Shown here: piece by piece, positions 1 to 34,720 of the stretch
Position numbering within the stretch: position 1 is the first letter of the stretch
Layout of the letters: every line of letters starts with the position of its first letter
Origin: Anaerolineae bacterium
GTDB taxonomy: Bacteria; Chloroflexota; Anaerolineae; Aggregatilineales; Phototrophicaceae
Assembly (NCBI GenBank): GCA_016789005.1
Contig: JAEURA010000001.1
Coordinates: 1 to 34,720, forward strand
Reading direction: 5' to 3'
Length of the DNA: 34,720 nucleotides
Notes under the pieces: generated by a model
What the model was told of the DNA's origin: nothing
Databases searched by the model: none
The model's input: the letters and a program-made list of their open reading frames with translations, nothing else
Made by a program: the position numbers and the translations under genes

Positions 1-1
1 G

Positions 2-679
2 TACTGCCACGTCAACAACACCTACGTCTACAGCGCCACGCAGCTGCAGCTGGTGAACTCCGCCAACCGGTCGGAGTACATCGCTCGGATCGACCGCGCC
101 ATCGAGACGGCTCAGAAATTGATCGCGATGTCGCCGGCCACACTCACTGTTTATCACGAGCGCTACAAACAGTACCTCGCTCAGTTTCTTGATACTAAGG
201 CATGGCTGATCTATCTGACCGCCGATCCTGGGGATGCGGCGACGTACCTGGGAGAACTGGAAGAAGCGCGCAGACTGATCGCGGAAGAGGCGCTGAAACA
301 CGACCAGGACAGCGCCATCCTGTACTATCACCTGACCCGCCTGCATCTCACCATGCTCGAACGGCTCTGGCAGTCCACCGAGCTGGAAGCCCAGAATCTG
401 CTTGCAGCGCGTAAGGCGATGGTGATCGATGATCATCTGACCAAGGCGCTGCGCTACTGGCTGAACGCGGCGCGCTGCGACCACAACAGGCGCTTCAGAG
501 ACCGGCTGACCTGGATCGGGCGCAAGCTCCACCGCTATCGAACGGCGTGGAATGAGCGGCACTTCCGCACCTTCAGCGGCACAGCGGAGGAACCCTCTTC
601 AGAGTGGACCAAATTGATCGAAGTGCTGCAAGAATGGCGGCAGCCTGACCGCTCCAGACGCGGCAAGAGTCCGCTGTAA
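2..679 (+). CDS. Hypothetical helical protein, 5'-truncated by the window edge
   Basis: The reading frame is open from base 2 and stops at 677-679, so the true start lies upstream of the window; the in-frame GTG at 53 is only the first possible start inside it. The visible 225 or so residues are rich in Ala, Leu, Glu, Arg and Tyr and read as successive amphipathic helices (for example ARRLIAEEALKHDQDSAILY and the stretch around YHLTRLHLTMLERLW), which resembles a TPR-like solenoid. There is no signal peptide in the visible part, no membrane segment and no catalytic motif that I recognise. The C-terminus is basic (RSRRGKSPL). It converges on gatC with a gap of only 21 bases. I do not recognise the family. 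Confidence 0.7.
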   Translation, partial: YCHVNNTYVYSATQLQLVNSANRSEYIARIDRAIETAQKLIAMSPATLTVYHERYKQYLAQFLDTKAWLIYLTADPGDAATYLGELEEARRLIAEEALKHDQDSAILYYHLTRLHLTMLERLWQSTELEAQNLLAARKAMVIDDHLTKALRYWLNAARCDHNRRFRDRLTWIGRKLHRYRTAWNERHFRTFSGTAEEPSSEWTKLIEVLQEWRQPDRSRRGKSPL

Positions 680-700
680 TCGGCTGTCATCCGGCGTCAA

Positions 701-991
701 TCACTCGCCGAACACGTCTTCCACCAGGAACTGATTTTCGACCGCGTAGGCGGCGTTGGCGACCACCTGCTCCGGCGTGAGCGGCGCGCCGGCGACATCT
801 TCACGAAAGACGTTCTTCAGCGGAAGCACCGAGGCGGTCGGCGGGATGTGCGACGTATCCACCTGCTGAAGCTTCTGGAAATAATCCAGCACGTGCGAAA
901 GCTGACCGGCGAAGAGGACCACCTCGGCGTCCGTCAGATCGAGTTTCGCCAGTTCGGCGATTCGGCGCACTTCGTCGTGTGAAAGTTCCAT
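701..991 (-). CDS. gatC: Asp-tRNA(Asn)/Glu-tRNA(Gln) amidotransferase subunit C
   Basis: GatC is the small subunit of the GatCAB amidotransferase, which converts Glu-tRNA(Gln) and Asp-tRNA(Asn) to the amide forms in the cytoplasm. It wraps around GatA and helps hold the complex together. The 96-residue protein shows the family pattern throughout: N-terminal VRRIAELAKLDLTDAE, the central LSHVLDYFQKLQQVDT, the PT segment, then FREDV and a C-terminal FLVEDVFGE close to the usual ending. I chose the ATG at 991 rather than the in-frame ATG at 1009 because AGGAGG lies about 8 bases upstream of it and family members begin at this point. gatA and gatB are not in the window. A separate promoter lies upstream, so the gene is probably not part of the preceding lasso operon. 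Confidence 0.93.
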   Translation of the reverse strand: MELSHDEVRRIAELAKLDLTDAEVVLFAGQLSHVLDYFQKLQQVDTSHIPPTASVLPLKNVFREDVAGAPLTPEQVVANAAYAVENQFLVEDVFGE

Positions 992-1029
992 ACCGGCGTC
1001 CTCCTGCATGGGCGATGGGTCATGCCGGC

Positions 1030-1038
1030 ATTATAGCA
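1030..1038 (-). promoter_or_regulatory. Extended -10 promoter element for gatC
   Basis: Read on the minus strand this is TGCTATAAT, a perfect -10 hexamer (1035 to 1030) with the TGn extension typical of promoters that need no good -35; I see none at the right distance. Transcription would start near 1023, about 30 bases before the gatC ATG at 991. It lies in the 77-base gap between gatC and the nucleotidyltransferase gene. The same TGCTATAnT arrangement precedes mutS2. Confidence 0.5.
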
Positions 1039-1068
1039 CCGGGTTTTCCAGTGTGGTTTGCCCGCTGG

Positions 1069-2124
1069 CTACACGGGTGGCGCGCCGGTCGCTGTGTTCG
1101 GGTAAGCTTTTCGGTAACGTTCCCGATGCGACTCGCGCTCCAGGAGCGCCATCTGAAATGGATGGTAAAACTTCGGATCGGTGAACGCCGCCAGCGAGTC
1201 CGGCGCAAATAACCGGGACATAACCTGTGTGGTCAGCATTTCCAGGGGGGCATCCGCCTGCATCTGGCGGGTGACAGTGGTCGGCAGAGGTATCTGCCAG
1301 CAGACCTGTGCCAGCCTTAAGCCCAACAGCAGCATCCGCCGGCTGCCGCGCCGTGACGCTTCCGCCAGCAGATTTTCCCAGTCCAGGGGCGGCACGCGCT
1401 GCACGTAAAAGGCGATATCCACGATCCACGACAGGCGAAACCAGCAGTGTTTGCTGCCGTGCAGGCACAGATAGAGCAGCAGATCAGGCGGCGATAAGGT
1501 CTGTATCTCACGTTCGAACGCCGGGAGGGTCTGAAGCCGCCGCCAGACTCCGGCGTCATCCATCAGTCCATCGTAGACCGGCGGCAGCAGCATCTCGTGC
1601 AGCTCGATGATCAGCCGGCTGTGATGATGCTGAAAGACCACCGAATGCCTCGCTGCGGCATCGGACTCCACCGCTTCATAATCCTGGGTCCCCAACCATT
1701 CGAGCGCCGCCGGCATGGTTTCCGGCGTCGTCAGCAGATCGAGATCGCCGCTGATGCGCAGAGCAGGATCATCATAGAGGAGGGATGACAGCAGCGGACC
1801 TTTGATCGGAATCAGTGGAAGGTGTCTGCGGTGCGCGCTTTCCAGCAGTCGGACCAGCTCAGCAACGACAAGGCGAGTGAAGGTGTCGTTCTGACGCTGA
1901 ACGCTGTCCAGGCGGGCAAGCGCGAGCGGGGGCAGCAGGTCCAGACCCGCGAGACGGCGGCGCAGGAGTCCGGCAGTCCCATGATCGACGGCGTAGGCTG
2001 CCAGGCGATAGCCATCAACGCGCGCTCGCCAGGCATCGACATCCAGCGAAACAGGTTCAGGACTCAGGCAGGCGATCAGGAAACGTATCGTCTCGGTATA
2101 GTCCTGCGGAAACAGGTCAAACAA
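1069..2124 (-). CDS. Nucleotidyltransferase-family protein of the lasso-peptide operon (NTP_transf_5 type)
   Basis: This 351-residue protein resembles the uncharacterised nucleotidyltransferase family (PF14907 type). It has IPIKGPLLSSLLYDDP at about 106-120, followed by RISGDLDLL at about 123-131, the expected metal-binding region of a nucleotidyltransferase fold, and the later family signature LCLHGSKHCWFRLSWIVDIAF. The start is a TTG inside the last codons of the kinase gene (8-base overlap, TTGTTTGA), implying translational coupling. Enzymes of this family accompany HPr-kinase-like proteins in some lasso-peptide clusters, including pseudomycoidin, where I recall the nucleotidyltransferase acting on the phosphorylated peptide. 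Here I infer that it further modifies the phosphorylated C-terminus of the peptide made from 3029-3205. The substrate cannot be read from the sequence. Confidence 0.8.
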   Translation of the reverse strand: MFDLFPQDYTETIRFLIACLSPEPVSLDVDAWRARVDGYRLAAYAVDHGTAGLLRRRLAGLDLLPPLALARLDSVQRQNDTFTRLVVAELVRLLESAHRRHLPLIPIKGPLLSSLLYDDPALRISGDLDLLTTPETMPAALEWLGTQDYEAVESDAAARHSVVFQHHHSRLIIELHEMLLPPVYDGLMDDAGVWRRLQTLPAFEREIQTLSPPDLLLYLCLHGSKHCWFRLSWIVDIAFYVQRVPPLDWENLLAEASRRGSRRMLLLGLRLAQVCWQIPLPTTVTRQMQADAPLEMLTTQVMSRLFAPDSLAAFTDPKFYHPFQMALLERESHRERYRKAYPNTATGAPPV

Positions 2125-3019
2125 GGCTGCGTTCCACCAGTGTCACCAGCGCATCGAGCGTGTCCAGCGACCAATGCCGAATCAGACGGTAGACGGACAC
2201 GGTTCTGACCAGCGCCTCACACTGCGCGAAGTGATCGCGCGCCGTATCCGCCATGCGCACGAGCGGGACGGTGTAGGTGTGATTGACCAACGCCATGAAC
2301 GCCTCCTGCACGCCCAGCGCCTCAATGCGGTGCTGTTCCCCCTTATCCAGCAGAAAGATCGCCCGAACAGGGATGGGCTGCTGAGATGGCGTTTCGATCT
2401 GGCGCAGACGTTTCTCGATTTTTGGGAAAGCCTGCGCCAGGTGTTCAGGGTCATCACCCAGCGCCGCCGCCGCTTCGGGCCATAGTTTGAGCCGACTCAA
2501 TCCCGGCAGCATCACCGGCACATCGCCATCGCGCACCAGAACAGGCGTGATGTCGTCGGCAAGCACCCGATGCCCCCGCCGGCGAAGCGCGCCAACCAGC
2601 GTCGATTTCCCTTGTCCAGACCATCCGACAAAAACCACCGCTGATCGATCAGCCGAAGTTGGAGCTGTCTCAACCGCGCTGCCGTGCAGCACCAGATAAC
2701 CGCGCTGATGCAGCGCAACCGCAATACAGGGACCCAACAGGAGGTGCTCGATCATGCGCGGATCAGCCCCAGGCAGAGGATCAATCGCGATCCGCCGTCC
2801 TTCGCTGATGCGAAAACTCCCCGCCGCCGTGTAGTACAGCAGGACGCCATCGTTGTCCACATTCATGAAATCTTCCTCGATGAATGGGATGGGCGTCCCC
2901 GGTTCAGGAGCCACGCAGCTGATCAACAAATCAGCCGCTGCGTCTGATGCAGCGGCTGACGGTTCGCTCAAGGCAAATTCTGACTGGATCAGCAGCCCAA
3001 AAGCACGATAGAACGGCAT
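2117..3019 (-). CDS. HPr-kinase-like lasso-peptide tailoring kinase
   Basis: This 300-residue protein belongs to the HPr serine kinase/phosphorylase-like (HprK C-terminal, P-loop) family. Visible motifs are LVLHGSAVE at about 109-117, the Walker A GWSGQGKST at 132-140, and the acidic LADDITPV at 153-160, where HprK has its metal and catalytic acidic residues. It lacks the N-terminal domain of true HprK, and no HPr (ptsH) gene is nearby. The ATG lies 9 bases after the stop of the lasso precursor, and its end overlaps the nucleotidyltransferase gene. Homologues in paeninodin-type clusters (PadeK, ThcoK) phosphorylate the C-terminal Ser of the lasso precursor, and the neighbouring precursor does end in Ser. 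The assignment as peptide kinase is inferred from family and context. Confidence 0.85.
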   Translation of the reverse strand: MPFYRAFGLLIQSEFALSEPSAAASDAAADLLISCVAPEPGTPIPFIEEDFMNVDNDGVLLYYTAAGSFRISEGRRIAIDPLPGADPRMIEHLLLGPCIAVALHQRGYLVLHGSAVETAPTSADRSAVVFVGWSGQGKSTLVGALRRRGHRVLADDITPVLVRDGDVPVMLPGLSRLKLWPEAAAALGDDPEHLAQAFPKIEKRLRQIETPSQQPIPVRAIFLLDKGEQHRIEALGVQEAFMALVNHTYTVPLVRMADTARDHFAQCEALVRTVSVYRLIRHWSLDTLDALVTLVERSLV

Positions 3020-3028
3020 GAACGGAGT

Positions 3029-3205
3029 CTACGACCCCGGCAGTCCGGTGGTACGAATACGGGTCGAAATGAACGGGTTCTCACGGGGTCCGGAAATCCC
3101 GGACATGGTGACCTTTTCCAGGCTTCCGATTCTGTGCAAGTCCGGGGTGGTATACGGTTTCTTCCTGCGAGGTTCGTTCGGACGGGAGGGATTCACAGTA
3201 CTCAT
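3029..3205 (-). CDS. Lasso peptide precursor (58 aa)
   Basis: A strong ribosome binding site (AAGGAG, 5 bases of spacing) lies across the stop codon of the cyclase gene, and the ATG follows 9 bases after that stop. The product has a leader with the canonical pattern Y18-x2-P21-x-L23-x3-G27-x5-T33, recognised by RRE-type leader-binding proteins, with Thr in the conserved penultimate leader position (T33-M34). The predicted 24-residue core starts SGISGPRE and ends TTGLPGS. Its only acidic residue is Glu at core position 8 (E42), exactly where the isopeptide ring closes, giving a Ser1-Glu8 macrolactam with a 16-residue tail rich in Arg, Thr and Ser. The C-terminal residue is Ser, the expected phosphorylation site of the adjacent kinase. 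Ser rather than Gly at position 1 is less usual. A core starting at G36 (7-membered ring) is a weaker alternative. Confidence 0.87.
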   Translation of the reverse strand: MSTVNPSRPNEPRRKKPYTTPDLHRIGSLEKVTMSGISGPRENPFISTRIRTTGLPGS

Positions 3206-3214
3206 ATCTGCTCC

Positions 3215-5131
3215 TTACCCTGAAAATGCCTGCCATTTGTTGAGCCAGAGGGCAAAAAGCGAAACGGACCACAGGGATAGCCCAATGCCAGCGTCGCCAG
3301 TGCTCTCGAACTGCCGGAATAAGTGCTGGATATAGTTGGTATCGAGATAAGCCGAAAGATTATTGTTAGAAACACTATATAGCGAGTTTTTAATGAAGTC
3401 AAGTTCATAGTTCAATAATATATGATTATGATTCTTCGTTGGAATCCACTTGCTGCTGCGCTGCGCAATCTCGAGCGGCAGCAGATCGCTCAGAGCGCGC
3501 CGAACAATCCGACGATTCCAGCCATCGCGTACGCGCTGCTCTCTTGGCAGCCCATAGCTGTACGTCACCAGGCGGGTGTCAAAGTAGGGATATCTCGGCT
3601 CAATGCCAAAGCGGCTGGCGAGCAGATCAAGATATTCCAGCCCATGTGAACTGCCGTGCATCAGGGCAGCATAATGGGATTCGCGAACACGGCGGTGCTG
3701 ACGCCTACCCTGCCATCGGGCAGACAGCCGTTCGGCGGCATCGACCCGCCGCGCAAAGTCTCGATTCAGCAGGCGCGGCACGGCATCCTGTGGACGGGGA
3801 TCAGAACCGCGAAGCAGACGCGCTCTGAGCAGAGAGAGCGCCCCGGACACATAGGGCTGAATCATGTGGCGGCGAACCAGCGACCAGGCGCTAACTCGTC
3901 CCAGGTAAAAGCGGCGGGCGTACGCCCGCGCTTCCCGCAGTCCGGTCAGCCAGCGAAACTGCCCGGCGAGTTCGGTAAGGTAGACCGGATCGTAGGTGAC
4001 GACGGTATCTCCATCTGTGCCATCAAGCAGCACGCGGATACCATCGCGTTGTGCCGCCTGAAGCGCCTTCCACAGCACCGAGTATCCCATGCTGACGTAG
4101 AGATCATCCATGATCGCGATGACATCTGGCACAAACAGGGAATGCCGCGTCGCCTCCCCATCGATCACGGTCGAGGCGATCTGTTTCTGCGTGACGACGG
4201 CCTGAACGTAAGCCGCTTCACTGAACCCGGAGACGGTGGGGCTGTACAGCACGGAATAGGCGCGCAGCCGCTCGCCTGGGACAACACCACGCTCTGCGAG
4301 CACATAATCGGCGGCACAGGCGAGGGATGATGAATCCAGTCCGCCGCTCAGAGCAATGCCTACCGGCGAACGACTGCCGAGCCGGGCAGCGACTGCCTCC
4401 AGGAAAAGATGTCGAAATTCGGCTTCGTACGCCTCGTCGGACATCGGCGCGAGGCGATAATCGGGGTTCAACTGCCAGAAAGGACTGAGCTGAGCGTTTC
4501 CCTCACGCACAATCAGCGTGTGTCCCGGCTTGAGGCGCTGCACGCCTTCAAAAAAGGTGCTTTCCTGGTCGCTGAAGTCTTCGACGAAGAAGGCGAAAAT
4601 GCGCGCCTCGTTGAAACGCGCACGAGAGAGCGCAGACGGGAGTGTCAACAGCGCCTTGATCTCGCTGGCAAAAGCGAACAGACCTGGGTGGAGAACATAA
4701 TAGAACGGGCGCGCCCCAAACGGATCACGAGCGCAGAAGCAAAGCGAGAGCGCTGCATCCCAGATGATGAAGGCAAATTCGCCCAGGATGCGGCTGGCGC
4801 AGTCAAAACCCCAACGAGCATAGGCTGCCAGCAGTATGGCTCCATCGGATGCCGTCTGAGCGGAAATGCCGAGTTCTGCGCACAGCGCATCGCGATTGTG
4901 CAGATACCCGTCAAGGACTGCGACTCTCGCTGGCGTCCCTTCTTGATGGGCAAAATCGTTCATGTCCAGGGGACTGCGGTAGCCCAGGGCGATCTGTGCT
5001 AACCCCCAACTCTCGTTGGTATCAGCAAGGCGGTCGCGCATCGAACGCAGCATTCCGTCAACCTGCGCCTGAGCGCTGCCACGCACAGAATCGCCATGCT
5101 GACGATGCCATACCCCGGCTATCGTTCCCAT
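3215..5131 (-). CDS. Lasso peptide cyclase (asparagine synthetase homologue)
   Basis: This 638-residue asparagine-synthetase-like protein is the first gene of the minus-strand operon. An N-terminal class II glutaminase-like fold is visible (GEFAFIIWDAALSLCFCARDPFGARPFYY at about 117-145), but the nucleophilic Cys2 of a real glutaminase is absent: the protein starts MGTIAGVWHR. The AMP-forming synthetase domain carries the PP-loop LSGGLDSSS at 261-269 and LLDGTDGD at 368-375. In lasso clusters this enzyme adenylates the ring Asp/Glu side chain and closes the ring with the peptide amine, so loss of the ammonia-producing Cys fits. AAGGAA about 8 bases upstream supports the ATG at 5131. The part encoding roughly residues 570-605 is strikingly AT-rich and Asn-rich compared with the rest. 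The same motifs would suit a standalone asparagine synthase; the adjacent precursor decides the call. Confidence 0.88.
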   Translation of the reverse strand: MGTIAGVWHRQHGDSVRGSAQAQVDGMLRSMRDRLADTNESWGLAQIALGYRSPLDMNDFAHQEGTPARVAVLDGYLHNRDALCAELGISAQTASDGAILLAAYARWGFDCASRILGEFAFIIWDAALSLCFCARDPFGARPFYYVLHPGLFAFASEIKALLTLPSALSRARFNEARIFAFFVEDFSDQESTFFEGVQRLKPGHTLIVREGNAQLSPFWQLNPDYRLAPMSDEAYEAEFRHLFLEAVAARLGSRSPVGIALSGGLDSSSLACAADYVLAERGVVPGERLRAYSVLYSPTVSGFSEAAYVQAVVTQKQIASTVIDGEATRHSLFVPDVIAIMDDLYVSMGYSVLWKALQAAQRDGIRVLLDGTDGDTVVTYDPVYLTELAGQFRWLTGLREARAYARRFYLGRVSAWSLVRRHMIQPYVSGALSLLRARLLRGSDPRPQDAVPRLLNRDFARRVDAAERLSARWQGRRQHRRVRESHYAALMHGSSHGLEYLDLLASRFGIEPRYPYFDTRLVTYSYGLPREQRVRDGWNRRIVRRALSDLLPLEIAQRSSKWIPTKNHNHILLNYELDFIKNSLYSVSNNNLSAYLDTNYIQHLFRQFESTGDAGIGLSLWSVSLFALWLNKWQAFSG

Positions 5132-5159
5132 CCGCCAAGTTCCTTAAGGACAGCCTGTG

Positions 5160-5188
5160 TGACTAGTCTAGCACCATTTTTTCGTCAA
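5160..5188 (-). promoter_or_regulatory. Possible promoter of the lasso operon
   Basis: On the minus strand TTGACG (5188-5183) is followed after 17 bases by TAGTCA (5165-5160). The -35 is good and the -10 is poor. The position, about 30 bases upstream of the cyclase ATG in a short AT-rich stretch between divergent genes, is what makes it a candidate. Confidence 0.3.
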
Positions 5189-5285
5189 TTGTGCAATTCG
5201 CCAAATCGAACAGACTCCCTTACAATTGATGGTTGTGTTTTCGGAATATTCATGGACGCCATCAACTGATTGGGGGAGGCGCATT

Positions 5286-8200
5286 TTGAAGAAACTCCTG
5301 CCGCTGTTATTTCTCGTCGCGGCGCTGCTGCCCGTCACGCTGTTTGCCATGCAGGACAGCAGTGCGGTGCGAATTGAGATCACCGGGGTGAATGCAACGG
5401 AACTGCCCACCGCCGTCGTTACCGCCAACGTCTACGACAACCTGGGACAGCCGATCGGCGGGCTGACCGCCGCTGACTTCGCCCTCACCGGTTCGCTGGC
5501 GCAGGTCGGCGAGATCGTCGAGGTGCAGAACATCACCGACGACGATCTGCCGTTCGCCACCGTGCTGGTCCTCGATGTGAGCAGCAGCATGTCCGGCGTG
5601 GTCGAAGAAACCTCACCCATCGGGCGCGCCAGAGCTGCCGCCCGCGAATTCGTGGAGAACGTCCGCGAAGGCGACCCGGTCGCGCTGGTGACCTTCAGCA
5701 CCGGCGTCAACGTCGTGCAGCCGTTCACGACCGATAAAGCCGCCATCCTCGCCGCCATCGACAACGCGGCATCCGGCGGCGAGACGGCGCTCTATCAGGC
5801 GGGCTATGACGCTGTGCGCCTGGCGGCGGAAGCGCCGGTTTCGCGCCGCGTCGTCATCCTGTTGAGCGATGGCGCGGAATATGGCGGCAACAGCACGGTG
5901 GAACGCGACGCCGCCGCCCTGGAAGCGCTGACGCGCGGCGTGCCCGTCTATACCATCGGTCTCGGCTTCGGCGCCGACCGCACCTATCTCGAAAACCTCG
6001 CCGACAGCACCAACGCCCGTTTCTACGAATCGCCCACCCCTGAACAGCTTGACTCCATCTACACGGAACTGGCAGCCCTCCTCCGCAGTCAGTACGTGAT
6101 CACCCTCAACGCCGATGTGCCGCTCGACGGTACGACCTACGATTTCGGCATCCGCGTCACCACCCCGGCGGGGTCGGACGAAGCGACCGCCGAACTGCGC
6201 GCGCCGATCCCGACGCCGGTCGTCAGCCTGCCCGATCTGCCGACCGACCCGATCATCGTCCCGACGACGCTGACGGCGAACGTCCTCGCTGATGACGCGC
6301 TCACCGGCGTCAGCTTCGCCTTTGACGACGCCGAGCCAGTGACCCTGAACCAGGGTCCGTTCACGTTCACCATTGACCCGGCGCAGTTCGCGCCCGGCAG
6401 CTATCCCCTGAGCGTTGCCGCCACCGACGAAAACGGCGACGTGGGCATCGCCTCCGGCACGGTGCTGATCGGTGCGCTGCCCCCAACCGTCAGCTTCGAT
6501 CCTGATCTCGCCAGTCTGGGCGAAATCGCCGAAGCGGTCACGGTGGCGATCATCGTCGGCGGGCAAACCCCGATCACCGACGTGAGCGTCGCCATCGACG
6601 ATCAGGCGGCGGTCGCCCTGACCGAGCCGTACAGCTTCACCGTCGATCCGATCCAGCTCCCCCCTGGTGAGCATCAGGCAGTTATCACGGTCCACAATGA
6701 GGGCGGGCGCGAAGCCGTCGGCTTCATCCCCTTCAACGTCGCCGCCGTCATCCCGGTGGTGACCATCCGAGGGCTGGAAGATGGGCAGAGCATCACCGAA
6801 CCGACCACCTTCACTGTCACGGTCACCGGGCAGGGCGCAGTCACCGCCCTGACGGCAGCGGCGGGCGACACCCCGCTGACCCGCGACACCTCCGGGCTGA
6901 TCGGCATTGATCCGATGGTCCTGCCGCCGGGCGCGGCAGATGTCGTCGTCTCGGCGACCACCGACAACGGCGTGACCGGCGAAGCCCGCGTGACCGTGCT
7001 GATCGGCGCGCTGCCGCCGCAGATTCGCGTCGAAGGCATTGCCGAGGGCGCGAACCTGACCGGTGATGTCGAAATCATGGTCGATTTTGTCTCACAGACG
7101 CCGATCACTGACGCGGTGGCGCTGGTGGATAGCGAAACCGCCGCCGCCCTGGAAAGTGACCCGACTGTCTTCACCCTGCGCGTGCTCGATTACCCGCCCG
7201 GCGAACATACGCTGAACATCGGCGCGCAGAACGCCAGCGGTCAGACCAACACCCTGGCGATCCCCTTCACCATCGATCCCGCGCCCGCCGCCAGCGCAAC
7301 CGCCCTAGCGCAGATGCAGGCGACCGCGACTCAGGCGGTCATCAATGCCACCGTCAGCGCGGAAGCCGCAGCAGCGACGGCGACACAGGCGGCGGTCATC
7401 GCCGCCACCCAGACGGCGGAGTTCATCGCCCAGGCGACGGCGACCGCCGTCGTTCAGAACGCCACCGGGACGGCGCAGGTGGTCGCAGAAGCGACTCAGG
7501 CAGCCGTCATCGCTGCCACCCGGACGAGCGAAGCGCTCGCCGAAGCTTCGGCGACGGCAGCAGCGCTGAGCGCCGCCGCCACCGATCAGGCACAGATCGC
7601 AGCGACCCAGACCTCTGACGCGGCGGCGGCGGTCGCAGCGGCGTCGGCAACCGCCAGCGCCGAACAGGCAGCAGTCAATGCCGCCTCCACGCAGACCGCC
7701 GAAGCCGAGGCGTCGCAAGCCGCCGAGCAGACCACTGCCGCCAACCTCGCCGCCACACAGACGGCGGAAGCGAACGCCGTGACTCAAGCCGCCGAAGCCG
7801 AGGCGTCGCAAGCCGCCGAGCAAACCGCCGCCGCCAACCTCGCGGCAACTCAGACCGCTGACGCCGAGGCATCGCAAGCCGCCGAGCAGACTGCCGCCGC
7901 CAACCTCGCGGCGACTCAGACCGCTGACGCCGAGGCATCGCAAGCCGCCGAGCAGACCGCCGCCGCCAACCTCGCGGCAACTCAGACGGCTGACGCCGAG
8001 GCATCGCAAGCCGCCGAGCAGACTGCCGCCGCCAACCTCGCCGCTTCGGCGACGGCGGCAGCTGCCGAGGCGACCGTCACCGGCGAAGCCGCCCTGACCG
8101 CAGAAGCCCAGCGTTTGGCGACCGAGAGCGCCGGCGCGACGGCGACAAACCAGCAGCAGCTCCTTGACATACAGGCGACGGTTCAGGTCGCCACCCGCGA

Positions 8201-9005
8201 CGCGCTGGCGACCTCCAACGCCGAAGCGCGCCAGAACGCCCAGGCGACCCAGGACGCGCGCAGCACCCGGTCAGCCGCGACGGAGATCGCGGCGACTCAG
8301 GCGGCGATCAACACTGCCACCGCTGAGGCGGAAGTGACCATCACGGCGGAGAACGCCGCGACCGCCACCGCGATGGCGGAGGAAGCCGCTGCCGAGGCGA
8401 CGCGGTCCGCCGAGCAGACCCAGGCGGCGCAGCAGACTGCCGACGCGGCGACCGCCATCGCGGCGACCGATCAGGCAGCGACTCAGGCGCAGTCTACGCT
8501 GTTCGCCGACGAGACGGCGACTGCCATCGCCGAAGCCATCGCCACTGAAACGGCGCAGGCAGAAGCCAACGCGGCGGCGACCACCGCTGCCGAGGAGAGT
8601 GCGCTGGCGGTGACCGCCACCGCCATCATCGAAGAGGCGACCCAGCGCGCCGCGCTGATGGCGACCGACGACGGCGCGACGATGGTCATGCAGACCGACG
8701 TCGCCCGCACCGAAGGGGCACAGACCCGCGTCGCCGCGACCGCCGTCGTCGAAACCCAGAGCGCCGAGCAGACGCTGAGCGCTCAGCAGACAGCGGTTGC
8801 CCCGACGGCGACTCCGCTGGATGGCGGCGCGCAGGCGGCGACCGAAGAGGTCACCCCGACGGCAGAAGGCACGCTCACACCGATCACCGCCGACAGCCCG
8901 CCGACGGGCGGCGATATTGTGCCGCTGCTGCTGGTCGCGCTCGCCGCGCTGGTCATCCTGCTGCTGCTGTTCTTCGCACTGCGCGGTAACAGGCGGCGTC
9001 AGTAA
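5286..9005 (+). CDS. Secreted, membrane-anchored von Willebrand A protein with long Ala/Thr/Gln-rich repeat stalk
   Basis: The likely start is the TTG at 5286: GGGGGAGG lies just upstream and it gives a clean signal peptide (MKKLLPLLFLVAALLPVTLF). That makes 1239 residues. A VWA domain follows at about 90-275, with the metal-binding MIDAS motif DVSSS at 97-101 and ILLSDGAEY later. Several Ig-like modules come next (about 300-660), each with a repeated PGxxxxxVxAxxxxG ending. A stalk of about 510 residues (roughly 664-1175) is almost only Ala, Thr, Gln, Glu, Ser and Asp, is probably helical, and includes perfect 22-residue repeats. The C-terminus is Pro/Thr-rich and ends in one membrane helix and a basic tail (about 1205-1239). 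I expect a protein held at the membrane with its VWA head outside the cell. VWA domains bind proteins through a metal ion; the partner is unknown. Confidence 0.9.
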   Translation: MKKLLPLLFLVAALLPVTLFAMQDSSAVRIEITGVNATELPTAVVTANVYDNLGQPIGGLTAADFALTGSLAQVGEIVEVQNITDDDLPFATVLVLDVSSSMSGVVEETSPIGRARAAAREFVENVREGDPVALVTFSTGVNVVQPFTTDKAAILAAIDNAASGGETALYQAGYDAVRLAAEAPVSRRVVILLSDGAEYGGNSTVERDAAALEALTRGVPVYTIGLGFGADRTYLENLADSTNARFYESPTPEQLDSIYTELAALLRSQYVITLNADVPLDGTTYDFGIRVTTPAGSDEATAELRAPIPTPVVSLPDLPTDPIIVPTTLTANVLADDALTGVSFAFDDAEPVTLNQGPFTFTIDPAQFAPGSYPLSVAATDENGDVGIASGTVLIGALPPTVSFDPDLASLGEIAEAVTVAIIVGGQTPITDVSVAIDDQAAVALTEPYSFTVDPIQLPPGEHQAVITVHNEGGREAVGFIPFNVAAVIPVVTIRGLEDGQSITEPTTFTVTVTGQGAVTALTAAAGDTPLTRDTSGLIGIDPMVLPPGAADVVVSATTDNGVTGEARVTVLIGALPPQIRVEGIAEGANLTGDVEIMVDFVSQTPITDAVALVDSETAAALESDPTVFTLRVLDYPPGEHTLNIGAQNASGQTNTLAIPFTIDPAPAASATALAQMQATATQAVINATVSAEAAAATATQAAVIAATQTAEFIAQATATAVVQNATGTAQVVAEATQAAVIAATRTSEALAEASATAAALSAAATDQAQIAATQTSDAAAAVAAASATASAEQAAVNAASTQTAEAEASQAAEQTTAANLAATQTAEANAVTQAAEAEASQAAEQTAAANLAATQTADAEASQAAEQTAAANLAATQTADAEASQAAEQTAAANLAATQTADAEASQAAEQTAAANLAASATAAAAEATVTGEAALTAEAQRLATESAGATATNQQQLLDIQATVQVATRDALATSNAEARQNAQATQDARSTRSAATEIAATQAAINTATAEAEVTITAENAATATAMAEEAAAEATRSAEQTQAAQQTADAATAIAATDQAATQAQSTLFADETATAIAEAIATETAQAEANAAATTAAEESALAVTATAIIEEATQRAALMATDDGATMVMQTDVARTEGAQTRVAATAVVETQSAEQTLSAQQTAVAPTATPLDGGAQAATEEVTPTAEGTLTPITADSPPTGGDIVPLLLVALAALVILLLLFFALRGNRRRQ
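7701..8057 (+). repeat. 66-bp coding repeats in the VWA protein gene
   Basis: One 66-base copy lies at 7701-7766. After a 27-base spacer, four contiguous copies follow at 7794-7859, 7860-7925, 7926-7991 and 7992-8057. Each encodes the 22-residue unit (E/D)AEASQAAEQTAAANLAATQT plus two more residues of the same type in the first copies; the last copy ends AASATA. The copies are nearly identical at DNA level, differing mostly in third positions, so they are recent duplications and their number is likely to vary between strains. Confidence 0.9.
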
Positions 9006-9029
9006 CGAACATGAGATAGTAGTGTCAAC

Positions 9030-9083
9030 CTGAGGACGGGGCGAAGCCGCAAGCATTGGGCTGCGTTCCGTCCTCAGCTTTTT
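9030..9083 (+). terminator. Rho-independent terminator after the VWA gene
   Basis: A perfect 10-bp inverted repeat, CTGAGGACGG (9030-9039) and CCGTCCTCAG (9068-9077), encloses a 28-base loop and is followed directly by CTTTTT. It lies 25 bases after the VWA stop codon and 24 bases before the next gene, so that gene probably has its own transcription signal or depends on read-through. Confidence 0.7.
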
Positions 9084-9106
9084 CTGGTGAAGTTGAGGTG
9101 ATGACC

Positions 9107-9664
9107 ATGCGTGGATGGATGCTCGAACTGCTGATCAACGCCATCGCCGTCGCCGTGATCACCTCCGGGCTGCTGCCCGGCGTGCGCATCATCGGCAATC
9201 AGCTGCCGACCGTGATCGTCGTCGCACTGGCGTTCGCCGTCGCCAACGTGCTGATCAAACCGATCCTCAAACTGCTGACCTGCCCGCTGATCTTCCTCAC
9301 CCTCGGACTGATCATCCTGGTCATCGACGGCGCGATGCTGGCGCTGGCGGCGTCGTTTTCGGACGTGACCGGCACGCTGACCGGCGGGCGGCTGGTGATC
9401 GACAGTTTTGGCTGGGCGGTCGTCGGCGCACTGATCATGGGGATCATCGAAGGCGTGCTCGGCTGGGTGCTGGACCGTCAGGAGCGCCGGGGGAAGCCGC
9501 CGGTCAGGACGACGCGCGTCATCCTGGAAGACCGCCGCTCCGGCGCAGATGACGACTTCAAGGGTCTGATGCGCGGCGAACGCACTCCCAAACGCAGAAC
9601 ACCCGCCGCTGAAGACGACTGGGATTTCTACGACCCCGACACAGGCAAACCGAAGCGGCGGTGA
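9107..9664 (+). CDS. Phage holin family (holin_4_2/YvlD-like) membrane protein
   Basis: The N-terminal 115 or so residues form four hydrophobic helices in the order typical of the small YvlD/holin_4_2 family (PF04020): LLINAIAVAVITSGLLPGV, the VIVVALAFAVANVLIKPILK segment, PLIFLTLGLIILVIDGAML, and WAVVGALIMGIIEGVLGWVL. The conserved NxLIKPILKLLTCP and LGLxxLxIDxxML patterns are clear. A basic, acidic and disordered tail of about 60 residues follows (ending DTGKPKRR), longer than in simple members. I chose ATG 9107, with GAGG 8 bases upstream; ATG 9101 is possible. Despite the name, chromosomal members are not known to be holins, and there is no phage context here. The role is unknown. Confidence 0.82.
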   Translation: MRGWMLELLINAIAVAVITSGLLPGVRIIGNQLPTVIVVALAFAVANVLIKPILKLLTCPLIFLTLGLIILVIDGAMLALAASFSDVTGTLTGGRLVIDSFGWAVVGALIMGIIEGVLGWVLDRQERRGKPPVRTTRVILEDRRSGADDDFKGLMRGERTPKRRTPAAEDDWDFYDPDTGKPKRR

Positions 9665-9689
9665 AGCCCCTTTGAATGTGGAGACGAAC

Positions 9690-11252
9690 TCAGGGGGAGG
9701 TCTCCGTCCGGCAGGTGCGGCTTTCCCCGCGCGGGACGGCTTCGCACTGCGCCGCCGACTGCCCGTCGATGCGCAGCGTAAACCCGGCAGCGCCGCCAGC
9801 GTCGCGCCAGAACAGCGCCGAGGCGTCGCGCACGGCGATCTCCGCCTGAAGCAGCGCGCAGGCGTCGGGCAGATCCGCCTGCCGTTCTTGCAGGCGGATG
9901 CGGAAGCACGCGCCCGCCTCCAGGACTCCGCGCGGGATACGTTCGCCGCTGAAGATCTGCGCCTCCCCCTGCGCCAGTTCGACGCCGGTGACGGCAAGTT
10001 CGACTTCCGACATGTTGACCAGGGTCAGCGCGCTGTCGTCATAGACCAGCAGGATCGCCGCTGCCGTCTCCTGCCAGAGCATCGGCATGGACGACGGAAC
10101 CGTCGCCGCGGTCTCTGCCTCAGCCGTCGCGGAATCGTCCAGCAGGACGGCGAGGGCGGTGGTGATGCTGTCGGCGGTCGCAGCAGTCGTGGCAGCAGCG
10201 CCGACCGTCCCGCCGGGGCTGCTGCCGATGAGATTGACCAGGATCACCGCCAGCGCCAGCACCGTCAGCAGCACGACGCCGGCGGCGATTCCGCCGCGCG
10301 CCCGCCGGCGGGCAGCCCGCTTCTGATCCTGCGAGGCGCGGACCCCCTGGGGGATCGGCGGCAGCGCCTTGGTGCGTCCCAAGCCGGTCGTATCGTCGGC
10401 GACGATGCCGGCATCGCGATAGCCCTTGCGCACGGCGGCGATGAACTCCACCGCGCTGCTGTAGCGCCGCGCCGGGTCCTTGGCGAGCGCCTTCAGCACC
10501 ACGCGCTCAACTTCCAGCGGGATCAGGGCGTTGATCGAGCGCGGCGGCGGTGGGGCATCGTTGATGTGACTCAGGGCGATCTCCATCGCCGACTTACCGT
10601 CGAACGGCGTCTGACCGGACAGCAGCTCATAGACGATGATGCCCAGGGAATAGATGTCGCTCTGAGTCACCGCCAGGCTGGAATCGGTCGCCTGTTCCGG
10701 CGAGATGTAGCGCGGCGTGCCGAATGCCGTGCCGTAGGTCGAATCCACCGACGGCTGAATGACCAGCCCGAAATCGCTGAGCGTGGCGCGGTCATTGAGG
10801 TCGATCAGGATATTGGAGGGTTTGACATCGCGGTGGATGATCTGCGCGGCGTGCGCGGCATCGAGCGCCTGGGCGATCTGCTCCAGGATGTGCAGCGCCC
10901 GCGCCGGCTCCATGTACACATTCTGGCGCTTCAGTTCTTTAAGTTCCTGCGCCAGGTCGGTCCCCTCGATCAGCTTCATGGCGATGAAGAAAAAACCGTC
11001 CTGTTCGCCGTACTGATAGATGGGGATGACGTGCGGGTGTTCCAGCTTCGCCAGGGCGCGCGCTTCACGGGTGAAGCGCATCTTCATGGCTTCGCTTTCC
11101 GCAGAATCGGCGTCAAGATCGAGGACTTTTACGGCGGCGCGGCGGTCCAGGCGCTTATCAACGCCCTCGTAGATACGCGACATGCCGCCCGTCGCCAGCA
11201 GTCGGACGAGCGTATAGTCGCCAAGCTGCCTGCCGATGAGCGCCGGTTTCAC
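9690..11252 (-). CDS. Membrane-anchored Ser/Thr protein kinase
   Basis: This 520-residue eukaryote-like (Hanks-type) kinase starts with GTG inside a 4-base GTGA overlap with the upstream gene. The catalytic domain, about 13-275, has the Gly-rich loop LLATGGMSRIYEG at 18-30, the ATP-binding VKVL Lys at 42, HRDVKPSNIL at 140-149, DFG at 160-162, and the APE-equivalent SPEQ near 184. A basic linker precedes a single membrane helix at about 321-343. The C-terminal 170 or so residues lie outside and contain no PASTA repeats; they hold a beta-rich segment with four Cys near the end that I do not recognise as a named sensor. It is co-transcribed with the receiver/Roadblock gene, suggesting that the two work together. 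Confidence 0.93.
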   Translation of the reverse strand: MKPALIGRQLGDYTLVRLLATGGMSRIYEGVDKRLDRRAAVKVLDLDADSAESEAMKMRFTREARALAKLEHPHVIPIYQYGEQDGFFFIAMKLIEGTDLAQELKELKRQNVYMEPARALHILEQIAQALDAAHAAQIIHRDVKPSNILIDLNDRATLSDFGLVIQPSVDSTYGTAFGTPRYISPEQATDSSLAVTQSDIYSLGIIVYELLSGQTPFDGKSAMEIALSHINDAPPPPRSINALIPLEVERVVLKALAKDPARRYSSAVEFIAAVRKGYRDAGIVADDTTGLGRTKALPPIPQGVRASQDQKRAARRRARGGIAAGVVLLTVLALAVILVNLIGSSPGGTVGAAATTAATADSITTALAVLLDDSATAEAETAATVPSSMPMLWQETAAAILLVYDDSALTLVNMSEVELAVTGVELAQGEAQIFSGERIPRGVLEAGACFRIRLQERQADLPDACALLQAEIAVRDASALFWRDAGGAAGFTLRIDGQSAAQCEAVPRGESRTCRTETSP

Positions 11253-12433
11253 TGCAATATGCCGAGCTGGCGCGCTTCATCATAGGTCAGCGGACCCCGG
11301 TCGCGGCGCGATTCATCGGCGATCTCCGCCAATCGCTCCGGGTCAAACAAGTCGTCCGCCTCCGCCAGCAAAGCGTCGAGGTTCTCCAGGCTGGCGTCCA
11401 GGATCGACACGTCGAAGTCGGCGATCGGCTCCATCTGAACCGGCTCCGGTTCGGGCGGCGGCGCGGCAGGCTCTGATTCCCAGGTCTCGGCGCGCTCCAG
11501 CACCACGTCGGAGATGGCGATCTCCTGCGTGATCGCTTTGACGGTGGCGCGGCGGCGCGGCGGCGCTTCTTCGGCGGGTTTGGGGATTTCCAACCCGAAC
11601 GCCGAAGGACCGAGCATGACCAGCAGGTCCTCGACGGCGCGGCGTCCGAAGCGATTGACCGCGCCGAACTGCCGCTGCCCCCCCTGCCCATCCATGACGA
11701 TGCACAGGGTGTAGTGGAAACCAACTGACAGCGTGAAGATGTCGTACTGGTCGCCATCGTAGAAATGGAGCACGGAGGGCTGCTTCCCCACCACTTCCGA
11801 CATGCTGATATTGCCCCGTACGGCAGGAGCCAGCGCCGCCAGCAGGGCGTCGCGGTCGAGATACCCGGCAGCGCCGTTCTCGTAGAGGATTTCGCCCGCG
11901 CGATTCACCAGCAGGATCGCCATCGGGCGCACGTCGTTCGCCAGCGAATCGACCACCCGCCCGACAAAATGCGGATCGAGCGGGGGAATCCCGCCCATAT
12001 CCACTTCAGGTTCCAGCCGCCGTGCGGGCTGCTGCGCTGCCAGGAAGATGTCGCGAAAGTTGATTCCGGCGTTGATGATGCGCATCACCTGGGCGGCTTC
12101 GACGGGGCGGCGCAGATACAGGAAAGCCGCGTCGGTGGCGATCTCTTCTTCCGCCTCATCGGGGTCGGCGATCACGACGACCGGAATCAGCGGATATTCG
12201 CGCTTGATCCGCGTCGCCAGAGTGATCCCGTCGGTGTCAGGGTCCTTGCCATCGAGGGCGACGGCGGTCACGACCAGCGTCGCCGGCGCGAAGCGGAGTT
12301 CCTCTAAAGCTTCAGCGCCGCCGGGGACATCGACCTGCACGACGGAAAGATCGGAAAGGTCGATCGCGGTGCGTACGACTCGCGACAGACGACCAGTCGG
12401 GTCAACGGAGAGGACACGCGGTAACGCTGCCAT
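11249..12433 (-). CDS. Degenerate response-regulator receiver fused to a Roadblock/LC7-like domain
   Basis: In this 394-residue protein, residues 5-125 have the alternating beta-alpha layout of a response-regulator receiver (VLSVDPTG, LVVTAV, IPVVVIAD, AAFLYLRRPVE). The phospho-acceptor Asp is missing (LVVTAV where LxxxD is expected), the acidic pair is reduced to one Asp, and the conserved Lys is Arg. It is therefore probably not phosphorylated on Asp. Residues of about 150-275 resemble a Roadblock/LC7 fold (AILLVNRAGEILYENGAAG, followed by a YDIFTLSVGFHYTLCIVMD strand pair), a module that binds small GTPases or forms dimers. The C-terminal third is acidic and Pro-rich and ends in a short helix. 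Its last 4 bases overlap the kinase gene downstream, so it may be that kinase's substrate or regulator. The Roadblock call is moderate. Confidence 0.72.
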   Translation of the reverse strand: MAALPRVLSVDPTGRLSRVVRTAIDLSDLSVVQVDVPGGAEALEELRFAPATLVVTAVALDGKDPDTDGITLATRIKREYPLIPVVVIADPDEAEEEIATDAAFLYLRRPVEAAQVMRIINAGINFRDIFLAAQQPARRLEPEVDMGGIPPLDPHFVGRVVDSLANDVRPMAILLVNRAGEILYENGAAGYLDRDALLAALAPAVRGNISMSEVVGKQPSVLHFYDGDQYDIFTLSVGFHYTLCIVMDGQGGQRQFGAVNRFGRRAVEDLLVMLGPSAFGLEIPKPAEEAPPRRRATVKAITQEIAISDVVLERAETWESEPAAPPPEPEPVQMEPIADFDVSILDASLENLDALLAEADDLFDPERLAEIADESRRDRGPLTYDEARQLGILQ

Positions 12434-12520
12434 GGAATGCCGCCTATGAATGATTTGCCGGGCATCGTTTGTATATTATAACCCGGATGCGTCAAGCGCG
12501 CGCGTGGAGCTTTTCACCGC

Positions 12521-12889
12521 TCAGGCGGGCAGGTTGACGAGCTTGTAGCTGTAGTAGCGGTCGAGGTCATAGTGGTGGATCATGCCAACGGGCAGGCGCA
12601 TCCGCTCATAGGCGCCTCCACCCAGAACGCCGGTGACAAAGTCCCAGCCGAGCCGGAACGGGATGTTCCAGCCCTGCGAACGACGGCGGGGCGAAGGCTG
12701 CGCCGGCAGCATCGGCTGATCGGCGGCGTGCGCCAGCAGCCGCTCGCGGGCGCGGGCGATCTGCTCCGGCTTGACCAGCGTTTCGTGCGTCATCACACAG
12801 GCAACCCGCGCTTCAAACGAGGTCAGGCGCGCCCCTGTGGCGTCGGAATTAGATCGATCCGGGTTCAATGGCGTCTGCAATTTCGGCAT
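12521..12889 (-). CDS. Small protein encoded behind and overlapping the ECF sigma factor
   Basis: The 122-residue product begins MPKLQTPLNPDRS, with GAGG 9 bases before the ATG at 12889. It overlaps the last 41 bases of the sigma gene in another frame, so the two are translationally coupled. ATG 12904 and the internal ATG 12793 are alternatives. It has a short helical part (KPEQIARARERLLAHAADQPML), a basic Pro/Arg-rich linker, and a C-terminal segment ending HHYDLDRYYSYKLVNLPA. No zinc-binding anti-sigma motif and no membrane helix are visible. Its position suggests a sigma-factor partner (anti-sigma-like), but the sequence does not prove that, and I do not recognise the family. Confidence 0.62.
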   Translation of the reverse strand: MPKLQTPLNPDRSNSDATGARLTSFEARVACVMTHETLVKPEQIARARERLLAHAADQPMLPAQPSPRRRSQGWNIPFRLGWDFVTGVLGGGAYERMRLPVGMIHHYDLDRYYSYKLVNLPA

Positions 12890-13469
12890 ACCCTTGCGCC
12901 TCATCAATCGAAACCTGCGCGTCAGCGAGCTGGCGACGCAGATTCTCTCTTGCATAGTATAGACGAGATTTCACGGTCCCAACCGGGCAGTCCAGAATTT
13001 CGGCGATTTCTTCCAGGCTCAGGCTGTTCAGATAGTGCAGCACCACAACCACCCGCTGGTTGAAGTGCAGATTGCCGATGGCTTCGCGGACGCGATGCTT
13101 GGTCTCGCCCTTTTCCGCCATCTGTTCCGGTCCCTGGCTGAGTGGAGAAGTCAGACGGTCGATCAGGGCATCCAGCGAGATGCGACGCTTCTGACGGCGC
13201 GAAATCCACGTATAGGCGAGATTCACCGTCACCCGATACAGCCAGGGAGCGAGCGGCAGACTCACGTCAATGCGGCGGGCGTACTGATGCAGGCGCAGAA
13301 AACAATCCTGTGCGATGTCTTCGGCGACAGCACTGTCGCGCGTGATGGCGGCAGCGGTGCGGTATACCTGAGGATAGTATCGGCTAAACAGATCGCCCAG
13401 CGCGGCAACATCCTGGGCGCACAGGCGTCCGATTAGCTCGGCATCGCTGACATCATCATGGGTCATCAT
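12849..13469 (-). CDS. ECF-type RNA polymerase sigma factor
   Basis: This 206-residue sigma-70 family protein contains region 2 (about 22-90: ALGDLFSRYYPQVYRTAAAIT, AEDIAQDCFLRLHQY, APWLYRVTVNLAYTWISRRQKRR) and region 4 (about 130-185: LHFNQRVVVVLHYLNSLSLEEIAEILDCPVGTVKSRLYYARENL). It has no region 1.1 or 3, as expected of the ECF group. These factors redirect RNA polymerase to a small regulon in response to a signal, usually released by an anti-sigma factor. The only candidate partner is the overlapping gene at 12521-12889. Two adjacent ATGs (13469 and 13466) are equally possible starts; GGAG lies about 12 bases upstream. Confidence 0.93.
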   Translation of the reverse strand: MMTHDDVSDAELIGRLCAQDVAALGDLFSRYYPQVYRTAAAITRDSAVAEDIAQDCFLRLHQYARRIDVSLPLAPWLYRVTVNLAYTWISRRQKRRISLDALIDRLTSPLSQGPEQMAEKGETKHRVREAIGNLHFNQRVVVVLHYLNSLSLEEIAEILDCPVGTVKSRLYYARENLRRQLADAQVSIDEAQGYAEIADAIEPGSI

Positions 13470-13592
13470 GGCTGTAACGGTCTCCAGAGTATTTGCGTCC
13501 CTCGTGCGGCGAAAGGCAGCAGTGCCCGCGTCTCATCGCAAAAGGCTAAGTTCAAACCAGCATTATTTCGATGCAAGATGCAGATGAAACAC

Positions 13593-13621
13593 ATTCTACT
13601 GCACTTATGCACCCTACACAA
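13593..13621 (-). promoter_or_regulatory. Candidate promoter for the sigma factor gene
   Basis: On the minus strand TTGTGT (13621-13616) is followed after exactly 17 bases by TAGAAT (13598-13593). It lies in the AT-rich gap between the divergent sigma and mutS2 genes and would give a leader of about 120 bases. The match is by eye. Confidence 0.4.
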
Positions 13622-13669
13622 AATTAATGTTTGAACAGCGCAGCCGGTTTGTACGAAGTGAAACATTCG

Positions 13670-13695
13670 AGCCTTTTTGATCGAACAAAAAGGCT
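13670..13695. repeat. Perfect 10-bp inverted repeat in the sigma/mutS2 intergenic region
   Basis: AGCCTTTTTG (13670-13679) and CAAAAAGGCT (13686-13695) are perfect reverse complements around a 6-base spacer. The T-tract lies inside the stem, so this is not a normal intrinsic terminator in either direction. It sits about 70 bases upstream of the mutS2 -35 and about 50 bases upstream of the sigma-gene -35 candidate, where an operator could act. The whole gap (13470-13803, 334 bases) is AT-rich and otherwise holds only the two promoter candidates; I see no RNA gene in it. Confidence 0.6.
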
Positions 13696-13765
13696 ATCGC
13701 CGGCACAATTGCCAGCACCTCGCAGCACCATTTGTGACCTCTTTTGACCCTTTTTGACATGAGGA

Positions 13766-13793
13766 TTGAAAGAGGGCGAGGCTCTGCTATACT
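13766..13793 (+). promoter_or_regulatory. Promoter of mutS2 with extended -10
   Basis: TTGAAA (13766-13771), a 16-base spacer and TATACT (13788-13793) preceded by TGC give a good sigma-70 type promoter with an extended -10. Transcription would begin near 13800, only a few bases before the ATG at 13804. There is no ribosome binding site between them, so the transcript is probably leaderless. Confidence 0.55.
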
Positions 13794-13803
13794 GGACGCC
13801 ATT

Positions 13804-16197
13804 ATGAATGAAAAAGCTGTCATCACCCTCGAACTGAACAAAGTCCTCGCGCGGCTGGCGGAACACACCACGTTCTCCGCCGGGTCAGAACTGGCGCGCG
13901 AATTATTCCCGACCACCAACGCCGACGAAGCCGGACAGTGGCTCGCCGAGACTGCCGAAGCGCGCCTGATGTTCGCCAACCAGTTCAATGCCAGCCTGGG
14001 CGGCGCGCGCGATGTTCGCGGTCCGGCCATCTCGGCGCTGCGCGGCGTGATGATCGATGCCGGTGTGCTGCTCGACATCCGGGCGACCCTGCGGCGCGCC
14101 ACGACGCTCAAACGCACGCTGGGGCGGATGAAAGGGCAGTATCCGCGCCTCGCCGATATCGCCAACGAGGCGGAAGAATGCGCCGCGCTTCAGCAGGAGA
14201 TCGAACGCGCTATCGACGAACAGGGCAGCATCAAAGACAGCGCCAGCCCCGCCCTCGCCGTCATCCGGCGCGACCTCAAGATCGCCTTCGACCGTCTTCA
14301 GTCGAAGCTCCATCGCATCGTCAGCGCATCAGGCAACCAGACCTATCTTCAGGAACAGCTGGTCACGATGCGCAATGGCATCTACGTCGTTCCGCTCAAG
14401 GCAGACCACAAAGGCAAAATCCCCGGCATCGTCCATGACGCCTCGTCAAGCGGCGCAACCCTCTTCATCCAGCCGCTCGAAACCGTCGAGCTGAACAACA
14501 CCTGGCGAGAACTCCAGCTGGCAGAAGACAAGGAAATCCGCCGCATCCTGATGGCGCTGACCGATCAGGTGGCGGAAAACTCCGAGCAGATCGTCCGCAC
14601 CGTCGAAACTCTGGGCTACCTTGATCTGGTCCTCGCTAAAGCCCGCTACGCCGACGCCATCAAAGCCGTCGAACCGAAGATCCACCCCTTCCGCCCCAAA
14701 CCGCATAGCCAGCATCCCGGCAGCGTCATCGAACTGATCGGCGCGCGCCACCCCCTGCTGAGCGGCAACGTCGTGCCTATCGACGTGGAATTTGGCGATG
14801 ACACCTGGGTGCTGGTCGTCACCGGACCGAACACCGGGGGCAAGACCGTCGCCCTCAAGACTGTCGGTCTGCTCACCTTGATGGCGCAGTGCGGCATGCA
14901 TCTGCCCTGCGAACGCGCCCGCCTGACGGTCTTTGACGGGGTATTCGCCGACATCGGCGACGAACAGAGCATCGAACAGTCGCTCAGCACTTTCTCGTCG
15001 CACATGACCAACACCATCCACATCCTGCGCGAATGTACGGCGCAGTCGCTCGTCCTGCTCGACGAACTGGGCGCGGGAACCGATCCCGCCGAAGGTTCGG
15101 CGCTCGCCCGTGCGGTGCTCAACCATCTGCGCGAACACAAGGTGACCACGATGGTCACCACGCATCATCCAGAACTGAAAGTGTACAGCGTCGAAACCCC
15201 CGGTGTGCGCAACGCCAGCGTCGAATTCGATCTCGAAACGCTCGCGCCGACTTACCGGCTGATCATCGGCTTGCCCGGTCGTTCCAACGCCCTGGCAATC
15301 GCCACGCGCCTCGGCTTATCGGCGGAGATCATCGAAGACGCCCGGCAGATGGTCGCCACCGAGGACCTGGTCGCCGACGATCTGCTGGACGAGATTCACC
15401 ACACCCGCGAAGACATCCGGCGGCAGCAGGAGACGATCACCCGGACGCGCGAAGAAATCGAACACGAGCGCGCCGAACTCAGCAGCCGGCTGAGCAGTGT
15501 CGAGGACGAACGGCGGAACATCATCAGCGCCGCCCGCCGCGACATGCAGGCGGAACTCGACACGCTGCGCAATGAGATCCGCAAACTGCGCGGCGATCTG
15601 CGCGAAGCGTCGCTGCCTCTGGAAAAACTGCGCGAGGTGCAGACGGGCGTCGAAACCCTCGACAAGCTGACCCGCCAGCCGGTCGCCAACGAGGTCGAAA
15701 TGCCGGAGCAGACCTGGGCGCCGCGCCTGGGCGACGCCGTCTGGCTGGAGATGCTGAAGACCGAGGGCACGGTCATCGAGCTGGATCGCGATGAGGCAGT
15801 TGTCGCCGTCGGCTCGCTGAAGATTCGCGCCGCCCAGCGCGATCTCAAGAAGCCGACCCGCGCCGAAGAGAAAGTCCTGCGCAAGCGTCGCGGCGTCGCC
15901 TACGAACGCCGCGACGACCTGACCATCCCCAAAGGCGAATCCCCAGGGCTGGAACTGGACCTGCGCGGGGCGCGCGTCGAAGAAGCCATGAAGCAGCTGG
16001 ACGACTACATCGACGCCGCCTACCTTTCCGGCATCCCTTTTGGGCGCATCATTCATGGCAAGGGGACCGGGGCGCTGCGCCGCGCGGTGCAGGACCGCCT
16101 GCACGACCACCCGCTGATCTCTAAGACCATCGTCGCGCCGCCGAAAGAGGGCGGCGAGGGCGTGACCATCATCTACATGGCGCCGATCACGGCATGA
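13804..16197 (+). CDS. mutS2: MutS2 family ATPase/endonuclease
   Basis: This 797-residue MutS2 homologue starts MNEKAVITLELNKVLARLAE, matching the usual start of the family. The in-frame ATG 60 bases upstream would add an atypical extension that overlaps the promoter. The core and clamp helices are followed by the ATPase domain: Walker A GPNTGGKT at 341-348, Walker B LVLLDELGAGTDP near 416-428, and the TTHHPELK switch. A coiled coil runs from about 515 to 625, and a C-terminal Smr nuclease domain from about 715 to the end (LDLRGARVEEAM and IIHGKGTGALR). MutS2 does not do mismatch repair. Known roles are suppressing recombination and, in Bacillus, splitting collided ribosomes. The full-length architecture, with both the ATPase and Smr motifs intact, suggests it is functional. 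Confidence 0.95.
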   Translation: MNEKAVITLELNKVLARLAEHTTFSAGSELARELFPTTNADEAGQWLAETAEARLMFANQFNASLGGARDVRGPAISALRGVMIDAGVLLDIRATLRRATTLKRTLGRMKGQYPRLADIANEAEECAALQQEIERAIDEQGSIKDSASPALAVIRRDLKIAFDRLQSKLHRIVSASGNQTYLQEQLVTMRNGIYVVPLKADHKGKIPGIVHDASSSGATLFIQPLETVELNNTWRELQLAEDKEIRRILMALTDQVAENSEQIVRTVETLGYLDLVLAKARYADAIKAVEPKIHPFRPKPHSQHPGSVIELIGARHPLLSGNVVPIDVEFGDDTWVLVVTGPNTGGKTVALKTVGLLTLMAQCGMHLPCERARLTVFDGVFADIGDEQSIEQSLSTFSSHMTNTIHILRECTAQSLVLLDELGAGTDPAEGSALARAVLNHLREHKVTTMVTTHHPELKVYSVETPGVRNASVEFDLETLAPTYRLIIGLPGRSNALAIATRLGLSAEIIEDARQMVATEDLVADDLLDEIHHTREDIRRQQETITRTREEIEHERAELSSRLSSVEDERRNIISAARRDMQAELDTLRNEIRKLRGDLREASLPLEKLREVQTGVETLDKLTRQPVANEVEMPEQTWAPRLGDAVWLEMLKTEGTVIELDRDEAVVAVGSLKIRAAQRDLKKPTRAEEKVLRKRRGVAYERRDDLTIPKGESPGLELDLRGARVEEAMKQLDDYIDAAYLSGIPFGRIIHGKGTGALRRAVQDRLHDHPLISKTIVAPPKEGGEGVTIIYMAPITA

Positions 16198-16207
16198 TTC
16201 CAGCGGC

Positions 16208-16237
16208 GGGGTGAGGCGGGCGATGTCGCCTCACCCC
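16208..16237. terminator. Hairpin between convergent mutS2 and histidine kinase genes
   Basis: GGGGTGAGGCG (16208-16218) and CGCCTCACCCC (16227-16237) form a perfect 11-bp GC-rich stem with an 8-base loop, inside the 47-base gap between two convergent genes. There is no U-tract on either side, so it could be a bidirectional terminator of the tail-less kind or simply a 3'-end stabilising hairpin. Confidence 0.5.
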
Positions 16238-16244
16238 ACCGTCC

Positions 16245-19200
16245 TCAACGGGGTGCTGTCGTCGTCGCGTCCACATACAGCGGCAGGCGGATGACGAAAC
16301 GGCTGCCCTTCCCCAGTTCGCTCTGAACGCTGATCTCGCCTTTGTGCAGCTCGACGATCTGCTTGACGATGCTCAAGCCCAAGCCCATGCCATCCACCTT
16401 GCTGGTGACGCGGAAGAACGGCTCAAAAATGTGTGGTTGGTGCTCCGGCGCGATGCCGATGCCGGTGTCGGCGACGTAGATCAGCGCGACCGCCCCGGTG
16501 CGCTTCCCGCCGAGGGTCACCATGCCCCCCTTCGGGGTGTAGTTGAGGGCATTGCTGACCAGGTTGGTCAGCACCTGGGTCATGCGCTGAACGTCGGCGT
16601 CGATGAGCAGATCGTCCGCCGGTGGTTCGACCCGCAGCTCGATCTCCCGCGCCTCGGCTTCCGGCGTCTGAACCTGGGCGATCTCGGCGATCAGGTCGCC
16701 GACCAGGAGCGGTTCGCATTCCAGCTGCACGTGCCCGCGCTCCAGCCGCGACGCATCCAGCAGAGTCTCGACGAGGTGCTGCATGCGCGCCGCCACCCGT
16801 TCCAGCACGCCGAGATGCTCGTGAAGCGTCTCCGGTCGGCGGCGAATCAGATAGAGGCGCGTCTTCAGGTTGGTGATCGGCGTGCGCAGCTCGTGCGAGG
16901 CGTAGGCGAGCAGGTTGGAGCGCTGGGCGTCCAGCGCCTTCTCCTGGCTGATGTCGCGCACTATCGCCACAGCCCGCGACGGCACGTCGTCGATGTCGCC
17001 GATCGGCGTGATCGTCAGCCCGGCGGTAAAGCCGGTGGAATCGCCGCGCTTCATGGTCAGTTCGCCGCGCCAGGTGCCCACTTCGCGGATCACGTCAGCG
17101 GCATGGCGCAGCAGGTTGAGCGCTTCCGTATTGCTGCCGATGCTGCGCAGCGACTCCACCCGTTTGCCGATCAAATCGTCAGGGGCATAGCCGATCATCT
17201 TGCAGAAGGCGGGGTTGACGTACTGGATCACCTCGTCTTCGGTGTAGAAGATGCCTTCGCCGGTCGAGTCGAAGATGACCTGCATGCGGCTGGAGATCAG
17301 CTCCAGCTCGGTGGTGCGCAGCTTCACCTGGTTTTCCATGTCCTCGGCATGCCGGCGCACCGCATCATACAGGCGGGCGTTGCGGATGGCTATCGCCGCC
17401 TGATCAGCGAAGGCGCGCAGACGTTCGGCGTGCTTCTCGTTGAAGACGTTCGGCACATCACTGTTGAGCAGCAGGAAGCCGATGCGCTCGTTTTCCAGCA
17501 GGATCGGCGCTCCGACCGAAGACCGTATCCAGCGCGCCGCCGGGATATCGACCCAGTTGCTGGCGTGATGCGTATCGCTGACGACGATTGGCTGCCCGCT
17601 CAGCATCATCTCGCGCAGGTTCGGGATGTCGTTGATGCGCAGCCGCAGCGACCGGATCAGCAGATCGTAGGACTCATCGACATGTCCGGTGGAGCGCGTC
17701 ACCCGGGCGACCCCGTCTTCGATCAGCATGATGCTGGCGTTGACGAACGGATAGGCGCTGGCGATGTGCCTGAGGATGCGATCCAGCACTTCGTCCAGGT
17801 CCAGCGTGCTGGAGATGACCTCGGCATTCGCCCGCAGCACCTCGGCGAACCGCCGCTGATCCAGTTCCGCCTGCTCGATGATCTTCAGGTCGGTGATGTC
17901 GCGCCCGATGGACTGGTACTCGGTGATTCTGCCATCAGCCCCGAAGATCGCCCGGTCGGTCCACTCCATCCAGCGGACGGAGCCATCGCCTCGCTGGACG
18001 CGATGCTCGTAGCTGATGGTCGGGTGGTGCGGTGAAAGCTGGTCCATCATCTGCTGCGCGTGCATGCGATCGCCGGGGTGAATGAGCGCCATCACCGACG
18101 TGCCGACCAGATCGTCATAGTCCATGTTCAGATAGCGACAGTACGCGCCGTTGACGAAGGTCAGCGTGTGATCAGGCAGCCAGCGGCAGATCAGTTCGGT
18201 CTGATCTTCGACGATGGCGCGGTAGCGTGCTTCGCTCTTGAGCAGGTGCTCCTGGGCGATGCGGCTGTCGGTGATGTCACGCCCCACCGATTGAATCTCG
18301 ACGATCTTGCCGGCTGGGTCCAGAATGGCGTGGTTGGTCCAGTTGATCCAGCGCAGCTCGCCATCACGACGCACGATGCGGTTTTCGCCGCTCGCTATCG
18401 GATGATCTTCGGTGATCAGGGCGATCTGCCGCGCCACAGTCTCGCGGTCTTCTGGCGGGACGACCACCATGAAATCCGTGCCGACCAGCTCCTCATCGCC
18501 ATTCTGGAAATACTCACGATAGGCTTTGTTGACGAAGGCGATCCGGCGCGTCTCCGGCAGCCAGCGGCAGATCAGATCGCGCTGATCCTCGACGATGGCG
18601 CGATAGCGCGCTTCGTTTTCCTCGAAGTAGCGCTGCACCCGCAGGCGTTCGATGAAGGTGTATTCGCGCGCCACGAACACCACGTAAATGAAGATCAAGC
18701 CGGGGATGATGATGCTGCCGATGATCTGCCCGACGCCGAAGGGGACATTCCAGATGGCGAAGCCAAGCAGGGCGACCGCCAGGAACCCCAGCGCATAGAC
18801 GACCGCCGCGCGCAGGCTGTACACCAGATAGACCAGCACCAGGCAGATCATGAGCTGGCGCAGCGCTACCAGCTGCCAATCGCCAAAAGCGATGCCGGGC
18901 TGCGCCAGCACCAGCACGCCGCCGACCCCTAGGACCATCGCCAGCAGCAGCCCGCCCGCGCGGAACCACCCCAGACGCGCCAACCCATAGCTGGCTGTCA
19001 GCATGGCGAAGAAAATGATCCTCAGCGTCCAGGAGCCGATCAGCGGCGCTTCCGTGAAGACCACGAACCCCGCCGAAAAGAAGGTGAACAGCAGGATCGA
19101 GGCGATGCCGCGCGCCCGATAGCGATCCTCAGGGACTTTGACGGGGGGCAGCGGATCGACCAGCGCCTGCAGCAGCCACTTCTTGAATCGCATGAGCGCA

Positions 19201-19280
19201 CTTTCAGATTTTGGAAGTGCCTCACTCAGCGCTCCGGGATCGGCTGCGCCGGGTCGCTCAGACGAAGGGGGGATACTCAC
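16245..19280 (-). CDS. PAS/GAF sensor histidine kinase with membrane N-terminus
   Basis: This 1011-residue protein starts at a GTG with GGAG 7 bases upstream. Residues of about 58-205 contain six or so hydrophobic helices (for example IASILLFTFFSAGFVVF and IIGSIIIPGLIFIYVVFV). Two closely similar PAS-PAC modules follow (about 222-340 and 347-465; both begin ARYRAIVEDQ and have ICRWLP and RDITD), then a GAF domain (about 480-640) and a third PAS (about 660-785). The kinase core has the phospho-accepting His at 796 (ASHELRTP), an N-box region (TNLVSNALNYTPKG), DTGIGI and GMGLGLSIVKQ. No response regulator is adjacent, so it is an orphan in this window. The duplicated PAS pair points to internal duplication. 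The ligand cannot be predicted. Confidence 0.94.
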   Translation of the reverse strand: MSIPPSSERPGAADPGALSEALPKSESALMRFKKWLLQALVDPLPPVKVPEDRYRARGIASILLFTFFSAGFVVFTEAPLIGSWTLRIIFFAMLTASYGLARLGWFRAGGLLLAMVLGVGGVLVLAQPGIAFGDWQLVALRQLMICLVLVYLVYSLRAAVVYALGFLAVALLGFAIWNVPFGVGQIIGSIIIPGLIFIYVVFVAREYTFIERLRVQRYFEENEARYRAIVEDQRDLICRWLPETRRIAFVNKAYREYFQNGDEELVGTDFMVVVPPEDRETVARQIALITEDHPIASGENRIVRRDGELRWINWTNHAILDPAGKIVEIQSVGRDITDSRIAQEHLLKSEARYRAIVEDQTELICRWLPDHTLTFVNGAYCRYLNMDYDDLVGTSVMALIHPGDRMHAQQMMDQLSPHHPTISYEHRVQRGDGSVRWMEWTDRAIFGADGRITEYQSIGRDITDLKIIEQAELDQRRFAEVLRANAEVISSTLDLDEVLDRILRHIASAYPFVNASIMLIEDGVARVTRSTGHVDESYDLLIRSLRLRINDIPNLREMMLSGQPIVVSDTHHASNWVDIPAARWIRSSVGAPILLENERIGFLLLNSDVPNVFNEKHAERLRAFADQAAIAIRNARLYDAVRRHAEDMENQVKLRTTELELISSRMQVIFDSTGEGIFYTEDEVIQYVNPAFCKMIGYAPDDLIGKRVESLRSIGSNTEALNLLRHAADVIREVGTWRGELTMKRGDSTGFTAGLTITPIGDIDDVPSRAVAIVRDISQEKALDAQRSNLLAYASHELRTPITNLKTRLYLIRRRPETLHEHLGVLERVAARMQHLVETLLDASRLERGHVQLECEPLLVGDLIAEIAQVQTPEAEAREIELRVEPPADDLLIDADVQRMTQVLTNLVSNALNYTPKGGMVTLGGKRTGAVALIYVADTGIGIAPEHQPHIFEPFFRVTSKVDGMGLGLSIVKQIVELHKGEISVQSELGKGSRFVIRLPLYVDATTTAPR

Positions 19281-19418
19281 TCAAACGCTCCAGCTTCCGA
19301 CAGCGGGACAGAATCGTCTGTTCCTTTTCGATCAAGGGCGGTCTAAAATGCTTTACTAGTGTATCGCAAAACATGCGTTTTACACCTTCACTAAGATAAA
19401 CATATTGAAAGCTCTGCA

Positions 19419-20450
19419 ATGCGAGCACTCGTCACCGGGGCGACCGGCTTCGTCGGCGCTCATCTCGTCCGCGCCCTGAACGAAGCCGGACATCAGGTCC
19501 GCGCCCTGCACCGTGCCTCTTCCCGGTTGGACGCCCTCGCCGGCGCGCAGTACGAAAGCGCCCTGGGCGATGTCACCGACCGTGCCTCGCTGGACGCCGC
19601 CTGTGACGGCTGCGACTGGGTGTTTCATGTCGCCGCCGTCGCCGACTACTGGCGCGCCGAGGTCAACCGTCTGTATGCGGTTAACGTCGATGGCACACAG
19701 CACGTCCTCGACGCCGCCCGCGACGCCGGGGTGAAGCGCATCGTCTTCACCAGCAGCGCCGCTGCCCTGGGTTCGCGCAGCGATGGGCTGCCCGCCGACG
19801 AGGCGACGCCCTTCGACCTGCCCCCGGAGCGTTTTCCGTATGGGCACAGCAAAGCGCTGGCGGAGACCGTCGTGGCGGACGCGGTCGCGGCGGGTCAGGA
19901 TGTGGTCATCGTCAACCCGGTGGTGATTCTCGGACCGGGCGACCTCAACATCATCTCCGGCGACATCGCGCTCAAGGTGCGGCGGCTCAGCTGGACCATC
20001 CCCGTCCCGCCCGGCGGTGTGGCGGTGATCGACGTGCGCGACGTGGCGCGCCTGCATATCGCCGCCGCCGAACGCGGGCGGTGCGGCGAACGCTACATCC
20101 TGGGCGCGACGAACCTCAAGCATCAGACGATCTTCCTGGAGGCGGCGCGCATCGCCGGCGTCCCCGCGCCGGGGCTGCCGATCCCGGGTTTCGCCCTCGC
20201 CCCGCTCGGCGCGCTGATCGAGATGGCGCGGTCGATGGGCATCCCGGTCCCGGTCGATGGCAACCAGACCCGCCTGGGCGGCAAAGACATCTATTTCGAC
20301 TTCACCAAGACGACCTGCGAACTGGGCGAGGCACAGATCGACTGGCGGCAGAGTCTCGGCGAGACCTACGCCTGGTATCTGGCGAACGGCTACGTCAAAG
20401 ATGACGCCGTCTCCCGGCTGATCCACAGCATCGGACGGCTGTTCTTCTGA
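19419..20450 (+). CDS. NAD(P)-dependent epimerase/reductase (extended SDR family)
   Basis: This 343-residue extended short-chain dehydrogenase/reductase has the nucleotide-binding TGATGFVG at 7-14, a conserved LxGDVTD acidic region, the FTSSAAALG segment with catalytic Ser at about 112-113, and the YGHSK catalytic Tyr141/Lys145 pair. The overall pattern (DWVFHVAAVADYW, VNPVVILGPGD) is like dihydroflavonol-4-reductase-like and hopanoid-associated sugar epimerase (HpnA-type) proteins. The substrate cannot be told from sequence. The ATG at 19419 gives the usual MRALVTGATG start; the ribosome binding site is weak. The gene is divergent from the histidine kinase, with 138 bases of AT-rich spacer between them. 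Confidence 0.88.
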   Translation: MRALVTGATGFVGAHLVRALNEAGHQVRALHRASSRLDALAGAQYESALGDVTDRASLDAACDGCDWVFHVAAVADYWRAEVNRLYAVNVDGTQHVLDAARDAGVKRIVFTSSAAALGSRSDGLPADEATPFDLPPERFPYGHSKALAETVVADAVAAGQDVVIVNPVVILGPGDLNIISGDIALKVRRLSWTIPVPPGGVAVIDVRDVARLHIAAAERGRCGERYILGATNLKHQTIFLEAARIAGVPAPGLPIPGFALAPLGALIEMARSMGIPVPVDGNQTRLGGKDIYFDFTKTTCELGEAQIDWRQSLGETYAWYLANGYVKDDAVSRLIHSIGRLFF

Positions 20451-20562
20451 TCCACTGCGCCGAACATGAGTCCAATCCTCCACACAGTCGCGCGGCGCTA
20501 TACCGCCCGGCGCATTTCAGGCATGATCGGCGTCATCAGCAAAGACAATGAGAGGATGAGCC

Positions 20563-21099
20563 ATGTCTCGGACCTACGCCCACCCCCAGGAGGGCGACTA
20601 CGCCCCGTATGCCATCGTCTACATCTCGCGCGTACCGCAGGATGGGCTGCTGCTCGATCATCTCGCTGCCGGGGATCGCGCGGTTGAAACGCTGATGCGC
20701 GGCTTTTCCGACGCCGACCGCACGACCCCGCACCGCGCCGGTGAATGGACGGTGCAGAACATCCTCGCTCACATCATCGACACCGAGCGCGTCCTGTGCT
20801 ACCGGGTGCTGGCGCTGGCGCGCGGCGAAAAGAAAGAGCTTCCAGGCTTTGAAGAGGCGGAATGGGCGGCGGTCGCGGGGGCGAACGGACGATCCATCGA
20901 CGACCTGCTGGCGGAGTATCACGCCGTCCGCGCTGCCACCCTCCCGCTGGTGCGCAGCCTGCCGGACTCCGTCATGGCGAATCGCGGCGTCGCCAACAAG
21001 TACGTGTACACCGTCGCCGGCATCCTGTACATGATCGTCGGGCATGAGCTGCACCACATCGCCAGCATTCACGAGAATTACGGCGACAAGCTGCGCTGA
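20563..21099 (+). CDS. DinB/YfiT-like putative metal-dependent protein
   Basis: The 178-residue product fits the DinB four-helix-bundle superfamily. The helix ending NILAHIIDTERVLCYRVLALARGE, with a possible metal-binding His70, and the late helix GHELHHIASIHENYG, with His161 and His165, form the usual three-His metal site. The conserved PGEWTV-like segment appears as HRAGEWTVQ. Members include bacillithiol or mycothiol-dependent transferases and many proteins of unknown role. A GAGAGG-type ribosome binding site precedes the ATG. The gene for the pseudouridine synthase follows after 19 bases, so the two are probably co-transcribed. Confidence 0.88.
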   Translation: MSRTYAHPQEGDYAPYAIVYISRVPQDGLLLDHLAAGDRAVETLMRGFSDADRTTPHRAGEWTVQNILAHIIDTERVLCYRVLALARGEKKELPGFEEAEWAAVAGANGRSIDDLLAEYHAVRAATLPLVRSLPDSVMANRGVANKYVYTVAGILYMIVGHELHHIASIHENYGDKLR

Positions 21100-21118
21100 G
21101 TGTCCTGTCGAGTTCACC

Positions 21119-21694
21119 ATGCGCGTCTTTCGCTTCTGGAAACCCTACGGCGTCCTGACCAGGTTCACCGACGCCGAAGGTCGCCCGACGCTGGCGGATT
21201 TCATCGCCATCCCCGGCATCTACGCCGCCGGACGGCTGGACATGGACAGCGAGGGGCTGCTGCTGCTCACCGACGACGGCGCGCTGGCGCACCGCCTGAT
21301 CGACCCGCGCTTCGGGCATCCCCGCACCTACTGGACGCAGGTGGAGCGCCTGCCGGACGAGACGGCGCTGGCGCGGCTGCGAGCGGGCGTCGACCTGAGC
21401 GACGGCGGCAGGTCCTGGCGCACCCGTCCGGCGACGGCGGTCCTGCTCACTGCGCCGCCCGACCTCCCCGACCGTCCCGTGCCGATTCGCTACCGGGCGA
21501 ACGTGCCGACCGCCTGGATCGCCCTGACGCTGACCGAAGGCAAGAATCGCCAGGTGCGGCGCATGACGGCGGCAGTCGGGCATCCGACGCTGCGCCTGGT
21601 GCGCTGGTCCATCGGAACGATCACGCTTCAAGGGTTGGAAGTCGGCGAAATTCAGCCGCTGAGCGCGCTGGAGATTCGCCAAATGACGCTATAA
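21119..21694 (+). CDS. RsuA/RluE-family pseudouridine synthase
   Basis: This 191-residue single-domain enzyme isomerises a uridine in rRNA to pseudouridine. The catalytic motif GRLDMDSEGLLLLTDDG has its Asp at 41; the family signatures FRFWKPYGVLT (start), YWTQVER and KNRQVRRMTAAVGHPTLRLVR follow in order. The absence of an S4 domain and the short length fit the RluE subgroup (23S rRNA, position 2457 in E. coli), but the exact target is inferred. The ATG at 21119 gives the standard N-terminus; an upstream in-frame ATG would overlap dinB and add an unrelated stretch. Confidence 0.92.
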   Translation: MRVFRFWKPYGVLTRFTDAEGRPTLADFIAIPGIYAAGRLDMDSEGLLLLTDDGALAHRLIDPRFGHPRTYWTQVERLPDETALARLRAGVDLSDGGRSWRTRPATAVLLTAPPDLPDRPVPIRYRANVPTAWIALTLTEGKNRQVRRMTAAVGHPTLRLVRWSIGTITLQGLEVGEIQPLSALEIRQMTL

Positions 21695-21695
21695 T
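21690..21695 (+). promoter_or_regulatory. -10-like TATAAT overlapping the pseudouridine synthase stop codon
   Basis: A perfect TATAAT hexamer overlaps the stop codon of the pseudouridine synthase gene, about 55 bases before the next gene. I see no matching -35 and no TGn extension, so this may be chance, but it could drive the following envelope-protein genes. Confidence 0.25.
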
Positions 21696-21749
21696 GAAGC
21701 CTCTTTGTGAAAGACGGCGCAGATGCGCCCGCAGTCAGAACCGGATGCC

Positions 21750-22244
21750 ATGAACTCTCGTACGCTCGTCATCCTCGCTGCTGCCCTGATCGTCGTGGTC
21801 GTGATCATCGTCGCCGCCACGCTCGTCTTCACGCCGGGGCAGACCGAACCCGCCTTTCAGGCTGCCGTCGCCTTCGTCGAAGCCGCCGCCAGGGGCGACG
21901 ATGCCGCCGCGCTGGCGCTGGTCAGCCCGGCGATCCGCGACGCTGCCGCCACCTGTCCCCAAGGCAGCATCAGCGCCTGCGTCGACGCCTACACCCCGCC
22001 GGAATGGGGCGACCTCAAAAGCGTGGTCTTCCGCCGCGCCACCCCGGACGGCGCGAACTGGGATGTAGACCTCATCTCGTACTATGCCGCCGACCGGGGC
22101 GCGAGCGGCGTGTGTATTTACACCCGCATGGAGCCGGTCGATGGCTCCTGGCAGGTGACGCGCTACGCCGGCTTCATCCACTGCGCCGACCCGGCATGGC
22201 GCGACATTTCGTCCAACCCCGATGCCCCGAATAGTGAGCCATGA
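21750..22244 (+). CDS. Hypothetical membrane-anchored protein
   Basis: From ATG 21750 the protein is 164 residues: MNSRTLVILAAALIVVVVII and further hydrophobic residues form one strong N-terminal anchor, then an extracellular domain (AFQAAVAFVEAAARGDDAAALALVSPAI, then a GxNWDVDLISYYA beta segment) with three Cys that could form disulfides. The helix-then-beta layout resembles the NTF2/DUF4878-like fold of small lipoproteins, but that is a guess. An ATG at 21723 would add nine residues. Its stop overlaps the next start by 4 bases (ATGA). Confidence 0.7.
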   Translation: MNSRTLVILAAALIVVVVIIVAATLVFTPGQTEPAFQAAVAFVEAAARGDDAAALALVSPAIRDAAATCPQGSISACVDAYTPPEWGDLKSVVFRRATPDGANWDVDLISYYAADRGASGVCIYTRMEPVDGSWQVTRYAGFIHCADPAWRDISSNPDAPNSEP

Positions 22245-22735
22245 AGAACCGACAGCCTGCCCGTCTCCTGCCCCTGCTGCTGATCGCCCTCTTCGCCCTG
22301 ACGAGCGCCTGCACGTCCGGGGCGTCCAGCGTGCTGAACACCACGCCTGCGCCCGGCGTGATCATCACCGAGGACGAGGTGATCACTCCGACCTTCATCA
22401 TCGATTACCCCGCCGGCTGGCGAGTCATCACCTCGGCGGCTGGGCAGCCGATCAGCATCACCCTGGTCGCGCCGGGCGACTGCGAGCTGATCATCGCCTC
22501 GACGGTCAACCTCAACGCGCCGCCCTTTTCGCCCAGCTGCAACCGCAAGGACGTGAAGCGCGAGACGCACCTCGCCAGGCTAGACAACGGCGTCCAGATC
22601 GTGCTGGCGGGGGTCGCCCGCGAGTCCGAATATGAAGCCTTCCTGCCCGTCTGGGAGCGGGTGATCGCCTCGGTGGAAGACCCGCTGCTGCGCGACCTGC
22701 CGGACGTCACCGAAGCCGCGTCGTCGGGCGGCTGA
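22241..22735 (+). CDS. Putative lipoprotein
   Basis: The 164-residue product has a typical lipoprotein signal: MKNRQPARLLPLLLIALFAL followed by the lipobox LTSAC, with the lipidated Cys at 24. The mature part contains FIIDYPAGWRV and a Val/Ile-rich beta pattern like that of PsbP/Mog1-type folds seen in small lipoproteins. It is translationally coupled to the preceding gene (ATGA overlap), and the glycosyltransferase starts 7 bases after its stop, so the three are probably one operon. Function unknown. Confidence 0.75.
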   Translation: MKNRQPARLLPLLLIALFALTSACTSGASSVLNTTPAPGVIITEDEVITPTFIIDYPAGWRVITSAAGQPISITLVAPGDCELIIASTVNLNAPPFSPSCNRKDVKRETHLARLDNGVQIVLAGVARESEYEAFLPVWERVIASVEDPLLRDLPDVTEAASSGG

Positions 22736-22742
22736 TCCCCCC

Positions 22743-24428
22743 ATGACGCGGCGCGCCTTCCTGTTCGGTGTGATCGCCGTCGCGTTCGCTGCGCTGATCG
22801 GGCGAGGGCTGCTGCTCGCCAGCGGCAGCGTCTCGTTCCATTCTGACGAGGCGGTGGTGGCGCTGATGGCGCGCCACATCCTTCAGGGGGAACGCCCGGT
22901 CTTCTTCTACGGTCAGGCGTACATGGGCAGCCTTGATGCCTGGCTGGTCGCCATCGGTTTCGCCCTGTTGGGCGAAAGCGTGGCGGCGATCCGCCTGGTG
23001 CAGTCGGCGCTCTACCTGCTGATCGTCGTCACTGGCTCCCTCGCCGCCTTCCGCCTGACCGGGCGCGCCGCGCTGGCGCTCACTGCCGGCCTGCTGCTGG
23101 CGGTCCCCAACACGCTGACCGCCCTCTACACCACCGCGACGCTCGGCGGCTACAACGAAACCCTGCTGATCGGCAACCTGATCCTGATCCTCGGCATCGA
23201 CGCGGCGCGCCGGCTGAACGCCGCGCCGCCGGGGTCGCCGCGCGCCTCCGTCTGGCGCTGGGCGGCATTGGGCGTGCTGGCGGGCGTCGGATGGTGGACC
23301 AACGGCTTGATCGTCGCCTACGTCCTGCCGGTCGGAATCCTGCTCCTCGCCGGCATCGCGCGCAGCCGCCCGCCGCTGCGCAGCCTGATCGCCCCGATGC
23401 TGGCGGCGGGGGCGGCGTTCTTCGTCGGCAGTGCGCCCTGGTGGGCGTTCAACTTCGCCCACGATTTCGCCGCCCTGCGCTTCTACCTGCCCGGCGGCAC
23501 GCCCGATCAGTTCGCCGGCGGCGACGTGCCGGCGCTCGACATCGTAGGGCGGCTGGTCGGGCTGTTCCTGCTGGGACTGCCCGCCGTCCTGGGACTGCGC
23601 TATCCCTGGTCGCCCGCCTATTTCACGCCCGATCTCCTCACCCTGGTGCTGGCGTGCCTGACGCTGGCGATCACGCTGGCGGCGGTCTTCATGCTCATTC
23701 GGCGCGGCGGCGCGTGGAACCCTCGGCGGCGCGGCGCGCTGCCGGCGGAGGCGCGCGCCCTGCTGCTGATCGCCCTGGGCTTCTTCGCGCTGATCTTCGT
23801 CCTGTCGCGCTTCAGCACCGACCCGACCGGGCGCTATTTCCTGCCCCTGGTGGTCTATCTGGTGATCGTGGTGGCGGCGTTCGCCGTCTCGCTACCCGCG
23901 CCCTGGATGCGCGCCGGGGTGATCGCCCTCCTGCTGATCTACCAAGCCGCCGGGTTGATCGGCGCGGTGCGTCAGAATCCGCCGGGGGTGACGACGCAGT
24001 TCAACCTGGAAACGCACCTGCCGAACGACGACGACCGCCTGCTGATCGACTTCTTGCAGGCGAACAGGCTGACTCGCGGCTACACCAACTACTGGGTCGC
24101 CTATCGACTCGCCTTCCTGAGCGGCGAAACGCTTCAGTACCGCGCGGCGCTGCCCTACAAAGCCGATCTCTCCTACACCCCGCGCGATGACCGCTACCCG
24201 CCCTACGTCGAAGCGGTCAGCGCCGCCCAGGCGAACGGCGAACGGTTGGCGTACGTGACGGCGAACGTCGCCGAGGTGCGCGGCTGGCTGGAAGGCTGGT
24301 TCGAGTCGAAGGGGGTGACGTATGCCTACGCGCCGGTCGGCATGTACCACGTCTACTACGACTTCGCGCCGCGCGTTCCGGTCCCGCCGGAGCAGTTCAC
24401 GGGTATACTGGTAACAGGTGAAGAGTGA
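22743..24428 (+). CDS. GT-C membrane glycosyltransferase (GT39/ArnT-like)
   Basis: This 561-residue polytopic protein has about ten hydrophobic helices. The first extracytoplasmic loop carries FHSDEAVVALMARHILQGERPVFFYGQAYMGSLDA, the acidic HSDE/GQAYMGS pattern of GT-C enzymes that use polyprenyl-phosphate sugars (PMT/ArnT-like). The C-terminal third is soluble, with a DDRLLIDFLQANRLTRGYTNYW segment. It presumably transfers a sugar to an envelope acceptor outside the membrane; donor and acceptor are unknown. No clear ribosome binding site precedes the ATG, which fits coupling to the lipoprotein gene upstream. Confidence 0.85.
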   Translation: MTRRAFLFGVIAVAFAALIGRGLLLASGSVSFHSDEAVVALMARHILQGERPVFFYGQAYMGSLDAWLVAIGFALLGESVAAIRLVQSALYLLIVVTGSLAAFRLTGRAALALTAGLLLAVPNTLTALYTTATLGGYNETLLIGNLILILGIDAARRLNAAPPGSPRASVWRWAALGVLAGVGWWTNGLIVAYVLPVGILLLAGIARSRPPLRSLIAPMLAAGAAFFVGSAPWWAFNFAHDFAALRFYLPGGTPDQFAGGDVPALDIVGRLVGLFLLGLPAVLGLRYPWSPAYFTPDLLTLVLACLTLAITLAAVFMLIRRGGAWNPRRRGALPAEARALLLIALGFFALIFVLSRFSTDPTGRYFLPLVVYLVIVVAAFAVSLPAPWMRAGVIALLLIYQAAGLIGAVRQNPPGVTTQFNLETHLPNDDDRLLIDFLQANRLTRGYTNYWVAYRLAFLSGETLQYRAALPYKADLSYTPRDDRYPPYVEAVSAAQANGERLAYVTANVAEVRGWLEGWFESKGVTYAYAPVGMYHVYYDFAPRVPVPPEQFTGILVTGEE

Positions 24429-24437
24429 GGGTGCTCC

Positions 24438-24839
24438 ATGTCTCAGCAAACGGTCGTCTTGGACCTGCCCGAAAGTCTGTACGAGCGCGTCCGGCGGCAG
24501 GCGGAGAACGCCAACCGCCCGGTCGAGGACGTGCTGACAGAAAGCATCGCCCTGCTCTTCGGCGAAGCGGAGCCGGACGCCAGCGTCGAAAGCTTACAAG
24601 ATCGCACCGATGCCGAACTCTGGGCGCTGGTGCGCCGCAGGATGACCTGGGATCTCGAGGCGCGCATTGATACCTTCAGCGCCCTGGCACGGACGCGGTC
24701 ACTCCTGCCCGACGAGATCCAACAGAGGGATGTACTCATCGCCGAGGTGGATCACTACGTCCTGATGCGTTCCGCTGCGCTGCTCCTGCTCAAGCAGCGG
24801 GGGAACGATGTTGATCGCTATCTGAAGGCGGTTGGCTAG
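24438..24839 (+). CDS. Ribbon-helix-helix-like protein paired with an HNH endonuclease
   Basis: The 133-residue product begins TVVLDLPESLYERVRRQAENANRPVEDVLTES, the beta strand followed by two helices of a ribbon-helix-helix DNA-binding domain of the kind found in many antitoxins (about 5-42). The rest is helical (AELWALVRRRMTWDLEARID, and a LLPDEIQQRDVLIAEVDHYVLMRSAALLLLKQRG helix pair). The next gene starts in the last base of this one. The order RHH then nuclease in a coupled pair resembles a toxin-antitoxin layout; the function is inferred only from that. Confidence 0.75.
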   Translation: MSQQTVVLDLPESLYERVRRQAENANRPVEDVLTESIALLFGEAEPDASVESLQDRTDAELWALVRRRMTWDLEARIDTFSALARTRSLLPDEIQQRDVLIAEVDHYVLMRSAALLLLKQRGNDVDRYLKAVG

Positions 24840-25261
24840 TGACGTACGTCTCTGAAGCGCTCCGCCGATTCGTCACGGAACGCGCATTCGGACGCTGTGA
24901 GTACTGTCAGTCTCCTAAGATGATTGTGGTGACGATGGTTCTCGATCACATCATACCGGTGGCTGCCGGCGGAGCGACAATCCCTGAAAACCTCTGCCTG
25001 ACCTGCGTTGGCTGCAATCTGTTCAAGAGCGACTTTGAGGTCGCCGTTGATCCGCTTAGCCAGCAAGGCGTCCCACTCTACAATCCACGCGATCAGGTAT
25101 GGGATGAGCATTTTGCCTGGTCACCCGATGGAACTCTGATAGAAGGGGTGACCGCCATCGGACGCGCAACCATCGAGCGTCTTCAGATGAATCGGACTGA
25201 AGTCGTCCGCGCGCGGCAGATGTGGGTGAAGGCAGGCTGGCATCCGCCGCAAAGAGTTTGA
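24839..25261 (+). CDS. HNH endonuclease family protein
   Basis: The 140-residue product starts with GTG, sharing its first base with the stop of the RHH gene. The HNH/zinc-ribbon signature is complete: CEYC at 20-23, LDHIIPVAAGG with the Asp36-His37 pair, the LCLTCVGCNLFKS knuckle with Cys56 and Cys59 and Asn60. These features fit a metal-dependent endonuclease that cuts DNA. It lacks the extra domains of restriction enzymes or group I intron proteins and is not within a mobile element that I can recognise. The tight coupling to the RHH protein suggests that the latter controls it. Confidence 0.87.
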   Translation: MTYVSEALRRFVTERAFGRCEYCQSPKMIVVTMVLDHIIPVAAGGATIPENLCLTCVGCNLFKSDFEVAVDPLSQQGVPLYNPRDQVWDEHFAWSPDGTLIEGVTAIGRATIERLQMNRTEVVRARQMWVKAGWHPPQRV

Positions 25262-25331
25262 GCTGACGCGGACGGGCATGGCGGCAGGTTGGCTACGAGC
25301 GATTCCGTTCAACATACGAAAGGGTCACGCC

Positions 25332-26552
25332 ATGCGGTTTCGGCTCGCAGTCCTTATCCTGCTCCTGTTCAGCGCGGAAGGGAGTCCTTTGACAGCCCAA
25401 GACGCACCCTCCTACCGAATCGTCGGCTATTTCACCGCCTGGGCGATCTACGGGCGGCAGTATTTCGTCAGCGACATCCCCGCCGACAAGCTGACCCACA
25501 TCAACTACGCCTTCGCCAACATCTCAGAGGAAGGCGAATGCCTGCTCGGCGATGAATGGGCGGATACGCAGATCGCCTTCGAAGGCGACGCCGCCGATTC
25601 ACCGCTGCTCGGCAGTTTCAACCAGCTCAACCGCCTCAAAGACGCGCACCCCCACCTGCAAACGCTGATCTCGGTCGGCGGGTGGTCGTGGTCGGCGCGC
25701 TTCTCCGATGCCGCCCTCACCGAAGAGTCGCGCCGGACCTTCGCCGCCTCCTGCGTCGATTTCATGAAGCGCTACGGCTTCGACGGCATCGACATCGACT
25801 GGGAATATCCGACCGGCGGCGGAAACACCGGCAACGTCGAACGCCCAGCCGACCGCGACAACTTCGTCCTGCTGCTGGCGGAGCTGCGCGCACAGCTCGA
25901 CGCGCTGGGCGAACAGGACGGGCGCGCCTACCTGCTGACTATCGCGGCGAGCGCCAGTGAACGCGGCTACCTCCCGCTCGACTGGTCGCGGATTCACCCT
26001 CTCCTCGACTGGATCAACGTCATGACCTACGACATGAGCGGCGGCTGGAGCAGCCGCACCGGCTTCAACGCCCCGCTCTATCACTCGACCGGCGAGGGCA
26101 GGACTCCGCCGGAAGGGTCCAGCACCGACGCCGCCCTGCAGGGTTATCTGGCACAGGGCGTCCCGCCGGAGAAGCTGGTCATGGGTGTTCCCTTCTACGG
26201 GCGCGGATGGGCGGGTGTGCCAGCGGCGAACGACGGTCTGCACCAGCCCTTCACCCGCCTGCCCGATGGAACCTGGGAGCCGGGCGCATTTGAATATGGC
26301 GATCTGGCGGCGAACTACGTCGGATCGGCGGCATATCAGCGCTTCTGGAACGAAACAGCGCAGGTCCCCTGGCTCTACAACGCCGACGAGGGGATCATGA
26401 TCAGCTACGACGACCCGGAATCGCTGGCGATCAAGGCGGAGTACGTGCGCCAGAATCACCTCGGCGGGGTCATGTTCTGGGAACTGAGCCACGACAGCGC
26501 CGACGCTGCGCTGCTGAACGCCATCTACGAGACGCTGAGTGCGCCGGGCTGA
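25332..26552 (+). CDS. Secreted glycoside hydrolase family 18 (chitinase-like)
   Basis: The 406-residue enzyme has a Sec signal peptide (MRFRLAVLILLLFSAEGSPLTA, cut near AQ). The GH18 barrel follows: YRIVGYFTAWAIYGRQY, LTHINYAFANI, SVGGWSWS, the catalytic FDGIDIDWEYP (DxxDxDxE, Asp151 to acid Glu158), INVMTYDMSG and GGVMFWELSHD. All key positions (the second-last Asp, Glu158, the Tyr of MTYD) are intact, so it should hydrolyse chitin or related GlcNAc polymers using the N-acetyl group. No chitin-binding module is attached. An in-frame ATG 54 bases upstream would spoil the signal peptide; the ATG at 25332 has a modest GAAAGGG upstream. Confidence 0.93.
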   Translation: MRFRLAVLILLLFSAEGSPLTAQDAPSYRIVGYFTAWAIYGRQYFVSDIPADKLTHINYAFANISEEGECLLGDEWADTQIAFEGDAADSPLLGSFNQLNRLKDAHPHLQTLISVGGWSWSARFSDAALTEESRRTFAASCVDFMKRYGFDGIDIDWEYPTGGGNTGNVERPADRDNFVLLLAELRAQLDALGEQDGRAYLLTIAASASERGYLPLDWSRIHPLLDWINVMTYDMSGGWSSRTGFNAPLYHSTGEGRTPPEGSSTDAALQGYLAQGVPPEKLVMGVPFYGRGWAGVPAANDGLHQPFTRLPDGTWEPGAFEYGDLAANYVGSAAYQRFWNETAQVPWLYNADEGIMISYDDPESLAIKAEYVRQNHLGGVMFWELSHDSADAALLNAIYETLSAPG

Positions 26553-26612
26553 TGCTCAGCTGATACGTCCCCCAATCGACCCTGGAGCGTGTTGTGCACT
26601 TTTGCGGCGCGA

Positions 26613-26723
26613 GCTTCCCCTCGCCCCCGACCCCTCTCCCACGTAAACGAGGAGAGGGGCTTGACTCCCCCTTCGCCCCGCCTGCGTGGGAGAAGGGGGC
26701 TGGGGGGTTGAGGGGAGTGAAGC
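26613..26723. repeat. GC-rich dispersed palindromic element (copy 1)
   Basis: A 111-base stretch whose two halves are near reverse complements: the left edge GCTTC (26613-26617) pairs with GAAGC (26719-26723), and CTCCCACG pairs with CGTGGGAG. Inside are a perfect 9-bp stem (CCCCTCTCC at 26631-26639 with GGAGAGGGG at 26651-26659) and an 8-bp stem (CCCCCTTC at 26667-26674 with GAAGGGGG at 26692-26699). It sits between convergent genes (26553-26771 holds nothing else). A related sequence lies at the right edge of the window, so this is probably a dispersed non-coding repeat rather than a one-off terminator. Confidence 0.7.
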
Positions 26724-26771
26724 GATTTCGGGCAGTTCACGAACCCTTAAGAACTCTCTCCCCCTATCGCC

Positions 26772-27764
26772 TCACCGCCGTAGCGGACCCGGCGCAGGCA
26801 GCGGCGGCAGGCTCAAGCCGCCCGGCAGCGGAATCGACGGCAGCGTCCAGTCAACCAGCCAGCGCAGCACGCTGTTCGCCCAGATGATCAGCTGGTTCAG
26901 CCGGGCGATGTTGGCGATGGCAGCCTGATAGACGGCGCGCAGCTCGTTGATCAGCGGTCCGATGGTGTTGAAATAGGTCGGCAGGACCAGCTCCTCGTAC
27001 AGATCGTTCACCATCTGCTGAATCTGCTCCGCCACGATGTCGGCGCGGGAGTACGGATAGGGCATGGTCCGCTCGATACGCACGTCGCGCTGCCCCACGC
27101 CGACCGCCGACGCCTGCCGATAGCATTCCTGAATCTGCTTTGCCTGCTCCTCTTTGCACTTTTTCAGCGCCGCCCGCGCCAGCAGCAGTTCCGCCTGTAC
27201 GGCGTACAACCCCAGCGCCATCCCGGCGACAAAGCCCTCGAACGCCACGACGATCACCGCGAGAATTTCCGCCCACAGGCTGATCAGGGCGGCGAGCGCC
27301 CGGCGCGCCAGCGCCTTGATGAAGTTCCAGGCTCCTCCGCTCACCCGCGCGGCAAAGCTCTTGACCGCCTGAAGCGCCCGCACGATGAGCGAGGATTGAC
27401 CGACACCTCGGCTCGCCAGCAGGTCGAGGAGGAGTTCAATAGCGCTCTCGGTCGATCCGAGCGCGCCGAAAAACGCGCCAAGCGCGGCGTGCACGGCGAG
27501 AACTGCCATGCCGATCTGCTTCCACATCCCGTCCGCCGTCGTCGCCCAGTTGATCCAGTCGATGTAGTCCTTCTCGAATCCTTCCAGCGTCGTGATCCAG
27601 TTTTCGAGTTCGGCGCAGTCGTAGACCTGGCAGCGGTAGGTCGCCGCCAGAGCGGCATCCCGCGCCGTTTGATCTGCCCGAATGAGGTCCGGCACAGGCG
27701 TCACCATCAGGGCTGCGAAGATGAGCAGCGCCACTTCAAAACGATAGAATCTGCTCCCCGGCAT
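26772..27764 (-). CDS. Hypothetical secreted or membrane protein with helical core
   Basis: The 330-residue product starts at ATG 27764, with AAAGGAG 8 bases upstream. An N-terminal hydrophobic segment (VALLIFAALMVTPVPDLI) is a signal peptide or anchor. After it come CQVYDCAELENW and two long hydrophobic helical regions: MAVLAVHAALGAFFGALG, then ALISLWAEILAVIVVAFEGFVAGMALGLYA. A charged coiled stretch with a Cys pair follows (LKKCKEEQAKQIQECYRQ), then a long helical C-terminal part ending in a Pro-rich tail (SIPLPGGLSLPPLPAPG). I do not recognise the family. It lies 36 bases after the carboxypeptidase-regulatory-domain gene and is probably co-transcribed with it. Confidence 0.78.
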   Translation of the reverse strand: MPGSRFYRFEVALLIFAALMVTPVPDLIRADQTARDAALAATYRCQVYDCAELENWITTLEGFEKDYIDWINWATTADGMWKQIGMAVLAVHAALGAFFGALGSTESAIELLLDLLASRGVGQSSLIVRALQAVKSFAARVSGGAWNFIKALARRALAALISLWAEILAVIVVAFEGFVAGMALGLYAVQAELLLARAALKKCKEEQAKQIQECYRQASAVGVGQRDVRIERTMPYPYSRADIVAEQIQQMVNDLYEELVLPTYFNTIGPLINELRAVYQAAIANIARLNQLIIWANSVLRWLVDWTLPSIPLPGGLSLPPLPAPGPLRR

Positions 27765-27800
27765 GCTTGCCACTCCTTTCCCGATCCACGCGGCGCGGGA

Positions 27801-29087
27801 TCAAGGGGCAAAGGCGATTTCGACGATCTTGTGTTCTCCGGCTTCAAGGGTGATGACGACATCCTGAATCGCCCGGCTCAGCGCGGCATCGAGCGCCGCC
27901 TCGTCGGCGTACTGCGGCGTCTCGGCATCCGCCGACGCCAGCAGCGCATCCATCCGGTCGGTCCGCTCGGCGGTGATGGCGTAGCGCCCGGCGGCGAGAC
28001 CGCTGAACAGCGCCATCCCGTCGGCGTCGGTCAGCGTCGGCTGATCCAGGAAGAGGGCAACCAGCGTCTCGTCGTCGATCAGCGCGGCGATCTGCACGGA
28101 AACCCCCGCCAGCGGCGCGGCGTTCGGCGTCTCGACGATCCTGATTTGCAGCGAAGCATCGCCGCTGAAGGCATCCTCCGGCAGGGCGAGTGGGTCAGGA
28201 GCGCCGAGGAAATCGACGCCGTCGATCAGCCCGCCGGGCTGGTCGATGCTCACGGCGATCTCGCTGAAGATCAGCGTTTCCGCGTAGGCGGCGGCGGTGA
28301 ACGTCCCCGTCCCGGTCACGCCACTGACGACGTAGCGTCCCTCGGCGTCGGTGATTCCGGCGAAGACGCCCCCATCCGGCGCAGTCACCATGACGGCGGC
28401 GTGAACGACCGGTGTCACGCCATCGCTTTCGGTCGCCCGTCCCTGGATGATGCTGGGGATGACGGCGACGAAGTCGATCTGCTGGAGCGGCTGCCCCCGG
28501 CTGACCGCGCCGGCGTCGCGCGCTGCGAACACCCGCTCCGCTGACAGCGGCTCGACCACGTAGAGGTCAGGTTTCATCTCGACGAAGCTGTAGCTTCCGT
28601 CGGCGTCTGTGACGGCGGCGTAGACGTTGGCGCTGTCCGTACCGCGCGCCAGCAGGGGAATCCCCGCCAGCGGCGTGACACCGTCGCCGTCAAACACCCG
28701 TCCGGTGATGGTGGTCATGCCGGTCAGCGTCACGTCCATCCGGTGAGTCGTCGCGCCTTCCAGGATCAGATCGACCGGTTCAGGCGAGGTGTAGCCCCGC
28801 AGCGCGGCGGTCAGCACGTAGTTTCCAGACGGGATCGCTTCAAAGCGGTAACTCCCATCGGCTTCAGTGAAAGTGGTGTGCAGCCCGCCGTCAAAGCCCG
28901 TCAGGGTGATCGCAGCTCCGGCGAGGGGGACGCTGGTCAGGGCGTCGGCGGCTTGCCCGGTGAGAATTTCGGCGGTCTGTGCGAGTGCGGCGTGCAGCGC
29001 CGTGACGGCGCTGAGGGGCACGAGAAGCGCAGCGAGGAGGACGAGAGATCGGTGAGCTGACCGGATTGCCCGAAGACACTTCGCCAT
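27801..29087 (-). CDS. Secreted protein with repeated carboxypeptidase-regulatory-like domains
   Basis: The 428-residue product starts at ATG 29087 (AGGAG 8 bases upstream), with a signal peptide (RSLVLLAALLVPLSAVTALHAALA). The mature part is at least four beta-sandwich modules of the carboxypeptidase regulatory/Cna-B type. Each has the pattern ITGxVxDxxGxxPLAGxxVxxxxxxxxxAxTDADGxYxF, clearest in ITGRVFDGDGVTPLAGIPLL, AVTDADGSYSFVE, IQGRATESDGVTPVVHAAV and AGITDAEGRYVVSG. Such modules are structural or adhesive and carry no catalytic residues. It is divergent from the DUF4012 gene and heads a two-gene minus-strand operon. Confidence 0.85.
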   Translation of the reverse strand: MAKCLRAIRSAHRSLVLLAALLVPLSAVTALHAALAQTAEILTGQAADALTSVPLAGAAITLTGFDGGLHTTFTEADGSYRFEAIPSGNYVLTAALRGYTSPEPVDLILEGATTHRMDVTLTGMTTITGRVFDGDGVTPLAGIPLLARGTDSANVYAAVTDADGSYSFVEMKPDLYVVEPLSAERVFAARDAGAVSRGQPLQQIDFVAVIPSIIQGRATESDGVTPVVHAAVMVTAPDGGVFAGITDAEGRYVVSGVTGTGTFTAAAYAETLIFSEIAVSIDQPGGLIDGVDFLGAPDPLALPEDAFSGDASLQIRIVETPNAAPLAGVSVQIAALIDDETLVALFLDQPTLTDADGMALFSGLAAGRYAITAERTDRMDALLASADAETPQYADEAALDAALSRAIQDVVITLEAGEHKIVEIAFAP

Positions 29088-29224
29088 GGAGCGACTCCTG
29101 TAAACCCTAAGTAAGGTCAAAAATCACTTAATTTCGTCCGTTATGAATCGTACAATGGAATTGTCGGTGCTTCAATCAGTCCACCGGCACGAAAATTGCT
29201 TTGTTGCTCAATGGAAGGTACGAC

Positions 29225-31255
29225 ATGGACGTCAGTCCGCAATCCGCCCTCCACTCCTCATCCCCAGTCCACCAACCCCGGCGTCACCGCCATCCTGCCC
29301 CGCGACGAGCCGCGCCGATCCGTTTTCTGCTCAACCTGTTCGCCTGGCGCGGCTGGAAATTCGTCCTCATGCTGGTGGTCGCGGTCGCCACGCTCTATAC
29401 CGTCCTGGTCTTCTTCTGCCTGATGCGCATCGACCGGAACCGGATGCTGCTGGACCGTCTGCTGCGCACGGCAGCGCAGGAGTTTTCCAGCGGACTGGCG
29501 GTGAACGATCTCGCGGCGATGGAGGATGCCGCCGAACAACTGGGCGACGATCTCGAAAACCTGCACACGCTTTCCGCCCTCATTCGACCGCTCGCGCCGC
29601 TCCATCCGGCGCTGTCCACCCGCCTGATCGCGCTGGATTCGGCGGAATATCTGACAGACGCCGTCAGCCTGCTCTTCGAAGGTGCAGCGCCCGCCCTGCA
29701 GCACCTGAGCGAGGAACGCGCGGCAGACCGCGTCGGCGGTGCAGAAGGGGCGCACCTGGCGCGCTTCGTCGATCTGCTGCGCCTGAGCCAGCCGACCTTT
29801 GCCGAAGCCCGCCGCGCGCTGGACGCCGCCCGCGCCGCGCTGGCGGTGAACGCGCTTGCGCCGCTGTCCGAATCGATGCTCGCCGAAGTCTCGCAGCTGC
29901 GCAGCCTGATCGACGACGCCGACGCCGCCCTGCAGATCGTTCAGGGAGCGCCGGAAAGCCTGACGCGCATCCTCGGGCTTTCCGCGCCGCAAACCTACCT
30001 CATCCTTGCCGCCAACAACGACGAGATTCGACCGAGCGGCGGCTATGTGAGTGTGTGGGGGTGGATGCGCATCGCCGACGGCAGAGCCGTAGAAAGCGCC
30101 TTCGCGCCGACGACCACCGAAAGCCCTGCGCCGCCGCCCGCCGTGCTGGCGTCGTCGCTGAGCATCCCCGACTGGTGGGTGCGCTTCGACGAGCCGATCT
30201 ACGCGGCGTGGGATGGAAGCTGGCATGCCGATTTTTCCGAGACGGCGCAGCTCGCGGCGTGGTACTACGACAACGGCGATAACCCGCACCTGCCGGTCAA
30301 CGGGGTGATCGGCATCGACCTGACCGCCGTCGAATACCTGCTCGACGCCCTGGGCGGCTGTGCGCTCGATGACGGCGTGAGGGTGACCTCGCAGAACTTC
30401 CGGAGCATCGTCTACGACATCCGCGCGCAGGGGGAGGCGCCGCTGGCGCACAAGCAGTATCTCGTCGATCTCTACGCGCAGATGATCGGGGCATGGCAGT
30501 CCGCCGATGCCGACACCCAGACGCGCCTCCTGAACGCCATCCTGCGTGCCCTCTCCGAACGCCATCTGGCGGTCTACTTCCGCGATGTCAACGCCCAGTC
30601 GGCAGCGCAGCGCCTGGGCTGGACCGGCACGCCGCAGGTCAGCACGGGCGACTACCTGCTCTTTGCCGACGCCAACATCGCGGCGAACAAATCATCCAGC
30701 GCCATCGAACGGCTTTTCGCCTACGATGTCAGCCTCGATGCCGCCGGAAACGGCAGCGCAGCGCTGACCGTCTTCTACACTTTCTCGGCTGCCGCCGCCG
30801 AACGCGATCCCGCCGTCCGTCCGGAGCATTACGGGCGAAACCGCGATTACGCCACGCTCTGGCAGGTTTTCACGCCGCCCACCGCGCAGATCGCCGTCGA
30901 TGCGCCGCCTGACCCTGGAGTCCGGTTGGAGCGCACCGACACGCTCGCCCGTTTCATCGGCATCACTACCGTCCCGATGGGCGGCGGCAGCCGCGCCGCG
31001 CTGCGCTATGTCCTGCCAGGGGTGGTCGAGCCGGTCGGCGCTTACAGCCGCTACCGTCTGACCCTCGAAAAACAGCTGGGCGCAGACGCCGACCGCTACC
31101 ACATCACCATCACCCTGCCGCCGGGCTGCGAGGTGATCTCCGCCGCGCCGGAAGCCTCGGCGGTGCATGATCTGGTCCAGCAAATGCTGGAATACGACCT
31201 CGCCGTCGAGAGCCGCGCGCAGATCGACATCCTGTACCGGCTCAAAGATGGATGA
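29225..31255 (+). CDS. DUF4012 membrane protein
   Basis: The 676-residue product starts at ATG 29225, with GGAAGG 7 bases upstream. A Pro/Arg-rich cytoplasmic start precedes one membrane helix (FVLMLVVAVATLYTVLVFFCL, about 45-66). A helical region comes next, then the DUF4012 core recognisable by YLILAANNDEIRPSGGYVSVWG, a pattern conserved across Chloroflexota and Actinobacteria, followed by VNGVIGIDLTAVEYLLDALGG. Homologues are often encoded near polysaccharide genes, but no biochemical role is established. The C-terminal 150 or so residues are beta-rich. It is expected to sit on the outer face of the membrane. Confidence 0.85.
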   Translation: MDVSPQSALHSSSPVHQPRRHRHPAPRRAAPIRFLLNLFAWRGWKFVLMLVVAVATLYTVLVFFCLMRIDRNRMLLDRLLRTAAQEFSSGLAVNDLAAMEDAAEQLGDDLENLHTLSALIRPLAPLHPALSTRLIALDSAEYLTDAVSLLFEGAAPALQHLSEERAADRVGGAEGAHLARFVDLLRLSQPTFAEARRALDAARAALAVNALAPLSESMLAEVSQLRSLIDDADAALQIVQGAPESLTRILGLSAPQTYLILAANNDEIRPSGGYVSVWGWMRIADGRAVESAFAPTTTESPAPPPAVLASSLSIPDWWVRFDEPIYAAWDGSWHADFSETAQLAAWYYDNGDNPHLPVNGVIGIDLTAVEYLLDALGGCALDDGVRVTSQNFRSIVYDIRAQGEAPLAHKQYLVDLYAQMIGAWQSADADTQTRLLNAILRALSERHLAVYFRDVNAQSAAQRLGWTGTPQVSTGDYLLFADANIAANKSSSAIERLFAYDVSLDAAGNGSAALTVFYTFSAAAAERDPAVRPEHYGRNRDYATLWQVFTPPTAQIAVDAPPDPGVRLERTDTLARFIGITTVPMGGGSRAALRYVLPGVVEPVGAYSRYRLTLEKQLGADADRYHITITLPPGCEVISAAPEASAVHDLVQQMLEYDLAVESRAQIDILYRLKDG

Positions 31256-31273
31256 CGCCGCCCGCCTTCGCCC

Positions 31274-31321
31274 TTGGCGTTTGCGCCCATCCTTCAGTAT
31301 TATTTAGTCATTCTAAATAAT
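31274..31321 (+). promoter_or_regulatory. Promoter with overlapping AT-rich palindromic operator for the oligopeptidase gene
   Basis: TTGGCG (31274-31279), an 18-base spacer and TATTAT (31298-31303) give a possible promoter. A perfect 9-bp inverted repeat with a 5-base spacer, ATTATTTAG (31299-31307) and CTAAATAAT (31313-31321), overlaps the -10 and ends 14 bases before the ATG at 31336. It is an isolated AT island in GC-rich sequence. AAGGAG just after it is the ribosome binding site. A dyad over a -10 usually binds a repressor; which one is unknown. It could alternatively form a weak hairpin in the mRNA. Confidence 0.5.
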
Positions 31322-31335
31322 CTGAAGGAGTTCTT

Positions 31336-33036
31336 ATGTTCAACAGCCTTCCGGCGCACTTCGAACAGCTGCGCGCCATGACCTGGGCGGAGTTTCAGGG
31401 GTATTTCGATGAACTCGCCGCTCGCCCGCTGGATGACGCCGGCGTCGCGCGATGGTTGGCGGACTGGTCGCGCCTGACCGACGCCCTGGCAGAGACCTAC
31501 GCCCGGCTGCACGTCGCCACCACCCAGAACACCGCCGACGCCGAGTCCGAAGCGCTGCTGAAGCGCTTCATCGTGGACATCCTGCCGAACGCCGACTCTG
31601 CCGACAACGCCCTCCAGCGGAAGTTCGTCGCCAGCGGCTTACTGCTGGAGGGCATGGCGATCCCGGTTCGCAACATGCGCGCCGCCATCGAGAACTTCCG
31701 CGAAGAGAACCTGCCCATCGAAACCGAGGTGCAGGCGCTGCGCATCGACTACAACAAGGTCATCGGCGCGCAGTCCGTCCAGTGGCAGGGCGAGACGCGC
31801 ACGCTGCGTCAACTGGAACCGGTGCTGCAAAGTGAGGATCGGGGCGAGCGCGAAGCGGCATGGCGCGCCATCTCCTCACGCCAGCTCGACGATCGGGAAA
31901 AGCTCAACGGGCTGTGGGGCGAATTCCTGCGCCGCCGCGTGCAGATCGCCAGGAATGCCGGGCATCCCGACTTCCGTTCCTTCATGTGGAAGGAGCGCCT
32001 GCGCTTCGACTACACGCCGGAAGACAATCAGCGTTTCCTGGACGCCATCGCCGAGGTGGTCGTGCCGGCGGCGACGGCGCTCTATCAGAAGCGCCGCGCG
32101 CGGCTGGGCGTCGAAGCGCTGCGTCCCTGGGACCTGTCGGTCGATCCGCTCGGTCGCCAGCCGCTCCGCCCCTTCGCCGATGTGGACGAACTGGAAGACC
32201 GCGCCGCCGCCATCTTCGAACGGCTGGACCCGGAACTGGCGTCCTACTACGGCATGATGCGCGATGACAGCCTGCTCGACCTGGGCAACCGCGCCAACAA
32301 GGGACCCGGCGGCTACTGCACCAGCTTCCCGGTCAGCCGGCGTCCATTCATCTTCATGAACGCCGTCGGGCTGCACGGCGACATCCGCACGCTCATCCAC
32401 GAAGCCGGTCACGCCTTCCATGCCTACGAGAAGTTCAAGCTGCCCTACGCCTTCCAGCGCGCCGTCACGGCGGAGTTCAACGAGGTGGCGTCGATGGCAA
32501 TGGAACTGCTCACCTTCCCCTACTGGTCGCGCGACGAGGGCGGCTACTACAGCGCCGGCGACGCCGACCGCGCCCGCGTCGAACACCTGGAGAAGATCAT
32601 CCACTTCTGGCCCTACATGGCGGTGGTGGACGGCTTCCAGCATTGGGCGTACACCCATCCCGACGCCGCCGCTGACCCGTCGGAATGCGACGCCGCCTGG
32701 GCGCGCCTGTGTGACCGCTTTGAGCCGTATGTCGATTACAGCGGGCTGGAGGCGGACAAAGCCAACGGCTGGCAGCGCAAACTGCACATCTACCTCTATC
32801 CGTTCTACTATGTCGATTACGGCATGGCGCAGCTGGGGGCGCTTCAGGTCTGGGCGCGGATGCGGCAGGATCATGCCGGCGCGCTGGCGGCGTACAAACG
32901 AGCGCTGGCGTTAGGCGGGACGGCGACCCTGCCCGATCTTTACGCCGCCGCCGGAGCGCGCTTCGAATTCACCAGCGAGACGCTCGGCGAGGCGGTCGAG
33001 CTGATCATGGAAACTATCGCCGAACTCGAAGGATAG
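31336..33036 (+). CDS. M3 family oligoendopeptidase
   Basis: The 566-residue zinc metallopeptidase of the thimet oligopeptidase family (M3, PepF-like) has the zinc motif HEAGH at 355-359 with catalytic Glu356, followed about 25 residues later by FNEVASMAMELL, the third zinc ligand. The family pattern RFDYTPEDNQRFLDAIAEVVVPAATALYQKRR and the C-terminal YGMAQLGALQVW also fit. No signal peptide is present, so it is cytosolic and cuts short peptides. AAGGAG 5 bases before the ATG fixes the start. It could help recycle peptides, including leader peptides, but nothing in the sequence links it to the lasso cluster 26 kb away. Confidence 0.93.
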   Translation: MFNSLPAHFEQLRAMTWAEFQGYFDELAARPLDDAGVARWLADWSRLTDALAETYARLHVATTQNTADAESEALLKRFIVDILPNADSADNALQRKFVASGLLLEGMAIPVRNMRAAIENFREENLPIETEVQALRIDYNKVIGAQSVQWQGETRTLRQLEPVLQSEDRGEREAAWRAISSRQLDDREKLNGLWGEFLRRRVQIARNAGHPDFRSFMWKERLRFDYTPEDNQRFLDAIAEVVVPAATALYQKRRARLGVEALRPWDLSVDPLGRQPLRPFADVDELEDRAAAIFERLDPELASYYGMMRDDSLLDLGNRANKGPGGYCTSFPVSRRPFIFMNAVGLHGDIRTLIHEAGHAFHAYEKFKLPYAFQRAVTAEFNEVASMAMELLTFPYWSRDEGGYYSAGDADRARVEHLEKIIHFWPYMAVVDGFQHWAYTHPDAAADPSECDAAWARLCDRFEPYVDYSGLEADKANGWQRKLHIYLYPFYYVDYGMAQLGALQVWARMRQDHAGALAAYKRALALGGTATLPDLYAAAGARFEFTSETLGEAVELIMETIAELEG

Positions 33037-33049
33037 CGCCGCTCACAGG

Positions 33050-33082
33050 GGGCACAGCGCGAGGAGTCGCTCCGCTGTGCCC
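33050..33082. terminator. Hairpin after the oligopeptidase gene
   Basis: GGGCACAGCG (33050-33059) and CGCTGTGCCC (33073-33082) form a perfect 10-bp stem with a 13-base loop, 13 bases after the peptidase stop codon. No long U-tract follows (TTCACTGAG). It lies between convergent genes and probably ends transcription from one or both sides. Confidence 0.55.
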
Positions 33083-33136
33083 TTCACTGAGTCTCTGCGC
33101 AGGGCAGATGAAAAGCCAAGGTCGCAGGTTTTCAAC

Positions 33137-33157
33137 GGGCGAGCCGGCGGCTCGCCC
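33137..33157. repeat. Perfect 9-bp palindrome in a convergent spacer
   Basis: GGGCGAGCC (33137-33145) and GGCTCGCCC (33149-33157) are perfect reverse complements around GGC. This is a second strong hairpin in the 190-base gap between the oligopeptidase and TIR genes, so the spacer 33037-33226 carries two hairpins and no gene that I can see. It may act with the first hairpin as a bidirectional terminator or be a copy of a short dispersed repeat. Confidence 0.6.
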
Positions 33158-33226
33158 CTGCACACGATGCCTGGCAGGGGAGGCACGGCGGGTCTCCCAC
33201 TCGTGGATTCCATTCGAGATTCTACT

Positions 33227-34540
33227 TCACAGAGTTTTCCAACCCTCCCCGAAGACGAGGACGACTTCCGCCGCCAGGGCGAGCGCGTACAGCGCCCACA
33301 AGGCGCGCGGCAGACTGCGATTCGCCTTCGTCAGCTGCTCCATCGCAAAGCTCAGGACGATGAAGGTGATCACCCCGGCGACGGCGCTGAACGCGAAACC
33401 GATCCCCATCAGAACGGTGAGGTCCACGACGCTTTCTGTGAGCACGGAGCCTATCAGAAAGCCGACCAGCCCCCCGACCATGGCGTTGCCTACAGCCACA
33501 TCCGCCACATTGCGCGGCGGGACCTTGGCGTCGCTGGCGCCGAAGCGCCGCGCCACCGACAAACAGGCGGTCATGCTGGCGGCGGCGATACTGAGCAGTA
33601 AGAGACGCGAGGGCAACAGGCTCACCTGTTGCGAGACAAGTGAGTAGGCGATCACACCGCCGAAGAGGAGCGCCACCAGCCCGGAAACGCCCAGGAAGCC
33701 GAAGGCGGCGCGGTCACTCCAGTGGTCGGTATTCGGCAGCAGGTGGTCCAGCGCGAAGAGCAGGACCAGACAGGCGATCAGCGCTGCCAGCCACGCCGCC
33801 GCCGGCAGCGTGGGGATAAGGATCGAGGCATAGGGGAATGCGCCGGTCACCGCCCCGATCAGCGGCAGCGCCAGCGGCAGCCAGGTAGCCAGCGTCAGGA
33901 AGATGCTGGTCGCGCCGGAGACGGACTCGCGCGCCGGGTTCGCAGTCTGTGCGGCGGGCGGCGGGGAAGTTCGCGAGACGTCAGGCACTGCTCTCTGGGT
34001 AAATGGCGAAGACGAAGATTGAGAAGATGACGGAGCGGGCGATGGGTAGGCGCGCTCGGCAGATTCCCGCCGCTGGCGATTCTCCTGCGCCTCTCGCGCC
34101 CGGCGGGCGGATTCGCGTTCGATGCCGACGTGAACAGCCAGCGCGTCGATCAGCCGGCTGATCTGCGCCTCATAGTCCCCGGCGCGGCGAATATCCACCC
34201 GCTGATGATTGATCAGCCGGGCGGGCACGGCGCTCTGTTCGTCGCCGCCGACCAGCACCGGGAAAATGCGTTTGTTGAACGTCTCGGCAAAAGCGATTTC
34301 GCGCCGCACCCAGGTCGACTCATTGGCGCTTGCCGAGAGCATCACGACCATGCCGCCGGCGCTCTTGATGGCGCTTTCGATCTCCCGCTCCCACTCCGGC
34401 GTTCCGGGGACCAGCCGCTCGTCCGTCCACACCGCCAACCCTTCAGCGCGCAGCGAGTCGCGGACGCGCGCCATCGCAGCGGCATCCTTTCGGCTGTAGC
34501 TGATGAAAATCGCCTGAGCAGAAGCGTTGGTCGGCGGCAT
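33227..34540 (-). CDS. TIR-domain membrane protein
   Basis: From ATG 34540 the protein is 437 residues; starts at 34576 or 34609 are also possible because none has a clear ribosome binding site. The TIR domain (about 8-140) is typical of TIR_2: AIFISYSRKD, LAVWTDERLVPGTPEWEREIESAI, GGMVVMLSASANES and WVRREIAFAETFNKRIFPVLV. The Glu of WVRREI lines up with the catalytic Glu of NAD-cleaving TIR domains (SARM1 WVHKEI), so NADase activity is possible. A Ser/Pro-rich linker leads to seven or eight membrane helices (about 205-430). Membrane-tethered TIR proteins can act as signalling or anti-phage effectors. No sensor or defence partner gene is visible here, so the role is open. Confidence 0.85.
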   Translation of the reverse strand: MPPTNASAQAIFISYSRKDAAAMARVRDSLRAEGLAVWTDERLVPGTPEWEREIESAIKSAGGMVVMLSASANESTWVRREIAFAETFNKRIFPVLVGGDEQSAVPARLINHQRVDIRRAGDYEAQISRLIDALAVHVGIERESARRAREAQENRQRRESAERAYPSPAPSSSQSSSSPFTQRAVPDVSRTSPPPAAQTANPARESVSGATSIFLTLATWLPLALPLIGAVTGAFPYASILIPTLPAAAWLAALIACLVLLFALDHLLPNTDHWSDRAAFGFLGVSGLVALLFGGVIAYSLVSQQVSLLPSRLLLLSIAAASMTACLSVARRFGASDAKVPPRNVADVAVGNAMVGGLVGFLIGSVLTESVVDLTVLMGIGFAFSAVAGVITFIVLSFAMEQLTKANRSLPRALWALYALALAAEVVLVFGEGWKTL

Positions 34541-34667
34541 GGCAGCGAATCGATTGAAGATCGTCGAATGGTTCATCACGAGACTATCACAGAACGCGGG
34601 ATTCGTCATCCACCGCCAACATCATTCCTAGGGCTGCTGCAAAGTCAGGGCAACCTCCAATCCGAGC

Positions 34668-34720
34668 TGTCCTCACCCCTCAATCCCCTCTCCATTGTCA
34701 TGGAGAGGGGAAGCTAAGCG
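34668..34720. repeat. GC-rich dispersed palindromic element (copy 2, cut by the window edge)
   Basis: CCCCTCTCCA (34685-34694) and TGGAGAGGGG (34701-34710) form a perfect 10-bp stem with a 6-base loop, preceded by a CCTCACCCCTCAAT arm. The arm and stem resemble the left half of the element at 26613-26723. The region 34610-34667 holds nothing else that I recognise. Confidence 0.6.

What the first reader, a model, noticed from the sequence alone, without database searches (positions are those of the whole stretch)
1069..5131. Compact lasso-peptide operon with a small precursor gene, built for C-terminal phosphorylation
Seen directly: a 58-residue frame at 3029-3205 with its own strong ribosome binding site, wedged between an Asn-synthetase homologue and an HPr-kinase-like gene (gaps 9 and 9 bases). 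The product matches the lasso leader pattern YxxPxLxxxG...T and the penultimate-Thr rule, and its core (starting SGISGPRE, ending TTGLPGS) has its only acidic residue at ring position 8. Established knowledge: HPr-kinase-like enzymes in paeninodin-type clusters phosphorylate the C-terminal Ser, and this core ends in Ser. Inference: the product is a phosphorylated lasso peptide with a 24-residue core. By hand I get a neutral monoisotopic mass of about 2481.31 for the macrolactam and about 2561.27 with one phosphate. The order cyclase-precursor-kinase-nucleotidyltransferase, with the precursor second, is uncommon to my knowledge.
Basis: partly seen in the sequence, partly recalled or inferred. 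Interest (0 to 1): 0.92.

Follow-up and report, generated by a model that had tools for sequence, protein, structure and literature searches.

The report
Lasso-peptide operon missing its B genes
An uncultured Chloroflexota bacterium carries a small operon for a knotted (lasso), probably phosphorylated peptide, and the two leader-processing genes that such operons almost always carry are missing here and sit elsewhere in the genome, which suggests that separate lasso pathways share parts.

Summary
Four close-packed minus-strand genes encode a lasso-type cyclase (3215-5131), a 58-residue precursor (3029-3205), an HPr-kinase-like kinase (2117-3019) and an NTP_transf_5 protein (1069-2124). The precursor has Y(-17)xxP(-14)xL(-12), T(-2) and one acidic core residue, E8. 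A congeneric genome keeps the whole operon, and the precursor is under purifying selection. The masses check. Removing B1-B2 from the usual operon gives C-A-K-NT, so "precursor second" is not unusual. Of 71 named relatives with enough flank, 63 have both; 3 lack both, one of them a congener. This genome and G025 each have two B1 and two B2, all elsewhere, beside other incomplete lasso loci. B1s that lack the Tyr-binding Asp were never found with YxxP leaders. Only one B1 here (contig C61) keeps that Asp, so it is the predicted trans partner of this YxxP precursor; the lone B2 on C33 is the likeliest peptidase. C-terminal Ser phosphorylation is plausible, not established: 15 of 48 dereplicated kinase-linked precursors end in Ser. 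Nothing was tested at the bench.

The parts
3215..5131 (-). lasso-type macrolactam cyclase (C), 638 aa; PPi-loop motif SGGLDSS; N-terminus MGTIAG, so no Cys2 glutaminase nucleophile
   Evidence: NF033535 lasso cyclase is the best NCBIfam match at 420 bits, under its cut-off of 525; PF00733; 87% identical in G025
3211..3216 (-). Shine-Dalgarno AAGGAG of the precursor gene
   Evidence: same hexamer in G025
3029..3205 (-). lasso precursor A, 58 aa; leader residues 1-34 with YTTPDL at -17 to -12 and T at -2; core residues 35-58
3032..3103 (-). core SGISGPRENPFISTRIRTTGLPGS; predicted ring Ser1-Glu8; C-terminal Ser24
   Evidence: 10 synonymous and 2 conservative replacement changes in G025; masses
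2117..3019 (-). HPr-kinase-like lasso tailoring kinase (K) with H112, Walker A GWSGQGKST at 132-140 (K138) and D155-D156
   Evidence: TIGR04352 E 1e-9; motif positions match the His-Lys-Asp-Asp motif of lasso kinases (PMC9266682, PMC10368454)
1069..2124 (-). NTP_transf_5 protein (NT), PsmN-like by family and context; TTG start overlapping K by 8 bases
   Evidence: PF14907 E 1e-49; 94% identical in G025

Best explanation
The operon encodes a lasso peptide precursor with its own cyclase and C-terminal tailoring enzymes, and depends on B1 and B2 supplied in trans. Proposed steps: (1) B1 from contig C61, a Tyr-type RRE, binds YTTPDL in the leader; (2) K, probably helped by that B1, phosphorylates the C-terminal Ser24, and NT may add a group (hexose in the one studied case) to the phosphate; (3) a B2 peptidase in trans, most likely the lone B2 on C33, cuts after T(-2)-M(-1); (4) the cyclase joins the Ser1 amine to Glu8, giving an 8-residue ring threaded by the tail. 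Shown: the genes, motifs, selection, absence of B1/B2 from the locus, and their presence at other loci in two genomes. Inferred: every enzymatic step, the pairing with C61 B1 and C33 B2, and the threaded topology.
For: No B1 or B2 in the 34.7 kb window or in the syntenic G025 locus. G000 has exactly two PqqD and two Transglut_core3 genes, all elsewhere; G025 (97% complete) has the same set. The leader motif is conserved while residues 2-12 drift, so something still reads it. At the site of LppB D70, which binds the leader Tyr, all 37 dereplicated YxxP-only loci have Asp; 6 of 9 WxxP-only loci have Glu or Gly (Fisher p 9e-6). C61 B1 has Asp; C19 B1 has Glu and sits with WxxP precursors. Tyr/Trp discrimination by RREs was shown experimentally in Bacillota (PMC13381572).
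Against: Both genomes are fragmented MAGs (90% and 97% complete), so an unseen B1 or B2 cannot be fully excluded. RREs outside Bacillota can be promiscuous (FusB1, PMC13381572), so C19 B1 could also serve. Some WxxP systems keep the Asp (L092, L193, L194). In G058 a B1-B2-K locus exists where the search found only a Cys2 AsnB, so not every unlinked B set serves a lasso cyclase. No expression or product data.
Confidence: 0.68

Rival explanations
1. The operon is self-sufficient or decayed with respect to the leader: the cyclase acts on core peptide freed by a general cell protease, or the pathway no longer works.
For: Pseudomycoidin, a related phosphorylated lasso, can be made without leader and leader peptidase (Zyubko 2019, title as cited in PMC9266682 and PMC10885120). 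No B genes at the locus.
Against: The leader motif YxxPxL...T is conserved between species while the first 12 residues drift, and cyclase, precursor and kinase have dN/dS of about 0.13-0.16 against G025.
Confidence: 0.12
2. The B1/B2 pair of contig C19 processes this precursor, and in exchange the C16 cyclase serves the cyclase-less C19 precursors.
For: C19 carries A1, A2, K, sulfotransferase, B1 and B2 but no cyclase; its cores also begin SG with E8 and end in Ser.
Against: C19 leaders are WxxP and its B1 has Glu at the Tyr-binding site. The orphan cyclase on C331 is sister, with full support, to the cyclase of a complete B1-B2-C-K-ST cluster in G033, so C331 is the better match for C19.
Confidence: 0.15
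3. The missing B genes are an artefact of incomplete MAGs.
For: 90% complete, 352 contigs.
Against: The locus is internal in its contig and the flanks (GatC; VWA-like protein) are the same in G025; the four B genes found are orthologous in both genomes.
Confidence: 0.05

Closest known systems
Paeninodin / pseudomycoidin-type phosphorylated lasso peptides
   Same: A, C, HprK-like K and NTP_transf_5 genes; C-terminal Ser core; kinase motif complete (PMC9266682)
   Different: B1 and B2 absent from the operon; leader is YxxP, whereas paeninodin-like leaders are nearly all WxxP (PMC13381572)
B1-B2-C-A-K-NT clusters of Cyanobacteria, Acidobacteria and relatives, e.g. L085 (Acidobacteria gp2) and L095 (Leptolyngbyaceae)
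   Same: Same gene types in the same order after removal of B1-B2
   Different: Those carry B1-B2 directly upstream of C; cyclase identity is only 27-35%
Linear polyphosphorylated peptides (LPP)
   Same: K and NT with a YxxP leader (PMC13381572)
   Different: LPP clusters lack a cyclase and carry an SpI-like peptidase; this operon has a lasso-type cyclase and E8 in the core

Membership tests
Lasso peptides | AsnB-like cyclase of the lasso type | tested here: met
   NF033535 best match, 420 bits but under the curated 525 cut-off; no Cys2; groups with cyclases of complete B1-B2-C clusters
Lasso peptides | Precursor with leader YxxPxL, Thr(-2), and Asp/Glu at core 7-9 | tested here: met
   Y-17, P-14, L-12, T-2, E8, conserved in G025
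Lasso peptides | B1 (RRE) and B2 (leader peptidase) available to the pathway | tested here: inconclusive
   None in the operon or window; two of each elsewhere in the genome. Clustering is usual (63 of 71) but is not what defines the class; action in trans is untested
Lasso peptides | Threaded macrolactam product | not testable with these tools
   needs MS and NMR
Paeninodin-type phosphorylated lasso peptides | HprK-like kinase with His-Lys-Asp-Asp motif | tested here: met
   H112, K138, D155, D156
Paeninodin-type phosphorylated lasso peptides | C-terminal Ser as kinase substrate | tested here: inconclusive
   Core ends in Ser in both species; phosphorylation not testable; Ser3 alternative (BsfK) absent because core residue 3 is Ile
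Linear polyphosphorylated peptides (LPP) | No macrolactam cyclase | tested here: not met
   cyclase present

The most novel reading that the evidence does not exclude
This Chloroflexota genus runs several lasso pathways as a dispersed network. Tyr-leader precursors on different contigs (C16, C61, C127) share one Tyr-type RRE and a lone peptidase in trans, and are kept apart from a Trp-leader, sulfotransferase-linked pathway (C19 plus the orphan cyclase C331) by Tyr/Trp discrimination in the RRE.
Probability: 0.5. Interest if true: 0.66.

Novelty: new variant of a known kind. Interest (0 to 1): 0.5.

Why it matters
Cluster-based miners expect B genes beside the cyclase and may under-score or skip such operons. 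A shared RRE and peptidase serving several precursors would be a natural test of how RREs choose leaders, and it gives specific pairings to test. I found no report of lasso core enzymes encoded away from their precursor in the papers searched, which is a limited library; reliance of clusters on enzymes encoded elsewhere is known for other RiPPs (unclustered lanthipeptide proteases, PMC8960859).

Tried and rejected
(1) A hidden or fused B1/B2 in the window: none with custom HMMs. (2) BsfK-type Ser3 phosphorylation: core residue 3 is Ile in both species. (3) C16 cyclase as the displaced cyclase of C19: the tree puts C331 there instead. (4) Kinase presence as proof of a C-terminal Ser: only 15 of 48 dereplicated precursors. 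(5) Class-level survey as proof of trans lasso biosynthesis: 11 of 28 B2 loci had no cyclase within about 9 kb, but in G188 a cyclase without Cys2 lies 14 kb away, and single-contig G058 shows only an ordinary Cys2 AsnB, so B1-B2-K sets may also serve non-cyclised RiPPs. (6) N33/G42 as leader predictor: C61 has Asp and C19 His, uninformative. (7) The Fisher count wrongly counted L079 (FxxP leader, Tyr at the site) as Y-Asp; recounted by script. (9) The pseudomycoidin paper itself is not held.

Full report
Observation. The four minus-strand ORFs, their coordinates and the two 9-base gaps are as stated. The precursor start has AAGGAG five bases upstream. Numbering back from the core, Tyr is -17, Pro -14, Leu -12 and Thr -2; BsfA uses the same -17, -14 and -12 positions (PMC10368454). 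The core has a single acidic residue, Glu8. In a congeneric genome, G025, the whole operon is syntenic: cyclase 87%, precursor 86%, kinase 89% and NT 94% identical, with the same flanking GatC and large VWA-like gene. The precursor evolves as coding sequence (dN 0.08, dS 0.62); the leader motif and core are held while residues 2-12 drift.

Gene identities. The cyclase's best curated model is the lasso isopeptide cyclase NF033535 (420 bits, under the 525 cut-off), and it lacks the Cys2 of glutamine-hydrolysing AsnB. The kinase matches HprK-related models weakly but has the His-Lys-Asp-Asp motif of lasso kinases: H112, K138, D155, D156 (PMC9266682, PMC10368454). NT is PF14907; in pseudomycoidin the nucleotidyltransferase-like PsmN is linked to hexosylation of the phospho-Ser (PMC9266682).

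Gene order is ordinary; the missing genes are not. A scan of named genomes gave 78 loci. With custom profiles, of 71 with at least 2.5 kb upstream of the cyclase, 68 have B1, 63 have both B1 and B2, and 58 have the order B1-B2-C-K; precursors often lie between C and K. Only L089, L106 and L144 lack both; L144 matches G024:C510 in length and content and so is from the window's own genus. The window operon is therefore the common operon minus B1-B2.

Where the B genes are. G000 has two PqqD genes (C61, C19) and two Transglut_core3 genes (C33, C19) and no others detected. G025 has the orthologous four. C19 carries two precursors with WQTP leaders, a kinase, a sulfotransferase, B1 and B2, but no cyclase; its G025 counterpart has three precursors. 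C33 is a lone B2. C141 and C61, which look like one locus because G025 has the genes together on C203, carry a cyclase, kinase, precursor-like ORF and B1 but no B2; C127 carries a cyclase, kinase and precursor-like ORF but no B. C331 is a lone cyclase, sister to the cyclase of a complete B1-B2-C-K-ST cluster in G033, so it probably serves C19. G027 shows a similar split: C plus A on C365, B1-B2 alone on C266.

Which B1 serves this precursor. In Bacillota, LppB D70 binds the leader Tyr, and RREs discriminate Tyr from Trp leaders (PMC13381572). At the aligned site, all 37 dereplicated loci with only YxxP leaders have Asp, and 6 of 9 WxxP-only loci have Glu or Gly (Fisher p 9e-6). One further non-Asp B1 (L079, Tyr) has an FxxP leader, and L125 and some class-level loci have Glu with no leader identified. 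WxxP clusters may also keep Asp (L092, L193, L194), so the rule runs one way: a non-Asp B1 was never seen with a Tyr leader. C61 B1 has Asp and C19 B1 has Glu. The C16 leader is YTTP, so C61 B1 is the predicted partner. The choice of B2 is less certain; C33 is preferred because C19 B2 is encoded beside the Trp-type B1.

Phosphorylation. Ten precursors of this genus (C16 and its G025 ortholog, two on C19, three on G025:C197, and those of G024:C510, G033:C333 and G027:C419) end in Ser, but the C61 and C127 ORFs do not, and across phyla only 15 of 48 dereplicated kinase-linked precursors do. C-terminal phosphorylation is likely, not established.

Class-level survey. PF13471 occurs in 74 of 396 genomes of the class. 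Of 28 B2 loci taken with up to 9 kb flanks, 17 have a linked cyclase-like gene and 11 do not. Two of the 11 were checked and weaken the count: G188 has a cyclase 14 kb away, and G058, a single-contig genome, shows only a Cys2 AsnB. Unlinked B genes are therefore frequent here but do not all imply trans lasso biosynthesis.

Verdict. A real lasso-type operon, a new variant in that its B genes are unlinked. Limits: MAGs, two closely related genomes carrying this exact operon, no bench data, and HMMs built from the loci themselves.

Noticed in passing
window:33113-33227; L005:7281-7470 and 9557-9667; L019:2703-2812; L021:6060-6160: A dispersed repeat of about 110 bases, mostly 79-90% identical between copies, lies between genes across this genome (14 matches, some partial, in 167 kb examined); in C19 it forms the predicted N-terminus of the B2 ORF, so that start is probably wrong.
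   Followed up: partly
window:7782-8041: Tandem 66-base repeat (3.9 copies, 93% matches) coding an Ala/Thr/Gln-rich stretch in a 1259-aa VWA-like protein next to the operon.
   Followed up: no
L005:6712-7321; L035:8765-9936: Two (G000) and three (G025) tandem precursor genes with WxxP leaders ending TESG, E8 and C-terminal Ser, beside a kinase and sulfotransferase: a separate lasso family without a linked cyclase.
   Followed up: partly
L086, L092, L127, L133, L151: Cluster loci with B1 but no B2 detected, four of them cyanobacterial; the genome of L092 also gave a second locus (L111) with both B1 and B2, so B2 may be shared there too.
   Followed up: no
L215 (G058, single-contig genome): Kinase-B2-B1 locus in a genome where the search found only a Cys2 AsnB-type gene: possibly a non-cyclised phosphopeptide RiPP.
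   Followed up: partly
L023:3232-3396: Precursor-like ORF with core CTGGSPFND... and a second Cys, beside a cyclase and kinase without B genes; conserved in G025.
   Followed up: partly
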